Assembly (NCBI GenBank): GCA_021732845.1
Contig: JAKFUF010000131.1
Location: 1-64,000, forward strand
Source: Planctomycetaceae bacterium
GTDB lineage: Bacteria; Planctomycetota; Planctomycetia; Planctomycetales; Planctomycetaceae
Reading direction: 5' to 3'
DNA length: 64,000 bases
The notes beneath the pieces are model-generated. The model saw only the letters and a list, made by a program, of their open reading frames with translations, ran no database searches and was not told the origin of the DNA. Positions within the stretch are counted from its first letter, which is position 1. Each line of letters starts with the position of its first letter. Below are positions 1 through 64,000 of this stretch, in pieces. Made by a program: the position numbers and the translations under genes.

Positions 1-75
1 GTGCCCACGTTGCTGATGGTTGCCGGGGCGATCACCGCGGGGGCACTGGCGTGGCAACGGCAGCGGTGGGGATGA
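1..75 (+). CDS. C-terminal end of a membrane protein (partial)
   Basis: An open frame enters from the left edge and stops at TGA 73-75. The 24 visible residues are a hydrophobic stretch rich in Leu, Ala, Gly and Val followed by a basic end (WQRQRWG). That is the usual look of a last transmembrane helix with a positively charged cytoplasmic tail. The family cannot be told from so little sequence. The 134 bases before the next gene show no clear terminator. Confidence 0.5.
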   Translation: MPTLLMVAGAITAGALAWQRQRWG

Positions 76-209
76 GCGCGGCGGCGGCAGCAATGTCGAA
101 TTGCTTGCAACCCAACCCACCCTCCGCGAAATTGTTCAACGCCAGCATCGAACCACAATACGTGAGAATCTGTCATACTGCTTGAGCCAGAGCCGTGGGG
201 ACAGCAACC

Positions 210-536
210 ATGGACGACAACCCGCAACTAGGGCAATTCGTACCCGACGGCGAACGTCGGCGTGACGCCATCCACATTGCTCTCGCTCCCGTCATGGCGG
301 CGGAACGACTGGCACCGGGGCAGCATGTCGGGCTGGTTCAAGCAGACAACGTCGAACTGGTGGGTCCCTGCTCCCACAACATCGGGATTGTAGACCCCTT
401 CTTGACGACAAACGTCGAACCCGGCCAGCGGTTCTGGCTCTGTCTCTACCCAGGCACAGTCACCGGATTGCGGCATGTGTGGACCCACCCGGAATTTACG
501 GCTGCCGCTGCGGCCATGAGGGAGAAGCTGCGATGA
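210..536 (+). CDS. Conserved hypothetical protein, partner of the TIGR02996 gene
   Basis: This encodes 108 residues from ATG 210 (MDDNPQLGQF); an in-frame ATG at 195 would add five residues. The protein is compact and soluble, has no signal peptide or membrane helix, and carries conserved-looking blocks RDAIHIALAPV, GIVDPF, GQRFWLCLYP and TGLRHVWTHPEF. I recognise the pattern from planctomycete genomes, where such a protein precedes a repeat-companion gene, but no function is known. Its stop overlaps the next start in ATGA (533-536), so the two are probably translationally coupled. The reading frame is well supported by that coupling and by GC-rich third positions. Confidence 0.75.
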   Translation: MDDNPQLGQFVPDGERRRDAIHIALAPVMAAERLAPGQHVGLVQADNVELVGPCSHNIGIVDPFLTTNVEPGQRFWLCLYPGTVTGLRHVWTHPEFTAAAAAMREKLR

Positions 537-949
537 TCGACCGTCAGATTTTCCTCAAGGCCCTGGCCGACAACGAGGACGACTCCTCCACGCGACTGGT
601 CTATGCAGATTGGCTGGAGGAGCAAGGCGAACACGAAGAGGCCGACCGGCAACGCAGGTGGCCGGCGGCCAAAGAGTGGCTGCTCAAATTCGCCCGCGGC
701 CATTTCGGCTGGGGTCAGCCTGCCGAGGAATGCGAAGACGAAGAAGAGCGGATGTATACACCATACGCGATGCTGATGTACTTCCTGGAATGTCACGTCA
801 CCGGCGACTATTCGCTCTACTTCGACACCCCGTACGACTTTGATGACTACAGCGAAGAACTCTGGAAGAACTTCGAGATCGTGAGCGGACTGCAAGCCCC
901 CACGGGCGAATATCGCACGAAGATCCCGCCTTTCAGTTGTGCGTGCTAG
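533..949 (+). CDS. TIGR02996 (repeat-companion) domain protein
   Basis: This encodes 138 residues. The first 40 (MIDRQIFLKALADNEDD, then TRLVYADWLEEQG) match the TIGR02996 repeat-companion domain, a short N-terminal module expanded in planctomycetes and some myxobacteria and often found ahead of LRR-type repeats. Here no repeat follows; the rest is acidic (ECEDEEER) with a Tyr/Asp-rich tail. The ATG at 533 lies in the ATGA overlap with the upstream gene and starts exactly at the domain. An in-frame ATG at 479 would add 18 unrelated residues inside the previous gene and was not used. The molecular role of the domain is unknown. Confidence 0.8.
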   Translation: MIDRQIFLKALADNEDDSSTRLVYADWLEEQGEHEEADRQRRWPAAKEWLLKFARGHFGWGQPAEECEDEEERMYTPYAMLMYFLECHVTGDYSLYFDTPYDFDDYSEELWKNFEIVSGLQAPTGEYRTKIPPFSCAC

Positions 950-1128
950 CGGCTTGCGCTGAGGCACAGAAATGCGCTGTGATGAAGGGCCTTGGTCGCA
1001 AGGCGCGGCAACGCACGGTGATCAGAAACAACGACAGCCACGGACAGGATTCGTTCCGCGCCTCCTACCCTTCGCGGTCGTCAGCGTGTTCGCTCCGAGG
1101 GGCAACGCAAGAAAATGAAGATTGAACC

Positions 1129-1389
1129 ATGAATGTGACCCTCAAGTTTCCTCCCGAACTCGAGAGTGTGCTGCGACGCTGCGCGGCAGCCGCTGGCCAG
1201 GACGTAAACCCATTTGTGCAGAAAATCGTCGCTGAAAACCTCGACCTGAAAACTGAGACAACGGCTGTGAATCGTGTCTCCTCGGGAAAATTCGTCGAAC
1301 TCCTGGAATCATGGATCGCTTTGCATCCGGTACTCGATCACGCGGTCGATGACAGTCGGGAGTCGATCTACTCAGGCTGTGGTGAATGA
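1129..1389 (+). CDS. Antitoxin-like protein, toxin partner lost
   Basis: This encodes 86 residues starting MNVTLKFPPELESVLRR, a beta strand then helix typical of the N-terminus of ribbon-helix-helix or small VapB-type antitoxins. The C-terminal part (VDDSRESIYSG) resembles the toxin-binding tail of planctomycete antitoxins paired with PIN-domain toxins. Its stop lies in an ATGA overlap (1386-1389) with a start codon, the usual geometry of an antitoxin-toxin operon. The downstream frame reads only MNVLL before a stop (see next entry). As it stands it is an orphan antitoxin. The assignment rests on fold-like pattern and gene arrangement, not a firm family match. Confidence 0.55.
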   Translation: MNVTLKFPPELESVLRRCAAAAGQDVNPFVQKIVAENLDLKTETTAVNRVSSGKFVELLESWIALHPVLDHAVDDSRESIYSGCGE

Positions 1390-1403
1390 ACGTCCTGCTC
1401 TGA
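1386..1403 (+). pseudogene. Vestige of a PIN-type toxin start
   Basis: The ATG overlapping the antitoxin stop reads MNVLL and then TGA (1401-1403). PIN toxins typically begin M-x-(I/V)-L-(I/L)-D-T-N, so five residues fit before the frame closes at the position expected for the first catalytic Asp. No further PIN motif is readable in the next 200 bases, so nearly all of the toxin appears deleted. This is inferred from geometry and five residues only. Confidence 0.35.
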
Positions 1404-1634
1404 GGTTGTTCCAACAGTTCGACGCCATAAGACACACTGTGAAATTTGAAATCTGAAATTTGAGATTCTTTCACCCGATTCATTACGGAGCGCCGCAACA
1501 TCCAAAGGCATCCTTCCCGAGCCCCTGCCCCAACGTGCAGCAAACCTGCTCACCAACTATAGTTCACCCTGCGGCGACTGAACGATGGCGTGGGTCGCAG
1601 GACAGATTGGTAGATTTACGATGGGCTGCGACCG

Positions 1635-2414
1635 ATGAAGCAGCGGCAACTGGTGCTGTTGGGGACGGGGACGAGCAATGGCGTTCCGATGATCGGCTGT
1701 CACTGCGCGGTCTGTAAGTCAGGGCATCCGCGGAATCAGCGGACCCGGTCCGGGGTGATGGTGCCCGGTCCCGAGGGGAATTTTCTGTTCGACACCTGCC
1801 CCGAACTGCGGCTGCAGTTGGTGCGGGAGAAGATCGATGCCATCCATGCGGCGGTGTTCACCCACGGGCATGCCGACCACATCTTCGGGCTCGACGACCT
1901 GCGGCTGTGCCAGTACCGCAACCGGCAGCCGATGGCGCTGTACTGTGAGGAACTGGTCGAATCCCGACTCCGGGCGTCGTTCGATTATGCCTTTGCCGCT
2001 CCGGACCCCACCATGCACCCCGGCGCGACACCGCACTTCCTGCTGAAGCGGATTTCCACCGAACCGTTTGAAGTGCTGGGTTTGAAGGTTCAGCCGATCC
2101 GGTTGCAGCATGGACGGATGCCGATTCTGGGGTTTCGGCTGGGTGACGTGGCGTTTTGTACGGATGTCAGCCGGATTCCGGATGAAAGCTGGCCGCTCTT
2201 GGAGGGGCTGGATGTCCTGATTATTGATGCCCTGCACGATGAGCCACACCCCACGCATTTCAGCATTGCGCAGAGTTTGACGGTGGTGGAAAAGGTGCGG
2301 CCCCGACAGGCGTACTTCACCCACCTTTCGCACCGGCTGGATCATGACCTTACGAACGCCCGCCTGCCCCACCATGTGGCCCTGGCCTATGATGGGCTGA
2401 GGATCAATTTTTGA
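1635..2414 (+). CDS. MBL-fold metallo-hydrolase, PhnP-like
   Basis: This encodes 259 residues. The metallo-beta-lactamase signature THGHADH sits at residues 76-82. Later ligand positions are CTDVSRI, the Asp in LIIDALHDE, and a C-terminal HLSH. The N-terminus TGTSNGVPMIGC followed by CxC and Cys resembles the PhnP/cyclic-phosphodiesterase branch, where Cys residues bind a structural zinc. Family knowledge suggests a phosphodiesterase on cyclic (phospho)nucleotide-like or ribosyl phosphate substrates in the cytoplasm. No phn genes are nearby, so a role in phosphonate use is not supported. The start ATG 1635 gives the expected N-terminal strand. A 245-base spacer separates it from the antitoxin. 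Confidence 0.85.
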   Translation: MKQRQLVLLGTGTSNGVPMIGCHCAVCKSGHPRNQRTRSGVMVPGPEGNFLFDTCPELRLQLVREKIDAIHAAVFTHGHADHIFGLDDLRLCQYRNRQPMALYCEELVESRLRASFDYAFAAPDPTMHPGATPHFLLKRISTEPFEVLGLKVQPIRLQHGRMPILGFRLGDVAFCTDVSRIPDESWPLLEGLDVLIIDALHDEPHPTHFSIAQSLTVVEKVRPRQAYFTHLSHRLDHDLTNARLPHHVALAYDGLRINF

Positions 2415-2424
2415 ACGGTTTCCC

Positions 2425-2472
2425 GTAGCGTCGGCTTTAGCCGACACACGTTTCGGCTAAAGGCAAAACTAC
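2425..2472. repeat. Short palindrome of the GTCGGCT/AGCCGAC type
   Basis: A perfect 7-bp stem with a 2-base loop lies at 2430-2445, just after the MBL gene, followed by a second degenerate copy (TTTCGGCTAAAGGC). The same GTCGGCT..AGCCGACGCTACG words recur inside the tandem array at 52.3-53.0 kb, so this is one copy of a dispersed palindrome. It may also act as a weak transcription stop, but has no T-tract. Confidence 0.5.
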
Positions 2473-2488
2473 AGTTCGAGGATTCAAC

Positions 2489-3637
2489 ATGCTACGCAGT
2501 GTTCTGTGGATCGTGATCGTGTCGCTGTCGCTCGGCTCGGCTTTGGCTGCCGATGCGCCGGCCGAAACACTGTCGCTGTTTGACGGCAAGTCGCTGCACG
2601 GCTGGACGGTGGAAAACCAGGCGCAGATCGTCGTCGAGGACGAACTGCTGGTGCTGAAGGGTGGCAACGGCTGGCTGCGGAGCGATTTCCAGTACACGAA
2701 TTTTGTCTGGCACGTCGAATGGAAGGCCCTCCAGGCCGAGAAATATGATGCCGGCCTCTACATTCGCACGCCCGCGGAAGGGATGCCGTTTCCCAAGAAC
2801 GGCTACCAGATCAACCTGCTGCAGGACAAGGAAGGCAACATTGGCAACCTGCCCGGCGCGGCGAGCACCGGCCTCGTGAAGCGTGGCGAATGGAACGCCT
2901 TTGACATCACTGTGGTCGGCGACACCGTGGCTCTCGCCATCAACGGGAAACCAGCCTACAAGGCGGCAGGGCTCAAGAACGCCCGGGGCTACATTGGCAT
3001 TCAGTGCGAAGTCCCGCTCGGCGGACAGTACCAGTTTCGCAATCTGCAGATCCAGGAATTGGGGTTCACACCATTGTTCAATGGCAAGGATCTGGCCGGT
3101 TGGGAGGGCGCGGAGGCCGCGGCTGAGTTGTGCTGGAAAGCGGTTGATGGGGTGATTCAATGCACGGGCGCGAAAGGCCCGTGGCTCCGCACCGCCAAGG
3201 AGTACGACGACTTCACGCTGCGCTACGAATACCAGGTCTCGCCGGGCGGCAACAGCGGCATCTATGTCCGTGTTCCGAAGGATGGCAACCATCACCGCAA
3301 AGACGCGACTGAACCCGCCGCAGGCTTTGAAGTCCAGGTGATCGACGATGCAGCGCCGGAGTACAAGGCGCTGAAGGATTACCAGTACAGCGCTTCGGTG
3401 TATGACATTTCCGGAGCCACGCCCCGCGTCTGCAAGCCGGCAGGCGAGTGGAATTCGATGGAGATCACCTGCAAAGGGCAGCAGGTCACCGTCCAACACA
3501 ACGGAAAAACCGTCGTTCACATCACCGCCGAGACGCATCCCCTGCTCGCCCTGAGAAGCACCAGGGGATTTCTGGGCCTGCAAAACCACAGCACCAAGGT
3601 GCTGTTCCGCAACCTGCGTGTGGGGCCGGCAGAGTAG
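2489..3637 (+). CDS. Secreted double DUF1080 (3-keto-disaccharide hydrolase) protein
   Basis: This encodes 382 residues. A signal peptide (MLRSVLWIVIVSLSLGSALA) is followed by two concanavalin-like DUF1080 domains, roughly residues 25-185 and 190-380. Each begins with the family hallmark: SLFDGKSLHGW in the first and PLFNGKDLAGWEG in the second. Typical inner motifs GLYIRTP and GIYVRVP are also present. DUF1080 members hydrolyse or bind 3-keto-glycosides and are heavily expanded in planctomycetes, consistent with polysaccharide use outside the inner membrane. Two domains in one chain suggest an internal duplication, though they are now clearly different. The start is the only ATG ahead of the signal peptide. 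Confidence 0.88.
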   Translation: MLRSVLWIVIVSLSLGSALAADAPAETLSLFDGKSLHGWTVENQAQIVVEDELLVLKGGNGWLRSDFQYTNFVWHVEWKALQAEKYDAGLYIRTPAEGMPFPKNGYQINLLQDKEGNIGNLPGAASTGLVKRGEWNAFDITVVGDTVALAINGKPAYKAAGLKNARGYIGIQCEVPLGGQYQFRNLQIQELGFTPLFNGKDLAGWEGAEAAAELCWKAVDGVIQCTGAKGPWLRTAKEYDDFTLRYEYQVSPGGNSGIYVRVPKDGNHHRKDATEPAAGFEVQVIDDAAPEYKALKDYQYSASVYDISGATPRVCKPAGEWNSMEITCKGQQVTVQHNGKTVVHITAETHPLLALRSTRGFLGLQNHSTKVLFRNLRVGPAE

Positions 3638-4151
3638 TTTTCGCGCGCCTGGAAGAACCGCGACGCGCAGGCTTATCGTCTAGGTGGAAAAGGGCGCACG
3701 CAAAGGCGCGAAGGCGCAAAGAAAGTGTGTGGCACGGTATTCCAGTGAGACGGCCTCGTTCCAGATTGGTCTCAGGATGCAATACATTCTCTTTGCGCCT
3801 TCGCGCCTTTGCGTGCCACTCTCAGAACTGAACGTCCTGACCGACAGTTCAAGCCTTTGTCACAAGCTTCAGCATCAATTTTCATTCGTCGGTCACTTTC
3901 CTCAGACCCGATCGACGGATCAGCGGGTTTAATTCCCATCGCGATTTGAACTGGAGTCTTCGTCCGAAGCCAAAATTTACAAATCCGCAAGACGCCGCCC
4001 CGAAACAGGGCAGCCAAGTGGTAACGCACCGACGGTGTCAGGCCACCATGAGAGCGGCGGTGGACATTCAACTCGAGTTCCTGGGATGAGCTGCTATTCT
4101 GAACTCGGCCGCTCCTTCCCTTCCGCACGTTCTGTGACAAGGCTGTTCACG
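3638..4151. other. 514-base spacer with an interspersed inverted repeat
   Basis: No gene was found. The spacer holds a pair of perfectly matching 26-bp inverted arms at 3697-3722 and 3790-3815, built on the words GCAAAGGCGCGAAGGCGCAAA, 67 bases apart. The remaining 330 bases, leading into the PQQ-propeller gene, are lower in GC and probably carry its promoter, although no convincing -35/-10 pair was identified. Confidence 0.6.
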
Positions 4152-5450
4152 ATGCTCCGATTGATTCATAGAGGGAATGGGCTCTGTCTGGCGGCTGCCC
4201 TGGTGCTGCTGACAACAACCTGCTTGACGAACGCGGCGGACTGGCCGCGTTTCCGCGGGCCGAACGGATCGGCCGTGAGCGAGGCTCAAGACCTCCCGAC
4301 GAAGTGGGACGACAAGACGAATCTGCTGTGGAAGACCCCGCTCCCAGGTCCCGGCAGCTCCAGTCCGATTGTGGTTGGCGAACGGGTCTACCTCACCAGC
4401 TACACCGGCTATGGTGCCGACCGGTCTGCTCCCGGCGACATCCAAAAACTGGAACGGCACCTGATTTGTGCATCACTGGCGGACGGCAAGATTCTCTGGG
4501 ACAAGGCGGTCGCCGCGGCTCAGCCAGAAGACCCGTTTCAGGGGTTCATTCGCGACCATGGCTATGCGACAAGCACGCCGGCATCGGATGGCGAGCGGGT
4601 CTATGTGTTCTATGGCAAGTCGGGTGTGCTGGCCTACGATCTGGACGGCAACGAGTTGTGGCGGGCCCCGGTTGGCACGGGTTCGGCCAAGAACCGCTGG
4701 GGGACCGGTTCCAGCCCGATCATTTACAAAAATCTGGTGATCGTGAACGCCGCCGCCGAGAGCCGCGCGATGGTCGGTCTCGACAAACTGACCGGCAAGG
4801 AAATCTGGAAGTCTGACGCGGACAATCTGTTTGGTTCCTGGTCCACTCCCGTCATGGTGGACGCCCCCGAAGGCAAGCAGGAACTGGTCGTCAGTGCCCC
4901 CTACGAACTGTGGGGCTTCGACCCGGAGACCGGCAAGTTTCTGTGGTATGCCGATGCCGTGGCCGATGACACGATCTGTGGCAGCGTGGTGACCCGCGGC
5001 AACATCGTCTATGCCGTGGGCGGCCGCGGCGGCAGTGCCGTGGCGATTACCTCCGGGGGACGCGGCGACGTTTCCAAGACCAAGACCCTGTGGAACAAGT
5101 CGCTGAGTTCCTATGTGCCTTCGCCGGTGCTCGCGGGCGACCGGATCTTCTGCGTGAATGAACGCGGCATCCTCGGCTGCCTGAACGCCAAGGACGGCCA
5201 TCAGGAATTTCAGGCGCGGCTCTCGAACGCCGGCAGCATCTATGCCTCGCCCGTGGCCGCCGATGGGAAGGTGTTCCTCGTGACCCGCCAGAACGGCACG
5301 TTCGTGATCGCCGCCGATGGCGACGGCAAAAGCCTGGCGCTCAACAAATTCGACGACGACAGTGACTTCAACGCCAGCCCGGCCGTCGCCAACGGAAAAC
5401 TGCTGCTGCGCTCGAACCGGGCGTTGTATTGCGTGGGGAACAAGCGCTGA
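4152..5450 (+). CDS. Exported PQQ-like beta-propeller protein
   Basis: This encodes 432 residues from ATG 4152. A basic start and hydrophobic core (CLAAALVLLTTTCLTNA) form a signal peptide. Mature protein begins DWPRFRGPNGSAVSEA, the standard opening of planctomycete outer-membrane/periplasmic PQQ-repeat proteins. Seven or eight propeller blades follow, seen as repeated LLWKTPLPG, GKILWDKA, GNELWRAPV, GKEIWKSD and GKFLWYAD strands. The family resembles BamB and quinoprotein dehydrogenase propellers, but no catalytic domain or cytochrome partner is present, so a scaffold or sugar-related binding role is more likely than dehydrogenase activity. An in-frame ATG at 4035 would bury the signal peptide and was rejected. 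It converges on the next gene with only 14 bases between. Confidence 0.85.
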   Translation: MLRLIHRGNGLCLAAALVLLTTTCLTNAADWPRFRGPNGSAVSEAQDLPTKWDDKTNLLWKTPLPGPGSSSPIVVGERVYLTSYTGYGADRSAPGDIQKLERHLICASLADGKILWDKAVAAAQPEDPFQGFIRDHGYATSTPASDGERVYVFYGKSGVLAYDLDGNELWRAPVGTGSAKNRWGTGSSPIIYKNLVIVNAAAESRAMVGLDKLTGKEIWKSDADNLFGSWSTPVMVDAPEGKQELVVSAPYELWGFDPETGKFLWYADAVADDTICGSVVTRGNIVYAVGGRGGSAVAITSGGRGDVSKTKTLWNKSLSSYVPSPVLAGDRIFCVNERGILGCLNAKDGHQEFQARLSNAGSIYASPVAADGKVFLVTRQNGTFVIAADGDGKSLALNKFDDDSDFNASPAVANGKLLLRSNRALYCVGNKR

Positions 5451-5464
5451 AGTCCAGGCCCGCA

Positions 5465-6400
5465 TCACTTGGCCTTCGGCTGCTCCACCTCGTACTTAAC
5501 CTTGAGATACAGGGTGAACTGGACCATCGGTTCGACCACGACGGGGTTGATTACATGGTCGAACCCGTCAGCGTCGAGATTGTTGAAAACGAAGGTGCGG
5601 CTCTTGCGCGCCCTGACAATCGTTCTCTGGTTGCGTTCGACGTTCGAATCGACGTTCGATGACTCTGCGGCGACGAAGGAGTCGTACATCTCCGTGGGAT
5701 AGTGCGTGGCATACCGTTCCGCATAGATCTGTGCGGGCGGAACGAGCTTGATCCCCAGCAGCTTCTCATAACGGCTGGACTTTTTCTGGATGATCTTCGC
5801 CGCCTCGTCCATCAACATGTCCTGAATCGGCTGGACCTCCTTGACGATGTAGTCCACTTTGATCAGGTCATGAATCTGGAAGCGGGCGGCGGCGACAATC
5901 ATTTTGTCCAGCCGCGCCGGATCGGTGTAACGGATGTGGATGTTTTTCTTCAGCTCGAAGCCCACCAGCTTTTCCCGCGCCACGTCGCCGGCCACTTCAA
6001 AGCCGTAGATCTTCGTCTGTGAGATGAAATCGACATGCACTTCGGTCTTGTCGACCCCCAGCGTACCCAGTGCATCCCTGAACTGCCGAACGACTGCATC
6101 GATCTTCTGCGTGCATTCCTCCGTCGTCGCCCCCTCTTGGGCGACCCCGAAGACCGCCACGTATTCGTCCGCCTTCACATTCATCAGCACTTCCGCCTCC
6201 ACGAAAGTCGTGGTGCTCGTCGGCGGCAGTTCGGTCTGGGGCAAGAGGTGCTTTCCGCGCTCCCGCGCCTTCGCCCGCTCTTTCGCGTGCGATTCCGAGT
6301 AGCCCAGGTTTCCGCTCACCTGCGCCCGGCAGATGTTGGGGCTGTGCAGGAACGAAATCAATGCAAGGGCTGTCGGCACGAGAACCAGGATGCGGGGCAT
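5465..6400 (-). CDS. SIMPL (DUF541) domain protein, exported
   Basis: This encodes 311 residues from ATG 6400. The signal peptide is MPRILVLVPTALALISF up to the Ala-Gln junction in CRAQVSG. The body carries DUF541/SIMPL features: VKADEYVAVFGVAQEGATTEE, then KTEVHVDFISQ, VGFELKKNIHIRYTDPARLDKM and a C-terminal FTLYLKVKYEV strand. SIMPL proteins are periplasmic and often linked to oxidative stress, with no known enzymatic activity. An open frame extends upstream to 6667, but those 89 residues lack coding character and would hide the signal peptide, so 6400 was chosen. The gene converges with the PQQ protein and is divergent from the thioredoxin-like gene. Confidence 0.85.
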   Translation of the reverse strand: MPRILVLVPTALALISFLHSPNICRAQVSGNLGYSESHAKERAKARERGKHLLPQTELPPTSTTTFVEAEVLMNVKADEYVAVFGVAQEGATTEECTQKIDAVVRQFRDALGTLGVDKTEVHVDFISQTKIYGFEVAGDVAREKLVGFELKKNIHIRYTDPARLDKMIVAAARFQIHDLIKVDYIVKEVQPIQDMLMDEAAKIIQKKSSRYEKLLGIKLVPPAQIYAERYATHYPTEMYDSFVAAESSNVDSNVERNQRTIVRARKSRTFVFNNLDADGFDHVINPVVVEPMVQFTLYLKVKYEVEQPKAK

Positions 6401-6648
6401 GATCGGATTCCGGTGAATGGGGATGGTGTGAGCCACCGTTGGCACTGCGGCAGAATAGCAGACGGGGAAGCGCTGGTCGTTCCGCCGAGATGCGGCTCGT
6501 GAAACTGCCCGCGGGTTAAGAGCGAACCTCTTGTCGCTCAGCATGGCCGCGCGACACATTCCCGCCGGTTGACGCGGTTGCAACCGGACGGCTATGGTTT
6601 CACCAACGCGCATGCGGACGATCTGTCGTGTTTTCAAAGGAGCCGACA

Positions 6649-7302
6649 ATGAGGCGGAAACTGACACCTGGACTCACCCACCTCTGCCTGATCCTGGCAG
6701 CAACGGCTGGACTGGCACTCATCCCCCCAACCGTGGCTCAAGCCGGCGAATTCAACGAAGTCCTCAAGATTGGCGATGCCGGCCCCGCCTGGTCGGAACT
6801 GCCGGGCGTCGACGGGAAGCCCCATTCGCTGGCCGATTTGAAGGACAAGGCTGTCGTCGTCGTGACCTTCACCTGCAACAGTTGCCCCGTGGCTACCGCC
6901 TATGAAGACCGCCTGAAGGAGTTCGTCAAGCAGTATGCGGACAAGGAGGGCGGCGTGGCCGTGGTGGCCATCAACGTCAACAAGGTCGCCGAGGACAGCC
7001 TGCCCAAGATGGAGGAGCGAGCCAAGGCGAAAGACTATAACTTCGCCTACCTGTACGACGATTCGCAGAAAATCGCCAAGGCCTACGGAGCAGTGTTCAC
7101 TCCAGAGTTCTTTGTGCTGAACAAAGAGCGAAAAGTCGTCTACATGGGCAAGATGGACGACAACACCGAAAGCGACAAGGTCAAGAGCCGCTACGTCGAA
7201 ATGGCGGTCCAGGCGACGCTCAAGGGCGAAAAACCCGCGACTGCGGAAACGCTGGGCGTCGGCTGCCGAATCCGCTACGTCCGTGAACGGAAGAAGAACT
7301 GA
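6649..7302 (+). CDS. Exported thioredoxin-like/AhpC-TSA family protein
   Basis: This encodes 217 residues. The signal peptide ends near residue 32 (TVAQA). A redoxin fold follows with a vicinal Cys pair CNSC at residues 76-79 after the strand VVVVTFT, and the cis-Pro strand TPEFFVLN later. Helper strands VAVVAINVN and YLYDDSQKIAKAYGAV fit AhpC/TSA-type periplasmic oxidoreductases common in planctomycetes. Likely role: thiol-disulphide exchange outside the cytoplasm. The start is decided by an AAAGGAG ribosome site at 6636-6642, seven bases before ATG 6649; an in-frame ATG at 6628 would include that site. The C-terminal tail (VGCRIRYVRERKKN) is basic and unusual. Confidence 0.85.
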   Translation: MRRKLTPGLTHLCLILAATAGLALIPPTVAQAGEFNEVLKIGDAGPAWSELPGVDGKPHSLADLKDKAVVVVTFTCNSCPVATAYEDRLKEFVKQYADKEGGVAVVAINVNKVAEDSLPKMEERAKAKDYNFAYLYDDSQKIAKAYGAVFTPEFFVLNKERKVVYMGKMDDNTESDKVKSRYVEMAVQATLKGEKPATAETLGVGCRIRYVRERKKN

Positions 7303-7335
7303 AGTGGGCTGTCGTCCTTCCTATGCCGCGATGCA

Positions 7336-7377
7336 CCAAAGCATTGGTCATTGCTTCATTGGTCATTGAGTCATTTT
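7336..7377. repeat. CATTGGTCATTG interspersed repeat, copy 1
   Basis: Two near-identical 12-mers in tandem (GCATTGGTCATTG, then TCATTGGTCATTG) end in AGTCATTTT. Two further copies of the same word series occur at 18.36-18.52 kb in opposite orientations. It lies in the spacer before the FAH-family gene. Confidence 0.6.
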
Positions 7378-7402
7378 CACAAATCAATTCATGGGGTGAG
7401 AG

Positions 7403-8359
7403 ATGCGGATTTGCCGGGTGCAGCTCAACGGTCGGCCTCAGCTTGGGTTCTACGATGAACAGCGGATCATTCCTCTGGAGGTCGCGGCACTCGTTTACAG
7501 CCACGCACTGGGCAAAACCATCGAACTGCCTGCCTCAGACTGCCTGCTCAACGTCCTCCCCGGTGGCTCAGCCTTTTCCGCCGTCAAGACGCTGGCCGAC
7601 TGGGTGGCCGGCAACGGCCCGTCGATCCCCAACTCCGTGACCATCCCCCTGCCCCAGGCCAAGCTGCTGGTCCCGATTCCCAAGCCCAACAAGATCTTCC
7701 TCCTCGCGGGCAACTATGCCGACCACATTCGCGAAGGCGGCGGCCTGGCGGCCGAGCGGGCCGAGACATTTCCCTACGTGTTCATGAAGCCCGCCAGCAC
7801 CACGCTGGTGAACCCCGGCGATCCCGTGCGTGTCCCCTCCGTGTCGCCCGGCGCGATCGACTGGGAACTGGAACTGGCCGTGATCATTGGCAAGACCTGC
7901 AAAGGCGTGAAGGAAGCCGACGCCCTGAATTACGTGGCTGGCTACACCGTCATCAATGACATTTCCAACCGCAAGTTCAAGCCGAACCCCGGCCGCAGCA
8001 AGCGCGAGAAGGACGGCTTCTTCGACTGGCTGCATGGCAAGTGGCACGACAGCTTCTGCCCCAGCGGACCCTGCGCCGTCTCTGCCGACGCCGTTCCCGA
8101 CCCGCAAAAACTGCCGATGAACCTGAAGCTCAACGGCGAAATCCGCCAGAACGCCTCCACCGCCCTGCAGATCTTCCCCGTCGCCGCCGTGATCGAATTC
8201 ATCTCCAGCTTCGTCACCCTGGAACCCGGCGACCTGATCTCCACCGGCACCCCCGCCGGCGTCGGCAACACCACCGGCACCTATTTGAAGGCCGGAGACA
8301 AGCTGGAAGCGACGATCGAGGGGATTGGGACGCTGGTGTCGCCGGTGGTGGGAGAATAA
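7403..8359 (+). CDS. Fumarylacetoacetate hydrolase (FAH) family protein
   Basis: This encodes 318 residues. The C-terminal two thirds carry the FAH fold: start of domain KIFLLAGNYADHIRE, metal-ligand Glu155/Glu157 in DWELELAVIIG and Asp186 in VINDISNR, and the Gly-rich end LISTGTPAGVG. The N-terminal 90 residues form the small accessory domain seen in 2-hydroxyhepta-2,4-diene-1,7-dioate isomerase/ureidoglycolate-lyase-like members. The reaction is probably Mg2+-dependent cleavage or decarboxylation of a beta-keto acid, but the substrate cannot be told. No other catabolic genes of the homogentisate or homoprotocatechuate pathways are present. The next gene starts 25 bases downstream. Confidence 0.88.
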   Translation: MRICRVQLNGRPQLGFYDEQRIIPLEVAALVYSHALGKTIELPASDCLLNVLPGGSAFSAVKTLADWVAGNGPSIPNSVTIPLPQAKLLVPIPKPNKIFLLAGNYADHIREGGGLAAERAETFPYVFMKPASTTLVNPGDPVRVPSVSPGAIDWELELAVIIGKTCKGVKEADALNYVAGYTVINDISNRKFKPNPGRSKREKDGFFDWLHGKWHDSFCPSGPCAVSADAVPDPQKLPMNLKLNGEIRQNASTALQIFPVAAVIEFISSFVTLEPGDLISTGTPAGVGNTTGTYLKAGDKLEATIEGIGTLVSPVVGE

Positions 8360-8370
8360 CCGTGATCTGC

Positions 8371-8376
8371 GGAGGG
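8371..8376 (+). promoter_or_regulatory. Ribosome binding site that fixes a GTG start
   Basis: GGAGGG lies eight bases ahead of GTG 8385, giving ideal Shine-Dalgarno spacing. The nearest in-frame ATG (8325) is inside the FAH gene and would add 20 residues unrelated to AAA15 proteins, so the GTG is the likely start of the ATPase. Confidence 0.7.
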
Positions 8377-8384
8377 TTCAGTCC

Positions 8385-9428
8385 GTGCTCACCACATTGA
8401 CTCTGACGAATTTCACCGTCTTCTCGCATGCCGAATTTCAATTCTCACCAGCGCTCAATGTGATCGTTGGGGAGAATGGAACGGGGAAGACTCATCTATT
8501 GAAAGCTGCCTACACGACCGCTGCGGTGAGCGCCTGGGGTCGGCGGGATTCCGGATCGGACACTCCCAGCAAGGGATATCTGGAAAAGGCCCTCGCCAAA
8601 AAATTGCGGGGAGTTTTTCGCCCGGATACATTGGGCCGGCTGGTTTCCCGCAAGCCGGGGCGCAACCGTTGCGAAGTGTTGGCGAAGTTTAAGACGACAC
8701 AGATGGGCTTCTCGTTCAACTCTTCCAGCAAAACGGAGGTGACGGTAGACACCTGCCCCGACGGCTGGGAAGGAGAGCCACCAGTTTACCTGCCGACACG
8801 CGAATTGTTGACGATCTTCCCGAACTTCGTCTCCCTTTATGAGACGACAGATCTGCCCTTCGATGAAACGTGGCGCGACACCTGCCTGCTGCTGGGAGCC
8901 CCCCTCGCGCGTGGTTCAAAACTCACGGTAATCAGGGCATACCTGGAGCCTCTGGAAGAGCTTTTAGGCGGCAAGGTTGAACTTGATGAGGGCCGGTTCT
9001 ATCTGAAAGTCAGTTCCGGAAGGATGGAAGTTCCGTTGCTCGCGGAGGGTTTGAGCAAGCTCGCCATGATTGCCAGACTGATCGCCACGGGTGCCTTGGT
9101 CGGAACCGGATCCCTGTTCTGGGATGAACCAGAGGCGAACTTGAATCCCAAAGTTTTGACGCTCGTGGCCCGGGTCATTTTGCACCTGTGTCAAAGCGGA
9201 ATTCAGGTCTTCATCGCCAGCCACAGCCTGTTCCTGATGCGTGAAATGGACATGCTCCTCCGTTCGCCTGAGTTCACTGACGTCGAAGCCCGGTTTATTG
9301 GACTTCACCTTGAGCGCGGAGCGGCTGTTTCTCAGCAAGGAAGCACAATCGACGACATCGGGCAGATTGCCGCTCTTCAAGAAGAACTGGGTCAGTCTGA
9401 CCGCTACCTTGAGGCCGAGGCGAAGTAA
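8385..9428 (+). CDS. AAA15/OLD-like ATPase
   Basis: This encodes 347 residues from GTG 8385. It begins LTTLTLTNFTVFSHAEFQF, the classic first strands of RecF/OLD/AAA15 ATPases. Walker A GENGTGKT follows at 29-36, then SLFWDEPEANLNPK as Walker B (Asp247-Glu248) with the ABC-like D-loop, and the switch His in FIASHSLFLMREMD. It lacks a TOPRIM nuclease domain and the long coiled coil of SMC/RecN. Such single-domain AAA15 ATPases usually act with a neighbouring effector, as in AbiL- or PARIS-like defence pairs. Here the next gene overlaps by one base (TAATG) and encodes a nuclease-like protein, so the two probably form one operon and one complex. Confidence 0.85.
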   Translation: MLTTLTLTNFTVFSHAEFQFSPALNVIVGENGTGKTHLLKAAYTTAAVSAWGRRDSGSDTPSKGYLEKALAKKLRGVFRPDTLGRLVSRKPGRNRCEVLAKFKTTQMGFSFNSSSKTEVTVDTCPDGWEGEPPVYLPTRELLTIFPNFVSLYETTDLPFDETWRDTCLLLGAPLARGSKLTVIRAYLEPLEELLGGKVELDEGRFYLKVSSGRMEVPLLAEGLSKLAMIARLIATGALVGTGSLFWDEPEANLNPKVLTLVARVILHLCQSGIQVFIASHSLFLMREMDMLLRSPEFTDVEARFIGLHLERGAAVSQQGSTIDDIGQIAALQEELGQSDRYLEAEAK

Positions 9429-10018
9429 TGTCGGTGATTGCCGAAGGACGCCTCCAGTTCAGCTTTCCAGAGGGCTGGAAGACATCGAAATTTGATCAAT
9501 GGAGCTTCTACCGCAATCAGTTCATCAAACTCGGAAACGCCGAGGTCAACTGCTCAAGTTGCGAGTCCGTGTTGGAATGTGCATCCTGCGGCGCGAAGCG
9601 GCTGGCGGGCACGAAAGGCGTGGATATTCTCGCCATTGAGGTTGATGCGGCCTGCTGGCTCATCGAAATCAAAGACTACCGGCTGACTCGCATCGCCAAC
9701 CTCGAGTTCCTGGCGGATGTCGTGGCTCTCAAAGCGCGGGACACCCTCGCGGCATTGGCGGCGGCAAAATGGAACGCCAACGACGCTGAGGAGAAGACTC
9801 TGGCAGGACAGGTTCTCGCGTGTCCCAAGATCAGAATCGTTTTGCACCTGGAACAACCCGCCCCGCGCTCCTCAGTGCAGTTGGTGAAGACGCGAAAAGT
9901 GAATCTCCTCCAGCGGCTTAAGCAGCTTGTGAAGGCGATCGATCCACACCCGAAAATTGTCGATCGCAACCATGCGGGCACCGTGCCTTGGACGGTCACT
10001 GAGGTTGGCTCGGAATGA
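9428..10018 (+). CDS. Zinc-ribbon PD-(D/E)XK-like nuclease, partner of the AAA15 ATPase
   Basis: This encodes 196 residues and I do not recognise a named family. Two features stand out. A four-Cys zinc ribbon CSSC-x5-CASC covers residues 42-54. A restriction-endonuclease-like core follows: Asp66 in GVDILAIE, then a strand ending Glu80-x-Lys82 in WLIEIKDYR. The D...ExK spacing (13 residues between D and E) matches PD-(D/E)XK nucleases. The C-terminal half is helical and basic (KTRKVNLLQRLKQLVKAI). The start overlaps the ATPase stop as TAATG at 9426-9430, implying coupled synthesis. By analogy with ATPase-nuclease pairs it may be the effector of a defence or DNA-repair module. Nuclease activity is an inference from the motif. 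Confidence 0.6.
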   Translation: MSVIAEGRLQFSFPEGWKTSKFDQWSFYRNQFIKLGNAEVNCSSCESVLECASCGAKRLAGTKGVDILAIEVDAACWLIEIKDYRLTRIANLEFLADVVALKARDTLAALAAAKWNANDAEEKTLAGQVLACPKIRIVLHLEQPAPRSSVQLVKTRKVNLLQRLKQLVKAIDPHPKIVDRNHAGTVPWTVTEVGSE

Positions 10019-10130
10019 CATCTGGTCGCCAAGTCCAACCTTTTGAGCTGGGGCGAACCTGAAGAGAAACGAAGTGTCCGCTGGGGTGGAGTAGGCTTCA
10101 CGTCACGCGTCGACACCCTTTGGAACCATC

Positions 10131-10898
10131 ATGCCGCATCAACGAACCATCGTGTGCCTCAGCGGTGCGGGCCTCTCGCAGGAGAGCGGGATTCCCACGT
10201 TTCGGGACAAGAACGGGCTGTGGGAAAACCACCGGTTTGAGGACGTGGCGAGCCACGAGGGGTGGCAGAGGGATAAGGCGCTCGTCCTGCGGTTCTACAA
10301 CGAGCGGCTCAAGGCGGTTGCGGCGGCCAGGCCGAACAAGGCGCATCTGGCGCTGGCGCGGCTGCAGCAGAAGTTCAACGTGATCAACATCACGCAGAAC
10401 ATTGATCCGCTGCTGGAACTGGCGGGCTGCCAGCATGTGTGGCATCTGCATGGCGAGATCATGAAGAAAAAGTGTGAATGGCACAACGAGATCGCTGTTT
10501 CCCAGACCGGCTTCGACTGCGACTACAAGGTCGCCAGCACCACGCCGTTTGCCTTGGGGGAACTCTGTCCCAGGTGCCAGGGGCAGCTTCGCCCCGATGT
10601 TGTCTGGTTCGGCGAAGCGGTGCAGATGGAGTCGATGCAGATTGAAGTTGATGGCAAGGCCGAAACGCTTTCGCTGGACGACCTCTGCCAGGAGGTGAAG
10701 CGGTACAACGGCGTTTTCATCTGCGTGGGGACCAGTGCCCAGGTGTACCCAGCCGCCTCGCTCATCCCCTACTTCGCCAGGACGCCGCACAAGTACATCG
10801 TCGACAAGGATCCGATTCAGGTCGATGGCTTTACGGTGCTCCAGGGATCGGCGGGTGAGCAACTGGAACGGCTGGCCGATCGGTTGCTGGAGGAGTGA
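10131..10898 (+). CDS. Sir2-family NAD-dependent protein deacylase
   Basis: This encodes 255 residues with a complete sirtuin core: NAD-binding GAGLSQESGIPTFRD (12-26), TQNID (88-92), catalytic His107 in WHLHGEI, and the late NAD motifs FICVGTSAQVYPAA and IVDKDP. The small domain keeps zinc-ligand Cys in KKKC and LCPRC, followed by LRPDVVWFGE, as in CobB/SIRT5-type deacylases. Residues 180-220 include an acidic insertion (EVDGKAETLSLDD). It may regulate acyl-CoA synthetases or metabolism. It starts 112 bases after the nuclease gene on the same strand, so membership in that unit is possible but not shown. Two GTGGCTCA-family octamers (TGAGCCAC) sit at 10896-10912, over its stop. Confidence 0.9.
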   Translation: MPHQRTIVCLSGAGLSQESGIPTFRDKNGLWENHRFEDVASHEGWQRDKALVLRFYNERLKAVAAARPNKAHLALARLQQKFNVINITQNIDPLLELAGCQHVWHLHGEIMKKKCEWHNEIAVSQTGFDCDYKVASTTPFALGELCPRCQGQLRPDVVWFGEAVQMESMQIEVDGKAETLSLDDLCQEVKRYNGVFICVGTSAQVYPAASLIPYFARTPHKYIVDKDPIQVDGFTVLQGSAGEQLERLADRLLEE

Positions 10899-11011
10899 GC
10901 CACGTGAGCCACGCCAGCGCGGAAGACAGGGCATGGCCTTCGCATGTATCATTGAGTCGCCGCCGCCGTCTCTCTCCGAGGTTCTGAAACGCCTCACCAT
11001 GGAATTCGATG

Positions 11012-11752
11012 ATGCCTATGCATGACTGGACGAAGGTCGCGGCAGGGATCTTTCATGCGTTTCATCACCAGTGGATCTCCGAAATCGCGGAGGTGCTCAA
11101 CCGCCAGCTTCCCGCGGATTATTACGCTCTGCCCGAGCAAGTAGCGGCCGGGTTCGGCCCAGATGTGCTTACGCTTCAGGGCGATTCAGAGGAAGAGGTT
11201 GAAAGGCGTGGAGCGCTCAATGGGATTGGTCAGGCGACAACCCTGCAGGCCCGTCCACAGACGCGTTTTGTCGCCGAGACGGATACTGAATTCTACCGGC
11301 GGCGCAAGAGTTCGGTCGCCGTACGGCATGTGAGCGGCGATCGGATCGTGGCCATGCTCGAGATCATTTCGCCCGGCAACAAGTCGAGTCAACAGGCCTT
11401 TCGTGCGTTCATTGAAAAGGCCTCGGAACTGCTGGAGCTACGGATCCATCTGTTGATTGTGGACCCTTTCCCTCCTGGACCGAGGGATCCGCAGGGAGTG
11501 CATGCTGCCATCTGGGAACAGGTGGCGGCTGAGCCGTTCCAGCTCCCCGCAGATCAACCACTCACACTGGTGGCCTACGAGTGCGACCTGACCACGCGGG
11601 CGTTTATCGAACCGCTGGGTCTCGGCCAGCCGCTTCCCGACATGCCGCTGTTCCTTGAACCCAATGGCTGCGTGATGGTCCCGCTCGAAGCCACGTACGC
11701 AGCGGCGTTCGCCGTACTCCCTGAGCGATGGAAGAGAGTTTTGGCGACTTGA
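11012..11752 (+). CDS. DUF4058 family protein
   Basis: This encodes 246 residues from ATG 11012 (MPMHDWTKVAAGIFHAFHHQW), with an ATG also at 11009. The opening MHDWT, the helix ISEIAEVLNRQLPADYYA and the core VAVRHVSGDRIVAMLEIISPGNKSS are hallmarks of DUF4058, found in cyanobacteria and planctomycetes. The EIISPGNK block resembles a degenerate PD-(D/E)XK/Uma2-like nuclease strand, so a nuclease-derived fold is likely, but no activity has been shown. The C-terminus gives LTLVAYECD and a long beta region. It follows Sir2 by about 110 bases on the same strand and converges on the alpha/beta hydrolase. Confidence 0.85.
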   Translation: MPMHDWTKVAAGIFHAFHHQWISEIAEVLNRQLPADYYALPEQVAAGFGPDVLTLQGDSEEEVERRGALNGIGQATTLQARPQTRFVAETDTEFYRRRKSSVAVRHVSGDRIVAMLEIISPGNKSSQQAFRAFIEKASELLELRIHLLIVDPFPPGPRDPQGVHAAIWEQVAAEPFQLPADQPLTLVAYECDLTTRAFIEPLGLGQPLPDMPLFLEPNGCVMVPLEATYAAAFAVLPERWKRVLAT

Positions 11753-11912
11753 AGAGAGCGACATTCTTGCGAATCAGACGAATGTCAACTGGATGGATTC
11801 AATCACCCGCGATGTGAAGCCGGATGATGATTCGTCGTATTCGTGAAAACTCTTGGTACCCCTTCTCGTTCTCCAAGATCTGCCTCTGATCTTTCCCTGT
11901 AGCTCCCGCCGC

Positions 11913-12731
11913 TCAGGAAGACATTGAGGGCGGTGGGCTGAGCAAAAGCGGCGCGAGCCACTCTTCGACGAACACGCGGTTCGTATAGCCGAAGTGGCCG
12001 CCGAGGTTAAAGCTTCGCAGCATCGACCGCGAGAACGGCGTCTCCACCAGCCGCTCGTCGTAGAGCTTGGACTGTTCCGGCGTCAGCCCCGGCGGGCGGT
12101 GGAAGCCACGGGCACCGGCACTGACCGCATGCCGGCCATCTACAGTGCCGAGAAACAGAGTTCCCAGCCCCAGGTAGATCCAGTCGAATTTGGAGGTGAT
12201 GTTCCAGATCTTGTGCTTGACCCGCGCGAGCGGAACCGTCAGGTCAAATCCCGGCGAGACCGCGGCCCCCAGCAACAGCACGGCGTCGACTGCATTCTCG
12301 GGCGGGAGTTGCCGTAGCGCGAGCAGCGCCATGGCTCCCCCGGCCGAGTGTCCAACGAGGTTCACCGGCCGGCCGGGAAAGTCGCGCTGATAGGCCAGAA
12401 TCCGGTCGGCCACCGTTTGAGCCGCTCGCAAGTTCCGCTTCCACGCCCGCAAGTGATAGAGAAACATTGGCATCCAGGTGGTGGTCCAGTCGTGGACCAC
12501 AATCGCCGTGGGGACGCCGCCATCAGCCAGGCCGTAGGCGACGCTGTGGTTAAAAAAGCTCTCCGCCTCAATGCCGGGCAGGATCAGGGTGAGCCCCTTG
12601 TCCAACCGCTCGGGCGACGCCAGTGATCGCAGCGGCCCGCGATAGACCCGCCCCAGGGGCGCGGTGAACAGGCTCATCGCCGACAAGCCGCCGCGATACC
12701 AGCGCTTCAAACTCGTCAGGCGGCCGATCAC
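11913..12731 (-). CDS. Alpha/beta hydrolase
   Basis: This encodes 272 residues from a GTG at 12731 that overlaps the stop of the upstream gene (GTGA, 12728-12731); a later ATG at 12677 would give 254 residues. The nucleophile elbow GHSAGG appears after VNLVG. Other core pieces are TLILPGIEAESFFNHSVAYGL, IVVHDWTT and VDAVLLLGAAVSPGFDL. The catalytic His is probably in the late NLGGHFGYTN. Substrate is unknown; the N-terminal basic region (SLKRWYRGG) could touch the membrane. Coupled to the preceding membrane-anchored hypothetical protein, suggesting joint function. Confidence 0.75.
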   Translation of the reverse strand: MIGRLTSLKRWYRGGLSAMSLFTAPLGRVYRGPLRSLASPERLDKGLTLILPGIEAESFFNHSVAYGLADGGVPTAIVVHDWTTTWMPMFLYHLRAWKRNLRAAQTVADRILAYQRDFPGRPVNLVGHSAGGAMALLALRQLPPENAVDAVLLLGAAVSPGFDLTVPLARVKHKIWNITSKFDWIYLGLGTLFLGTVDGRHAVSAGARGFHRPPGLTPEQSKLYDERLVETPFSRSMLRSFNLGGHFGYTNRVFVEEWLAPLLLSPPPSMSS

Positions 12732-13366
12732 ACGCACAGCTCCAGCTCCAAAAACTTGTACGGGTTCTTGGCATACTCCGCGGCCAGTTGTTGCAGCGTG
12801 CGCCACCGCGTTGCGTGGTTCTTGTTCTCCAAATTCGGTGGTTCAGCCGGCAGTTGAGTCAGCAACGACTTCTGCACCACCATCGCCCGCACCTTTCGCA
12901 TCCGCAGCTCCGCGTCACATTCGCTGGTGATCGCGATCAGGTAGCTGGCGCAGCTTGTCGGCAACTGCAGGTTCTGCTTCATAAACCCTTCAGCGAACTG
13001 CTCCGAGAGTTCGTTGAGCACGGGGTTGAGATAGTACCAATAGTCTTCCTTCGGCAGCGGCAGGGTCGAATCCTGCGTTGTCGTCTTCTGCGCCGCGGCT
13101 TTGACGCGTTCGGCAGCCACGGCGTTGAGGTAGACATCTTCGAGCCGCTTCTCCGACAAGGTCCGGATCAGCAGCTTTCCGCCCTGAATTGTATTCAGCG
13201 ACATGTTGAAGCGGTCGAAAAATGCCTTTTTGGTCCAGTCCGCCCGTGCCCTGCGGCGGCCAACCAGCCAGCCCAGACCCATCAGCACCGCCCCGGTCAA
13301 AACCTTTGAACCGTGATCGTGAACCTGCAGGAGAATCGTTTCCCACACATGCTGCCAGTTGATCAT
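12728..13366 (-). CDS. Hypothetical protein with one N-terminal membrane helix
   Basis: This encodes 212 residues from ATG 13366 (MINWQHVWETI). One helix, TGAVLMGLGWLVG, is followed by arginines (RRRARADW), indicating a cytoplasmic body. The rest is mixed alpha/beta with conserved-looking stretches LYLNAVAAERVKAAAQKT-like, PLPKEDYWYYLNPVLNELSEQF and CASYLIAITSECDAELRMRKVR. I do not recognise a family. It is coupled by GTGA overlap to the alpha/beta hydrolase. A GTG at 13390 is an alternative start adding eight residues but has no better ribosome site. Confidence 0.65.
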   Translation of the reverse strand: MINWQHVWETILLQVHDHGSKVLTGAVLMGLGWLVGRRRARADWTKKAFFDRFNMSLNTIQGGKLLIRTLSEKRLEDVYLNAVAAERVKAAAQKTTTQDSTLPLPKEDYWYYLNPVLNELSEQFAEGFMKQNLQLPTSCASYLIAITSECDAELRMRKVRAMVVQKSLLTQLPAEPPNLENKNHATRWRTLQQLAAEYAKNPYKFLELELCV

Positions 13367-13605
13367 GACGTTTCTGCCGCGGAGAACCACAAGTGTCGAG
13401 ACGGTCGCATCATAGGAAGTCGCGCGACGGCGCGAATAGCAGCGGGTGGGGCATCGTGTCGTTCCCGCGTCGACAGTTCAGCCGGTCGCAGAAGGCTGCA
13501 TTGAGGAGGGCTGCCCCGATGGACCAGTTTTCATTGCCCCAAAAGATTCCTACCATTGCCGGAGTTTCCATCTGAAAACGGCCTGTGTCTCGCCGCCTGA
13601 TTTCC

Positions 13606-15429
13606 ATGCATGCTCTCATTCAAGCCGCCGCCTCCCGCGGCGACCTCTCGGCCAATGCCGCGAAAAACCTGTGGCACTGGCTGTCCCGGCCGGAGTATGC
13701 CAGCTATCAGCCGACGCTGATGGCCGCGTTGGAGGAGGGACGTTTTCCCGAATTGGAGGCGGCCTTCTGGGAGATTTTACCGTTCGGAACCGGCGGCCGA
13801 CGCGGGCGGATGGGGCCGTTCGGGTCAGCCACGGTCAACGACCGGACGGTGGCCGAATCGGCCGCGGGGATCGCCCACTACTGGCTGAGTCTCGGGCACA
13901 CAACAGGGACGGCCGTCATCGCCTACGACTGTCGGATCAACTCCAAGCACTTCGCCCATCTGGCAGCATCCACCCTGTGCGCCTGTGGCTTCCACGTGTG
14001 GCTCTTTCCCGGGCCACGCGCCACGCCGCAGCTCTCGTTCGCTGTGCGGCACTTGGAATGCAGCGTGGGGCTGATGATTTCCGCGTCCCACAACCCCTCC
14101 ACTGACAATGGCGTGAAGGCCTACTGGTCGAACGGCGGGCAGGTGCTGCCACCGCATGACGGCGGGATCATGACCTGCGTCAACGCGGTGGCTCAGATCC
14201 CCACCGCCGACTTCGACGCCGCCCTGCAGGAAGGCCAGATCACGTGGGTCTCCGACGAACTCGACGCGGCCTATGCCGCGGATGTCGCCGCGCTGAGCCT
14301 CTCTCCGGCCCGGCAGATCAAGGCGGTCTATTCGCCGCTGCATGGTGTCGGCCAACACTCCGTCGAGCGTGTGCTGACTGCAGCTGGTTTTGCCGACCTC
14401 CACGTGCTGCCATCGCAACGCGAGCCGGACGGCACGTTTCCGCTGGTCCCGGGAGGACTGCCCAACCCCGAGCGAACCGAGGTGTTTGATCTGCCGATCG
14501 CGGAAGCCAAGCGGATCGGGGCGGATGTGGTCCTCGCCAGTGACCCCGACGCTGATCGGCTGGGGATCGCCATCCGCAATGCCGCTGGCGAGTATGTCCC
14601 GCTCTCTGGTAACTGCCTGGGAGCACTGCTGACAGACTACATTCTGCGACAGCGGAAGCAGGTCGGCACGTTGTCGGCAGAGCACTACATCCTCGAAACA
14701 TTGGTGACCACACCGATGATCGCCGGGATCGCCCGCGCGGCGGGCGTGCGCGTGGTCGACGACCTGCTGGTGGGGTTCAAATACATCGCCGAAACGATGG
14801 ACGAACTCGGCACCGAGAAGTTCATCTTTGCCGCGGAGGAGTCCCTCGGCTATCTGGCCGGTGGCTCAATTCGGGACAAGGATGCCAGCGTCGCCGCCCT
14901 CTACGCGCTGGAAGCGGCCGCCGAACTGAAAGCCTCTGGCAGGACGTTGCTGGATCAGCTCGATGAACTCTACTGCCGCTATGGCTACCACGCCGAACGC
15001 CAGTTCTCGCAGGCCTGTGTGGGAGCCGCCGGCCAGCGGCAGATCACGGCGATCCTGGAGGCGTTCACGAATAACCCGCCTGCCGAACTCGCGGGGATCA
15101 CGCTGGGACAGGTGCGCGACTATGCCAAGCACGAGATTCGCACCCTGCCCGGAAACGCCCACAGTTCCCCCCTGCCCCACCCCAAAAGCCGGTTGTTGAT
15201 CTTCGAATCGCAGCCCCTCTCTGGGTTGCCAACAATCACCTTCGCCGCCCGTCCGTCAGGCACCGAACCCAAGATCAAATTCTATGTCTTCGCCAGTGCG
15301 GAGGTGCCGCATCCGGATCAGTTGGCGACCGTTAAGGAACGGACAGAAACCCAACTCAAGGCGTTTCATGCCGCACTGGTGAACTGGATGGACGAGATTC
15401 GTGATTCCGACGCAGAGTGCCAAAGTTAG
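13606..15429 (+). CDS. Phospho-sugar mutase (alpha-D-phosphohexomutase)
   Basis: This encodes 607 residues. The active-site serine loop is SASHNPSTDNGVK (Ser161). The metal loop SDPDADRLGIA, the sugar-binding loop FAAEESLGYL and the C-terminal phosphate loop RPSGTEPKIKFY are all intact. Length and the N-terminal FGTGGRRGRMGPFG match the long PgcA/PGM2-type phosphoglucomutases. Expected reaction: interconversion of glucose-1-phosphate and glucose-6-phosphate (or mannose equivalents), feeding glycogen and cell-envelope sugars. A GTG at 13585 could add seven residues. It stands alone between divergent and convergent neighbours, with a palindromic repeat just downstream. Confidence 0.92.
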   Translation: MHALIQAAASRGDLSANAAKNLWHWLSRPEYASYQPTLMAALEEGRFPELEAAFWEILPFGTGGRRGRMGPFGSATVNDRTVAESAAGIAHYWLSLGHTTGTAVIAYDCRINSKHFAHLAASTLCACGFHVWLFPGPRATPQLSFAVRHLECSVGLMISASHNPSTDNGVKAYWSNGGQVLPPHDGGIMTCVNAVAQIPTADFDAALQEGQITWVSDELDAAYAADVAALSLSPARQIKAVYSPLHGVGQHSVERVLTAAGFADLHVLPSQREPDGTFPLVPGGLPNPERTEVFDLPIAEAKRIGADVVLASDPDADRLGIAIRNAAGEYVPLSGNCLGALLTDYILRQRKQVGTLSAEHYILETLVTTPMIAGIARAAGVRVVDDLLVGFKYIAETMDELGTEKFIFAAEESLGYLAGGSIRDKDASVAALYALEAAAELKASGRTLLDQLDELYCRYGYHAERQFSQACVGAAGQRQITAILEAFTNNPPAELAGITLGQVRDYAKHEIRTLPGNAHSSPLPHPKSRLLIFESQPLSGLPTITFAARPSGTEPKIKFYVFASAEVPHPDQLATVKERTETQLKAFHAALVNWMDEIRDSDAECQS

Positions 15430-15507
15430 CCACGGATGAAACACGGATTTGATATCTCCGAGCATGCGTCAAAAAATCCGTGATTCATCTGTGTTCAATC
15501 CGTGGCT
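15428..15507. repeat. Palindromic spacer between convergent genes
   Basis: Arms AGCCACGGAT (15428-15437) and ATCCGTGGCT (15498-15507) enclose further imperfect complementary words (AACACGGATTTGA against TCAAAAAATCCGTG). The whole 80 bases can fold into one long imperfect hairpin between two convergent genes, and may end transcription from both sides. Confidence 0.5.
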
Positions 15508-15547
15508 CTCTTTTCTTCAACAAACGCGTGGCCAACCGCCGCGTGGC

Positions 15548-16585
15548 TCAGTTTAGCTTCACCACCCACACATTCCGGAACTCCACCGCCTGGCCGGCGT
15601 TCTCCAGAATCAGTCCTGCGGCCTCCATGGACTTCCTCAGCGGTGCTCCCGAAGTGGGCTTCTCCAGTGGCACACGTTCATGGATCAGCACGTCATTGTG
15701 TCGTACGGTGATTTCTCCAGCCGACTTCAGTTCGCCTGAAGCATCGAATTTTGGAGCCGTGAAGGAGATGTCGAAGGCCTGCCATTCGCCTGGCGGCAGC
15801 GTGACGTTTTTCTCCGGGGCGCGGCGGCCAAAGAGGGAGCCAGCAATTTCCACTCCGGCGTCTTCGCCAAAGCTGTCGAGAATCTGAATCTCGTACCGGC
15901 CCTGCAGAAACACTCCGCTCTGCGCACGCTCGGCCTCACGGGCTTCGGGAAGCAGCGGCGTGCGGAATTCGAGGTGGATTTCCGCCTGTTCGAAAGCTTC
16001 TTTGGAGGCGAGATGTTCGCCAGGCTTCTGGCCGTCTTTCACGGCGACCGTGGTCAGAATGCCATCCTTGAACTGCCAGGCGGTAGTTGAGGCGGGCCTC
16101 CATGCCTCCAGGCCGCCCTCGTCACCGAGCAGCACCAATGCTCCCGGCAGTGGCTTGGCTCCCACACGCTCCAGCTTCTTTACCACACGTTTCAGGGCAA
16201 AGGTCCCGGTGTAGTTCTTCTTGTTGGTGTAGCTCCCTGTGAATTTGCCGTCGCGAATCTCGGCATTCCAGTCGAACGTCCCCAGCTTTTCGCCCAAGGG
16301 GATCTGTGTGGCAAAACTGACCTTCTCCTGCTCCAGCGTGCCGCGGATGGAGAACTTGAAGGTTTCGTTCTGCAGTTCGCTGCCATCGTATGCGGTGAAG
16401 GCGGCGCTGTATTCACCGCCGCCCAGCGCCACGACATTGGCCGTTTGCTTGCCGCCCCCACCGCCCTCCAGCATCCATTCGCCCTCCCAGTAGCCTTGAA
16501 TGACATCCATCTCTTCGGCCTGCAGCGTCACAGTCGGAAGGATGACCAACAATGCCCCAATCCAGGGAAAAAAACGCAGCGGCAT
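15548..16585 (-). CDS. Secreted DUF1080 domain protein
   Basis: This encodes 345 residues with a signal peptide (WIGALLVILPTVTLQAEE). Residues about 25-140 form an extra beta domain (QGYWEGEWMLEG ... TFALKRVV) seen ahead of DUF1080 in other planctomycete proteins. The C-terminal 200 residues are DUF1080: LLGDEGGLEAWRP, GVFLQGRYEIQILDSFG, and the closing GLILENAGQAVEFRNVWV. It differs from the double-DUF1080 protein at 2489-3637 in having one hydrolase-like domain and a unique N-terminal domain. Likely acts on glycans outside the inner membrane. It lies downstream of the DUF1559 gene on the same strand, but a good terminator separates them. Confidence 0.82.
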   Translation of the reverse strand: MPLRFFPWIGALLVILPTVTLQAEEMDVIQGYWEGEWMLEGGGGGKQTANVVALGGGEYSAAFTAYDGSELQNETFKFSIRGTLEQEKVSFATQIPLGEKLGTFDWNAEIRDGKFTGSYTNKKNYTGTFALKRVVKKLERVGAKPLPGALVLLGDEGGLEAWRPASTTAWQFKDGILTTVAVKDGQKPGEHLASKEAFEQAEIHLEFRTPLLPEAREAERAQSGVFLQGRYEIQILDSFGEDAGVEIAGSLFGRRAPEKNVTLPPGEWQAFDISFTAPKFDASGELKSAGEITVRHNDVLIHERVPLEKPTSGAPLRKSMEAAGLILENAGQAVEFRNVWVVKLN

Positions 16586-16622
16586 GATGAGCCTTGGGGT
16601 GATGGAACGGCCTCGATAAAAT

Positions 16623-16656
16623 CAAAAACAAGGTGTCGCCCTCGACGGCACCTTGT
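16623..16656 (-). terminator. Rho-independent terminator of the DUF1559 gene
   Basis: Read on the minus strand, arms ACAAGGTG and CACCTTGT form an 8-bp stem around a 13-base loop, followed by TTTTTGATTTT. It sits 50 bases past the stop of the minus-strand DUF1559 gene and before the DUF1080 gene, so it should isolate them. Confidence 0.75.
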
Positions 16657-16707
16657 CAGGCTGACTGAAATCAGCGATGGCAGCGCATGGTGTGCAGCAC
16701 GAAAAAC

Positions 16708-17661
16708 TTAGTAGTCGCCGATGACTTCACCGCCATTGCGGGAGACGAGGGCATCGTAGGTCGCCACACTCAGGTTTTGGGAGAGGAAATGCACCGAACC
16801 ATCACCCATCAGGTGATGCGCTCCGCCAGTATGGTTGCTGGACGGTCCCCAAGTCTGCTTGATGGAACCGGCCTCGGACGAGTCGATTGCCGTGTAATCA
16901 AAGTACGGCTTGTAGTTGATCGCCACGGTGTTTCCCGAATAGGTCGGCGGAACCAGGGCGAACCACCGCGCCGCCACCGAGGCCGAGGTGCCGTCGATCC
17001 ACACAGCCGAATTCTCATCCTTCGTCTCGGCCAGCAGAATCGTGCTCGAGGATCCGTCGATGATATCGGAGAAACTCGTCCGCGACAGCGGGGCCATCAC
17101 GCCGTTGGATGCGGCTGACGATGAAAGTCCCAGGACTGTTGTGGCTCCCATCGCCACATAATTCCGCAGGGCAAAGGTTGTCGAACCGACCTTGGTGACA
17201 TAATGCTTGTGCGGGCTGAAGGGCGAACCGGAAAAACTCGGGCATTTGTAGACCGGCAGCACCTGGGCAGCGGCATTCCAGTTGAGCGGATCCAGCGCCG
17301 AGACATTGTAGTTGATCGAGTTATAGAGGTTGGCCCCATCCATGGCGGGCAAAATCAGGCTGGCCCAACTGTGCAGCTTGATGTTGGGGTCGAAATTGCT
17401 GGTGCCGGGATAGTTCCAAACCCCCTTGCCCGGCGGGCTCATGCTGCTGGAGGGGAACAGCTTGAACTGGTCATGGTAGTTGTGCAGCGCCAGCCCGATC
17501 TGCTTCATGTTGTTCTTGCATTGCGTCCGTCGCGCCGCTTCCCGCGCCTGCTGGACAGCCGGCAGCAACAGAGCCACCAAAATGGCGATGATGGCAATCA
17601 CCACGAGCAGTTCGATGAGGGTGAAGCCGCGTTTCGACGGGGAAGGGAAGAACGATCTCAT
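16708..17661 (-). CDS. DUF1559 protein with prepilin-type N-terminus
   Basis: This encodes 317 residues. The N-terminus has the type II methylation signature KRGFTLIELLVVIAIIAIL, followed by the planctomycete DUF1559 block LLLPAVQQAREAARRTQC and NNMKQIGLALHNYHD. The C-terminus has the H-x9-DG motif (HHLMGDGSVHFLS). These pseudopilin-like proteins are exported and processed after Gly, and are expanded into dozens of copies in planctomycetes. Function is uncertain (surface fibres or secretion). The start ATG has GGAG eight bases upstream. A perfect palindrome lies 20 bases before the start codon. Confidence 0.92.
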   Translation of the reverse strand: MRSFFPSPSKRGFTLIELLVVIAIIAILVALLLPAVQQAREAARRTQCKNNMKQIGLALHNYHDQFKLFPSSSMSPPGKGVWNYPGTSNFDPNIKLHSWASLILPAMDGANLYNSINYNVSALDPLNWNAAAQVLPVYKCPSFSGSPFSPHKHYVTKVGSTTFALRNYVAMGATTVLGLSSSAASNGVMAPLSRTSFSDIIDGSSSTILLAETKDENSAVWIDGTSASVAARWFALVPPTYSGNTVAINYKPYFDYTAIDSSEAGSIKQTWGPSSNHTGGAHHLMGDGSVHFLSQNLSVATYDALVSRNGGEVIGDY

Positions 17662-17681
17662 AAAAGCTCCGCAGAAGGATG

Positions 17682-17707
17682 AATATTCTTACATGAGTAA
17701 GAATATT
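17682..17707. promoter_or_regulatory. Perfect AT-rich palindrome upstream of the DUF1559 gene
   Basis: AATATTCTTAC (17682-17692) and GTAAGAATATT (17697-17707) form an 11-bp perfect inverted repeat with a 4-base centre. It lies in the 5' untranslated or promoter region of the minus-strand DUF1559 gene and is far more AT-rich than its surroundings. It could be an operator for a dimeric repressor or a 5' hairpin. Confidence 0.5.
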
Positions 17708-17896
17708 GGCATCTTAGACGGAGGGTCGATGCGGAATCAAGTCGCCAGACCGAAACAATTCGAGGCATCAGTCTCAATCGATAGAATCTGAGTCATGCCG
17801 CTCTCCTCTCCTGTTTTTGTGCGTTCACTCTGCATCAAGCCCACAATCCATCACTCACGTTGTGGCTGCGGCAGGCATTTTGCACCAGCAAAAACC

Positions 17897-18340
17897 TCAT
17901 CCCTTGATCTCAAAAATCGCCTCCACTTCGACGGCCGCTCCCGTGGGCAGTTGCACGAAGCCCAGGGCGCTGCGGGCGTGGTAGCCGTCTTCGGTCTTGC
18001 CGAAGATCTTGTGCAGCAGGTCCGACGCGCCGTTGACGACGAGATGCTGCTCGGTGAATTCCAGGGTTGAGTTCACGCATCCCAGCAGCTTGAGCACGCG
18101 CAGGCCGTTCAGCGTGCCGTGCGAGTTGTAGACCGAGCGCAGGATCTTGGCGGCGCAGTCCTTGGCCGCTTCATAGCCCTGCTCCACCGTCGTCCCGGCC
18201 CCCAGCTTCCCCTTCAGGTCGCTGACATGGCCCGAGGTGAACAGCAGATTGCCCGAGCGGACGCAGAGGTTGAGATACCCCGGCTCCTGCTTGGCGAAGT
18301 TGAGACCCAGGTGTTCGGCGTTTTCCTGCGGCGTAGGCAT
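17897..18340 (-). CDS. RidA (YjgF/YER057c) family protein
   Basis: This encodes 147 residues. The order LCVRSGNLLFTSGHVSD, then KLGAGTTVEQGYEAAKDCAAKILRSV, VLKLLGCVNS and ARSALGFVQLPTGAAVEVEAIFEI is that of the RidA family, with the long N-terminal form (about 150 residues) of the YjgH/UK114-like subgroup. The key Arg of deaminating RidA lies in the HARSALG block. Archetypal RidA hydrolyses reactive enamines/imines made by PLP enzymes; other subgroups differ, so the substrate is open. It precedes the enolase-superfamily gene on the same strand, but a 185-base repeat-filled spacer separates them. Confidence 0.88.
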   Translation of the reverse strand: MPTPQENAEHLGLNFAKQEPGYLNLCVRSGNLLFTSGHVSDLKGKLGAGTTVEQGYEAAKDCAAKILRSVYNSHGTLNGLRVLKLLGCVNSTLEFTEQHLVVNGASDLLHKIFGKTEDGYHARSALGFVQLPTGAAVEVEAIFEIKG

Positions 18341-18354
18341 GGGCTTTCCTTTGG

Positions 18355-18520
18355 AAAAAATGACTCAATGAAATGGGAATGCCCCAATGACCAATGAAAC
18401 AATGACCAATGCTTTTGATCGAAAGCCGCCCGCAATGACCAAGTCAAACAGCGTTGCCTGTATTGCAAAGGATCCGGGCCAAAGCATTGGTCATTGGGAC
18501 ATTGGTCATTGCCTCATTCC
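18355..18520. repeat. CATTGGTCATTG repeats, copies 2 and 3 in opposite orientation
   Basis: One copy (18355-18416) reads the complement of the series seen at 7336-7377, ending with ACTCAATG. The other (18478-18520) reads it directly. Together they form an inverted pair around about 60 bases, filling the spacer between RidA and the enolase-superfamily gene. Confidence 0.6.
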
Positions 18521-18525
18521 CTCCC

Positions 18526-19647
18526 TTACTTGCTTTCCGCCACCAGGTGCTTTTTCACGAACTCTTCGTTGAGCGTGATCCCCAGACCCGGCCCGTTGGG
18601 GACGGAAATGACACCCTGCACGGCCTGAATGCGTTCCGTGCAGAGGTCGTTGCGCATCGGGACATCTTCGACGCAGTCTTCGAAGATGAAGGCGTCGCGG
18701 CAGGTGGCGAGCCAGTGCAGGCTGGCGGCGACGGTGATCGGGCTGGTGTAGCAGTGGTTGCAGAGGCGGGCACCGATCTCTTCCACCCGGTCGCGGATGA
18801 AGGCGGCGTCGGTGAATCCATTGCGGGAGAGGTCGACCTGGTAAACATCCAGGGCGTGCTGGTCGATGAACGGGCGGAACGCCTCGCGGCCGCACTCCCC
18901 CTCTCCGGAGGCGATCGGCACGGGTGAGCGGTCGCGGAGCCACTTGTAGCCCTCGACATCCGCCTGCCGCAGCGGTTCTTCGAGCCACTCGATCTTGAAC
19001 TGTGAGAACGCCTGAGCGCGACGCAGTGCGGTGCGGGCATCCCAAATGCAGCCCGCGTCGATCAGCACGGTGCCGTTCTCGCCCACGCCTTCGCGAGCCC
19101 CCTGCACCAGCTCGATGTCCAGCTCTTCGCTCTGTCCCATCGGCTCCCAGCCGAACTTCACCGCTCCATATCCAGCCTCGCGCCACTTGCGACCGATGTC
19201 AGCCGTGGCTTTGCCATCCTTGCCAAACAGGATCGAGGCATACGCCGGAATCGTCTGGCGATGGGCTCCGCCCAGCAACCGGTGAATCGGCTGGTTAAAG
19301 AATTTCCCTTTGAGATCCCATAGCGCCATGTCGACGGCGGCCATGGCGCACATCGTCACGCTGGTCCGGCCGAAGTACATCGTCCGCCGGTACAGCTTCT
19401 GGCGAATGAAGTCGTGTTCCAGCGGGTTTTCGCCGATCAACAGTTCACGCAGGCCACAGGCGATGTTGTGGCTGAACGGCGCGTCGACAATCGCCTTGAC
19501 CACCTCGGGCGACGCATCGGCCTCGCCGATCCCCTCCAGGCCATCGTCCGTCCGCACCCGGATCAGCACGACATCCTGACAACTGGCCGTCTTGGCCTCG
19601 ACGGACCGACCACGAAGAATTTGACAGACGATTTGGGAGATTTTCAT
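18526..19647 (-). CDS. Mandelate racemase/muconate lactonizing enzyme family protein
   Basis: This encodes 373 residues from ATG 19647. The enolase-superfamily barrel is complete. The N-terminal cap has GLEGIGEADASPEVV and the metal ligands are Asp in VLIDAGCIWD, Glu in IEWLEEPL and Glu in IASGEGE. Catalytic candidates include the Lys strand GAVKFGWEP and a late His in CNHCYTSP. This pattern (His on a late strand, single K strand) fits acid-sugar dehydratases such as the mandelate racemase/gluconate dehydratase subgroup. The exact substrate cannot be told. The upstream extension to 19704 has no coding character. Confidence 0.88.
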   Translation of the reverse strand: MKISQIVCQILRGRSVEAKTASCQDVVLIRVRTDDGLEGIGEADASPEVVKAIVDAPFSHNIACGLRELLIGENPLEHDFIRQKLYRRTMYFGRTSVTMCAMAAVDMALWDLKGKFFNQPIHRLLGGAHRQTIPAYASILFGKDGKATADIGRKWREAGYGAVKFGWEPMGQSEELDIELVQGAREGVGENGTVLIDAGCIWDARTALRRAQAFSQFKIEWLEEPLRQADVEGYKWLRDRSPVPIASGEGECGREAFRPFIDQHALDVYQVDLSRNGFTDAAFIRDRVEEIGARLCNHCYTSPITVAASLHWLATCRDAFIFEDCVEDVPMRNDLCTERIQAVQGVISVPNGPGLGITLNEEFVKKHLVAESK

Positions 19648-19967
19648 GGAGTGAAGCGTTGTTCGCGAATCAGGAAGTGAAACTTGTCGGTGGGTGGTCA
19701 GCAACTCTCAGGAATTCAGTGAGGACTCAACATCGGCAGACAGGACTACACGCTCTGGACATCAAACGGTTGGAAATTGAACCACGAATCTCACGAATCT
19801 TCACGAATAAGAAATTGTGTCCTCGCCACTGGTGATTGTGATCATCAAACTTATTCGTGTTATTCGTGAGATTCGTGGTTTCCCTTACGTGCTTTGTTGG
19901 AAGACTCTGGCTTTTTGATGTCTTCGTGTCTCCGTGGTCTTCTGCGAAATCTCTTCCTTGCGCTGGC
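19648..19967. other. 320-base spacer with a long imperfect CACGAAT inverted repeat
   Basis: No gene was found. Arms at about 19780-19811 and 19850-19880 are built from repeated CACGAAT/ATTCGTG words (ACCACGAATCTCACGAAT against ATTCGTGAGATTCGTGGT) and can fold over a 38-base centre. The words ACCACGAA and CACGAAT recur in other spacers at 50.95-51.07 and 60.11-60.16 kb. Confidence 0.6.
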
Positions 19968-20783
19968 TCAAATCCCGCTGCCTTCGGCCTGATGGTGCGG
20001 GAACTGTTGATCCATGTCGAGGGCGGGGGTGGAGGTGATCGAGCGTTCGACCACGCGGGCGGGAACGCCGGCGGCGGTGCAGTGCGGCGGAATGTTGTCG
20101 AGGACGACGCTGCCGGCTCCGATCTTGGCCCCCTTGCCAATTTCGATGTTCCCCAGCACCTTGGCTCCGGCACCGATCAGCACCCCTTCGCGAACCTTGG
20201 GATGGCGGTCGCCGCAGTCTTTTCCGGTACCGCCCAGCGTGACTTCGTGGAAGATCGAGACATTGTCTTCGATGACCGAAGTCTCGCCGATCACGATGCC
20301 GGTGCCGTGATCCATCAACACGCCCGAGCCGATTTTGGCGGCGGGATGGATGTCGACGCCGAACGCTTCCGAGATGCGGTTTTGGAGGTGCATCGCCCGC
20401 AGTTGGCAGCCGTCGGTCCACAGCCAGTGAGCCACGCGGTAGGCCTGCAGGGCCTGGTAGCCCTTGAAGAACAGGAACGGCGGCAGGTAGCCGCCGGAGG
20501 CTGGGTCGCGGTCGCGCACCGCCTCCAGATCCTTGCGAAGCGCCGACGCGATTTCGGGTCGCGCGAACGCCTGGTCAATGAGCGACCGCAGCAGTTCCGG
20601 AATCAGGCATTCCGTCGCCAGTTTGTGCGACAACAGGAGCGAGAGGGCCAGCTCCAGCTTGCGGCTCTTCAGAATCGTCGTGGTGAGAAACTGCCGCAGG
20701 TACGGATCGCGTTCCTGTTCCGACCAGGCTTCCGCCCGGATGGCGGTCCAGATCGGGTCGGCAGTTTGAGCGGTGTCGGGCAT
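19968..20783 (-). CDS. cysE: Serine O-acetyltransferase
   Basis: This encodes 271 residues. An N-terminal helical domain (DPYLRQFLTTTILKSRKLE ... RDRDPASGGYLPPFLFFKGYQALQAYRVAHWLW) is followed by the left-handed beta-helix: FGVDIHPAAKIGSGVLMDH, GTGIVIGETSVIEDNVSI, HEVTLGGTGK and GVLIGAGAKVLGNIEIG. Catalytic residues Asp and His in DIHP and DHGTG are in place, as in CysE. It would make O-acetylserine from serine and acetyl-CoA, the first step to cysteine. No cysteine synthase gene is nearby. The ATG at 20783 is preferred; an upstream extension to 20867 is possible but not CysE-like. Confidence 0.9.
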   Translation of the reverse strand: MPDTAQTADPIWTAIRAEAWSEQERDPYLRQFLTTTILKSRKLELALSLLLSHKLATECLIPELLRSLIDQAFARPEIASALRKDLEAVRDRDPASGGYLPPFLFFKGYQALQAYRVAHWLWTDGCQLRAMHLQNRISEAFGVDIHPAAKIGSGVLMDHGTGIVIGETSVIEDNVSIFHEVTLGGTGKDCGDRHPKVREGVLIGAGAKVLGNIEIGKGAKIGAGSVVLDNIPPHCTAAGVPARVVERSITSTPALDMDQQFPHHQAEGSGI

Positions 20784-20971
20784 GAGTGTCGTGTCCACTG
20801 AACTTTGTGCGATTCCGCCCCCTCCGGCAATCCAGGCTTTGAAAGAGCGCCGGGGAAGCGAATCCATCAGGAGATTCAGGCTATCGGCAACGCGGGCGGT
20901 TGTCGATCATGCGGACTTGACCTTGAGGCTCGCGCGATCGTCACCGCGAGATCCGGCTACTGCTTCTCCGG

Positions 20972-23900
20972 TCATGGCTTTGCCGAGTCTCCATCGGTGT
21001 TCCGGCCCGGCGTCTTCTCTTCCCCCTTCCCTGCCATCTCTGTCGCGACTCCTGGCAGACTCAAAGCTGGGCGGAAGCCGATATGGGCGATTCGCGTTAT
21101 TGGGGGATACGAGCCACGGAATGCGGACTGGCACCTCGCTTCGCTAAAGCTCCAGCTACCGCCACGAGCCACGCGATTCGTGCCCGTTTGGGGGCCCAAC
21201 GGATCGGTGACGGCTGTGCTGCCTTGCGCAGCTCCGTTCCTTTCATTCTGGGGAAGGGTTGCGGAAACCCCTACCTCCTGCCAGTCGTGAGTCCATTCCA
21301 TCAGATTGCCGTGCATGTCGAACAGGCCGCGGAGACTTGGACGCAGTTCCCGCGGCGAGTGAACGTGGTTGTCACTGTTGTTCTCGACCCAGCCAAAGCG
21401 TCCAAACATGCTGACCTCACTGCCAAAGCCGTAGGCCGTCCGCGCGCCAGAGGCAGTGCCTGGAAGATCTGGAGATCCGCCTGCAGGACGTGGCTTACCT
21501 CGACAAGCCCGAGCCGCCACTTCCCACTCGGCCTCCGTCGGCAACCGAAAGCCCCGTTGTTCAATTTTGATTGGCCAATTTCGAGGCGCCCCGTCCGCCC
21601 TGGGGCTTGGATCAGCAGGATACTGTCCTTTGTCCAAGGCTTTCGGGTCCTCATAGGCTTGGTCGGTCTCCAGCAAGCCTGATTGTTGACCAAGCCAACG
21701 ACAGTAACGAACTGCGTTGTACCAACTGGCTGCTAAAACCGCGTCAGTGGGTCCGGCTTCAACTTCTTTCATGGTTTCCGCATGCTCGGGTGCAAATGCG
21801 ATGAACTCCTCGAAGGTGATTTCCCGTTCCAGCACTGCGAAAGCGCGGGTCAATTTGACCGAACGTCGAACCTCACCTTTTTGCCGGCGTGGCTCATCGG
21901 CAACCGGTCCAACCGAATAGTCGCCAGGTTGAAACACGATAAATGTGTAGTAAAACGTCTTCGATGCCGGCGCATTTGATTCGTCACCTTTCGGCCTTTC
22001 AGGAGCGGGGGCATTCGCGTTGGGCATTTCCTCGGATATTGGGAGGGGGCAGGTAATCGCCAAGGTGAACCATTCGCGGTCGGCGGAATAAGGGGCTGGC
22101 GTTTGATCCACCTGCAGGGCCACATCCTTCTGTCCCCATTCCCGCAGCAGCCAGCCTGCGGCCCCATGCACAGCAGAACTGGGATCGTTGCGGTACCAGT
22201 CGGCGAGCTGTTCGAGCAGCTTTTCCCGCCGCGCCTGTGGGATGTCCTCCCGCGGATACTCCCCCAAGGCCAGCAACAGCGCATATCGCGCGTTCTGGGC
22301 GGTGGGATCTTGCGGTCCCGTGCTGACCAATTCCATGTAGTCCAACAGCGATTCCACACTCACGCCGCACGGCCGGCATCGAAAGGCAAACTGCGTGAGC
22401 GCCTCTGGATCGTCGGTCACCTTGAAGATTGGCAGCATTTTTTCGGCGTGCCCCAGCCGCAGCAGTGTCACTGCGGCGTTTGCCCGGCGCTTTCCGTGTG
22501 GCACGCGCTCCACGGACCCAAGTTTTGACGGTGGCTCTGCGGCCGCGATTTCGGCGAGCTCATCGGCCGCTTTTGTGGCAAGCTCTGCGAGATCACGCTC
22601 TCGGGACACAACTGGATACAACGTCTTGAAGGGCGTTGGTTCGGCATCACAGATCAGGCCAACCAACCGGCCTGAATCATCGGCGGCATATTCTGACAGC
22701 AGCGTTGTCGCCCGCATGATCTCTGCTTCCCCGCGCTCCGTCTCATGAAACGCGGCACTCAACGGGTCGAGCAGCACTGCCCGAGCCGGCCGAAGCAGCT
22801 CGAGCGCCGCCGCGTACTGGCTCGGGTTCTCCCCGAGCGTCTTCAGCAGTTCGTTGGTGATGGCCGTCAGCAGTTCGTCCGTGACGGCCTTCAGCAGTTC
22901 GTCGTTGATGTCCTTCAGCAGTTCGTCTGTGACGGCGTCCGTCAGCAGTTCGTCGGTGACGGTCGTCAGCAGTTCGTCGGTGGCGAACGGGACTGCGGAC
23001 TTGCCATCGAAAGTGTATGTGGCCAGCAGGCAGGCGGCGCGGAACCGCCGCTCGGGCAATGCCTGCTCGTCCAGCAGCACCTGGGCCAGTGACGGCGCGA
23101 GTGTATTGGCATGCGGTTTGAGCAGATCGCGCAGGGTCGGCAAGTCGTTCAGGTCAACGGTCAGCAGTGCCTCCTGGATTTCGCCCAAAAGTGCCGGGTT
23201 ATCGGGAAGTAGCGCCAGTGCCGAGTGCAGCCGTGCAGTGGGCTCCAGAGCGGAACTCTTTCGCCGTGCCTCCAGGTATGGCGTGGCCCACTTCTTGAAG
23301 GCGGGCAGCCTCTCCAGCAGTTCAGGAATGGCTGTCGTCTTCGACTGAAGGAGTGTGTCAACCAGCGCATGGGCTTCGGTCGCCTGCTGCTCCTCGTACG
23401 ACTGCCGGCTGAGAAAGAGACCAGCACCCGTGATGACGAAAAGCACAATCGCCAGCATGCCGGCCCGCAGGCCATGCATACGGCCGGCCGCCCGCAGCAT
23501 CTTTTGCTCGGACGGCGTCCAGTTGCTCCTCGCCGTCAACCACTGGATCTGGCACCACTGCCAGAGCGACGGCAGTTGCCGGCTCTCGGGCCGTGCGTTC
23601 CACACCGCCGCGCGGTCGGCCAGCAACAGTTCCGCCCTGCCCCGGCGAGTTTCCTTTTGCTTCCGTGTCAACCACTCCCGCAGTGACGGGACGAGGTAGT
23701 CGTGTGTGAGCTGGTAATGCCGCTGCGTGGCTTCCGGCTGCGGTGCGGTCGTTGACACCGGCTGTCCCGCGTCGGTTTCATCAATCGGCGTGATCAACCG
23801 CAGGTCGGTGTTCAGCAGCGCCAACAGATCGGCGAAGTCGGCGGACCGGCGTTCATATCCGGAGGCGGCCAGGAGGGCCGTCTCCGACTGGCGTTGCCCC

Positions 23901-26074
23901 TTGATCCCCGTTCCATCTTTCGGCAGCAGTGCCTGCAGGACGCCGCGGGCGGTGGCTTCGTGCCGCCGCGAAGCCACGGGTGCGGAACTGGAGCCAAACA
24001 TCTCTTCCAGAAAGGTCACCCCCACGCTGGCAACACCGCCGAGATTCCGCAGCGTGGTTTTGGTCCACTCCTTGGTCTTCACCATTTCGGCAAAGAGAGC
24101 CACGCGGACCGAGATCACCTGGCCGTGTTCATCGGCAAGTTCGTCGATGACCTCGTTCACGAACGCCTGTTGGGCGGCGGTCGGCCCCGCTTGCGACACG
24201 CGGCCAAAGGCGACGCCAAACGCCGTGAGGACTTTTCTCGCGTGCGGAATGTCGAAGAGGTCCACCAGCGCCTGATTGCGGCCGGACTGCAGGCTGAGAT
24301 CCAGGGACTCGAAGAACCGCGTGGCTCCGGTGTAATAGTCGTCGCGAATCAGAATCAGGGCCTGCAGGTGCTGGCCGTCGCACTGCCGCAGCGCCGCGGT
24401 GAGCGGTGCTGTGTCGAGATGGCGATTCGCCGCGAGCCACTGCTCAAACTGGTCCAGCACCAGCAGGGTTTTGAGGCCACCCGGGGAATGACTGGTGGCC
24501 GACCGCTGCTCGGTCCAGTTGTCGACGGATTCGCCAACTTTGCGGGCGAGATCCTCGGGCGTTGTGAAGTAAGCCACGAGGCGGTCGGTCTCCAGTTCGC
24601 TCCTCAAACGCAGAAGCTGGCTGGTGCCCGGGCCGAATTCCCGAAAGCCAGCCGGCCATTCCGCCTGCGGATCCACCAGGAAGATCAATGTCGCCAACCC
24701 GGATTTTCGCGCCTCGCGATACTCAAGTTCGGTGACGGACAGGCTTCCGTCGGCGGGAACGTAACCATACCGGTGCGCGAAGACTCCAATGTAAAGGTCA
24801 CAACTCCGCACATCGGCCAAACAGAATTCGACGGGGCGTTCGTCCGCGGCACCATAATGCTCCATGGCGCAGACATCAAAGCCCCGTGCGCCCAGCGCCC
24901 GCAGAACTGCATTGCGGTGCTCGACGAGATCCAGATAGCTGGAGGAGACATAAACCCGCGGCGGAACCAACGAGTCACTGCCGCGCCGCAACTGTGTCAG
25001 CAGCCAGATCAGCCGGGTCCCGGCCTCCTCAACCTGTGGCTTGGACCCCGAATGCTGGGGAAGATTTGGAATCTCCAGGGCGAGGCGCAGACCGCGCAGC
25101 AGCCGTGCCTCGGTTTCGTCGGAACTCGCCTCCACATAGACGGTGCGGACCCCCGAACCGAGCCGCGGGAGCAGGCCGGCTTTCATAAGCGAGCTTTTGC
25201 CGCAGCCAGAGGGTCCGTAGATCAACCCCACGGAGAATGACTGCGCCGGGTCCGGCGCTTCGATCCGTGACTTCCAGAACCGCAGGCTTTCCGGCAGCCC
25301 GTCCCGGCCGCGGGGACCGGCGAGCAGATCCAGAAAGAAATCGGCATCGCTGGCATCAAACGACCGCAGGCCCTTGGGGACCACGAGCGGCTGCGCTCCG
25401 GAAGTGGCTGCGGTGATTGAGTTGGTGGGCGGATGGCTCGGGACAATCGTCGGTTCGTGCCTCGGCAAACGGCTCTGGTCCGCCAGCAGATGCCGCAGGT
25501 CGTCCACCAGTTCATCGGCCGTGGCATACCGGTCGGAGGCCCGGCGGGCCAGTGCCTTGAGGCAGATTCGCTCGGCTTCCGCCGGCAGCGCGGGTTCGTA
25601 CTGCCGGGGCGACGAGGCCTCCGCGGTGGCAATCTGATCAATCAAGGCTTCCACCGTCGGCCCCTGGAACGGCAGACGGCCGGTCAAAAGCTCAAACAGC
25701 ACCACGCCCAGGCTAAACAGATCCGACCGCGCGTCCACCCGGTGCCCTTCGCCCCGCGCCTGCTCGGGCGACAGGTACGCCGACGTTCCGGTCTGCTTCT
25801 CCCCCCTGCTGCCAAGTTCTTCCCATAGCGCGAGCCCGAAATCCGCCAGGGTCGGTTTGCCACGGGGATCCAACAGGATGTTGGCGGGATTGACGTTCCG
25901 ATGAACCAACCCTTTTGCATGGCCGTGCCCCAGCGCCTCCGCCACGTCCGCCACCAGCGACAGAGATTCGCCGAGGCTCAGCCGCGGCCCCTTCAGCCGC
26001 TCCGCCAGATTCTCCCCGGCGACGTGCCGGGAGACCGTATCGTGCAACCCGTCCGGTGTTTCCCCGTCCGCCAT
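20972..26074 (-). CDS. Pseudokinase-STAND NTPase-DUF4062-FGE giant protein
   Basis: This encodes 1700 residues from ATG 26074. Order: (1) residues 1-205, C-lobe of a Hanks-type kinase without an N-lobe; the HRD motif reads HRNVNP (Asp to Asn60, Lys to Asn62), DFG78-80 remains, so it is probably inactive; (2) P-loop GPSGCGKS at 287-294 of a STAND NTPase; (3) residues about 372-520, a DUF4062 domain (RVYVSSSYLDLVEHRNAV ... CDLYIGVFAHRYGYVP) placed between Walker A and Walker B; (4) Walker B LLVLDQFEQ at 537-545; (5) a transmembrane helix (LAIVLFVITGAGLFL); (6) helical repeats with a DELLTAVT minisatellite; (7) a C-terminal formylglycine-generating-enzyme-like (SUMF1) domain with FRLPTEAEWE, MHGNLMEW and RGGSWSF. 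Divergent from an M48 protease gene. Likely a membrane-anchored signal or conflict sensor. Confidence 0.8.
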   Translation of the reverse strand: MADGETPDGLHDTVSRHVAGENLAERLKGPRLSLGESLSLVADVAEALGHGHAKGLVHRNVNPANILLDPRGKPTLADFGLALWEELGSRGEKQTGTSAYLSPEQARGEGHRVDARSDLFSLGVVLFELLTGRLPFQGPTVEALIDQIATAEASSPRQYEPALPAEAERICLKALARRASDRYATADELVDDLRHLLADQSRLPRHEPTIVPSHPPTNSITAATSGAQPLVVPKGLRSFDASDADFFLDLLAGPRGRDGLPESLRFWKSRIEAPDPAQSFSVGLIYGPSGCGKSSLMKAGLLPRLGSGVRTVYVEASSDETEARLLRGLRLALEIPNLPQHSGSKPQVEEAGTRLIWLLTQLRRGSDSLVPPRVYVSSSYLDLVEHRNAVLRALGARGFDVCAMEHYGAADERPVEFCLADVRSCDLYIGVFAHRYGYVPADGSLSVTELEYREARKSGLATLIFLVDPQAEWPAGFREFGPGTSQLLRLRSELETDRLVAYFTTPEDLARKVGESVDNWTEQRSATSHSPGGLKTLLVLDQFEQWLAANRHLDTAPLTAALRQCDGQHLQALILIRDDYYTGATRFFESLDLSLQSGRNQALVDLFDIPHARKVLTAFGVAFGRVSQAGPTAAQQAFVNEVIDELADEHGQVISVRVALFAEMVKTKEWTKTTLRNLGGVASVGVTFLEEMFGSSSAPVASRRHEATARGVLQALLPKDGTGIKGQRQSETALLAASGYERRSADFADLLALLNTDLRLITPIDETDAGQPVSTTAPQPEATQRHYQLTHDYLVPSLREWLTRKQKETRRGRAELLLADRAAVWNARPESRQLPSLWQWCQIQWLTARSNWTPSEQKMLRAAGRMHGLRAGMLAIVLFVITGAGLFLSRQSYEEQQATEAHALVDTLLQSKTTAIPELLERLPAFKKWATPYLEARRKSSALEPTARLHSALALLPDNPALLGEIQEALLTVDLNDLPTLRDLLKPHANTLAPSLAQVLLDEQALPERRFRAACLLATYTFDGKSAVPFATDELLTTVTDELLTDAVTDELLKDINDELLKAVTDELLTAITNELLKTLGENPSQYAAALELLRPARAVLLDPLSAAFHETERGEAEIMRATTLLSEYAADDSGRLVGLICDAEPTPFKTLYPVVSRERDLAELATKAADELAEIAAAEPPSKLGSVERVPHGKRRANAAVTLLRLGHAEKMLPIFKVTDDPEALTQFAFRCRPCGVSVESLLDYMELVSTGPQDPTAQNARYALLLALGEYPREDIPQARREKLLEQLADWYRNDPSSAVHGAAGWLLREWGQKDVALQVDQTPAPYSADREWFTLAITCPLPISEEMPNANAPAPERPKGDESNAPASKTFYYTFIVFQPGDYSVGPVADEPRRQKGEVRRSVKLTRAFAVLEREITFEEFIAFAPEHAETMKEVEAGPTDAVLAASWYNAVRYCRWLGQQSGLLETDQAYEDPKALDKGQYPADPSPRADGAPRNWPIKIEQRGFRLPTEAEWEVAARACRGKPRPAGGSPDLPGTASGARTAYGFGSEVSMFGRFGWVENNSDNHVHSPRELRPSLRGLFDMHGNLMEWTHDWQEVGVSATLPQNERNGAAQGSTAVTDPLGPQTGTNRVARGGSWSFSEARCQSAFRGSYPPITRIAHIGFRPALSLPGVATEMAGKGEEKTPGRNTDGDSAKP
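22842..22988 (-). repeat. In-frame minisatellite coding DELLTAVT-like octads
   Basis: Six consecutive units, five of 24 bases and one of 27, share the core CAGCAGTTCGTC on the plus strand. On the coding strand they give six octads of the form (T/N)DELL(T/K)xxT. All lengths are multiples of three, so the array can change copy number without breaking the protein. It lies in the helical region between the membrane helix and the FGE-like domain. Confidence 0.85.
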
Positions 26075-26158
26075 TGTCCTGCCCCATTCAAATCCGCAAC
26101 TTCGGCCCGTGCGTTGCGGAGATTGTGGCCAGAAGTAGAAGCTGGATGCAAGCTGCCC
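26062..26158. repeat. 97-bp direct repeat, copy A (divergent promoter of STAND and M48 genes)
   Basis: This segment covers the start codon of the STAND gene and 84 bases upstream of it. It matches 30224-30320 at 90 of 97 positions without gaps, in the same orientation. Differences are confined to the right-hand half. The remaining 125 bases up to the M48 start are not shared. Confidence 0.85.
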
Positions 26159-26283
26159 CGAACCGCGGCTATGGCTTTGACTCAAGCGAGTCGTTCTACT
26201 TTCTGGGGACTGATGCGTACGGAACTGAGCCGCGTGGAAGAGAAGCTGAAAGCCCGCGAGACGCAGCAGAATTGGAGTTCCCC

Positions 26284-28368
26284 ATGATCCTGTGGGCTGT
26301 CCAGGAGCCCGTTGATCTCTCCACCTTGTTCCATCAGCCGGCACCCGTCGGCGAACCAGTTGCGTGGTTCATCGTGGCGTGGTTTCTGGTGGTAGTCGGT
26401 TGGTTTGTCTTGCTGCTGGTGAATGTGGCGGTCGGCATCGGACCGACCGCCGATGCCCGTGGCTCACGCTGGCGGTTGGTGTGGGTCTCCGGCTGCCTCG
26501 CGGCGCTGGCCGTCTTGCCCCTCGGCGTCGCGGCCGCGGGAGCGACATGGCGGCCGGAGTCCGTCGAGCCGTTGCTGTCCGCGGGGCTTGTGTGGTTGTT
26601 GATCACCGCCTTCACGACGCACCGGTATTTGAAGGCGGTGCGGTTTCGCCATGACCAGCGACAGGCGTTGCCGCTGGTCACCGACCCCGTGTTCCTCGCC
26701 CGGATTGCGGAGCTGAGCGCGAAAATGAAGCTCGCGCCGCCGCTGACCCGGCTGTGGCCCTCGGGCAGTGGCTCACCCGCCACGATGGCCTTCATGGGGA
26801 CGCTGCAGGCTCCGCAACTCACGGTGACCGACGGCCTGCTCCAGCGGCTGAGCCCCACCGAGCGGGACGCCATCGTCGCCCACGAACTGGGGCATCTCGC
26901 CAACCATTCCCTGTGGCTCTACGCCGCGATGACGCCCCTGCTGGCGGTCACCCACGTCCAGTTGATGAGCGTGACCTCGTCGTGGCTGGGGGTGGCCATC
27001 GCCTGGACGTTCTACATCGGTGTCTTCCGGATTGTCAGCCGGCGGCTCGAATACGACTGCGACCTGCGGGCCGCCCGCGCCATCGGCTTTCGTGAGACCG
27101 TCGCCGCCCTGGCGAAGGTGCATGCGATGCATTCCATCTCCAACACGGGCCGGCTGTCGCTGCTCGTCTATGCCACGGCGAGCCACCCGTCGCGCGACGC
27201 ACGGCTGGCGGTACTCTGCGCCAAAGCTCCGCCCGACGACGGGCCGCAGGTCGAAATCTCAGCCACGACGGTTGCCGCCAGGCATCGCATGAGCCTCGTG
27301 GCTCTGTTGATCTGGCTCGCGAGCCTGGGACTGGGGCTGTTCACCGCCTTGCGGCCTTCCAGCCCCCCGGCTGAGTTGCTGGTCTTCCTGTGGCTCAGCC
27401 TCATCAGCATCGCCCCCTACACGCTGCTGGTCCTCGCACAGTGGTCTCAATTGAGATTGAACGCGCGGCGAATGAAGGGGACAACCGGCCGGCTGCCGAT
27501 GGTCATCCTGGCCATTTCCGTCTGGTTTCCTATCCTGGCATTTTTCACGAGAGATCCCACAACGATTCAGCTCTCCACGATCCTCGCCGTTGTGGGCTGT
27601 CTGGTCAGCCTCCTCTGGAACAACAGCCTGCGACTGTTGCAGACCCAGGTGATCACCGCTTTGAGCACTCTGAATTTTCCCCAGGTCATCACCCTCGCCC
27701 GCAACAACCCCCGGCGGTTCGCCGCCAAGACCGGAGACGCGAAGCTGCGTTACAACCTGGCGCTGGCCCGGGCGGGGATGGGCGATTTCCACCAGGCCTC
27801 CGCCGACCTGGAGGCCCTGTGGCAGGAACGACCGCAGTTCCTGCTCGCCCCGCTCCTGCTCTGCAACTTGTACTTGGATGGCGACCACCATGAACGAGCC
27901 TTGGAATTAGCCACGGCCGCTGGCCAAAAGGCCCCCAGCGATCCTGCCTTCGAGCTGCTGCGCTCCCGCGCGCTGCGGGGGCTCGGGAAGACCGCTGAAG
28001 CCCAAGCCGCCTGCGATCGCGCCGCGGAACTGGTCACCGACGGCAACATCCTGGCCCTCTCGGCCCTGCTCGCCTGCGACCAGGGCGACGAAGTTTCAGC
28101 GCGCAGCCTGATCCAGCGTGCCGAAGAAGCCGCCCCCGGCGAAGGCTTCATGCTCGCCGCCCGCGCCGAACTCGCCCTCCGCCTGGACTCCTTGGAAAGT
28201 GCCCAGGCCGCGGTGGAATCCGTCAAGACCGTGAAGAAAGCCAATCCGTTTCTGTTCCTGAACAGCGAACTCGCCCACCTCGACCGCCTGTTGACAGCCC
28301 GCCTGCCCGCGCCGGAGGTGCCCATGGAAGTGGTGGAGTTTTTGCCAACGACGGATGCGCTGGCCTGA
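26284..28368 (+). CDS. Membrane M48 family metalloprotease with TPR-like C-terminus
   Basis: This encodes 694 residues. Several transmembrane helices flank a zinc protease core: HELGHLAN (the HExxH motif) in IVAHELGHL, and the third ligand in the YDCDLRAARAIG block, as in HtpX/Ste24-type M48 peptidases. The N-terminal region has two helices (WFIVAWFLVVVGWFVLLL and a second near residue 80). The C-terminal third has a further helix pair and then TPR-like repeats (LRYNLALARAGMGDFHQASADLE, ALRGLGKTAEAQAACDRAAEL). Predicted to clip membrane or exported proteins. It is divergent from the pseudokinase-STAND gene with 209 bases between start codons. A broken second copy of its 3' end lies at 32526-32693. 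Confidence 0.85.
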   Translation: MILWAVQEPVDLSTLFHQPAPVGEPVAWFIVAWFLVVVGWFVLLLVNVAVGIGPTADARGSRWRLVWVSGCLAALAVLPLGVAAAGATWRPESVEPLLSAGLVWLLITAFTTHRYLKAVRFRHDQRQALPLVTDPVFLARIAELSAKMKLAPPLTRLWPSGSGSPATMAFMGTLQAPQLTVTDGLLQRLSPTERDAIVAHELGHLANHSLWLYAAMTPLLAVTHVQLMSVTSSWLGVAIAWTFYIGVFRIVSRRLEYDCDLRAARAIGFRETVAALAKVHAMHSISNTGRLSLLVYATASHPSRDARLAVLCAKAPPDDGPQVEISATTVAARHRMSLVALLIWLASLGLGLFTALRPSSPPAELLVFLWLSLISIAPYTLLVLAQWSQLRLNARRMKGTTGRLPMVILAISVWFPILAFFTRDPTTIQLSTILAVVGCLVSLLWNNSLRLLQTQVITALSTLNFPQVITLARNNPRRFAAKTGDAKLRYNLALARAGMGDFHQASADLEALWQERPQFLLAPLLLCNLYLDGDHHERALELATAAGQKAPSDPAFELLRSRALRGLGKTAEAQAACDRAAELVTDGNILALSALLACDQGDEVSARSLIQRAEEAAPGEGFMLAARAELALRLDSLESAQAAVESVKTVKKANPFLFLNSELAHLDRLLTARLPAPEVPMEVVEFLPTTDALA

Positions 28369-29110
28369 GGCTCACGAAGGCCCACGGAGTAGACCTTTTT
28401 CGAGGCCAGCTCGACAATGCTTCGGCATGAGTGCCACACCCTCCGCTGTGCCGCTACAAGAACGGCGTAAAGTCGTCTTTTGCTCCTGCAAAAGAACGCG
28501 AACGTCCGGCGGCAATCCCAGTAGAGCAGATTCGCAGCATCGTGCTTGTCCACGCCCTCGCCCTTTCGCAGGAGCGAAAAGCGACACAAAGTTGCCGAGT
28601 CACTCCGTGACTCGAAGCCCATCAAGCCCTACGGTGCATCGCAACGTCGTCCAGTCACTCCGTGACTGGATTCGAGTCACGGAGTGACTCGGCAACTTTG
28701 CCGCTCACAACAGCTTCGACCCTTACATGCTAGCGGAAGGGCGCAAGCCCTCCGGTGACCCAACGAAGTGCGAAAGCACTCACCGGACGGCTCGCGCCGT
28801 GCCGCTACAAGGACGACTCTACGCAATTGGTCGAGAGCGCCGTCACGGTGTGGCTCGCGCGGGTCAAAGGGTCAGTTTTCGACAAATCAGCCGGAACGCG
28901 TTAGCGTCCGGTTCCCGAGCTTGCGCGATTTCCGCTTTTCTTGCCGGGTCAGGACCGGGACCTAACTGGACAGCCCTTCCCCCTATCCCCATCCGCCCGT
29001 TTGAACCCCTGCCCTGCCGCCGGTACGATGGCCGCATTCCGGCATTTCACCTTGGCCCGCCGAGCGGATCCTGCCTTTTCTGAAATGGGCCTGGCACACG
29101 AAAGTCGACC
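28369..29110. other. 742-base repeat-filled spacer
   Basis: No gene was found. Contents: words GTGCCGCTACAAG twice (near 28446 and 28799), a 29-bp perfect inverted repeat with a nested palindrome (28588-28699), CCGGTGA/TCACCGG arms around 28752-28784, and at about 28875-28970 a copy of the CGCGTTAGCGTCCGGTT dispersed repeat that is also seen near 63545-63650. All are non-coding on inspection of both strands. Confidence 0.65.
28588..28699. repeat. 29-bp perfect inverted repeat with nested palindrome
   Basis: Arms 28588-28616 and 28671-28699 are exact reverse complements and contain GAGTCACTCCGTGACTC. Between them lies CCAGTCACTCCGTGACTGG (28651-28669), a separate palindrome with the same core. 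The element resembles REP/BIME-type clusters. Confidence 0.8.
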
Positions 29111-30199
29111 ATGGCGGATGACCCTGCGCCACTCCTTCCCGAGGGGCAGATTCTCATCTACACGGATGCTGGGCTGAACCTGCAAGTCCGACTGGATGGG
29201 GCAACAGTCTGGCTCACGCAGCGCCTCATCGCCGAGTTGTTCGCTGTCTCGGTGAAGACTGCAAACGAACACCTGATCAATATTTACGACGAAGGCGAAC
29301 TTGCTCCGGAGGCAACTATCCGGAAATTCCGGATAGTTCAAACCGAGGGCACCCGGCAGGTGGCCCGGCTTGTCGACCATTACAGCCTCGACGCCATCGT
29401 CGCCGTCGGAATGCGGGTCCGTTCGGCGAATGGCACGGCTTTTCGGCAATGGGCCATCGCCCGGCTCTCGGAACTGCTGACCAAGGGGTTCACGCTCGAC
29501 GACGAGCGGATCAAGTCCGGCCGCACGCTTGGTGGCGACTACTTCGATGAACTCCTGGCCCGCATCCGTGACATCCGGTCGTCCGAGCGGCTGTTCTATC
29601 AGAAGATCACCGACATTTACGCGACCAGCATCGACTACGACAAGGACTCGGCGGTCACCAAAGAATTCTTCGCCACTGTACAGAACAAACTACACTGGGC
29701 CATTCACGGTCGCACGGCAGCCGAGATCGTCCGGCTCCGCGCCGATGCAGCCCAACCAAACATGGGCCTCACGAGTTGGAAGAATGCGCCGGCGGGACCC
29801 GTCCGAAAGGCCGATGTCACAATCGCGAAGAATTACCTCTCCCAGGAGGAACTCGACGCACTCAACCGCATCGTGTCGATGTACCTCGATTTCGCCGAGG
29901 ATCAGGCGCGGCGCAGAACGACCATGCGGATGGACGAGTGGGTTGGCAAGCTCGACGCCTTTCTGCAGTTCAACGAGCGGAACGTTCTCACCCACGCGGG
30001 CAAAGTGTCACATCAGTTGGCGGAAGAGCATGCCCACGAAGAATTCGCGAAGTTCGACGCGGAACGCCTCCGTCTGACCGCCGCCCAGCCCACGAGCGAT
30101 TTCGACAAGGTGGTGGATGAGATGCAGCGGCTCGAACAGTCCCCGGCCCCCGCGCCAAAGACCAAACGGCCCCGCCCCAGGAAGGACAATGGGGACTGA
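29111..30199 (+). CDS. rhuM: Virulence RhuM family protein
   Basis: This encodes 362 residues. The N-terminus (LIYTDAGLNLQVRLDGATVWLTQRLIAELF) is the RhuM DNA-binding-like start. VDHYSLDAIVAVGMRVRS, FRQWAIARLSELLTKGF and the conserved stretch LGGDYFDELLARIRDIRSSE follow, then RLFYQKITDIYATS and FFATVQNKLHWAIHG. RhuM was named in Salmonella pathogenicity island 3 and is widespread in genomic islands and phage-like regions; its biochemical role is unknown. The C-terminus is a charged tail rich in Pro and Lys. It sits just before the second 97-bp repeat copy, fitting an accessory insertion. No integrase is visible. Confidence 0.88.
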   Translation: MADDPAPLLPEGQILIYTDAGLNLQVRLDGATVWLTQRLIAELFAVSVKTANEHLINIYDEGELAPEATIRKFRIVQTEGTRQVARLVDHYSLDAIVAVGMRVRSANGTAFRQWAIARLSELLTKGFTLDDERIKSGRTLGGDYFDELLARIRDIRSSERLFYQKITDIYATSIDYDKDSAVTKEFFATVQNKLHWAIHGRTAAEIVRLRADAAQPNMGLTSWKNAPAGPVRKADVTIAKNYLSQEELDALNRIVSMYLDFAEDQARRRTTMRMDEWVGKLDAFLQFNERNVLTHAGKVSHQLAEEHAHEEFAKFDAERLRLTAAQPTSDFDKVVDEMQRLEQSPAPAPKTKRPRPRKDNGD

Positions 30200-30653
30200 A
30201 CTCCGTGGCTCTGTTTGGTGTCGCCCCGTCCGCCATTGTCCTGCCCCATTCAAATCCGCAACTTCGGCCCGTGCGTTGTAGCGATTGTGGCCAGCAGCAG
30301 ATGCTCGATGCAAGCTGCCCGACCGATGGCCTCGACGGCGCGGCAAACCTGAGCCGGGTCCTTCTCGCCGCCCAATCCTGGGCTCGGTGGCTCCTTTTTT
30401 CATAGATAGGCTGCCATCACGAACAGCTTTTCGCCACAAGCGGCGATTAATCGTCCACTCACCGCTTGGGTGAGTCTCGTTGACCGTCGCGTGCGACTCC
30501 ATCGGAAGGCATTGCGAAATCGTAAGTACTCTGGTCCGTGCCCGATACGACCGGTTTGCCGCGGAAAGAATTGAAATCTGCGAATTTATGGCGTGGAAAC
30601 TGCACGACAACGATTTGTGAGTGCAAATCGCCTACACCGAATTGGGTCAAAAA
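30200..30653. other. 454-base spacer carrying repeat copy B
   Basis: Holds the second 97-bp repeat copy and otherwise no gene. On the minus strand a short frame through this repeat ends ATIATTHGPKLRI before a stop, and the same ending is readable in copy A (ATISATHGPKLRI), hinting that both copies keep the tail of an ancient gene upstream of a STAND/kinase gene. A TTTTTTC run near 30395 is AT-rich but lacks a stable stem. Confidence 0.5.
30224..30320. repeat. 97-bp direct repeat, copy B
   Basis: Ungapped match (90 of 97) to 26062-26158. It lies 25 bases after the RhuM stop. The part corresponding to the STAND start codon is preserved (ATGGCGGACGG on the minus strand) but the frame then runs into RhuM, so the gene it once started is gone. 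Confidence 0.85.
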
Positions 30654-31697
30654 ATGCGCGGTCGCCAACTGCAGCGTGCCAATCTCCCCCTCCCCAACGG
30701 GTTCACGCTGATCGAACTGCTGGTGGTGATCGCCATCATCGCCATTCTCGTGGCTCTGTTGCTGCCGGCGGTGCAGCAGGCGCGGGCGGCGGCGCGCATG
30801 ACGCAGTGCAAGAACAACATGAAGCAACTTGGGCTGGCGTTGCACAACTTCGAGGGCACGTTCAAGGCGCTGCCGATGACCTATACCGCCACGGTGACCA
30901 CGCCGACTTTGCGCGGTCAGACGAGCTGGGCTCCCGCACTGCTGCCGTATCTTGATCAGGCCACCGCCTATAATCTGGGCACCGGTTGGGACACCAAGGC
31001 CAACTGGTGGGACTCGGCGAATTCGAACGCCGGAGCATATGCTGGTCAGGCGGTGTCGAACCGGCAGATCGCTGCCATTCCGTTACCGGTGATGATGTGT
31101 CCCTCCACCCCCAGCGGCCCGCGCTTCGAAGACAAACCGAACACGCCCGAGACCAAGTATGGTCACTGTGGCGACTACTTCACGCCCAGTGGCGTGCATC
31201 TGGACATCAACAATTCGCTGCCGCCGGCCCAGGCGTTTTCCACCACGGCCGACTTGCGGGGGGCCGTGGCGATTTACAATGCCTCCGGCAACACGGCCAA
31301 CACCATTGCCAACATTCTCGATGGAACGTCCAACACCATCGCTCTTGGTGAGTGTGCCGGGCGGGAGGATGTGTGGCGCGGCAACTCGTTGTACAAGCTG
31401 GACTATGGGTCGGGGAACATCCGCGCCAGGGGCGGTGCCTGGGCGACAAACGACAACGTCTACACCATCGGCCAGCGGATCACGACGAACTTCGGTCCCG
31501 GCACGACCACCATCCCTGGCACCCTGCGAATCAACAACTCCAACGAGTACGGCCACTGCTTCTACAGCTTCCACGTCGGCGGAGCCAACTTCGTGTTTGC
31601 CGATGGCTCGGTGCGGTTCATGGGAGCCTCCATGGACCTCAAAATCCTCGCCTCGCTGGTCACCCGCGCCGGCGGTGAGGTGGTCAGCGACTTCTAG
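30654..31697 (+). CDS. DUF1559 protein with prepilin-type N-terminus
   Basis: This encodes 347 residues from ATG 30654; a GTG at 30621 would add eleven. The methylation signature NGFTLIELLVVIAIIAIL and LLLPAVQQARAAARMTQC are followed by NNMKQLGLALHNFEG. The C-terminal H-x9-DG motif reads HVGGANFVFADGSVRF. It belongs to the same large family as 16708-17661 but has a different middle region. Directly downstream is a small lipoprotein of the carboxypeptidase-regulatory type, the pairing usual for this family in planctomycetes. The pair occupies the place where a second M48 gene should be (see findings). Confidence 0.9.
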   Translation: MRGRQLQRANLPLPNGFTLIELLVVIAIIAILVALLLPAVQQARAAARMTQCKNNMKQLGLALHNFEGTFKALPMTYTATVTTPTLRGQTSWAPALLPYLDQATAYNLGTGWDTKANWWDSANSNAGAYAGQAVSNRQIAAIPLPVMMCPSTPSGPRFEDKPNTPETKYGHCGDYFTPSGVHLDINNSLPPAQAFSTTADLRGAVAIYNASGNTANTIANILDGTSNTIALGECAGREDVWRGNSLYKLDYGSGNIRARGGAWATNDNVYTIGQRITTNFGPGTTTIPGTLRINNSNEYGHCFYSFHVGGANFVFADGSVRFMGASMDLKILASLVTRAGGEVVSDF

Positions 31698-31873
31698 CCG
31701 CCACCCCCCTCTGAAATTGAGCGGATTTCGGTGTAACCATGTCACCTGGCATGGACTTCACTCCCCATTTGTTCATGTGAATTTCATTCGTGCCATTCGT
31801 CAAATTCGAGCCATTCGTTGTCAGTTCAATAGCCATTCGTAGTCATACGACGCGCGGATTCACGAGAAAGTGC

Positions 31874-32326
31874 ATGACAGATTTGCCGATGTGTCTGCGG
31901 ACCAGACTTCTCCCCCTCCTGACGGCGGTGCTTGTCGGCGTGGTTGGGTGCGGGGGGCCGGTGGCGCCGAAATGTTATCCGGTGCGCGGGCGGGTCGAGA
32001 TGCATGGGCGCCCGGTCGAAGAGGCGATGGTCGTGTTTCACCCCATCCAGTCCAGTCAGGGGCCGGTCGCGTCCAGACCGCAGGCTTACACCGACAAGGA
32101 GGGATGCTTTGAACTGACCCTGCTGCAGCCACGCGACGGGGCGCTGCCTGGCGAATATGCGATCACGATTGAGCTGCGGGAACTCAAGGCTGACGGCGAC
32201 CAAATGGTGCGCGACGGCAAAAGTCTGCTGCCGGAAATGTATCGCAACCCCGCCACTTCCGGCTTCAAATTCACAGTGGAACCGAAGGAGAATGAGGTTC
32301 CGGTGTTGGAGGTGAAGGGGACATGA
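31874..32326 (+). CDS. Small lipoprotein with carboxypeptidase-regulatory-like fold
   Basis: This encodes 150 residues from ATG 31874. Signal peptide LLPLLTAVLVGVVGC ends in a lipobox-like VVGC, then GGPVAPKCYPVRGRVEMHGRPVEEAMVVFHP. The V-x-G-x-V-x-x-x-G-x-P-x-x-x-A-x-V-x-F pattern is the standard planctomycete lipoprotein that follows DUF1559 genes, an Ig/transthyretin-like beta sandwich. Predicted to be anchored in a membrane and exposed to the outside. It follows the DUF1559 gene by 176 bases containing three or four ATTCGT(G/C) words. An in-frame start at 31790 lacks any signal sequence. Confidence 0.8.
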   Translation: MTDLPMCLRTRLLPLLTAVLVGVVGCGGPVAPKCYPVRGRVEMHGRPVEEAMVVFHPIQSSQGPVASRPQAYTDKEGCFELTLLQPRDGALPGEYAITIELRELKADGDQMVRDGKSLLPEMYRNPATSGFKFTVEPKENEVPVLEVKGT

Positions 32327-32525
32327 TCTCACTCGCCCAGAACGCCGTGCGGCCACGGGATGCCGGACGACGGAGGCACGCCCAATCAAGTACCGCGATC
32401 TTGTCAACGACTGGAGTTTGCGGGGTGGGATGAGGCGCAGGTAGCGGGCGTGGCATGAGCTTCAAGCTGCCCGCGAATCATGGCCTTTGCCTTGTCACTT
32501 GGCGTGAGAGCCAGTGGCTCGCCGT

Positions 32526-32693
32526 GCGCAGGCAGCGGTGGACGCCGTCAAGGCCGTCAAGAAAGCCAATCCGCTTCTGTTCCTGAACAGCGAACTCGCG
32601 AACCTGGACCGCTTGTTGACGGCCCGGCTGCCCCCGCCGGAAGTGCCCATGGAGGTCGTTGAGTTTTTGCCGACGACGGATGCAATGGCCTGA
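32526..32693 (+). pseudogene. Broken 3' end of a second M48/TPR protease gene
   Basis: The 168 bases align without gaps with 28201-28368, the last 56 codons of the M48 gene, in the same frame up to the same TGA. Protein differences are few (for example FLFLNSELAHLDRL versus LLFLNSELANLDRL, and TTDALA versus TTDAMA) and most base changes are silent, so the copy was a working paralogue for some time. Upstream of 32526 the similarity stops and an in-frame TGA occurs (near 32508). No start or ribosome site is present. It is a remnant, not a gene. Confidence 0.85.
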
Positions 32694-32819
32694 ATTTCAC
32701 TGGTCGGGTGACACGGTGACTGGATCTTCGGTGCATCAGTCGTGGGTGTCGTGGGTGGTGAGTTGGCTGTGAAATCGTGATATTCTCCAAAGATCACTGC
32801 CCTTTCCTCCGAGTCACCC

Positions 32820-33617
32820 ATGTCCGCAACGGTTCCCGAGGCTTTCTTTCGAGGCCATCGATTCAGATATGCCCGCGGCATGTTCGCCGTCTTGTCGGCT
32901 CAAACGACCATCACCTCAGAGACGGGTCCGGACCTGACCGCCCATCGGCGGACGAGCTATTTCCGGTCGATGCTGGCCTTATTGGCGGCGTTTCTTGCCC
33001 TGCCGGTCTTCGGCACTCTGGCGGTCATGATCACGGTGTGGATCGATTCGCAGCCGCCGCTCCGGGCGGGCTCGGCGGTGCTGTCCGGGGTGATGGCGCT
33101 GCTGGTCGTGGCTGGGATTGTCGGGACGTATCTGCTGCTCAATCCGCGCTGGCACGTCGAGTTCCGCGAGACGAGCGATTCGGAGGCGATCCTGCACCTG
33201 ACCCATCAGGCTGGCCACTGGCCGCTCCGGACCCGCTACATTGTGACCTCCGCGGACGGTGAAACGCTCGGCCACCTCGATCAAACCTGGTCGTTGTTTC
33301 GGCGGACCTGGAATGTCTGCGACCAGCAAGGGGTTGTTGTGGCTCAGGCCCGGGAACGAGCCTCGCACTACGCCGATGTGATGCAGTACCTGTTACGCCC
33401 GAGACGAAGATTCCTGACCCATCGGCCACCGGTCACCTTCGATCTGCTCGAAGCCACCGCGTCTGCGTCGGATCCTGACACCATCGGCGAGTACGAAGGC
33501 CGGCAAAACATCGACGGTACGCTGATAGTCACCCGCCTTCCCCCCACTGTCGATCCCCGCCTGCTCGTGGCCTTTGGAATGCTGGCCTTCCTGACGCAAC
33601 CCGCCCGCGGCTCCTGA
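32820..33617 (+). CDS. Hypothetical membrane protein, possibly LURP-like core
   Basis: This encodes 265 residues. Two transmembrane helices are clear (LALLAAFLALPVFGTLAVMITVW and SGVMALLVVAGIVGTYLLL), followed by a cytoplasmic or periplasmic beta-rich domain: WPLRTRYIVTSADGETLGHLDQTWSLFRR. The repeated pattern of strands with R-T-R-Y and D-x-x-G-x-x-L-G resembles scramblase/LURP-one-related folds, but this is only a pattern impression. No neighbours suggest a function. The start ATG 32820 follows a short AT-rich stretch; the N-terminal 45 residues are poorly conserved-looking. Confidence 0.65.
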   Translation: MSATVPEAFFRGHRFRYARGMFAVLSAQTTITSETGPDLTAHRRTSYFRSMLALLAAFLALPVFGTLAVMITVWIDSQPPLRAGSAVLSGVMALLVVAGIVGTYLLLNPRWHVEFRETSDSEAILHLTHQAGHWPLRTRYIVTSADGETLGHLDQTWSLFRRTWNVCDQQGVVVAQARERASHYADVMQYLLRPRRRFLTHRPPVTFDLLEATASASDPDTIGEYEGRQNIDGTLIVTRLPPTVDPRLLVAFGMLAFLTQPARGS

Positions 33618-33949
33618 CCGCATGCCATGAAGCCAGCGGGTGAGGAGGCAGCCATGTTCTGCCCATGCCCACTAAGGATCGCCGCAAAAATAACTGTCCG
33701 ATTTCGATTCGTTGATCCGCCAATGAGCCGGCACGCGTTAGCGACCGCGCGAAGAGAAACTTGAAGAAGGTCAAGGGTGCCCCACGTAAGCCACCAGCGG
33801 GTTACTTCGAGGTTCGAACTGAAGCCGCGCTGCGAAATTCAGGTATCTCTGAGCGAAGATACGAAACAACGGAAGTGTAATCGAGATCCTAGTCCGACTC
33901 GGTCCGGCCACCCATTGTTCGATGGAACGGCGGTACTCAGTCGAATCGA
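33618..33949. other. 332-base spacer with a dispersed repeat
   Basis: No intact gene. At 33673-33743 lies one copy of a dispersed repeat (TAAGGATCGC ... AATAACTGTC ... CAATGAGCCGGCACGCGTTAGCG) found also at 53149-53220 (reverse) and 61514 onward. The rest is degraded DNA leading into the sigma-factor remnant. Confidence 0.55.
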
Positions 33950-34232
33950 TCAGTCACGACGAGACCCTGGGGCAGTTCCCCTGCTTCCAAAACTCAACCA
34001 CGGGCATGCCGTTGACGACAATGAGAGACCGCGGCGACCCCAACACAGCGGTGTCGCGCGAGGGGTCGAAGTCGAGGGAGAGGCATGCCGTTCAGGGGTG
34101 TATTCGCGCGCGAGCTTGGCCGCCGCCAGCTTTCGCAACTCATCGTACAACAGTGGCAGCAACCGCTCGGCGGCCAGCCGGTCACCAGCATCAATGGCGC
34201 GTACTATTCTCCTGCGAAGACTGACCGTGTGG
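33950..34232 (-). pseudogene. Remnant of an ECF sigma factor gene
   Basis: The minus strand reads VRAIDAGDRLAAERLLPLLY followed by DELRKLAAAKLAREY (about 34100-34215), the N-terminal region 2.1 hallmark of planctomycete ECF sigma factors. After that the frame loses the family pattern; another frame gives SLDFDPSRDTAVLGSPRS, not sigma-like. No start codon is well placed and no sigma-4 helix-turn-helix is present. It is directly downstream of the receiver gene on the same strand. A broken gene, clear at its first 45 residues only. Confidence 0.6.
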
Positions 34233-34799
34233 TCAGACTGCCGGCTGTGTGGCCTGCATTTGCTTCAGCATTTTGTGAACCTCCTCCAACTCGGTATTGC
34301 GGCCGGAGTTGGCCAGGTCTCCCGAGATTTGACGGATCTCCTTGAGCAGCACCAACAGCGAGGGGCCGCCGTCGTTCTTGCCCTGCTGACGGTTCCGGGC
34401 GCGGTCGATCGCTCCCACGGCGCGGACCAGGACATCTTTTGTCAGGGGTTTTTCCAGGACCGCCTCGAATCCCACCTCCAGCGCTTCGTGCGCCTTGACC
34501 TGCGCCTGCAGCGCGGAACCCCGACCGGGAATGCTCATGGTCATGAGGATGAAGCGCGAACGCTGTGGCTGGCCGATTGAGCCCCGGTGGGAGATCGACT
34601 GCGATTCAATGAACAGCTCGATTCCATCCATGCCAGACATTTCAAGATTCGTGATGACAAGCGAAAAGTGTCTCTCGCGCATCAGTGTCAGCGCGTCGCG
34701 CCCGCGCGGGACAGACTCGGTCTGATGCCCGCACTGCTCCAGCCAGACCTGATATTGGTGACGAAGAAAGCCGAGTGATTCGACAATCAGAATGCGCAT
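34233..34799 (-). CDS. Receiver-domain protein lacking the phospho-acceptor Asp
   Basis: This encodes 188 residues from ATG 34799 (MRILIVESLGFLRHQYQVW). Response-regulator order is present: acidic pocket replaced by ES (IVES), predicted phosphorylation site VITNLEMSGMDG where Asp is Asn51, Thr/Ser strand FILMTMS, and the Lys in VLEKPLT. With Asn at the acceptor and only one acidic pocket residue it should not be phosphorylated normally. No output domain follows; the C-terminal 50 residues form a charged helix (LLVLLKEIRQISGDL, EEVHKMLKQMQ). It may work as a phosphorylation-independent adaptor or may be decaying with its neighbours. Stop overlaps the sigma-factor remnant. Confidence 0.7.
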   Translation of the reverse strand: MRILIVESLGFLRHQYQVWLEQCGHQTESVPRGRDALTLMRERHFSLVITNLEMSGMDGIELFIESQSISHRGSIGQPQRSRFILMTMSIPGRGSALQAQVKAHEALEVGFEAVLEKPLTKDVLVRAVGAIDRARNRQQGKNDGGPSLLVLLKEIRQISGDLANSGRNTELEEVHKMLKQMQATQPAV

Positions 34800-35237
34800 C
34801 AAAAGACATCCTTGCAAGGAGCCGGGTACTCGACACTTTAAGCTGATGAAACTGAGCGTGGGGGAACCAGTCATTAGAGACTTCCCCATGAATCTCGCCA
34901 TGACCGGCACCTTCTCGGCGGATTTCAGTCACCGCGCAACGACGGCCTGTTGCCTATGCCGCGTATGCCAGAGTTCGGGCCGGCCCTTGCGCATCCTGCG
35001 CAATTGTTCGGCCACGATTGGAGAATTGGCGTCGAGGTCTATAATGCGACCGAACATTCCCCCCCAATCCTCCCAAACCCCACCCGGGCTTCTAAGACGA
35101 AAGAACGTTGTCTCAAGTCGCCTGTTGGCACGCCGCGATTTCGCTGCCCCCGCCCCTGCGATTCCTGTTGACCCAGAAAAGTTCCCGGCAGGTCTCATTT
35201 TGGATCATCATCCGATGCCCTGTTCCCGTGGTGCATT
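34800..35237. other. 438-base spacer of degraded DNA
   Basis: Neither strand carries a gene I can support. On the minus strand, about 35057-34929, a short frame (FGRIIDLDANSPIVAEQLRR) looks coding but has no partner motif or ribosome site. On the plus strand a 149-codon open frame shows no domain and Arg/Ser-rich composition typical of a shadow. Confidence 0.4.
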
Positions 35238-35697
35238 TTGAAACGCTTTGATGATCTGTGCCAAATCGTCGGACAGGCGTTCTGGATCTATGATCCAGTG
35301 CTGCGTCAGATCGAATATGTCACTCTTGGTTGGCGCGAAATTCTGCGGCTGCCCGTGGATGAGCGCACGATTTTGCAGACCCTGGAGGCGGAGAACCGGC
35401 CAGTGTGGCCCAATGGGCTGGCGGAACTGACGCCGGGGCGCGGGACGCACAACGAATACAGCATTGCACAGCCAGGTAGGTAGCATGGTTGAAATCGCCG
35501 TTTCCGATTCCGGACCGGGACTCAGCCCCGCCGCCCGCGAACGGTTGTTTGAGACGTTCTTTACCACCAAGGAAAGCAGACTGGGGTTGGGACTTCCCAT
35601 TCGCCGATCTTTGATCGAAGCCCACGGCGGGAAGTTGACGCTGGTTAGTAGCAGCGACAATTCGGGAAACCACGTTTCTCATGACACTCCCCTGTGA
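35238..35697 (+). pseudogene. Remnants of a sensor histidine kinase
   Basis: Two fragments of one gene remain. The first (35238-35483) starts KRFDDLCQIVGQAFWIYDP and reads like a PAS-type sensor start (VTLGWREILRLPVDERTI). The second (about 35482-35697) has the kinase ATP-binding end: VEIAVSDSGPGLSPAARERL (N/G1 box), FFTTKES and GLGLPIRRSLIEAHGGKL (G2). The H-box dimerisation region and the first half of the ATPase domain are missing and the two parts lie in different frames. The final stop overlaps a GTG for the response regulator (GTGA 35694-35697), so this was a kinase-regulator operon. Confidence 0.7.
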
Positions 35698-36348
35698 ATG
35701 ACCACAAGCCCATGCCTGAAGACGTCCGAGTCTTTATTGTTGACGATGACGTGGCGGTCCTCGACTTCATGGCGCGGCTCGTGCGCAGCCAGGGTTTGCA
35801 GAGCGAAGTGTTTGCCTCCGCCGAGGCGTTCCTGAACCGCTACTCGCCCGAGATGTGCGGCTGCCTGGTGCTGGACTTGCGGCTCCCCGGAATCAGCGGC
35901 GCGGACCTGCAGCAAGCGCTGAAGGCGCGGGGAAGTTCGCTGCCCATCATTTTCGTGACGGGGCATGGGTCGGTGCCCTCTTGTGCAGGCGCTGCAAAAT
36001 GGCGCAGTCACGTTTTTGGAAAAACCGTTTCAGCCCGCCGAACTGCTGGCATCGATCCGGGAGGCGTTATCCCGCGAAAGCCGCGAGCGCAGCACGCGTC
36101 CGCACCGTGACACCCTGCTGGCCCGGATGCGCACGTTGACCGCCGCCGAGCGCGAGGTGTTCGACGGGTTGGTGCGTGGCAAGACCAACCAGGAAATGGC
36201 CGACAACCTGTCTGTCAGCGTTCGGACGGTGCAGTTTCGCCGCGCGCGGGTGCTGAAGAAATTCAACGTTCGTACTCGCCAGGAGATCATGAACCTGATC
36301 TTGGAATCCGGGGGCCTCCAGGTCCTCAGCGCGATACCGGCCCACTAA
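35694..36348 (+). pseudogene. FixJ/NarL-type response regulator, frameshifted
   Basis: The receiver (from GTG 35694 or ATG 35712) has acidic pocket VDDD, phospho-acceptor Asp in LVLDLRLPGISGAD and IIFVTGHGSVP. The frame then breaks at about 35974-35983: the expected continuation VQALQNGAVTFLEKPFQPAEL is in another frame (from 35965). That second frame goes on to a full LuxR-type helix-turn-helix (LTAAEREVFDGLVRGKTNQEMADNLSVS-like, TVQFRRARVLKKF) ending at 36348. A one- or two-base indel explains it. Both halves look well kept, so the break is recent or could be a sequencing error. Cognate to the broken kinase upstream. Confidence 0.8.
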
Positions 36349-36688
36349 GGATCGCGGTTCTGCGCGGCTCGGACATCTTCGGCCCAAGGCAATGGGACGG
36401 TTGTTCTGATCCAATGGTATCCGCGAATGCGATCTGTTAAGTGTACTGCGCCTGCGGGTGAGATTGTATTTTTTTTGAGACGCTGAAGCTGACCGGCAGC
36501 CGGCGCACACCCTTTCAACGTCTGACCACACAAACCGCGATCATGTCGGGATTTTTGCGCAGTGAGGCATCTACCCTCTTGCAGCTTCGATTGAACGGCA
36601 GTTGCTCCAGGTTGCGCGGGCCGCGTGGCATCTTGGAAGGCCGGTCCATTCGGGCGCGGAACCTCTTAACCCAAGAGAGAACCTGACA
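36349..36688. other. 340-base spacer upstream of the ABC transporter
   Basis: No gene. It begins with CTAAGGATCGCGG, the first words of the dispersed repeat seen at 33673 and 61514. A run of eight T at about 36466-36475 (GTATTTTTTTTGAG) follows a GC-rich imperfect stem and may end transcription from the response regulator. The last 150 bases probably hold the promoter for the transporter; no clear -35/-10 pair was identified. Confidence 0.45.
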
Positions 36689-38239
36689 TTGAACGCCTCC
36701 CGGCAGCCCAACTTTTGGCAGACGGCCTGGATCCCCCTGCTGTGCCTGCTTGCGGCAGCACCCCTGTGCGGAGCCGAGCCGGAGGAGCTGCGGTGGGGGG
36801 GAGACCAGGAGGGCGGCGCGCCTTACATCTATACCAAGCCCGACAACCTCGACGCATTGATCGGCTTCGAAGTCGATCTGATGAAGGCGGTGGCCGGCAA
36901 GCTTAAACAGAAGGCGAAATTCGTCCAGTGCCAGTGGGACCAGATGCTGCTGGAGCTGGGTCGCGAGAACATCAACCTCGCCGTCAACGGCTACGAATAC
37001 ACGCCGGACCGCGCCCGCAAATACCTGGCTTCCGTCCCGTATTACATCTATGAAGTTCAGCTTTGCGCCCGCAAGGACGGACCGATTCATGGCTGGGAGA
37101 TTCTGGAAAAGCTCAAGCCTGACGGAACACGCTGGCGAATTGCCGTGTTGGAAGCCTCGTCGGCCGACCGCTACGTCACCGAGCGGTTTGGCGACGGCTG
37201 CCTCATCCAGCGCTACACCGGCACGGCGGAATGCCTGCGCCTCGTCGATCAGCAGCAGATTGATGCCACGGTGCAGGATCTGCCGGCCCTGCAGTACTTC
37301 ATTGAGGAACAGCAGAAATTTTCGAACCTGCACACGGTTGGGCATCCCCAGGCCCCGGGCTGGTACGTGATGTACGCCCGGGCGGAGCAAAAGCCCCTGA
37401 TTGATGCGGTGAACACGGCCATTGAGGAGCTGCATGCCGAGGGTGAACTGCGGCAGATTTATGCCAGATATCACCTGTGGAACAAGACCCAGGAGACGCT
37501 GCCCAAGATCTGGAAATCGTGGAAATCCGAGCTGAAAACCGGCGATGAGCACAAGTGGCGCGACCTGGGGTTCCAGATCGTTCCGCTGATCAAGGCGGCC
37601 GGCATCACGGTGCTGTTGTCCGTGCTCTCGATGCCGCTGGCGATGTTCATTGGACTCTGTGCGGCCCTGGCGCGCACGTGGCACACTCCGGCATTGGGCG
37701 GCTCCGGCCGGCACGAATTCGGCGTGGCTCCCTTCCTCAACACCCTGGCGACGACCTATGTCGAAATCGTCCGCGGCACGCCGCTGGCCTTTCAACTGGT
37801 GGTGGTCTACTTCGTCCTGCCCGAGTTCGGCCTGAAGATCCCCGCCTTCTGGGCCGGAGTGATCGCCCTCGCGGTCAACTATTCCGCCTACGAAGCCGAG
37901 ATCATGCGGCTGGGCCTGCAGGCAATCCCCCGCGGCCAGATTGAAGCAGCCCTGTCGCTGGGGATGCCACGGACCATGGCCATCCGCCGGATCATCCTGC
38001 CCCAGGCCATCCGCCTGGTCATCCCCGCCACCGCCAACGACTTCATCGCCTTGTTCAAAGACACCGCCGTCTGCTCCGTGATCTCGGTGCAGGAGCTGTC
38101 AAAGCAATACTCAATGGGTGCCAAAACAACTGGCTATTTTCTGGAAATCGCCGCGATGGCCAGCGTCCTGTACCTGCTGATGAGCTACCCCCTGTCCCTC
38201 TTCGCCGCGTGGCTCGAACGCACGCTGAAGGGAAAATAG
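36689..38239 (+). CDS. Amino-acid ABC transporter: solute-binding protein fused to permease
   Basis: This encodes 516 residues from a TTG at 36689. A signal-like segment (WIPLLCLLAAAPLCGAEP) leads into a family-3 solute-binding domain (residues about 35-270: YIYTKPDNLDALIGFEVDLMKAV, LAVNGYEYTPDRARKYLAS, IAVLEASSADRYV). A permease domain follows: LIKAAGITVLLSVLSMPLAMFIG, TTYVEIVRGTPLAFQLVVVYF, the EAA-loop region EAEIMRLGLQAIPRGQIEAALSLGM and FKDTAVCSVISVQEL. The polar-amino-acid signature RGTPLAFQ is clear. This GlnP-like fusion is expected to work with the ATPase encoded 67 bases downstream. No ATG precedes the signal peptide in frame, so TTG 36689 (or TTG 36602) must start it. Confidence 0.85.
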   Translation: MNASRQPNFWQTAWIPLLCLLAAAPLCGAEPEELRWGGDQEGGAPYIYTKPDNLDALIGFEVDLMKAVAGKLKQKAKFVQCQWDQMLLELGRENINLAVNGYEYTPDRARKYLASVPYYIYEVQLCARKDGPIHGWEILEKLKPDGTRWRIAVLEASSADRYVTERFGDGCLIQRYTGTAECLRLVDQQQIDATVQDLPALQYFIEEQQKFSNLHTVGHPQAPGWYVMYARAEQKPLIDAVNTAIEELHAEGELRQIYARYHLWNKTQETLPKIWKSWKSELKTGDEHKWRDLGFQIVPLIKAAGITVLLSVLSMPLAMFIGLCAALARTWHTPALGGSGRHEFGVAPFLNTLATTYVEIVRGTPLAFQLVVVYFVLPEFGLKIPAFWAGVIALAVNYSAYEAEIMRLGLQAIPRGQIEAALSLGMPRTMAIRRIILPQAIRLVIPATANDFIALFKDTAVCSVISVQELSKQYSMGAKTTGYFLEIAAMASVLYLLMSYPLSLFAAWLERTLKGK

Positions 38240-38306
38240 GAAACGAGCCACTGCCGCCTGACAAACGGCCCATTTGTCATTTCCCCTCCCTCTCAAGACC
38301 TGTCTC

Positions 38307-39050
38307 ATGCCCATGCTTTCCATCTCCGGCTTGATCAAACGGCACGGTGACCGCGAGGTTCTGCGGGGGGTGTCGCTGTCGATGGAGAAGGGCGCGGTTG
38401 GCGTACTGATCGGGCCATCGGGCTCGGGCAAGAGCACGCTTTTGCGCTGCGTGAATGGATTGGAAGAGTTTCAGGGCGGAACAATCACTGTCGGCGACAT
38501 GCAGCCGCTGACATCAGAATTGACAGCCGGAGAGCGGCGGGCACGCCTGCTCAAGCTGCGGCAGCATGTGGGGATGGTGTTCCAGCAGTTCAATCTGTTT
38601 CCGCATCTCTCGGTGCTGGGAAACGTGATTGAAGCCCCGGTGAATGTGCTCCGCCGCAACCGCGACGAAGCCGTTGCCGAAGCCCGGCAGCTCCTGCAGC
38701 GGGTGGGTCTGGGCGAACGGCTGGACAGCTCACCCACGCAGCTCTCCGGCGGCCAGCAACAGCGCGTGGCGATCGCCCGCGCCCTGGCGATGCATCCGGA
38801 ACTGGTCCTGTTCGACGAGCCCACCAGCGCCTTGGATCCGCAGATGACCGCCGAAGTGCTGGCCGTGATGACCGACTTGGCGAAGGACGGTCAGACAATG
38901 CTGGTGGTCACCCACGGCATGAGTTTCGCCCGCCGCGCCGCCACCTGCGTTTACGTCATGGCCGCCGGTGTGATCGCCGAATCCGGCCCGCCACAACAAG
39001 TGCTGGAATCCCCGCAGCACCCCGCCACAAAGGCGCTGCTGGCAGAGTGA
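38307..39050 (+). CDS. glnQ: Amino-acid ABC transporter ATP-binding protein
   Basis: This encodes 247 residues from ATG 38307. Walker A GPSGSGKST, Q-loop MVFQQFNLFPH, signature LSGGQQQRVAIARAL, Walker B ELVLFDEPTSALDP and the H-loop THGMSFAR are complete. The QFNLFPH Q-loop followed by the LSVLGNVIEAPV helix is the polar amino-acid import (GlnQ/HisP/ArtP) subfamily. It pairs with the solute-binding/permease fusion 67 bases upstream. An in-frame ATG at 38274 would add eleven residues. Substrate (Gln, His, Arg or similar) is not decided by sequence. Confidence 0.92.
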   Translation: MPMLSISGLIKRHGDREVLRGVSLSMEKGAVGVLIGPSGSGKSTLLRCVNGLEEFQGGTITVGDMQPLTSELTAGERRARLLKLRQHVGMVFQQFNLFPHLSVLGNVIEAPVNVLRRNRDEAVAEARQLLQRVGLGERLDSSPTQLSGGQQQRVAIARALAMHPELVLFDEPTSALDPQMTAEVLAVMTDLAKDGQTMLVVTHGMSFARRAATCVYVMAAGVIAESGPPQQVLESPQHPATKALLAE

Positions 39051-39130
39051 TTCGTGGTGGCTCATCGTCTTTAACTCGGGATTGGACGACGTGCCACCGG
39101 TGGGTGAGACTGATGACTCTGGTATTGGAA

Positions 39131-39889
39131 TCAAGCTCGGCACTGTTCTTCCGTCGCTTTACTCGCGTCACCTGCCCCGTGCCGATCGCCGGCGTACATG
39201 CTGACCAGACGGGACACAAGCACCGCGAGGTACAGCGTGCCAGTCAGTGATTCCAGCACAGCCAGCATGCGGGCGGCGCGCGAGAGCGGGAGGATGTCTC
39301 CATACCCCACCGTCGTGAGCGTCACATAGCTGAAGTACAAGGCTTCGAAACCGGTCAGAGGGCCGGATTCCGTTCGATTTGAGTAGGCGAAAGCCTGCTG
39401 AAAATTGCGGTCGACCAGCAGGAAGGCAAACGACCACAGCAGCCCCAGCGTCAAATAGATGGCGATGCCCGCGCACAGGACTTCGGTGTTGACGACCGTG
39501 GCTCGCAAGATGAACCGCAGCAGGCTGAACAAGATGAAGGTGATGAACGCAATCCCTGTCAGTTGGAATGCCTCAAAGGGAATCGCCGCGGGCCAGAAGT
39601 GTGACAACCACCGTAGGATCACCGCAGGCACGCCAAGAGCCAATGCAGTAAAGAATGTCTGCCGGTCCGCCCCCACGGCCAGGACCGCCGACCCCAGGAC
39701 CAGGGTGAGCAGCACACTCTCCACCAGCATCGCCTGCCTCAAGTCCTCGACCAGTGGGGTCACCACCAGCAGCAGGATGAGCGCGACGAGGAACTCGACG
39801 GCGGAATAGCGGTTCAGCCCTGCCCGTGCATGCAGCCGCGCGGCGAGTTGCCGCAGGCTCGACAGTGAAATCTTTGATTTGTCGGACAT
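39131..39889 (-). CDS. Two-pore-type potassium ion channel
   Basis: This encodes 252 residues. Hydrophobic N-terminal helices (VEFLVALILLLVVTPLVE, SVLLTLVLGSAVLAVGA, ALALGVPAVILRWLSHFW, ITFILFSLLRFILRA) precede a pore region GFEALYFSYVTLTTVGYGDILPLS with the K+ selectivity filter TVGYGD, and a last helix VLESLTGTLYLAVLVSRLV. That is the Ion_trans_2 pattern preceded by four helices. It likely conducts K+ for membrane potential or turgor control. No cytoplasmic RCK domain follows the last helix; only a short charged tail remains. Confidence 0.88.
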   Translation of the reverse strand: MSDKSKISLSSLRQLAARLHARAGLNRYSAVEFLVALILLLVVTPLVEDLRQAMLVESVLLTLVLGSAVLAVGADRQTFFTALALGVPAVILRWLSHFWPAAIPFEAFQLTGIAFITFILFSLLRFILRATVVNTEVLCAGIAIYLTLGLLWSFAFLLVDRNFQQAFAYSNRTESGPLTGFEALYFSYVTLTTVGYGDILPLSRAARMLAVLESLTGTLYLAVLVSRLVSMYAGDRHGAGDASKATEEQCRA

Positions 39890-39966
39890 CGCGCGCTTGG
39901 AGCCCCAGATCGAAGTCCGCGCGATTGTAGCGGTCTATTTTTCGCGGGGCGAGCGGATCGGATGAC

Positions 39967-40950
39967 TTACAACGGTGCCTGTTGCACAGCCTTGCCCGCG
40001 GGCGCGGGACTGCCTTCGACAAAGCGGATCGGCACCGGAACGAACAACAAAACCAGCGACGCCATCGTCAACCAGCCGATCAATTTTCGCTTGAGGTCGA
40101 GTTGGATCGAATCATCGATCGTGGGCGGATGCCACAACCCCATGCGGGTGATGAGCAGCAGCATCAGCATCCAGGAGACGACCGGCATCCAGGAGACGAA
40201 CAGACCGTAAAAGAACAGCGTTGCCAGGACCAGCCGGAACAACACCTCGGCGGCGCGGTGTTGACCCCGGCCGATGAGGCAATACAGCACATGCCCGCCA
40301 TCCAACTGCCCGAAGGGCATGAGATTAATGGCGGTAATCAACAGTCCCACCCAACTGGCGTACAGAACACCATTGCCATCGAAGGTCATCTCGTGTCCCA
40401 CGGGCTGGGGGCCGTGAAACCACCAGATCAGAAACTTCACCAGCAATGGATCCCCATAGAGGATGGCATCGGGGGGCACCGCAACAATTTTACCGTAGGA
40501 GACGCTCCAGATCAGCAGTGGGATCGCCAGAGCGAGCCCCGCCAATGGACCACTGACCCCAATGTCAAACAGCGCCCGGCGGTTAGGAGTGTTACCCCGT
40601 TGAACGATGACGGCCCCCATCGTCCCGAAACCAAAGGGGATGGGAATGAACATCGGCGGTGAGGCGGGAACCCTGTAGCGCAATGTCTGCAGGTAGTGCC
40701 CCAGTTCGTGCGCCAGTAAAATCGACATCAGGGAGACGCTGTACACCCACCCATGGAGCATGCACGTTGTCAGGCAGGCCAGAATGAAGAGCAGTATCGG
40801 AAGCCGGAAGGGATTGACCTCAACACCGCGTGGCTCAGCATCCTCCTGCCCGATCGGCAGCAGTTGAGCCACGGGGCGGGCGGGAGCCTCCAGCATCGGT
40901 GCCGTTATGGGCTGGGGGGAATTTGAAGGGGCTGACTCGGGAAAATCCAC
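39967..40950 (-). CDS. Site-2 protease (M50) family membrane metalloprotease
   Basis: This encodes 327 residues. The zinc motif HELGHYLQ lies in LMSILLAHELGHYL, and the third ligand in INLMPFGQLDGGHV, the two hallmarks of site-2 proteases. About six hydrophobic segments surround them (LPILLFILACLTTCMLHGW, ALFDIGVSGPLAGLALAIPLL, VVSWMLMLLLITRMGLW, GWLTMASLVLLFVPVPI). The block IPIPFGFGTMGAVIVQRG matches cyanobacterial/plant EGY-like S2P members. Likely cleaves a membrane substrate in regulated intramembrane proteolysis; the substrate is not nearby. The N-terminal 45 residues are Pro-rich and cytoplasmic. Confidence 0.88.
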   Translation of the reverse strand: MDFPESAPSNSPQPITAPMLEAPARPVAQLLPIGQEDAEPRGVEVNPFRLPILLFILACLTTCMLHGWVYSVSLMSILLAHELGHYLQTLRYRVPASPPMFIPIPFGFGTMGAVIVQRGNTPNRRALFDIGVSGPLAGLALAIPLLIWSVSYGKIVAVPPDAILYGDPLLVKFLIWWFHGPQPVGHEMTFDGNGVLYASWVGLLITAINLMPFGQLDGGHVLYCLIGRGQHRAAEVLFRLVLATLFFYGLFVSWMPVVSWMLMLLLITRMGLWHPPTIDDSIQLDLKRKLIGWLTMASLVLLFVPVPIRFVEGSPAPAGKAVQQAPL

Positions 40951-41158
40951 GCGGAGCTTTCAACAATTTTGGTGATACCTGCGAGCTTCCCCGCCGGCCG
41001 GGTCTTGTAGAAGTGTAGAGGAATCCGAATTGTCGAGCCAACGCAGGTGAAGGAGCAGGCGACCACAACTCTTCTCGACAACTCGTGGCAGACTCACTTT
41101 GATCGGTTCCTGCTCTCGCGTACAACTGTCGCATCCACCATTTCAACCGTAGGGGCGC

Positions 41159-42163
41159 ATGACCATGCTCAGCCGCCGCGCAGTTTTGTCCGGCCATGCC
41201 CGCGAGCCCCACGCCATGGCCGTCTCGGCCGATGGCCGGCTCTTGGTCAGCACCAGCGCGGACATGACCGTTCGGCTTTGGGAGACGATGAACTGGTCTC
41301 TCGCGCGGACCATCGACGACATGGATCCTGGGACACGGCAACCGATCATGATCTTCGACGTTTCCCCCGGTGGCCAGTTTGTCGCCACCGGCACGGCTGA
41401 TTTCACGACCAAGGTTTATGCCGCTCAAACCGGTGATCGAATCAAACGTCTTCATCCCGTCAAACGCGGTTTTTACAATTCCGCGGAGCAAATCCGCTTC
41501 TCACCGATGGGAGACCTGCTCGCCTGCGCCAAGGGGAAAACGATTGAGCTGTTTCAGTGCGGAGACTTTTCGAAGGTGGGTGAACTGAAGGGGCACACCA
41601 GCAAGGCACATCTGATTGACTGGTCCCTTGATGGCCGGACGCTGATCAGTTGCGGGGGCAAGTACATCAAGCTGTGGGATTTGGCCACCCTCACGGAGAT
41701 CGCCAGCCTGACGAAGCATTCCCGAACACTGAGTTCGCTGGCCGTCGCCCCGAATGGAAAGTTCTTTGCGACTGGCGGGGAAGATTTCAAGGTCTGCCTC
41801 TGGAGCCTGCCCGACGCACGGGAGTTGGGAGAATATACGGGCCATGCAAAACACGTGTTCGATCTGGCCATCTCGCCCGATGGCCAAACCGTCGCCAGTT
41901 GGGATCTGGACGAGAACCTGCATCTGTGGCACACGGCGAGTTGTGCAGAAATCGCCCGGCTGCCAGGGATCTGGGGCCGATCTCTTTTCCTGCCCAACGC
42001 CAGCCTGCTCATCTTCTTCGGCGAGCGGGTGGAGACGCTGCTGATCAACCCGGCCAATGGCGACGTCGTGCAGAAGATTCCTCCCAGCGCGGATGTCGCC
42101 GTTGCTCCCGACGGCACCTGGTTCGCCGCGTTCGATGGCAATGACATTGTGATCTGGTCCTAA
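41159..42163 (+). CDS. WD40-repeat protein
   Basis: This encodes 334 residues (ATG 41159; a second ATG at 41165 may be the true start). It consists of about seven WD40 blades: GHAREPHAMAVSADGRLLVS, DMTVRLWETMNWSLARTID, GHTSKAHLIDWSLDGRTLIS, GGKYIKLWDL, GEDFKVCLWSLPDARELGEY and GHAKHVFDLAISPDGQTVAS are visible. No signal peptide and no kinase domain are attached, so it is a free cytoplasmic propeller. Such proteins serve as protein-docking platforms; partner unknown. A 208-base divergent region with the M50 protease gene lies upstream. Confidence 0.85.
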   Translation: MTMLSRRAVLSGHAREPHAMAVSADGRLLVSTSADMTVRLWETMNWSLARTIDDMDPGTRQPIMIFDVSPGGQFVATGTADFTTKVYAAQTGDRIKRLHPVKRGFYNSAEQIRFSPMGDLLACAKGKTIELFQCGDFSKVGELKGHTSKAHLIDWSLDGRTLISCGGKYIKLWDLATLTEIASLTKHSRTLSSLAVAPNGKFFATGGEDFKVCLWSLPDARELGEYTGHAKHVFDLAISPDGQTVASWDLDENLHLWHTASCAEIARLPGIWGRSLFLPNASLLIFFGERVETLLINPANGDVVQKIPPSADVAVAPDGTWFAAFDGNDIVIWS

Positions 42164-42355
42164 GCTAAGCTAAGGACCGGACAGGAAATAAATGTGCGTT
42201 TCAAGGCGCTGACCGAAGGCCGATTCTGGATAACGAGAAATTGACCATACGATCCACACGCAGCTTTGCTGGACCTTCCGACCTGACCAACACCTCTATT
42301 CGTTGTTCCTGATGGCGTTCGCTGCTGGAAATCGGCAGAGCCGCGGTTGCGAAAT

Positions 42356-44152
42356 TCACGCGTACCCAAGCCGTCGGCGCAGCGGGCCGAGAATCTCGGT
42401 GGCGAGCGCCAGCACTTCCGGGCTGAAGTTCGCGGACGATTTCCATACTCCCGCCCTTCCCTGGCGGCGGAACTGTCCGGTGCCGGTTTGTTGGTAGTTC
42501 TCAAACGAATGATGGGCCGCGATCTCGCGGGCTTGCTCTGGGTCTACTGCCGTGGAGAGCAGTTCACCACAGGCGAGGAGGCAACGGGCGGGGTCATTGA
42601 GCAGTTGTTCGTAGAACAACATCAGCCGCTGTTCGAGGGGATACGAATCGTAGGTCTCCAAAGCGAGGGTCATTGTCGCACGGATGTGTTCGGCGGATTG
42701 CCGAACGATATCTGTTGCGGGCGAGGAAGGGTCGCCGAAGGACTGATTCCAGCTTCCCGGCTTCCGCAGGTCGAGGTAGGAATCGAGAACATCGAAGGGA
42801 TCGCGGGCCAGGAGGATCAGCCGGCCGCTGGGAAACAGTGCATTGAGCCACGGGTAGAGTTCGGGGGTGTTGACCTCTTTGACCACTAGGGCGTGCCGGC
42901 CGAACTGGGGAAAGCGCTCGCGGACCATGCGGAAAAACAGTTCACGGATCCCCTCCACCCAGGTGTCCTGATAGCGCCGGGCGAAGAACGAAGCCCGCCG
43001 GCCAAGCTCTTCTGGTTGGTGGTAAATGTGCCGCAGCAGCCGGCCGAAATATGGCTCATGCCAGCGGCGGATGTCGGGCAGGTCGCCGAGCATTTCGGCG
43101 AGCCACGTGGAACCGGTGCGACCGCAGCCAATGAGCCACGCCACCCGGTCCTCGGCCGCTTCCGCGCCCAGCCGCTGGCGTTCCGCTTCGCGCAGCGTGG
43201 CGATGAACGAACTGGCCCGGTGTTCATACAGTTGATCCCGCAGGGTGATTTCGCGTGCGTGGCTCACCTTCTCCAACCGCGCGGGCTCGTCCGCCAGCGC
43301 CGCCTGCAGCATTTCGATGGCCGAGTCGTCGTCATCGAAGTAGTACACGGAGTCGCCATAGATCCGGGTCACCTCGGCCCGCGCCGGCCCGGTGAGCAGT
43401 GCCGCCTGGCCGAAGGCCGTGACTTCAAAGATGCGGGGACTGGGCGAGTCGGCCCGCTGTTTCGATTCGCGAAACAAGTTAAGGGCCACGCGGGACTGCG
43501 AATAGATTTCCCACTTTTCCAGGGTCTCAATGGTGCGATGCCGGACTTCGGTGCTGGCAAAATCCCGGAACTCATCAATGTTGGCGACGAAGGTTCCCGC
43601 CACCAGAAACCGCTTCTGTTCCCGCTCGCAGAATTCAGCGATCTTGAGCAACAATGGCAGGCGGTCTTCGAAGACGGTTCCGAGAAAGCAGACATCGTAC
43701 CGCGGATTGCGCACACGGGGGATTTCCGGCAACGGCAGCGTGGCGGTCGGTAGATACACCATGCCCCGCTTGCCCGCGCACCGGATTTCGTTGGTGAAGC
43801 GGTAGGTATAGAGATCCTCCAGGTCGGCGATCATGTCGTACGGATCGTCGGTGGCGATCAGGACCGTGGGAAGTCCCGCCCGCCGCAGCGACTTGGGGAC
43901 GCGGGCGCGGGACCCGCGAAAGTACAGTCCATCGACGAACACCACGCAGTCAATCTGGTTGTCGACATCGAGCGCCGTGCCGAGAATGTCGTTGCACACG
44001 GCATCGACGCTCAGCACTTTGAGGAAGGAAAACGTGGGGTACGGAATGACCCGCAGACCCGCCGCCTCCAGCGCGAGCCGGTACCCGTCCCAGACATCGC
44101 GCGTCGAAAAGTTTGCCGACCCCGAAACCAAGAGGACATTCGCGATGGCCAC
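42356..44152 (-). CDS. CgeB-like glycosyltransferase fused to a sulfotransferase
   Basis: This encodes 598 residues. The first ~320 look like a CgeB/spore-maturation glycosyltransferase: NVLLVSGSANFSTRDVWDGYR, an Asp-rich DDPYDM, YDVCFLGTVFEDRLPLL, and a GT-B C-lobe PRIFEVTAFGQAALLTGP with YFDDDDSAIEML. The last ~270 are a sulfotransferase: 5'-phosphosulfate loop WLIGCGRTGSTWLAEML (341-350) and the 3'-phosphate motif LILLARDPFDVLDSYLDL with Ser. The order suggests one enzyme that adds and sulfates a sugar, or pairs with sulfated glycan use common in planctomycetes. It is 12 bases downstream of a small exported protein gene on the same strand. Confidence 0.8.
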   Translation of the reverse strand: MAIANVLLVSGSANFSTRDVWDGYRLALEAAGLRVIPYPTFSFLKVLSVDAVCNDILGTALDVDNQIDCVVFVDGLYFRGSRARVPKSLRRAGLPTVLIATDDPYDMIADLEDLYTYRFTNEIRCAGKRGMVYLPTATLPLPEIPRVRNPRYDVCFLGTVFEDRLPLLLKIAEFCEREQKRFLVAGTFVANIDEFRDFASTEVRHRTIETLEKWEIYSQSRVALNLFRESKQRADSPSPRIFEVTAFGQAALLTGPARAEVTRIYGDSVYYFDDDDSAIEMLQAALADEPARLEKVSHAREITLRDQLYEHRASSFIATLREAERQRLGAEAAEDRVAWLIGCGRTGSTWLAEMLGDLPDIRRWHEPYFGRLLRHIYHQPEELGRRASFFARRYQDTWVEGIRELFFRMVRERFPQFGRHALVVKEVNTPELYPWLNALFPSGRLILLARDPFDVLDSYLDLRKPGSWNQSFGDPSSPATDIVRQSAEHIRATMTLALETYDSYPLEQRLMLFYEQLLNDPARCLLACGELLSTAVDPEQAREIAAHHSFENYQQTGTGQFRRQGRAGVWKSSANFSPEVLALATEILGPLRRRLGYA

Positions 44153-44164
44153 GAATGTCTCCGG

Positions 44165-44365
44165 TCAGGTGGGTGGCATGTGATAGGGATACGGCATGCC
44201 GTCGCCAGCGTCGCCCGGGCCGCGAACTTTCTGTATCTCCTGCGCGATCGCATCCGTCTTCATGGCGATGGAGTAGTAGGTGGCCGCCGTCGTGGCGAGG
44301 GCGGTGTGCTGGAGAAAGAGGCGGCGGGTGTATTTGAGTTCATCATCGGGAGAAAGCGGAGTCAT
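44165..44365 (-). CDS. Small hypothetical protein with a Tat-like start
   Basis: This encodes 66 residues from ATG 44365. The N-terminus TRRLFLQHTALATTAATYYSIA carries a twin-arginine followed by a short hydrophobic run, like a truncated Tat signal, and the C-terminus (GDAGDGMPYPYHMPPT) is Pro/Tyr-rich. Its stop lies 12 bases before the glycosyltransferase-sulfotransferase start on the same strand. I do not recognise it. An alternative reading as an upstream shadow cannot be excluded. Confidence 0.5.
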   Translation of the reverse strand: MTPLSPDDELKYTRRLFLQHTALATTAATYYSIAMKTDAIAQEIQKVRGPGDAGDGMPYPYHMPPT

Positions 44366-44488
44366 GGTCCACCAACTTGGGACACATATCGAGAGGCACG
44401 GGCTTGAGGCGATGCAAGGAATGGGTTCAATTCCCGCCGCCAGGTTCCAACCCACGCGTCTGGGTAACCGAACAGATTCCGCAGCTTC

Positions 44489-45043
44489 TTAAGTTGCGTC
44501 GCCCAGGAACTCGTAGACACCTTCGATGGCCCCACCGGCAGCGGTCGCCTTGACTTTGATGTGGCGGTTCGCATCGGTGATTGGAAGTTGGATATCAACA
44601 GATTGATCGATGGCCAATGTGACGCGCAGTGCAGCGTCCCATACCTCAAGTGAATTTTCTCCGGTATTGAAGATCCGATAGACGGCCACCGGCCTTGTTG
44701 CCGCCGCGACTGGGTCAGTCAGGTCGATAATTGAATACAGCGTTCCAGAGCCTGCCGCATTCACCTTGAAATGACCGGGACGAATTTCTGGATCCAACTG
44801 AACGACGTCATAGACACCTTCTGCTCCTGCCCCGCTCACGGCAAGGGCGGCAGCCGTTGTCATCAAATCAATCGAGGATTTTTTCTTGACTACAAAAGTG
44901 CTCGTACCACCACCGGTGACCGTAACGTCGGTGATGCCAGAATTGTGAATGCGATACCGCGTCCCGACTCGATTGACGCCGATCGTGGCCGCAAGTTTGA
45001 AATGGCCACTGCGCATTCCACCTTCAGTTTTCTTGACCGGCAT
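44489..45043 (-). CDS. Hypothetical protein with an internal duplication
   Basis: This encodes 184 residues from ATG 45043 (MPVKKTEGGMRSGHFKLAA). Two halves share a pattern: GHFKLAATIG ... YRIHNSGITDVTVT ... AEGVYDVVQL and GHFKVNAAGSG ... YRIFNTGENSLEVW ... IEGVYEFLG. The beta-rich blocks look like two copies of one ~85-residue domain. No signal peptide, membrane helix or known family was seen. A frame upstream to 45193 overlaps the kinase stop and lacks coding character, so 45043 is preferred. It follows the kinase-WD40 gene by 88 bases on the same strand. Confidence 0.6.
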   Translation of the reverse strand: MPVKKTEGGMRSGHFKLAATIGVNRVGTRYRIHNSGITDVTVTGGGTSTFVVKKKSSIDLMTTAAALAVSGAGAEGVYDVVQLDPEIRPGHFKVNAAGSGTLYSIIDLTDPVAAATRPVAVYRIFNTGENSLEVWDAALRVTLAIDQSVDIQLPITDANRHIKVKATAAGGAIEGVYEFLGDAT

Positions 45044-45131
45044 CGAGGCCTCATTCGAATTGAAGTTGACTTGACTGGGAGAATTAAACCCTACGATACA
45101 CGCCATCAACACATTCGCAACCCCGCGGCCG

Positions 45132-48100
45132 TCACTTTCCCACCCAGATCCGCACATCGCCTTCCAACCCTCCCGAGGCGATTGTGCCCCCATCCGGGGA
45201 GACGGCGAGGCAAAAGACCCGGCGGCTGTGTCCCGGAAGGTGCGTAATCAACTCGCCGCTGGCGATTTCCCACAGTTTCAAGTGCCGGTCGCGGCCACCC
45301 GAAACGAGGGCTGACTGTCCGGGCAGACGCGCCAAACAGTGGACTTGTCCCGTGTGCCCCTTGATGACGGTCCGCGTTTTGTTTGAAGACACGTCCCACA
45401 AATGAATTTCGCCGATGCTCGTGCCGATCGCCAGCAGGCGACCCTCGTCACAGTATTGCAGAGCCATTGGCTCAGACTTCAGGGGGATTGTGTCCTGCAC
45501 CACGCCACTGTTCGCGTCATAAATCTCGACGATCCTGCCTTCCCGCGCCATGGCCAGACGCTCGTCATCCAGCGAGAATGTCAGCGCTGCCACCGCGCTG
45601 GCGGGCGTCACTTGGGTCCGTGGCTTGTCCCACTGGGTGGTGTCATAAATCAATACCGGCCCATCGCGGGTAACAATGGCCAGGCGCTTTCCTAGAGGGG
45701 AGAAGCGCACATTCGCCGTCCCGGTTGCCGGAACAGCGAGTTCTTGAACCACGGTTCGCGACTTGACGTCCCACAGCACGACCACCGACTCGCGTCCCGC
45801 GCTGGCCAGCAGGCTGCCCCCGGGTTGAAGGGAGAAAACACGACAATCGTGAACCGGAGCTGTGGCGAAGGGTGTTGAAGTGCATGTCTGCAAGTTCCAA
45901 GCCTGAAGGGTGCCGGCTTCATCAACGGCAACCACTTCGTTGCCACCCGGCAGAAACGCCACATCGCGCACTGCTTTTTCATGCCACAGGATGTTTGGCG
46001 TCGTCAAACTCTCAAGTTGGACGCGGATGACCGATCCATCGCCGCTGCCAATGACCAGCGACTTCCCATTCGCCGCCAGCGCCAGCGAGCCCAACGTCAG
46101 CCCATGCGTGAAGGTCGAGCGGATTTCCTCTTTGCGGTTGGTGTCGAACAGGTGCAACTGGCCGTCACTGGAGACAACCATCAACAGCGGCATGCCGGGA
46201 ACGAATTCCATGTCATCGATCCGTCCCCACACAGACGCGTGCCGATGTGGCTCACCTTTTCCCGGCGTGTGCAGCATCAACTGTCCGTGATAGTCTCCGG
46301 TGGCCAGAAGCTCGCCGTGTTCTGACAGTGCCACCGCCTCCAGTTCGGGCGTCGAATCCAGCTCGGCCTCGGGGCTGTTCCCCAGTTTGTAACCCTCAAT
46401 GTTCCACACCCGCAAATGGCCCTCTTTGGAAGCCACGGTGATTTTCTTTCCGTCCGCCGAAAACCGGACATCGCGGGTGGGAGTCCTTTTTCCGGTCGGA
46501 ATTTCGGCGGTCACCGCCCCACTCTCCGCATCCCAGATCCGGACCGCACCGGTTGCGGCGGTTGCCAGCAGGCGTTTTCCATTGGGGGAGTAGCGGATGA
46601 GAATGACCTTTGGGCCGTGCTGCATCTGCCGCAAGACGCGGTCATTCTCCAACGGGGTCCAGACCCGGACAAAACCGTCGGACGATCCCGAAGCCAGGTG
46701 CATGGATATGGGCGAGAACTCGATCGACCGGAATGTCACGTCATTGTCAACCTTGAGCGTGCGGATCAGTTCGCCTGTTCGTACATCCCAGACCCGAATC
46801 TGCTTGTCCTCCCCGATGGAGGCACAGACGTTTCCATCGCGTGAAAGCGCCACATCGGTGACCATGTCGCCATGATTGGCAACCGGTTCCAACGGCGCGA
46901 TCAGGCGGTCGTAGTAATTCCATTCGAATCCTCGCAGGCTGGCCATGCCCGGATCGGCCTCGGTCCGTTGAAGCATGTCGTGGACACCGCTGATGTCCCC
47001 GTGGCTCAGATGCACCGCAGCCAGGTTCATTTGCGACCGGTACAACGACTGCCGCGCGGCATCGGCACTGCGGACGGATTCCCGCCAGGCCATGGTCACG
47101 GCCAGCAGCCCGAAGGTCAGGCTGAGAAACAAACTGGCGACCAGTCCCGACAGCACCGGCCGCCGCCGGCACCACCGCCAGGAGCGCTCCACCCGCGAGA
47201 TCGGCCGGGCACGGATCGGCTCTCCGGCGGCGAACCGCCCCAGCTCTTCGGCGAATTCCTCGGAGGTCGCGTAGCGCTTGCCCGGCTCGCGTTCCAGACA
47301 TTTCAGGCAGATGGTTTCCAGATCCTTGGGCAGCGATGGATACAAGATCCGCGGGGAGGGCGGATCCTGGTTCACCTTCTGATCCAGAATGGCACGGGCA
47401 TTCCCTCGAAATGGAACGTCGCCGGTCAACATTTCAAACATGATGACGCCGAGGGCATACAGGTCGGACCGCGCGTCCGTCTCGCGCGTTCTGCCGCTCG
47501 CCTGTTCCGGCGACATGTATTTGGCGGTGCCGACCACTTGTCCCTCACCCGACAACGTGGCGTCGGCATCCAGGTGCTTGGCAAGTCCAAAATCGGCCAC
47601 ATAGGGCTGCCCCTGCCGGTTCAGCAGGATATTGGCGGGCTTCACATCCCGGTGAACAATTCCTTGCTGGTGAGCGTAGTGCAGGGCGCGGGCAATTTGG
47701 GTCAAAAGTTCGACAGTCCGGGCAACCGGTGGCTTACCCTGCGTCAAAAAATCCCGCAGCGTCAAGCCGTCAATGTATTCGCTGGCGATAAAAACCTGGT
47801 CGCCCTCCGTCCCCACTTCGTGGACGGACACAATGTGCGGATGCCGCAAACTCGCCGCCGTCTTGGCTTCGAACAGCAGGCTCATGGTCTCCTGGTCGGG
47901 CGACCGCGGCAGTTTCAAGGCAACCTGCCGGCTCAGATTGATGTCCTCCGCGAGCCACACCTCGCCCGCACTCCCCTGCCCCAGCGTGCGAATCAGCGTG
48001 AAGTGACCGACCTGCTTTTGGCGGAGGTCCGGCGTTTTGGAATAAATCGCCGTCGGTTCGAGATCCTTCTGCGTGGAGACCGTGCCACAGTCCGGACAAG

Positions 48101-48206
48101 TGACCGTGATCAACCGCTGCTCGGCCAGAGTCTCCGCCTCGTCATCAATGGAGTTGCAAATCTCCAGCAGCCGGTTGCATTTGGGGCAGTGAACGGTCAT
48201 CGACAT
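45132..48206 (-). CDS. Ser/Thr protein kinase fused to a WD40 propeller
   Basis: This encodes 1024 residues from ATG 48206. An N-terminal zinc ribbon (Cys7, Cys10, Cys37, Cys40) precedes a full Hanks kinase: glycine loop LGQGSAGEVWLAED, Lys98 in QVALKLPR, HRDVKPANIL (Asp187), DFG (205-207) and GTAKYMSPEQA. A transmembrane helix follows (LSGLVASLFLSLTFGLLAVTMAW), then about 14 WD40 blades over the last ~560 residues, ending GDVRIWVGK. This zinc-ribbon-kinase-TM-WD40 layout is the main planctomycete membrane kinase type. All catalytic residues are intact, unlike the pseudokinase at 26 kb. Confidence 0.9.
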   Translation of the reverse strand: MSMTVHCPKCNRLLEICNSIDDEAETLAEQRLITVTCPDCGTVSTQKDLEPTAIYSKTPDLRQKQVGHFTLIRTLGQGSAGEVWLAEDINLSRQVALKLPRSPDQETMSLLFEAKTAASLRHPHIVSVHEVGTEGDQVFIASEYIDGLTLRDFLTQGKPPVARTVELLTQIARALHYAHQQGIVHRDVKPANILLNRQGQPYVADFGLAKHLDADATLSGEGQVVGTAKYMSPEQASGRTRETDARSDLYALGVIMFEMLTGDVPFRGNARAILDQKVNQDPPSPRILYPSLPKDLETICLKCLEREPGKRYATSEEFAEELGRFAAGEPIRARPISRVERSWRWCRRRPVLSGLVASLFLSLTFGLLAVTMAWRESVRSADAARQSLYRSQMNLAAVHLSHGDISGVHDMLQRTEADPGMASLRGFEWNYYDRLIAPLEPVANHGDMVTDVALSRDGNVCASIGEDKQIRVWDVRTGELIRTLKVDNDVTFRSIEFSPISMHLASGSSDGFVRVWTPLENDRVLRQMQHGPKVILIRYSPNGKRLLATAATGAVRIWDAESGAVTAEIPTGKRTPTRDVRFSADGKKITVASKEGHLRVWNIEGYKLGNSPEAELDSTPELEAVALSEHGELLATGDYHGQLMLHTPGKGEPHRHASVWGRIDDMEFVPGMPLLMVVSSDGQLHLFDTNRKEEIRSTFTHGLTLGSLALAANGKSLVIGSGDGSVIRVQLESLTTPNILWHEKAVRDVAFLPGGNEVVAVDEAGTLQAWNLQTCTSTPFATAPVHDCRVFSLQPGGSLLASAGRESVVVLWDVKSRTVVQELAVPATGTANVRFSPLGKRLAIVTRDGPVLIYDTTQWDKPRTQVTPASAVAALTFSLDDERLAMAREGRIVEIYDANSGVVQDTIPLKSEPMALQYCDEGRLLAIGTSIGEIHLWDVSSNKTRTVIKGHTGQVHCLARLPGQSALVSGGRDRHLKLWEIASGELITHLPGHSRRVFCLAVSPDGGTIASGGLEGDVRIWVGK

Positions 48207-48496
48207 GGTGCAAGAGACCCTGGAGGGAAAAGCGGACAAAGGTGACGGCAGAACGGCCTGACGGATCTCAGAGACGCCGACAGTGTACCAAGCGTTGCCG
48301 TTCCATTAAGTCGTCGGATGGAGCCTGTTTCCCAAGGGATGCAGGACACGCCCTGCCGCCAGGCGACGGGGTCGCGGAGCAGCGTCCGCGTCCGATGGAT
48401 TGCGACACGGGTTTTGAACGATCATGCTCGGAGATGGAAAGCACATTTGTGTGCCGCTCGACCATGACAGTAACCATATTTTTTTGGCGGGGCTGC

Positions 48497-50149
48497 ATGA
48501 TGCTGAATGGAAATGCCATGGCTCAACAACTCTGCAGGCTCTCCTCCGCCGCCTGTCTGCCGCTGCTCCTGGCTGCGTTGGCAGCTTTTCCTGCACAGGC
48601 CGAAGACCCGCCGAGCAGCGAATACTTTGACGAGACCCGTACTCACACGGTGTTCGCCTTCGACCAAGTTTCGATTCCCTACTCGCAAAACCTTCGCCTG
48701 GAAATGCGGCAGCCGACAAAACTGGCTGCCAATCCAGTCGTGGCTCGGGGCGCGCCCGGTACGCCGGATGCGCGGGCGGTGCAGTTTTATGGCTCGGTCA
48801 TTCGCGAAGGGAAGAAGTTGAGGATGTGGTACGTCGCAGTGGGTGATGACATCGACCGTATCAAGGCCCCCTCGGAGGGTTGGCGGGCGGCATATGCCGA
48901 AAGCGATGACGGCGTTCACTGGATCAAGCCCAACCTGGGACTGGTTGAGTATGCGGGCAACACCAACAACAATTTGATTCTGACCGACCCCGCGCCCCTG
49001 GGGTTCGTCAACGTCAAGGTGCTGGCGGATCCGCAGGCCGCCAATCCGGAGCAGCGGTACAAGATCTCGACGCACGTCTACTTTCGCCACAAGAGCCGCC
49101 TCGGCACGCTGGCCCCGTTTGCCAGTTCCGACGGGCTGCGCTGGAAGCTGCTGACGGAAGCCACCCCCTTGAAGGGGGAGCTGGACATCAAGGACCTGGT
49201 GCTGCCGGCGGTCCACTTCGAGCCCTGCGGCGGACTGTATCTCTGGGATGGCATGTACTATGTCTGCGGTCAGAATGCGATGAATGCCACGCAGCGGTAC
49301 CAGGGTCGCGTCACACGGATGTACCGGTCCCGCGACTTTGTGAACTGGTCACCAACCAGCAACATTGGGTTTGTGCGAACGCCCCAATACACGTGGCTCG
49401 GCCCCGGCCGCAGCCTCGAAGGCGAGCAGAACCACGAGGGGATCAGCGTCTGGAACCGCCGCAATCTGCTGCTGGGTGTCTACGGCCGGTGGCATGGTGC
49501 CAAAGAATGGAAGGACATCCGCGTCGACCTGGGCTTCGTCGTGAGCAACGACGGGCTGAATTTCCGCGAGCCGGCCCACGAGTGGACATTCCTGGAACGA
49601 GGAGCAGACGGAGCCTGGGATCAGGGCGGACTGCTCCAGGGACAAGGCTTCGAGAACATCGGCAACCAGACATTCATCTACTACGGGGCCTGGGATCCGC
49701 GCGGGACAGGCAGCGGTCAGCCCCTCGCACCGCGCGGCGGCGTGGGGATCGCCACGTTGCCACGCGATCGCTTCGGCGACCTCGTCGTCGAAGAGGCGGG
49801 AAAAGGCCCCGGGGCCTACCAGTTGCCCGAGATTCAGAGCGAGTTCACCACGGCCGCCATTCCGCTCGCGAAAGAACCCACACACCGGTTCTTCTTGAAC
49901 GCGGATGGGCTCGGTCCCGATGCGGCGCTCAAGGTGGAAATCCTTGATGACAAGGAAGCTCCGCTGCCAGAGTACTCCGGAGCAAACGCCGCCATCGTCC
50001 GTCAGAGCGGTCTGCAGACACCGATCAACTGGAAGAATGCATCCGAATTGAAATCCCTGCCCCCGCGCATCCGCTTTCGCGTGGTATTTGAGGGAGCAAA
50101 GAATGCGGCGATCCGCTTTAGTGCGCTGTATGTTGTGCCAGCGTCATAA
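48497..50149 (+). CDS. Exported five-bladed propeller, glycoside-hydrolase-like
   Basis: This encodes 550 residues from ATG 48497 (ATG 48500 or 48518 also possible). A signal peptide (SAACLPLLLAALAAFPAQAED) is followed by a beta-propeller: QFYGSVIREGKKLRMWYVAVGDD, SDDGVHWIKPNLGLVEYAG, TLAPFASSDGLRWKLL, YLWDGMYYVCGQNAMN, SRDFVNWSPT and NDGLNFREPAHEW. SDDGxxWxxPxLGL is the GH43/GH32-clan or GH130-like blade pattern seen in many planctomycete secreted glycosidases. No assignment to a numbered GH family is safe. Likely a secreted glycan-active or glycan-binding protein. Divergent from the kinase-WD40 gene with about 290 bases between. Confidence 0.8.
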   Translation: MMLNGNAMAQQLCRLSSAACLPLLLAALAAFPAQAEDPPSSEYFDETRTHTVFAFDQVSIPYSQNLRLEMRQPTKLAANPVVARGAPGTPDARAVQFYGSVIREGKKLRMWYVAVGDDIDRIKAPSEGWRAAYAESDDGVHWIKPNLGLVEYAGNTNNNLILTDPAPLGFVNVKVLADPQAANPEQRYKISTHVYFRHKSRLGTLAPFASSDGLRWKLLTEATPLKGELDIKDLVLPAVHFEPCGGLYLWDGMYYVCGQNAMNATQRYQGRVTRMYRSRDFVNWSPTSNIGFVRTPQYTWLGPGRSLEGEQNHEGISVWNRRNLLLGVYGRWHGAKEWKDIRVDLGFVVSNDGLNFREPAHEWTFLERGADGAWDQGGLLQGQGFENIGNQTFIYYGAWDPRGTGSGQPLAPRGGVGIATLPRDRFGDLVVEEAGKGPGAYQLPEIQSEFTTAAIPLAKEPTHRFFLNADGLGPDAALKVEILDDKEAPLPEYSGANAAIVRQSGLQTPINWKNASELKSLPPRIRFRVVFEGAKNAAIRFSALYVVPAS

Positions 50150-50169
50150 TCGTCAATCTCACAAGAAAA

Positions 50170-50720
50170 GTGGCTACGAAGACGCGCTCAGCACGTTCAG
50201 AACGTGATGGAGTTCTCTGTCTTCGGGCCGTGATCGCCAAGTATCCCACGGGACATCCTTGGAAAGCACGATCGTCCCGCTGGGTTCGATCGTTGCGGCA
50301 GGGTCATAACGAAACGAATACGGCAATTGGTTGTCTGCCTGCCGCCGAGCGATCTGACGGCAGCGCGCCACCAGCACCTATGCTCGAATGTCGTCAATCA
50401 TCGGCACTGCACAGCAGTAGTACGCGATGGGCGCAACCGGTCTTCCGCAGGCATATTGCAACCCAGACTTCGGCCGGGCATCGGCTGAGACTGACCTTTA
50501 CGAGCAACTCATCGCACTGGCTCAGATCTCCGGCATCGAGCAGCTTGTCGACGAATTCCAGTACGTCGACGAGGACATCGGCGATCTCATGCTCGGATCC
50601 CCGGCGACATTTTTGGTAGACCTGTTCCAGGAAGGCATGTACTGAGGTCGAGGGGACGCGAGCGCCAGGCGAGAGCGAGCGAAGCTCAACCGTGGGATCA
50701 ATTGAATTCCGAACTGGCAC
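50170..50720 (-). pseudogene. Degraded conserved hypothetical gene
   Basis: The minus strand reads SVHAFLEQVYQKCRRGSEHE followed by IADVLVDVLEFVDKLLDAGD and LSQCDELLVKVSLSRCPAEV (50720 down to about 50470), which resembles the helical planctomycete protein family with a DxxLxxGxFxxCDxLL pattern. Further on, the likely continuation changes frame (AYYCC..., then VLVARCRQIARRQADN) and meets a stop at about 50382. The end (LSKDVPWDTWRSRPEDRELH) is in frame with that second part. Frameshift and stop suggest decay. The overlapping plus-strand 72-codon frame (50427-50645) is considered its shadow. Confidence 0.4.
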
Positions 50721-51468
50721 AATTGACTCCTCAATCTACCATAGCCAACAGCCATTCTCCAAGAAGCTGCGTATGAGGCTCGACCGCAAGTCCAATTTAG
50801 GATCGCGGCAACAATAAATGGTGAAGTTGCTTGGGATGGACGCCGATTGAGGGCAGATTCATCAGCCGGCACGCGTTATTACCCCGGCACGAAAGACTCG
50901 CACGGCGAAATCGACCCGGGAGCCATTGACCTGAACTCGGCGGTTTCTCATTCGTGGAGGATTATGTGACTCGTGGTTCGACCTTTCGTGTTCTTCCTGA
51001 CTTTCGTGGTTCAGTGAACTAGGTGAACGAAATCTCGACCATCATTCCGTGCAGGAATAACCACGAAAGGCATGGCGCGGGCTTGCCCGAAACCCAACAC
51101 CCCGGAGTGTCGCATCGTCAGCCCCAAGGGGGCAGAATTCGATAGCCCGGGGCGAAGTTGGCAACGCCAACGGAGCCCTGGGTGCAAAGACGACGAACGA
51201 CGGAGCCCCAATCGGGGCGCGACCGTGATGTTTGTCGGATGTTCAATGAATCTCACCCCGTTGGGGCTCCCTTTCTCGCACCGACTCCGACCCAGGGCTC
51301 CGCCGACATTCGTCGGCTGCGCCCTGGGCTGTCGAATCCTGCCCCGTTGGGGCGGTTGGCCAGCGGCATTAGCGGCACGGCGCAAGCCGTCCGGTGATGT
51401 TCCATCACCCTCGCCCTGTCACGGATCGCAGAGATGTCAAAACTTTTTTCGAAGTTTCCGCTTTTAGC
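50721..51468. other. 748-base repeat-rich spacer
   Basis: No gene. From left: TTTAGGATCGCGGCAACAATAA (50796 on) and CAGCCGGCACGCGTTA (50862 on), both words of the dispersed family at 61.5 kb; TTTCGTG/CACGAAAG words (about 50950-51068); a large nested inverted repeat (51121-51353); and GCGGCACGGCGCAAGCCGTCCGGTGA at about 51374-51400, matching words in the 28.7 kb spacer. Confidence 0.55.
51121..51353. repeat. 233-bp nested inverted repeat
   Basis: Outer arms 51121-51154 and 51320-51353 are complementary at 30 of 34 positions. Inner arms GGAGCCCTGGGT (51172-51183) and ACCCAGGGCTCC (51290-51301) are perfect, and GGAGCCCC (51202 on) pairs with GGGGCTCC (51262 on). The full element can form a long cruciform or RNA hairpin. 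Confidence 0.7.
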
Positions 51469-51497
51469 TTGACATCCGCACTGGACATTCGTATCGT
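51469..51497 (+). promoter_or_regulatory. Sigma-70-type promoter ahead of the HTH-like gene
   Basis: TTGACA (51469-51474), a 17-base spacer and TATCGT (51492-51497) form a near-consensus pair. The ATG of the next gene is 38 bases downstream. The stretch is unusually AT-rich for this genome. Start-site mapping was not possible from sequence. Confidence 0.6.
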
Positions 51498-51534
51498 ACA
51501 GTGATATGAACTGTGGTATATTATTGCACTGGGG

Positions 51535-52929
51535 ATGAGCATGGGCGTTTCCACATTGGGCGGTGGGGCGGGGGTGGCGCGAGAGGTGACAGCCAGTCGG
51601 CGGGCTGGAGGTCGCGGTTCGGTGACGGAGAACCAGTTGTTTGAGGCATTGTGTCAGAATTTTGGGGTGCTGGCCTGCGCCGCCCTCTCCGTGGGGCTGA
51701 CGCTGGCATCGCTGGTTCAGCGAGTGGCCCTCTCGAAGCGTCTGCGGGCGGGGCGGGATGGCGCGCGGAGCGTGATGATCGGCTATGCCAACGAGCGGCT
51801 GCAATCGGCGGTGGCTGCGGGAGAGGCATGGGCCTTGCAGTTTCAAGCGCGGGCCGGCGTGAAGACCGCTGTTCCGGCAGACACCGGAAAGCCGATGGAG
51901 ATGCTGTCGGTTCCCTCTCATCGCGTGGCTCAACCGGTTGGGCAGGGTGAGCCACGGCCGGATTTGGCGGAGGCGCTGAGCAGGCGGCTGGTCGTCGCGC
52001 TGGACCGCGGCGAGCCGTGGGCGGTGATGTATTGCCTGAGCCACCTGGATCCCGATGGCCCGTTCTTCGCCAAGTGCCGCCGGGGCTGGCAGCACGACTT
52101 GTGGGCAGAGCAGCTCGCAGCCGCTCCGATGGTCACGATGAGCGCCGCGAAACCTGGTGATCGCGAGGTTGTGGACGCAAAGAAGGTGTTGGAGGGGCGC
52201 GGTGATGCTGAGCCACGGTTGACGGTTGACGCTGATGAGGGTGTGGATGGTGTAATGTCAGCGCCGCCTGTCCGCGCCCGTAGTGTGGCCTTCAGTCCAC
52301 AACCAAGTTGCCGGCAGTTGATGAACGTGTCGGCTCAAGCAGACGCTACGGAAGCAGCCTGTCTCGCGCCCCTATCTCTGACTGCCAGTTGCAACGTCGG
52401 CTGCGCCTTCCCGCCGGTGGATCAGGGGTCGGTTCCGGCGAAGCGCCGCCTGTCCGCGCCCGTAGTGTGGACTTCAGTCCACAACCAAGTTGCCGGCTCA
52501 TCATGGCCGTGTCGGCTCAAGCCAACGCTACGAAAACAGCCTGTCTCGCGCCCCCTATCTCTGACTGCCAGTTCCAACGTCGGCTGCGCCTGCCCGCCGG
52601 TGGATCAGGGGTCGGTTCCGGCGAAGCGCCGCCTGTCCGCACCCGTAGTGTGGACTTCAGTCGACTTCAGTCCACAACCAAGTTGCCGACAGCTGGCCGC
52701 GTCGGCTCAAGCCGACGCCACGAGATCAGCCTGTCTCGCGCCCCCTCTCTGTGGTGGCCAGTTCAAACATCGGCTGCGCCTGCCCGCCGGTGGAACAGGG
52801 GTCGGGCGGTTCCAGGGAAGCGCCGCCTGTTTGCGGGCGATGGCGCGAACTTCGATCAGAGGTCGTGCGCCCCCTGTCAGCCCCCGTGGCTTGGACTTGC
52901 GTCCACAACCAGATTTTTTCGGCAGTTGA
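51535..52929 (+). CDS. HTH/terminase-small-subunit-like protein; 3' half runs through a repeat array
   Basis: The open frame encodes 464 residues from ATG 51535. Only the first ~235 look like protein: an HTH-like helix set (NQLFEALCQNFGVLACAALS ... LVQRVALSKRLRAGRDGARS) then AAGEAWALQFQARAG and a second RGEPWAVMYCLSHLDPDGPF. The GE-x-W-A-x-x-F/Y-x-L pattern after an HTH is that of planctomycete and phage terminase-small-subunit-like regulators. From 52261 the frame reads a 183-bp DNA tandem repeat in changing phases, so the C-terminal ~220 residues are probably not conserved protein. The true stop may have been lost when the repeats arrived. A good promoter lies upstream. Confidence 0.5.
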   Translation: MSMGVSTLGGGAGVAREVTASRRAGGRGSVTENQLFEALCQNFGVLACAALSVGLTLASLVQRVALSKRLRAGRDGARSVMIGYANERLQSAVAAGEAWALQFQARAGVKTAVPADTGKPMEMLSVPSHRVAQPVGQGEPRPDLAEALSRRLVVALDRGEPWAVMYCLSHLDPDGPFFAKCRRGWQHDLWAEQLAAAPMVTMSAAKPGDREVVDAKKVLEGRGDAEPRLTVDADEGVDGVMSAPPVRARSVAFSPQPSCRQLMNVSAQADATEAACLAPLSLTASCNVGCAFPPVDQGSVPAKRRLSAPVVWTSVHNQVAGSSWPCRLKPTLRKQPVSRPLSLTASSNVGCACPPVDQGSVPAKRRLSAPVVWTSVDFSPQPSCRQLAASAQADATRSACLAPPLCGGQFKHRLRLPAGGTGVGRFQGSAACLRAMARTSIRGRAPPVSPRGLDLRPQPDFFGS

Positions 52930-52998
52930 TGGCCGCGTCGGCTCAAGGCGGGTCAAACCGATGCCACGAAAGCAGCCTGTCGTCGGAGTCGTCCTCAC
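52261..52998. repeat. Tandem array of four ~183-bp units
   Basis: Units start with GCGCCGCCTGT at 52261, 52443, 52626 and 52820, giving spacings of 182, 183 and 194 bases; the fourth is degenerate. Each unit contains a palindrome around GTGGACTTCAGTCCAC (the first copy reads GTGGCCTTCAGTCCAC), then a GTCGGCTCAAGCCGAC-like palindrome and CAGCCTGTCTCGCGCC. The palindromes match the dispersed palindrome at 2430-2445. Unit length is not a multiple of three in two of three steps. Confidence 0.85.
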
Positions 52999-53148
52999 AC
53001 GAAAGGTCGCACCACGAGCCACACGCTCCTCGACGAAGCAGGATGGTTCCCAAGTTGATTCCGTCGTGCGTTTCTTTCGTGCCGGGGTAATAGCGTCCGG
53101 TTCGTGGCGTTGGCGTCTTCCGATCATCCTCCAACCGGGGGCTAAGGC

Positions 53149-53220
53149 CGGCTAAGGCCCTCCGGCTCATTGGCTGTGCGGCTCGTCAAAAATCGACAGT
53201 TATTCTTGCCGCCGTCCTTA
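53149..53220 (-). repeat. Dispersed repeat abutting the sulfatase stop
   Basis: On the minus strand this reads TAAGGACGGCGGCAAGAATAAC, then TGTCGATTTTTGACG and CAATGAGCCGGAGGGCCTTAG. It matches 33673-33743 and 61514-61580. Its first three bases are the stop codon of the sulfatase-like gene. Confidence 0.65.
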
Positions 53221-54927
53221 CTGCGGCCGCACAGCCGCTTTCCTCACCACTGGCTTCGCAGCTGCGTCCATCGCACCCGCCAGCTTTTTCGCCAACTCCG
53301 GGTGGTCGTTGGCGATGTTCGTGGCTTCCTGCGGATCCGCCTCCGTGTTGTAAAGTTGGACAGGTTGATCGGGGTTGGTGCGGACGGCCTTCCACTTGCC
53401 GGCGCGGGCGGCTTCGAGGCCGGACTTGGGGTCGGACCAGTAGAAGACGCGGGCGGTTCCCGGAGTTAGCGGGGAACCGAGCAGGGAACCGCCATCGACG
53501 TCTTGGGGCATGCGGACCGAACTGGCGGCGGCAGAGATGGAGCGAATCAGGTCGAGCTGCGAGCGGGCGGCCGGGTGGACACGGTCAGCGAGGGCGGGAG
53601 TCAAAGGGACCGGCGCGGGCGTGGGGACATCGGCCGCGGCCGGTGCCGGGTCGATGCCCGTCGGGGCCAAGACCACTTGGTCGGAAAAGATCGCGGAGTT
53701 CGGCCAGTTGGTGACGAACGGCACCCGCAGACCGCCCTCTTTCAATTCTCCCCCCTGCCCCGGCAAGCCACCGGTGCGTTTGAAGAAATCGACCTCGCCA
53801 ATAGGGCCGCCGTCGCTGGTAACGACGACGATCGTATTGGAGAGCAGGCGGCGAAGCCGCAACCGCTCGATGATCCGGCCAACCGCTGCGTCAGCGCGGG
53901 TGATGCTGCCAGCGATGTTCTTCTGACCCTCAGACCATGCCTCATCCAGTTTGACCGGTTCGTCTCCGAGGTTCGGGATCGGGAGTTGAACGTGGAGAAA
54001 GAAGGGGCGTCCGCGGTTCCTTAGGTGCTGCTTGTACTCCCATTGTGCAAGGGCATCGCGTGGCATGGCGGACCGGTCGGCGGCGGTGACCGGTGCTCGC
54101 CGCGTATCCAGGTAATTCAGCGTCTCGAGCGTCAGGAAATCGATGGCCGACAGTTCCTTCTCGCCAGCCGCATTCTTGGGAACGGTGACTTCGACTCCGT
54201 TTCGCCAAGCCATCTTGGGGAATGCAGCCACGGGGGCGTTGAGAAAGGTGATGGAGTGATCGACACGCCGCCGCAACAACGCTTCACGGGAACGCAGCGC
54301 GTAGGGATCGGCCGGGCCGATGGAGGCTGTCGTGTAGCCAGCCTTCCAGACCACTGTGTGCAGGGTTTGTGTCTCGTTTGGCAGCAGGTCGCGCTCGTTA
54401 TAGAGGCCAGAATGCCGGACATTCCGGCCGGTCAACAAGCCTCCCAGTGATGGCAAACCGCCTGGAGCGCTGGCGTAAACTTGGGTAAAGCGCGTTCCCG
54501 TTCGAGCAAATTCGTCGATGTGCGGCGTCTGAATTTTGGTCTGGCCATAACAGCCGAGGTCGCCGTAACCGAGCCCTGTCAACACGATCAGAACGATATT
54601 CGGGCTCTTGGCTCCGCCAATCGGCACCTGCCGATTCGTCTCCTCAATCGCCTGCCGGTTGAGTTCCTTGGCCTTCGTCAACTCGTCGTCGGCATCGTAA
54701 AGCGACTTCTCCAGGTTGTCACGATCGGCCTGCTCAATGTCGCCCGCTCCGGTCAGCATCTCCAAAAGCGACCGGATCAGTGGCTGCTTCGCTTCTCGTT
54801 TTGGAGGAGGAGGCGATGCGGCTGGGGCAGTCGGCTGAGCGGGGACCGGTGGCTGCGCCGCACTGGCCAACCAACTCAATTGCGTCAGGACGACACAAGC
54901 CACAGCCAGCAGGATCCAGCGACGCAT
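53218..54927 (-). CDS. Sulfatase-fold protein lacking catalytic residues
   Basis: This encodes 569 residues with a signal peptide (WILLAVACVVLTQLSWLASA). Sulfatase framework is clear: PNIVLIVLTGLGYGDLGCYG, IQTPHIDEFARTGTRFTQVY, LLTGRNVRHSG, PFFLHVQLPIP and IVVVTSDGGPIGE. Key residues are changed. The formylglycine site C-x-P-x-R reads GGLPSL at 156-161 (Cys to Gly157, Arg to Leu161), and the first metal Asp pair DD is TG at 117-118. A true sulfatase needs these, so this copy should not hydrolyse sulfate esters. It may bind sulfated glycans or be decaying; the frame is intact over 569 codons. An additional ~80-residue Pro/coiled region precedes the fold. Confidence 0.8.
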   Translation of the reverse strand: MRRWILLAVACVVLTQLSWLASAAQPPVPAQPTAPAASPPPPKREAKQPLIRSLLEMLTGAGDIEQADRDNLEKSLYDADDELTKAKELNRQAIEETNRQVPIGGAKSPNIVLIVLTGLGYGDLGCYGQTKIQTPHIDEFARTGTRFTQVYASAPGGLPSLGGLLTGRNVRHSGLYNERDLLPNETQTLHTVVWKAGYTTASIGPADPYALRSREALLRRRVDHSITFLNAPVAAFPKMAWRNGVEVTVPKNAAGEKELSAIDFLTLETLNYLDTRRAPVTAADRSAMPRDALAQWEYKQHLRNRGRPFFLHVQLPIPNLGDEPVKLDEAWSEGQKNIAGSITRADAAVGRIIERLRLRRLLSNTIVVVTSDGGPIGEVDFFKRTGGLPGQGGELKEGGLRVPFVTNWPNSAIFSDQVVLAPTGIDPAPAAADVPTPAPVPLTPALADRVHPAARSQLDLIRSISAAASSVRMPQDVDGGSLLGSPLTPGTARVFYWSDPKSGLEAARAGKWKAVRTNPDQPVQLYNTEADPQEATNIANDHPELAKKLAGAMDAAAKPVVRKAAVRPQ

Positions 54928-55216
54928 GACAGCCCCCTCATCAGGTTCTCAACCAAAACAATCTTCTGCCACATTCTATCCTCGACCCCCAAGGGTCTCA
55001 AGCGTTTTATTCGTCACATTTACCCCATTTTCGCTATGTGGTAATTTCTGCGGCATCGTTGGAACGCGTGTCGGCACAAGAACTGCTGTAGCGTCGGTCG
55101 CGAATCCCGGATAAAACTCCCCGATTGTGGCGAGTGACGCCGATTGTTTTTACATCAGGGCAGGCGCGGCGCAGGAAATCGCCGGTCATGGCCTGACGTC
55201 GAGAGAGGTCGACCCC
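54928..55216. other. Divergent spacer between sulfatase-like and DUF1571 genes
   Basis: 289 bases with no gene. It must carry the two outward promoters. The middle (about 54980-55040) is AT-rich, with TTTTATTCGTCACATTTACC, but no strong -35/-10 pair was chosen. GAGAGAGG at 55201-55208 is the likely ribosome site of the DUF1571 gene. Confidence 0.5.
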
Positions 55217-56095
55217 ATGCTTCTGTTCTGTTCACAATCCAGTTGGCTCGGACGCCGCCTGTCCAACTGGCTGCCGGTCGCACTCGCCGTCGCCTTGGTG
55301 ACGGGAGTGACTCAGGACGCGTCTGCCCAGCGCAACAAGAAGAAAAGCCGAGAAGCGCAGGCCACACAAGAAGTTGCGCCGCGAATTGTGGCCGATGTGG
55401 CAGTCGATCCCTCGCACCCGCTGGCCCCCGCCATCAAGCTGGCGGAGCAAAGCCATGCGGCCATCAAGGAAGTGCAAGACTACACCTGCGTGTTCAGCAA
55501 GCGCGAGGTGCTGGGCAAGAAGATGAAGTCCCAAGTGATGTTGATGAAGTTTAAGCAGGAGCCGTTCAGCGTCTACATGCTGTACGACGGCCAGGAGAAA
55601 GGCCGCGAGATCCTGTTTGTCGAAGGTCAAAACGAGAACAAGCTGCTTGTTCATGAATCAGGCGTGGCGGCACTGGTGGGAACGCTCTCACTGCCGCTCA
55701 ACTCGCCCCAGGTCACCGCCGAGAACAAGTATCCTGTCACCCAGATCGGCATGCTGAACCTGGTGGACACGATCCTGCACCAATGGCGGGCGGAAGCTCA
55801 GTTCGGCGAAGTCGAGGTGAAGCCGTTCCCGGCCGCCAAAGTCGACAACCGCGAGTGTGAAGCGATGGTGTCGACGCACCCGACTCCGCGGAAAGACTTT
55901 AAATTCCACCGCACGGTGTTGTATGTTGACAAGGAAACCAAGTTTCCAGTTCGCGTTGAACAATACGGCTTTCCCCGTCAGCCAGGCGAACAGCCAACAC
56001 TGGTGGAGCAGTACACCTACTCGCAGATCCGCATCAACACCGGCCTGACCGCCGCTGATTTCGATGCCCGCAACCGCAGCTACAACTTCAAATAA
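55217..56095 (+). CDS. Exported DUF1571 domain protein
   Basis: This encodes 292 residues from ATG 55217, which has GAGAGAGG eight bases upstream. A signal peptide (WLPVALAVALVTGVTQDASA) is followed by a Lys/Arg-rich stretch and the DUF1571 body: LAEQSHAAIKEVQDYTCVFSKREVLG, LMKFKQEPFSVYMLYDG, GREILFVEGQNENKLLVHESG and a C-terminal HRTVLYVDKETKFPVRVEQYGFP. DUF1571 has a LolA/LolB-like beta sheet fold, suggesting transport or binding of lipid or lipoprotein at the outer membrane. A hairpin terminator follows its stop. Confidence 0.88.
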   Translation: MLLFCSQSSWLGRRLSNWLPVALAVALVTGVTQDASAQRNKKKSREAQATQEVAPRIVADVAVDPSHPLAPAIKLAEQSHAAIKEVQDYTCVFSKREVLGKKMKSQVMLMKFKQEPFSVYMLYDGQEKGREILFVEGQNENKLLVHESGVAALVGTLSLPLNSPQVTAENKYPVTQIGMLNLVDTILHQWRAEAQFGEVEVKPFPAAKVDNRECEAMVSTHPTPRKDFKFHRTVLYVDKETKFPVRVEQYGFPRQPGEQPTLVEQYTYSQIRINTGLTAADFDARNRSYNFK

Positions 56096-56112
56096 CGCGA
56101 CGCAGTCCGCTC

Positions 56113-56136
56113 CCCGGGCTGCGCTCGCAGCCCGGG
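56113..56136 (+). terminator. Strong hairpin after the DUF1571 gene
   Basis: CCCGGGCTGC (56113-56122), a 4-base loop and GCAGCCCGGG (56127-56136) form a perfect 10-bp stem 17 bases past the stop, followed by TGATTCTATTTCT. The tail has only a weak T-run, so termination may be partial; the next gene starts 24 bases later on the same strand. Confidence 0.6.
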
Positions 56137-56159
56137 TGATTCTATTTCTGGACTGCCAC

Positions 56160-57218
56160 ATGCGTCGCCTGTTCTCCTGCGTGTCCCTGCTCTGCCTGTC
56201 AGGCGCGTTTCTTCTCACCCCTGTTGAATGCCAGACACTTTCCGCCGCAGAGAAGCCCAAGCCCGAGTTCCTGTCTTTGGCCGAAAAGGGGACCGTACGC
56301 TTCGACCCCGCTGAAGCCGAAGGCGACATCCCAGAACCGTTCCGGCAGGCTGCCCACGACTTCGAATATGTTGCCCAGCCGATGGAGGGCTTTACCTCAA
56401 GCAAAGCCTCCAAGATTGTGCGGATGTCCAAGGTCACATTCCCGTCGCCCGTCGAAACGGAAGAAATCCCGAATCGGACGGTTCACGCCGAATACTTCCA
56501 GCCGGCTGGCAAGGGACCGTTTCCCGCGGTAGTCGTGCTGCACATCCTCGGCGGCGACTTCGTTCTATCCGAGACCATCGCCAACCACCTCGCCCGCAAC
56601 GGGATCGCGGCGATGTTCGTCAAGATGCCCTATTACGGCGAGCGCCGCAGTTCTGGCCGCCGCATGATTTCCAAGGACCCACACGAAACCGTCTTGGGGA
56701 TGACCCAAGGGGTGCTCGACATCCGCCGCGCGGCCGCGTGGCTCAGTGCCCGCCCCGAAGTCGACAAGACCCGCCTGGGGATCACTGGCATCAGCCTGGG
56801 TGGCATCATGAGCGCCCTGGCGGGGGGAATTGAGCCACGCTTTACGAGTGTGGCGATCTACCTCGGCGGCGGAAATTTTGCCGAAATTGTGTGGAACCGT
56901 CCCGAAGCCGAGGCGGTGGAGTTCCGCGAAAAATGGCTCGCCGCTGGTGGCACCCGCGAATCCTTCGCCGCCGTGCTGAACCAAGTCGACCCCCTCACCT
57001 ACGGCCCCCGGCTGAAGGGCCGCCGGGTCTTGTTTGTCGCTGCCAAGAACGACGAAGTCATCCCCCCTGCCTGCTCGGTGGCGCTCTATGAATCGATTGG
57101 CAAAGAGCCACAGATGGTGTGGCTAGACGCCGGCCACTACACCGCCGCCCGTTTCCTGCCCCTGGAATTGATGCGCCTGCATGTGTTCTTCCAAGGGAAG
57201 ACGGCTATCGCCAAGTAG
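56160..57218 (+). CDS. Exported alpha/beta (dienelactone-type) hydrolase
   Basis: This encodes 352 residues from ATG 56160. Signal peptide: LFSCVSLLCLSGAFLLTPVEC. The hydrolase core has GPFPAVVVLHILGGDFVLSE, FVKMPYYGERRSSGRR, nucleophile elbow GISLGG in RLGITGISLGGIMSA, Asp in VLFVAAKNDEVIPPA and His in WLDAGHYTA. This is the secreted planctomycete branch of alpha/beta hydrolases related to dienelactone hydrolase/acetyl xylan esterase. Probably an esterase on cell-wall or carbohydrate esters. It follows DUF1571 with a hairpin between. A MITE-like repeat begins five bases after its stop. Confidence 0.85.
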   Translation: MRRLFSCVSLLCLSGAFLLTPVECQTLSAAEKPKPEFLSLAEKGTVRFDPAEAEGDIPEPFRQAAHDFEYVAQPMEGFTSSKASKIVRMSKVTFPSPVETEEIPNRTVHAEYFQPAGKGPFPAVVVLHILGGDFVLSETIANHLARNGIAAMFVKMPYYGERRSSGRRMISKDPHETVLGMTQGVLDIRRAAAWLSARPEVDKTRLGITGISLGGIMSALAGGIEPRFTSVAIYLGGGNFAEIVWNRPEAEAVEFREKWLAAGGTRESFAAVLNQVDPLTYGPRLKGRRVLFVAAKNDEVIPPACSVALYESIGKEPQMVWLDAGHYTAARFLPLELMRLHVFFQGKTAIAK

Positions 57219-57222
57219 GGAA

Positions 57223-57375
57223 GTAGGGTGTGTGCAGCGAAGCGGAACACACCAGGGGCGTCTGACAGCGTGGCGACTCTTCCGCATTCGGTCAGCACTG
57301 CCGTCCGTGGCCCGCGGTGTGTTTCGCGGCGACTCGTTCAAGGAACCGTACGGCTTGTGGCTCCACACACCCTAC
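57223..57375. repeat. 153-bp MITE-like element, copy 1
   Basis: Starts GTAGGGTGTGTGCAGCGAAG and ends CACACACCCTAC, so the first and last 12 bases are near-perfect inverted repeats. Inside are GTGTTTCGCGGCGACTCG and complementary CGAAGCGGAACACACC words, which pair as a second stem. A second copy of identical length lies at 59014-59166. No transposase is encoded. Confidence 0.8.
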
Positions 57376-57476
57376 GCTTTTCTGTGAACCGTCGGGTCTC
57401 GTGAAGCGTTCCTGCTCTGATGCGGTTCCATTCCGCCAGCGCGGACGCATCACTTCCATAGCAGGAGCTTTCACAG

Positions 57477-59000
57477 ATGCGACGCCTGAAAGCCTGGTTT
57501 CAGCGTCCCAAACGGGTGCTGTGGTCGTTGTTGGCCTTGAACATCGCCCTGCTTCTACTCGTTGTTTTCTGTGGCGGGTCAGGCATCACCGTCAGCCCGG
57601 AAACCACGGCGATCACTGAACCCCTCGATGACGCAGGGTTCGTGGACTATCTGCAGCACCACAACCGGGTCTGCGGTGCGGGGGTGACGGCGGAGAACAA
57701 TGCGGCGGTGCTGTTCGCCCGCTTGGATCCGGCAAAGCATGGAGGAGCACCCATAATTGCGGAATTCTACAGGCAAATGAATCTGGCACCTCCACACGGA
57801 GTGCGGCCTCTGCTGGACTACGATCAATTCCTGCAAACCCTTCCGGCCAGACCGCCGGATCTCGAAAAGCAGATTGATTACTTGGAAACTGCGAAGACCC
57901 GGCCGTGGACTGCGGCTGAATTTCCGGAGTTGGCCCGCTACATCCAGGAGTATACACCGGAGATCAATCTGGCCGTCGAAGCCTCTCGGCTGCCAAGAGT
58001 CTATTGGCCCGGGAGCACCGTGTTTGACTGGAAGTTCATCGCTTTCATGCCACCGTGGTTCGGCCTTATTCACTCATCCATTGGCCCGGCCCTCGCAAGC
58101 CGCGCCATGCTGCGGCTGGGTGAGGGAAACTTGAATGCCGCCTGGTCGGACCTGCTCGCACTTCACCGCTTGTCACGCCTGACTTCCGCCTGCCCCACCA
58201 GCAATGAACTTCTCGTGGCGCGTGGAACCTCTTGGAAGGCATGGCAGCCGAGCTGTCAACTCGCCCAGTCACCCCTGATGACTGCCAACTTGGCTGTTCA
58301 GATGCTGCAGGATTTGCGGGAGCTTCGTCCCCATCCCAAAGGCATCAACGCACAGGAAGCCGAGCGGTGGATGTGCCTCTCTTTGGTTCAGGCGGCTTTT
58401 CGTGAGGGATACGAACCACGACACGAACCGCGCATCGGTCTGGCGGTGCCTGGGCTTCCCCACCAGTTGAGCCGGCGGGCCTACGACTGGAACGCCGTCA
58501 TGCGGAGAATCAATTTCTGGTTTGACCGCTGGGAGGCGGCTGCGGCACTCAAGCCACGGGCAGCCCGCCGCACGGCGATCCACGCGCTGGCTCGTGATTT
58601 TCAACACGTTCGCGACACGGTCAAGGACAAATCGGCCACGGAATGGTTTAGTGCGGGCAGCCAGAATCTGGCAGACTCGGTGATGCCTTATGGGTTTCCC
58701 TGGAGTTCGTGGGATTCGGATGACCGTTCCGACGCGCAGACGGTCGTGCTGCAAACGCAACTCGCGGCAAGGCTGTGGCAACTTCGGCGCGGGGTGAACC
58801 CCAAAACTCCAGGCGACCTTGTGCCAGAATTTCTGCCCGATCTGCCCGTCGACCCGTTCGACGAAAAGCCCCTCAAGTTTGCTGTCGTCAAAGGTGAATT
58901 GCAAATTTACAGCATTAGTTTTAACCGGATCGACGACGGGGGCAGACCCGCCCCCTGGCACAATTCTGACATTGTCGCCACGCTCCCTGCGATTCCATAA
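57477..59000 (+). CDS. Membrane-anchored hypothetical protein
   Basis: This encodes 507 residues. A basic start and one helix (RVLWSLLALNIALLLLVVFCGG) anchor a large helical domain on the outer side. Recognisable conserved-looking parts are DAGFVDYLQHHNRVCGAGVTAENNA, WSDLLALHRLSRL, LVARGTSW and a C-terminal LPDLPVDPFDEKPLKF followed by YSISFNRIDDGG. The closing D-P-F-x-x-x-P-L-x-(Y/F) pattern, followed by a y-S-x-G-x-N/x-D-D-G-like stretch, is shared by planctomycete proteins of unknown function. No enzyme motif is evident. It is flanked on both sides by the 153-bp MITE-like copies. Ribosome site AGGAG lies about 10 bases before ATG. Confidence 0.75.
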   Translation: MRRLKAWFQRPKRVLWSLLALNIALLLLVVFCGGSGITVSPETTAITEPLDDAGFVDYLQHHNRVCGAGVTAENNAAVLFARLDPAKHGGAPIIAEFYRQMNLAPPHGVRPLLDYDQFLQTLPARPPDLEKQIDYLETAKTRPWTAAEFPELARYIQEYTPEINLAVEASRLPRVYWPGSTVFDWKFIAFMPPWFGLIHSSIGPALASRAMLRLGEGNLNAAWSDLLALHRLSRLTSACPTSNELLVARGTSWKAWQPSCQLAQSPLMTANLAVQMLQDLRELRPHPKGINAQEAERWMCLSLVQAAFREGYEPRHEPRIGLAVPGLPHQLSRRAYDWNAVMRRINFWFDRWEAAAALKPRAARRTAIHALARDFQHVRDTVKDKSATEWFSAGSQNLADSVMPYGFPWSSWDSDDRSDAQTVVLQTQLAARLWQLRRGVNPKTPGDLVPEFLPDLPVDPFDEKPLKFAVVKGELQIYSISFNRIDDGGRPAPWHNSDIVATLPAIP

Positions 59001-59013
59001 TTTGAAAGCCCGC

Positions 59014-59166
59014 GTAGGGTGTGTGCAGCGAAGCGCAACACACCACGAGCGTGTTGCGGCGCAGCCTCTGAAAGCGCTTCAAACAACTTCGCGGTCTCTG
59101 GCCCGTGGTGTGTTCCGCGGCGACTCGATTAGCAAGCAGCACGGTTCGTGGCTTCACCCACCCTAC
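59014..59166. repeat. 153-bp MITE-like element, copy 2
   Basis: Same ends and same length as 57223-57375: GTAGGGTGTGTGCAGCGAAG at the left and CACCCACCCTAC at the right, in direct orientation. The first 22 bases are identical to copy 1 and the middle has diverged. It starts 14 bases after the stop of the gene it shares with copy 1. Confidence 0.8.
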
Positions 59167-59250
59167 GTCACTGCAATTGCCAAGTAAGGTGTGTTCGCCG
59201 CATCAACAAGTGTTATCCAGTCATTAAACAGACCCGACCCCATTTTGAAT

Positions 59251-60006
59251 TCAATCGCGCAGATAGCCGTGCATTCTCGGGCGTTTTCCTAACGTCTGCG
59301 CGATCAGTAAGTTCATTAGCGCCCGGACTTCTTTGGCTTGCGCAGAGGTCACGGGGAGATCCTGCCAGGTGTTCGAATCCTCAGAGAACACGCGGAGGAT
59401 ATGCGCTGTTCCGGCCGAAACCGGGCGGCTCACTCCGTCCTCGGCGGTGGCATCGGGAAGGCAGGTGGGACAGATGAAGCCGCTGCGGATGAATACTGTG
59501 GCGGCGGGAGGGGAGTCCTCCAACAACCGGCCGCAGAGGGCGCAGGCGTCGAAGCTGGGCAACTGGCCCGTCTCTTCCAGAATGAGCAACTCAAACCGCA
59601 GAACCACCCGTCGCCAGTTGGGGGTCTCTTCCAGACGTGTCAACAACGGCACGGATTCATCGAACAGCCGATAGTGCGGATCATGTGGCTCAGTCAGCGA
59701 ATCCAGCAGCTCGGCGATGTAATACCCCGCATACAGACAATTGAGTTCGCCCGCATACGGCTTGAAGCGATGGACGAAGCTGGCCTCGGTGAGTATGTCG
59801 AGCGCGCCGGAGGTCTTGTGGATAAAGACGATCCCGCAATGCGTCAGCAAGTCGAGCGCGGCGTCGAACGGACTCTTGAGCCTCTTGGCCCCCTTGGCCA
59901 CGCAGGCGACCTTGCCAAACTCGCGTGTCATGAATGTGACAACACGGCTCGTATTGCTGAAGTCAGCCTGGCGAATCACCAGGGCGGGTGTCTTCTCCGT
60001 CGACAT
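59251..60006 (-). CDS. recO: DNA repair protein RecO
   Basis: This encodes 251 residues. N-terminal OB fold: ALVIRQADFSNTSRVVTFMTREFGKVACVAKGAKR, with FDAALDLLTHCGIVFI next; then ASFVHRFKPYAGELNCLYAGYYIAELLD as in RecO family proteins. The zinc module is CALCG ... GFICPTC. RecO loads RecA onto SSB-coated DNA together with RecR in the RecF pathway. Planctomycete RecO usually stands alone as here. The whole fold is intact and of normal length. No neighbours of DNA repair are close. Confidence 0.9.
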   Translation of the reverse strand: MSTEKTPALVIRQADFSNTSRVVTFMTREFGKVACVAKGAKRLKSPFDAALDLLTHCGIVFIHKTSGALDILTEASFVHRFKPYAGELNCLYAGYYIAELLDSLTEPHDPHYRLFDESVPLLTRLEETPNWRRVVLRFELLILEETGQLPSFDACALCGRLLEDSPPAATVFIRSGFICPTCLPDATAEDGVSRPVSAGTAHILRVFSEDSNTWQDLPVTSAQAKEVRALMNLLIAQTLGKRPRMHGYLRD

Positions 60007-60192
60007 TTCAATCTCGGCCCAACAGTGGACGCCAGCAGTGACAACGAATCAATGTGTTGGGCCAGCCTGTCGCTCTGGCAAAACGGTGAGTGAATCGTGC
60101 GGTCAGAAATTAACCACGAATTGTCACAAATCTTACGAATTACACGAATCGTCAACCGACTCTTAAAAGCTACTTTTGACTCCGGTTGCGAT

Positions 60193-60771
60193 CTACAGAA
60201 CTGACTCACGAAACAACTCTGTGAACGGAAAGACTCCCGACCCCTTTATTGCAGCCTCAACATCCTCGCGTCTTCCTGCATGGCATGCTTGCAACTCGTC
60301 TGCGGTGATTCCCAGGCATAACAATAGTCCTGCATCCTGGCCCCGAACCTTGAATCGGCCATAGTCACAAAACAGGAATGCCGCGATCGTTGAGCCTGTC
60401 GGTGTCGCGGGACCTATGTCCATGGTCTCGCCTGGATTCAACGCCGTTTCGACGGTGTAATGTGCAAGCGCGCTGATGATCGCTTCACCCCATTCACTGT
60501 GTTCGCGGGTGCAAATTATCAGCTCATAGTTCCCCTGCTCGTTCTCGATTTGCAGGTCACATCCAATCAAGTCCGCCGTCGCGGCCACAACGCCTTCCAG
60601 ATGCTCGTGAAAGCAGACGACCTCAGCCACTCCGCCCTGTTCACGTCCAAAATCGAAGGGGATAAAACCATGCCGAACCGTGTCTCCACGCTTGCCCAGA
60701 ACGCCCTCCATGGCGGCAATCCGCGCATCCCACCAGAGCTGCCATTCGCTTTCTTGAGGCGGTGTGGTCAT
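60193..60771 (-). CDS. Suppressor-of-fused (SUFU) domain protein
   Basis: This encodes 192 residues from ATG 60771. The SUFU-type domain shows as VVCFHEHLEGVVAATADLIG, GNYELIICTREHSEWGEAIISALAHYTVETAL, and the C-terminal GLLLCLGITADELQACHAGR with FPFTELFRESVL. In bacteria the family often belongs to immunity or polymorphic-toxin clusters, in line with an antitoxin/immunity-like role, but no toxin gene is next to it. It lies downstream of a close paralogue with 120 bases between. An open frame upstream to 60891 has no coding character. The conserved start MTTPPQESEWQLWWDARIAAM is used to interpret the paralogue. Confidence 0.75.
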   Translation of the reverse strand: MTTPPQESEWQLWWDARIAAMEGVLGKRGDTVRHGFIPFDFGREQGGVAEVVCFHEHLEGVVAATADLIGCDLQIENEQGNYELIICTREHSEWGEAIISALAHYTVETALNPGETMDIGPATPTGSTIAAFLFCDYGRFKVRGQDAGLLLCLGITADELQACHAGRREDVEAAIKGSGVFPFTELFRESVL

Positions 60772-60891
60772 CAAATGAGCTGCCTTCCGAAATGCTATGA
60801 CTCCGGGGCCGTTAATACACCTGCGCGACGCATCATCGCCGGTGAGTTTGCCACAATCCCGACTCACCGAATCCGCGCGTGGTACAACCAA

Positions 60892-61470
60892 TCACAAAAC
60901 AGAATCGCGAAATAAATCGGTGAACGGGAAGATACCCGCCTGTTTCATCGCAAATTCGACATCCTCGCGATTGCCGTCGCGACACTCGGATAGTTCGTCG
61001 GCGGTAATCCCCAGACACAACAGCAATCCCGCTTTCCGGCCACGAACCTTGAACCGGCCATAGTCGCAAAACAGAAACGCGGCAATCGTCGAGCCCTCAG
61101 GAGTCGCGGGACCAATGTCCATCGTCTCGCCTGGATTCAGCACCGATTCCAAAGTGTAATGGGCGAGCTGGCCGATAATCGTCTCGCCCCATTCCTCGCT
61201 CTCCCGCGTGCAAATCATCAATTCGTAGTTACCCTGATCGTTCTTAAGTTGGTCTTCACGCCCAATCAATTCTGCTGTGGCCGCAACGACGCCGGCCAAG
61301 TGTTGATGGAAGTAGACGATGTCCGCCGTCCCGCCCAGCTCATAGCCCAGTTCAAACGGGATGGTGCCATGCCCGACGACATCCGCAGACTTTCCGAGAA
61401 TCTTTTCCATCGCCGCCATGCGAGCATTCCACCACAACGTCTATTCGTCCTTTTTAGTCGATTTGCCCAT
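60892..61470 (-). pseudogene. SUFU-domain paralogue with an in-frame UAG at codon 10
   Basis: The minus strand reads MGKSTKKDE, then TAG (61443-61441), then TLWWNARMAAMEKILGKSAD and the same domain as the gene downstream (GNYELMICTRESEEWGETIIGQLAHYTLE). The paralogue has ESEWQLWWDAR at the matching place, so TAG replaces a TGG Trp codon by one base. Everything after the stop is in frame to 60892 with no other stop. Either the gene was recently inactivated, or translation restarts at a TTG/ATG just downstream (61437 or 61419), giving a shorter protein. I list it as a pseudogene with that doubt. Confidence 0.7.
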
Positions 61471-61513
61471 TTAAACAACTGCCTTTCCATCATAAAGATC
61501 ATTGAGTGGCGGC

Positions 61514-61710
61514 TAAGGGTCGCGGCAGAAATAACTGTCGGTTTTTGACGCACCATCCAGCCAATGAGCCTGCACGCGTTAGCGCGCGTTAGCGTCCGGT
61601 TTGGACGTTTCCCGGAACCGGACGCTAACGCGTGCCGGCTGATGGAGCTATCCATTTCGGGCAACCAACTCCGAATCAAAATCACCCTGTTATTGTTGCC
61701 GCGATCCTAA
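61514..61710. repeat. 197-bp MITE-like nested palindrome
   Basis: Outer ends 61514-61537 and 61687-61710 are complementary at 19 of 24 positions (TAAGGGTCGCGGCAGAAATA against TATTGTTGCCGCGATCCTAA). Inside, CGCGTTAGCGTCCGGTT (61585-61601) and AACCGGACGCTAACGCG (61616-61632) are a perfect 17-bp inverted repeat, extended on both sides. Partial copies occur at 28.9, 33.7, 50.8, 53.2 and 63.5 kb. Confidence 0.8.
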
Positions 61711-61758
61711 AAGAATGCTGGGTTGCGCCGCCCCGCTCACCTTTGTCGTACTCAGATC

Positions 61759-61792
61759 AAAAAAACTCCGGCGGCGCAGCGCGCCGCCGGAG
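61759..61792 (-). terminator. Rho-independent terminator of the esterase gene
   Basis: CTCCGGCGGCGC (61766-61777), loop AGC and GCGCCGCCGGAG (61781-61792) form a perfect 12-bp stem, followed on the minus strand by TTTTTTT. It lies 16 bases past the stop of the minus-strand esterase gene. The strongest terminator in the window. Confidence 0.9.
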
Positions 61793-61807
61793 GAATCATC
61801 TTCATGC

Positions 61808-63325
61808 CTACTTGTTGTTGATCGTCACGCCCGGAAAGTCATCCGTGCGAAACGGGGTCAGCGGCAGGCCGGTGGCGTCGAACAGGTTGACCACCGGGTT
61901 GTCGGCCCAGCCATAGCGGGCGGCGACGGGCTTGGCCACTTTGGGGCTGGAGACTTCGATCTTGCCGTCAGGCAGGATCTTGGCCGTGGCGTTGTGGAAG
62001 ACCTTGTCTTCGCCCGCGACCGTAAAGCCCCGTGGCTCAGGCACGTCGAACGGACGCCAGCCATTGTTGATGAAGTCGAACGTCAGCACGAGCTTGTCGC
62101 CGGCTGCTTCCATGCTCTTGTACTGTGGGCTGTGGTAGGCAACCTGGACGCCGTAGTCCTTCGCCAGCGCCCAGCGAGCCAACCGCTTGCCGACTTCCAG
62201 CTTGTTCTGCGGATGAATGTCCTTGCCTTCGCCGATGTCGATGATCACCGCTTCGCCGGTGTTCGGCAGCTTGGTCATGGTCATCGTCTGGGCTTCGCGA
62301 AGTTCGGCCCAGTCACTCTCCGCCGGTTCAGCCTTTTCGCCGCGGAAATCAGCCAGTTGCACCCAGTAGAACGGGAAGTCACCCTGCGCCCATTCGTCGC
62401 GCCAGCTCTTGATCATCAACGGGAACAGGTCTCGGTACTGGTAGGCCCGGCCGGCGTTCGACTCGCCCTGATACCAGATCGCCCCCTTGATGCCATAACC
62501 GAGGTGAGACTTCAGCACGCCGTTGTAAATGTTTCCGGGCCGCGAATTGCCGCCCATGAAACCACCCAGGCCTTGCAGTTGTTTCTTCTCCTCGGGAGTC
62601 GGGTCTTGCTTCGCCGACAGCGCGGCGAACGCAGCTTCGTTGGCTGCCGTCCGTTCCATCATCGGCTTGTACTTTTCATCGGCCGCGAGGATGTCACGGT
62701 TGATCCACGCTTCGCAGGCTGAGCCACCCCAGGCGTTGTTGATCATGCCGACCGGCACATCCAGGGTCTCCTGAAGTTGACGGCCGAAGAAATAGCCGAC
62801 GGCCGAGAAGCCGCCAACATTTTCCGGAGTGCAGACCATCCACTTGCGATCGTGTGTCCAGACCGGTTCCTGCTTCCCAACCTGCGGGAAGTTGATCATC
62901 CGCAGGTTCGGATTCTTGGCGGCGAGCCGTTCCAGGTCGGCATTCGTGGAGGCGTTGACCGACCACTGCATGTTCGACTGTCCGGAGCAGACCCAGACTT
63001 CGCCGACCAGCACGTCTTCGAATTTGACTTCGTTCTTGCCTTTGACCGCCAGCACATGCGGCCCGCCCGCAGGCAGTGGCTCAAGCATCACGTGCCACGC
63101 TCCGTCGGCCCCGGCGGTCGCTGTCAGGCTCTGCTTGTCGAGGGTGACGGTCACCGCTTCGCCGGCGGCGGCCATGCCCCAGACTTTGTTCTTCTGGTTC
63201 CGCTGCAAGACCATGTGGTCGCCGAAGACGTTCGGCAGTTTGACGTCGGCCTGAGCCACGTTCGAGGCGAGGACGATAAAGGCCAGCCCTGCCAAAACCC
63301 AGTTCCGCATTCTGCTTGGATGCAT
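61808..63325 (-). CDS. Sialate O-acetylesterase, secreted
   Basis: This encodes 505 residues (ATG 63325; ATG 63310 also possible). A signal peptide (MRNWVLAGLAFIVLASNVAQA) is followed by a beta domain (KLPNVFGDHMVLQRNQKNKVWG) and the GDSL/SGNH-type esterase core: EVWVCSGQSNMQWSV (catalytic Ser), GKQEPVWTHD, VGYFFGRQLQE, VPVGMINNAWGGSACEAW, GIKGAIWYQGESNAGRAYQYRDLF and IDIGEGKDIHPQNKLEVGKRLA (Asp-x-His). Members remove O-acetyl groups from sialic acid or other decorated sugars. It fits with the secreted glycan enzymes elsewhere in this window. Confidence 0.9.
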   Translation of the reverse strand: MHPSRMRNWVLAGLAFIVLASNVAQADVKLPNVFGDHMVLQRNQKNKVWGMAAAGEAVTVTLDKQSLTATAGADGAWHVMLEPLPAGGPHVLAVKGKNEVKFEDVLVGEVWVCSGQSNMQWSVNASTNADLERLAAKNPNLRMINFPQVGKQEPVWTHDRKWMVCTPENVGGFSAVGYFFGRQLQETLDVPVGMINNAWGGSACEAWINRDILAADEKYKPMMERTAANEAAFAALSAKQDPTPEEKKQLQGLGGFMGGNSRPGNIYNGVLKSHLGYGIKGAIWYQGESNAGRAYQYRDLFPLMIKSWRDEWAQGDFPFYWVQLADFRGEKAEPAESDWAELREAQTMTMTKLPNTGEAVIIDIGEGKDIHPQNKLEVGKRLARWALAKDYGVQVAYHSPQYKSMEAAGDKLVLTFDFINNGWRPFDVPEPRGFTVAGEDKVFHNATAKILPDGKIEVSSPKVAKPVAARYGWADNPVVNLFDATGLPLTPFRTDDFPGVTINNK

Positions 63326-63773
63326 GAATCCTGTTCCTGTTCGAGGTGTCGATCGTGGGATCTGCCCGAACCGACTGCGCTGCTCGCGCGGCGATGTAAT
63401 CGCTTATCATCACGATGTTTGTGCCACGCAAAGAGGCATCGGCGTGCGTGGATACTATCCGCCGGGGAGCGAACATGGCAACCGTGTGGAACGATCCGCA
63501 GCACGAACTTGCAAGTCACGCCGCGACTGAAATGGCGGACGTCTTGTCGAAAAATCAGCCAGAACGCCTTAGCGTCCGGTTCCCGAACTTGCGCGATTGC
63601 CGCTTTTTAGCAAAATTAGAACCGGGGCCTAACGGCCTCCGGCTGATTGAGCAATCGCCATCTTCAAAAACCGGCCAGCCGTGCCGTGACTCGAACCTGC
63701 CCTTTCGGGAATGGAGCGGATACCTTCAGTGTGCATTCAGACTCAGCCCCCCTGCCCTCGCTGAAGGTTCGTT
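63326..63773. other. 448-base spacer with a dispersed repeat
   Basis: No gene. At about 63545-63650 lies a copy of the repeat also at 28875-28970: CAGAACGCCTTAGCGTCCGG and TTCCCGAACTTGCGCGATT are almost word for word the same. Both reading frames give a short, repeat-derived peptide (NALASGSR), not a gene. The region is an outward spacer between divergent genes. Confidence 0.55.
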
Positions 63774-64000
63774 ATGCCACGGCTTGAAATCTTCGCATTT
63801 GCATTGGCTCTCGTCATCATGAGCGTGTTTTCGACGGCGGCCGCGGTGGAAATTGTCGCGCACCGCGGGGCCTCGCATGATCGTCCGGAGAACACCCTGG
63901 CGGCGGTGAATTTGGGATGGCAGGAGGGCGACGCCGTTGAGATCGACATCTACCTGACGGCGGACAACAAGATCGTGGTGATTCATGACGCCACCACCAA
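63774..64000 (+). CDS. Glycerophosphodiester phosphodiesterase (partial, runs off the window)
   Basis: The visible 75 residues start at ATG 63774 with GAAGG about eight bases before. A signal peptide (FAFALALVIMSVFSTAAA) is followed by the GDPD opening VEIVAHRGASHDRPENTLAA, then EIDIYLTADNKIVVIHDATT. The HRGAS...PENT and EIDxYLT...VVIHD motifs hold catalytic His and metal-binding Glu/Asp. The product would split glycerophosphodiesters to glycerol-3-phosphate outside the inner membrane. The frame is open at the right edge. Confidence 0.9.
   Translation, partial: MPRLEIFAFALALVIMSVFSTAAAVEIVAHRGASHDRPENTLAAVNLGWQEGDAVEIDIYLTADNKIVVIHDATT

What the first reader, a model, noticed from the sequence alone, without database searches (positions are those of the whole stretch)
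20972..26074. Pseudokinase-STAND protein with DUF4062 placed inside the NTPase and an FGE-like C-terminus
The kinase part lacks its N-lobe, and the catalytic loop reads HRNVNP instead of HRDVKP. DUF4062 (372-520) sits between Walker A (287-294) and Walker B (537-545). The C-terminus is SUMF1/FGE-like. STAND NTPases with DUF4062 act in sensing and conflict; an inactive kinase lobe as recruiting module plus an FGE-like ligand-binding end would be an unusual sensor design.
Basis: partly seen in the sequence, partly recalled or inferred. Interest (0 to 1): 0.6.

Follow-up and report, generated by a model that had tools for sequence, protein, structure and literature searches.

The report
Immune-like receptor with nested NADase, dead kinase
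In one planctomycete bacterium, a family of large immune-like receptor proteins carries a probable NAD-destroying domain lodged inside its own molecular switch, and the copy in this window has in addition lost its protein kinase, so it may show one signalling output taking over from another.

Summary
The 1,700-aa protein (20972-26074, minus strand) has a kinase C-lobe without N-lobe and HRN for HRD, an nSTAND1 NTPase with DUF4062 inserted at residues 367-528 between intact Walker A and B, and an FGE-like end. Comparison changes the reading. Three sister genes in the same genome carry the same insertion but complete, canonical kinases, so the "pseudokinase" is decay in one copy. The insertion is absent from 40 of 40 aligned homologues; two other paralogues carry a TIR domain between kinase and NTPase. 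DUF4062 was recently shown to be a TIR-like NADase (PMC13174449); its catalytic Glu is kept (E451), and the modelled domain matches a plant TIR structure. The C-terminus folds like a retroelement-diversified lectin, lacks one of two FGE cysteines, and follows a helical solenoid and a probable transmembrane helix. The four inserted paralogues form one clade by NTPase but not by sensor (p-AU 1.4e-74), suggesting swapped sensors. Best explanation: an NLR-like receptor whose NTPase switch drives a nested NADase; in this copy the kinase output is lost. No activity was tested. New variant of a known kind.

The parts
20972..26074 (-). P0001, 1,700-aa STAND receptor: kinase C-lobe remnant, nSTAND1 with nested DUF4062, transmembrane-like helix, alpha-solenoid, FGE-like (C-type lectin fold) end
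25475..26023 (-). kinase C-lobe remnant, residues 18-200
   Evidence: Pfam Pkinase from model position 80 only; phmmer to PknB C-lobe
25886..25903 (-). HRNVNP in place of HRDxKP, residues 58-63
   Evidence: D in 102 of 102 other rows with letters
26059..26074 (-). start ATG and the point where DNA homology to the full-kinase paralogues ends (26059)
24977..25387 (-). nSTAND1 N-terminal part with Walker A, residues 230-366
25190..25216 (-). Walker A GPSGCGKSS, residues 287-295
24491..24976 (-). inserted TIR-like DUF4062 domain, residues 367-528
   Evidence: absent from 40 of 40 homologues; PDB KpSwz E 1e-8; model matches TIR 4c6t_C, Z 13.2, 133 aligned, rmsd 3.2
24722..24724 (-). E451, predicted catalytic Glu
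   Evidence: aligns with an Ala of the KpSwz chain that I take to be the E97A change described in the paper; Glu in 9 of 9 aligned DUF4062
24437..24466 (-). Walker B LLVLDQFEQW, residues 537-546
23483..24490 (-). nSTAND1 C-terminal part, residues 529-864
23408..23464 (-). probable transmembrane helix, residues 871-889
   Evidence: Kyte-Doolittle 2.25; similar segment in 69 of 99 family rows
22106..23188 (-). helical solenoid, about residues 963-1323
   Evidence: AlphaFold2 model of residues 960-1700, mean pLDDT 86.5, pTM 0.86
21068..21943 (-). FGE-like / C-type lectin fold domain, residues 1378-1669
26284..28368 (+). divergent neighbour, M48 peptidase with TPR (context, not judged part of the system)

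Best explanation
It is a probably membrane-anchored, NLR-like receptor of a planctomycete family (kinase - nSTAND1 - helix - solenoid - lectin-fold FGE). In an ancestor of four genes of this genome a TIR-like NADase (DUF4062) was inserted into the NTPase just before the Walker B strand. Proposed working: the solenoid/lectin end binds a ligand; the NTPase changes nucleotide state and oligomerises; the nested NADase domains are brought together, hydrolyse NAD+ and stop the cell (abortive response). In this copy the kinase was disabled by loss of its N-lobe and its catalytic Asp, leaving the NADase as the only enzymatic output; its sensor is of a different lineage from those of its sisters. Shown by sequence: domain order, exact insertion, kinase loss, retained Walker motifs and catalytic Glu, sensor/NTPase incongruence. 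Inferred: NADase activity, membrane topology, ligand binding, oligomerisation, defence role.
For: Insertion at 367-528 absent from 40 of 40 homologues and present in four genes that form one NTPase clade, SH-aLRT 99.6. DUF4062 resembles the solved Swarozyc NADase KpSwz (E 1e-8) with its mutated catalytic position opposite E451; the modelled insert matches TIR 4c6t. Walker A, Walker B and most of the QLTHDYLVPSL motif are intact and invariant or nearly so in the family alignment. The NTPase model aligns with plant NLR resistosomes, e.g. 6j5t_C Z 15.7, 246 aligned, rmsd 3.2. A TIR domain sits at another site, between kinase and NTPase, in two other paralogues. C-terminus closest to DGR variable protein 2y3c by sequence (E 5.8e-17 against 4.4e-9 for the best FGE) and by fold (Z 31.5 against 23.8). 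Sensor monophyly of the four genes rejected, p-AU 1.44e-74. DUF4062 in P0001 versus C115: pN 0.21 while synonymous sites are saturated, so constrained.
Against: No biochemical or expression evidence. Of four human DUF4062-NACHT proteins assayed in PMC13174449 only TEP1 hydrolysed NAD+, so a kept Glu does not prove activity. The DUF4062 part of the model rests on one sequence (block means of pLDDT 41-76). No defence island was shown: of ten window ORFs scanned with Pfam the near neighbours are metabolic or surface-type genes, two without match, an M48 peptidase and a RhuM gene at 29111-30199; of neighbours only the M48 protein was put to PADLOC, without a match, and the 25 of 33 PADLOC matches shown for P0001 all begin in its kinase part. 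The transmembrane-like segment does not reach the cut-off in 30 of 99 family rows.
Confidence: 0.6

Rival explanations
1. Pseudokinase scaffold: the remnant C-lobe has been kept to dock partners or substrates, and is a functional part of the receptor.
For: The C-lobe is still 83% identical to C197's and C115's and open over its whole length; the P0001 path has dN/dS about 0.26, below neutral. Kaur et al. 2020 (PMC7159879, passages read) report that most kinase domains in their vWA-MoxR conflict systems have disrupted catalytic residues.
Against: Unique to one copy: HRD is D in all 102 other rows with letters and 74 of 80 complete family ORFs have both lobes. dN/dS rises about fourfold against the sister pair (0.26 versus 0.06), as expected if constraint fell after kinase loss, though the first NTPase half rises too. 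A C-lobe without N-lobe is not a known stable pseudokinase (own knowledge).
Confidence: 0.2
2. Dying gene: P0001 is an early pseudogene of the family with no function; kinase loss is the first lesion.
For: The family shows birth and death: C39 has a complete kinase and the start of the NTPase, then a broken frame (1 TGA); C184 and C126 hold fragments. The first NTPase half of P0001 has dN/dS 0.46 against 0.02 for the sister pair.
Against: 1,700 codons are open; Walker A, Walker B and the DUF4062 invariants are intact; the second NTPase half has dN/dS about 0.24, like its sisters' 0.21.
Confidence: 0.12
3. DUF4062 here is a non-enzymatic adaptor that binds an NAD+-like ligand or mediates homotypic assembly, as may hold for human NWD1, NWD2 and NPHP3.
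For: Only TEP1 of four tested human DUF4062-NACHT proteins was active (PMC13174449, passages).
Against: The catalytic Glu and the other invariant positions are kept in all four genes; TIR-type domains were acquired at two different sites of this receptor in one genome, which fits an enzymatic output.
Confidence: 0.25
4. The 5' truncation is an assembly artefact and the true gene has a full kinase.
For: The genome is a 262-contig assembly and paralogues share near-identical N-lobes; reads were not available.
Against: The remnant also carries Asn for the HRD Asp, Asn for the following Lys and other changes at conserved columns, and up to the junction the DNA is at most about 80% identical to the paralogues, not the kind of exact repeat that misleads assemblers.
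Confidence: 0.07

Closest known systems
Swarozyc (KpSwz) and TEP1 DUF4062 TIR-like NADases (PMC13174449; PDB 10wc, 11cq, 11cv, 11gz)
   Same: same domain, E 1e-8 to KpSwz, catalytic position aligned; TEP1 also joins DUF4062 with a STAND-type NTPase
   Different: in TEP1/NWD1/NWD2/NPHP3 DUF4062 lies adjacent to NACHT (paper), and in the eight bacterial DUF4062-NTPase proteins inspected here (L099, L100, L103, L104, L107, L213, L214, L215) it lies before the matched NTPase or Walker A; here it is inside the NTPase, and the sensor differs
nSTAND1 - FGE/CLec conflict receptors, some DGR-diversified (PMC8195603, PMC10907252)
   Same: nSTAND1 NTPase with a C-terminal FGE-type C-type-lectin domain proposed as antigen sensor; some with TIR effectors
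   Different: no template repeat for the P0001 end found in this genome; a nested DUF4062 is not described in the passages read
Planctomycete kinase - nSTAND1 - solenoid - FGE family (79 loci)
   Same: same order and length; P0001 is a member by descent
   Different: P0001 has the 162-aa insert and a dead half-kinase
KAP NTPases (recalled; a 2004 paper with this in its title is listed in the references of PMC8195603)
   Same: P-loop NTPase with a foreign segment inserted inside it
   Different: insert is transmembrane helices, not a TIR-like enzyme
Plant NLR resistosomes (ZAR1 6j5t, Sr35 7xc2, NRC4 9cc9)
   Same: STAND NTPase core aligns, Z 14.8-15.7 for these three
   Different: effector is N-terminal and the sensor is a leucine-rich repeat (own knowledge)

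Membership tests
DUF4062 / TIR-like NADase | significant match to the family and to a solved member | tested here: met
   Pfam PF13271 75.6 bits, cut-off 24.7; KpSwz E 1e-8
DUF4062 / TIR-like NADase | catalytic Glu (KpSwz E97, TEP1 E1008) | tested here: met
   E451 lies opposite an Ala of the KpSwz chain, read as E97A since the paper's construct carries that change; Glu in 9 of 9 aligned DUF4062. The TEP1 alignment shown does not reach its E1008
DUF4062 / TIR-like NADase | TIR-like fold | tested here: met
   model residues 167-321 (P0001 371-525) to 4c6t_C, Z 13.2, 133 aligned, rmsd 3.2; single-sequence region, moderate pLDDT
DUF4062 / TIR-like NADase | NAD+ hydrolysis | not testable with these tools
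   needs an assay
nSTAND1 STAND NTPase | profile match with Walker A and Walker B | tested here: met
   PF20703 65.7 bits, cut-off 27.1; GPSGCGKSS and LLVLDQFEQW
nSTAND1 STAND NTPase | uninterrupted NTPase core between Walker A and B (usual, not strictly defining) | tested here: not met
   162-aa insert, absent from 40 of 40 homologues; homology outside it is intact
active Ser/Thr protein kinase | N-lobe with Gly loop and VAIK Lys | tested here: not met
   absent
active Ser/Thr protein kinase | HRD catalytic Asp | tested here: not met
   N at residue 60
active Ser/Thr protein kinase | DFG Asp | tested here: met
   DFGLA at 78
catalytic formylglycine-generating enzyme | FGE (PF03781) fold | tested here: met
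   PF03781 104.5 bits; FGE 5nyy Z 23.8
catalytic formylglycine-generating enzyme | two active-site cysteines, C-x4-C | tested here: not met
   opposite CHESYC of T. curvata FGE, P0001 reads FSEARC: first Cys is Phe. In the 52-row family alignment C is not among the six commonest letters at the first position and is 8 of 52 at the second. Which Cys are catalytic is recalled; one search lists human C336S and C341S mutants
DGR variable protein | C-type lectin fold like the Treponema variable protein | tested here: met
   2y3c Z 31.5, 263 aligned, rmsd 2.7
DGR variable protein | template repeat elsewhere in the genome | tested here: not met
   the last 429 bases match only themselves in G000, a draft genome; five RT genes exist but were not typed
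antiphage defence system | protects against phage | not testable with these tools
   of P0001's 33 PADLOC matches the 25 shown all begin in its kinase part

The most novel reading that the evidence does not exclude
One genome preserves a graded series in which a receptor's output changes from kinase alone (C55, C126), to kinase plus NADase (TIR between domains in C21, C174; DUF4062 inside the NTPase in C197, C115, C26), to NADase alone (P0001). Because the NADase is lodged in the loop before the Walker B strand, the nucleotide switch itself would gate the enzyme directly, unlike NLRs in which the effector hangs on the N-terminus; and the same switch-plus-enzyme unit has been joined to different sensors.
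Probability: 0.35. Interest if true: 0.75.

Novelty: new variant of a known kind. Interest (0 to 1): 0.55.

Why it matters
If right, a NAD-destroying immune enzyme can be built inside an NLR-type switch rather than at its end, which gives a compact system to test how nucleotide state controls TIR-type NADases. The paralogue set also offers a natural experiment on what the kinase contributes in kinase-STAND receptors, and suggests sensor exchange behind a constant switch in bacteria.

Tried and rejected
Frameshifted or displaced N-lobe: rejected. M48 partner: rejected as recurrent. DGR-diversified sensor: no template repeat found. DUF4062 inserted in STAND proteins elsewhere: of 392 phylum genomes (at most seven candidates scored in each) 47 had a match to the DUF4062-plus-Walker-B query, G000 included; besides G000's four genes, two rows also ran through the query's Walker B stretch (G755, G689), and these two plus G676 and G585 were inspected: in G755, G689 and G676 the DUF4062-like part lies before Walker A, in G585 no Walker A was seen. 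In 397 class genomes only G000's rows span the insert among the rows listed, but only two candidates per genome were scored and the list was cut. Viral contigs: one scan with a four-row alignment gave no relative; a nine-row alignment had no stretch fit to search with. Whole-model Foldseek gave weak, mostly ORC/AAA+ matches; the second look at those is used instead; among the 50 rows shown in each, 10wc and 11gz do not appear, which excludes nothing. Literature: DUF4062 alone found nine papers; searches joining STAND, kinase, TIR, FGE or nSTAND1 showed no paper whose listing or passages describe DUF4062 nested in a STAND NTPase; 'Swarozyc' found none. Papers: PMC13174449 abstract, Results part 1 and passages; PMC7159879, PMC8195603, PMC10907252 passages only; all others search listings only.

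Rows and picks: one search counted 107 rows with duplicates, 98 distinct; four rows have no letters at HRD. The two trees used 29 rows picked by hand after seeing the BLAST ranks; the four-gene group was defined by the insertion before the trees. The dN/dS values are simple pairwise estimates combined by a three-point formula.

Full report
What is there. The reading frame 20972-26074 on the minus strand gives 1,700 aa without an internal stop. Pfam finds a kinase match only from model position 80 of 263, DUF4062, nSTAND1 and FGE-sulfatase. Walker A (287) and Walker B (537) flank DUF4062, and the catalytic loop reads HRNVNP. The window is the first 64 kb of contig 11 of a 9.25-Mb genome in 262 contigs. 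A genome of the same family code, G033, holds a 31,819-base contig that by number and length matches a Schlesneria MAG record, so a planctomycete of Planctomycetaceae kind is likely (inference).

Sisters. Searching the genome with P0001 gives three long relatives at 55-68% over about the first 1,025 residues, C197, C115 and C26, and shorter or weaker ones. All three carry DUF4062 at the same place and a complete kinase; C55 and C126 have no insert; C21 and C174 have an extra linker of about 173 residues that is a TIR domain (TIR_2, E 1.1e-19 in C21; 97% identical in C174) between kinase and NTPase. The fifth DUF4062 gene of the genome, on C182, is a DUF4062-VMAP-C protein and not of this family.

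Family. The best 79 loci from the genome collection are titled with names of Planctomycetota (Kuenenia counted in by own knowledge), except one titled only 'bacterium'. They and genomes of relatives show the order kinase, nSTAND1, helical region, FGE. Of 80 distinct family ORFs not cut by the ends of the fetched stretch, 74 have both kinase lobes, 2 short ones (350 and 427 aa) a C-lobe match only, 4 no kinase match, and 69 the FGE part; P0001 itself is not in this count. Over 100 distinct ORFs the distance between the two NTPase halves is 4-46 residues in all but C197, C115 and C26, where it is 183-184. On a 41-row alignment the insert is residues 367-528 of P0001. Some loci fetched by different tools are the same contigs; one search removed those with identical NTPase parts.

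Kinase. HRD is D in 102 of 102 other rows that have letters, 93 of 93 when identical rows count once; the VAIK Lys is K in 99 of 100 rows with letters. P0001 has N, and also N for the Lys two places on. At 51 well conserved C-lobe columns P0001 departs at 5; only 2 of 106 other rows depart at as many or more. DNA homology ends at 26059 and the neighbouring M48 gene, read from its ATG, starts at 26284, so little room is left for a hidden lobe. By a three-point estimate the P0001 path has dN/dS 0.26 in the C-lobe against 0.06 between C197 and C115, and 0.24 against 0.21 in the second NTPase half; but the first NTPase half also rises (0.46 against 0.02), so the kinase is not alone in having relaxed. 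This fits either a recent complete loss of constraint or a weaker lasting one.

The insert. By sequence its only two PDB matches (E up to 10) are KpSwz (E 1e-8) and TEP1 (E 2.4e-4). PMC13174449 reports that these hydrolyse NAD+, that E97 of KpSwz is needed for phage defence and NAD+ loss, and that its cryo-EM construct is E97A. In the PDB chain the residue opposite P0001 E451 is Ala, which I take as that mutation. The residue is Glu in 9 of 9 aligned DUF4062 domains. The AlphaFold2 model (mean pLDDT 79.6, pTM 0.61) has alternating strands and helices in the insert, matching TIR 4c6t_C, and the NTPase aligns with ORC/Cdc6 proteins and plant NLRs. In established P-loop geometry the start of the Walker B strand points away from the nucleotide, so the core could tolerate the insert (own knowledge).

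The sensor end. After the NTPase comes a hydrophobic stretch 871-889 (19-residue mean 2.25), present above 1.6 in 69 of 99 family rows and with the more positive flank on the NTPase side in 63 of those 69 (duplicates included); the end would then be outside the cytoplasm (inference). The rest models well as a helical solenoid and a C-type lectin fold (pLDDT 86.5, pTM 0.86), closest to Treponema variable protein 1 (Z 31.5, 263 aligned, rmsd 2.7). One of two FGE cysteines is missing.

Mosaic. C197 and C115 are 97-99% identical in kinase C-lobe, first NTPase half and DUF4062, 88% in the second NTPase half, but 35% and 45% in solenoid and FGE. For P0001, the second NTPase half is closest to C197, C115 and C26 (ranks 1-3 of 109 rows), while its sensor is closest to four loci from three MAGs of other planctomycetes (44-46%) and the three sisters rank 7, 32 and 54 of 93. 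In trees of 29 rows the four are one clade by NTPase (99.6) and that clade is rejected for the sensor. Sensor exchange is the simplest reading; very unequal rates are a weaker alternative.

Verdict. A real, non-chance architecture: a lineage-specific insertion of a now-characterised NADase domain into the switch of a known receptor type, with kinase decay in one copy. Interest 0.55.

Noticed in passing
window 32520-32690: A 57-residue piece 84% identical to the C-terminal end (638-694) of the M48-TPR protein at 26284-28368 lies about 4 kb downstream; a partial duplication.
   Followed up: no
L029 / G000:C39:40810-41736: A copy with complete kinase and the NTPase start, 78% identical to P0001 over residues 4-312, whose frame is then broken (1 TGA).
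   Followed up: partly
L032 and L034 (G000:C21, C174): TIR domain between kinase and nSTAND1; its sequence found no other intact family member among the fetched ORFs.
   Followed up: partly
L045 4706-6478 (G000:C182): DUF4062 fused to VMAP-C, a domain of ternary conflict systems.
   Followed up: no
window 22841-22982: 24-bp tandem repeat, about 5.7 copies, coding TDELL-type repeats at about residues 1032-1079.
   Followed up: no
window 29111-30199: RhuM-family gene (E 7.8e-113), close to the locus.
   Followed up: no
window 45132-48239: Complete kinase fused to WD40 propellers, 1,035 aa.
   Followed up: no
L100 682-3774 and L103 1-3090: In relatives, DUF4062 - NACHT - FGE proteins of about 1,030 aa: comparable parts in another order, with DUF4062 first.
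   Followed up: partly
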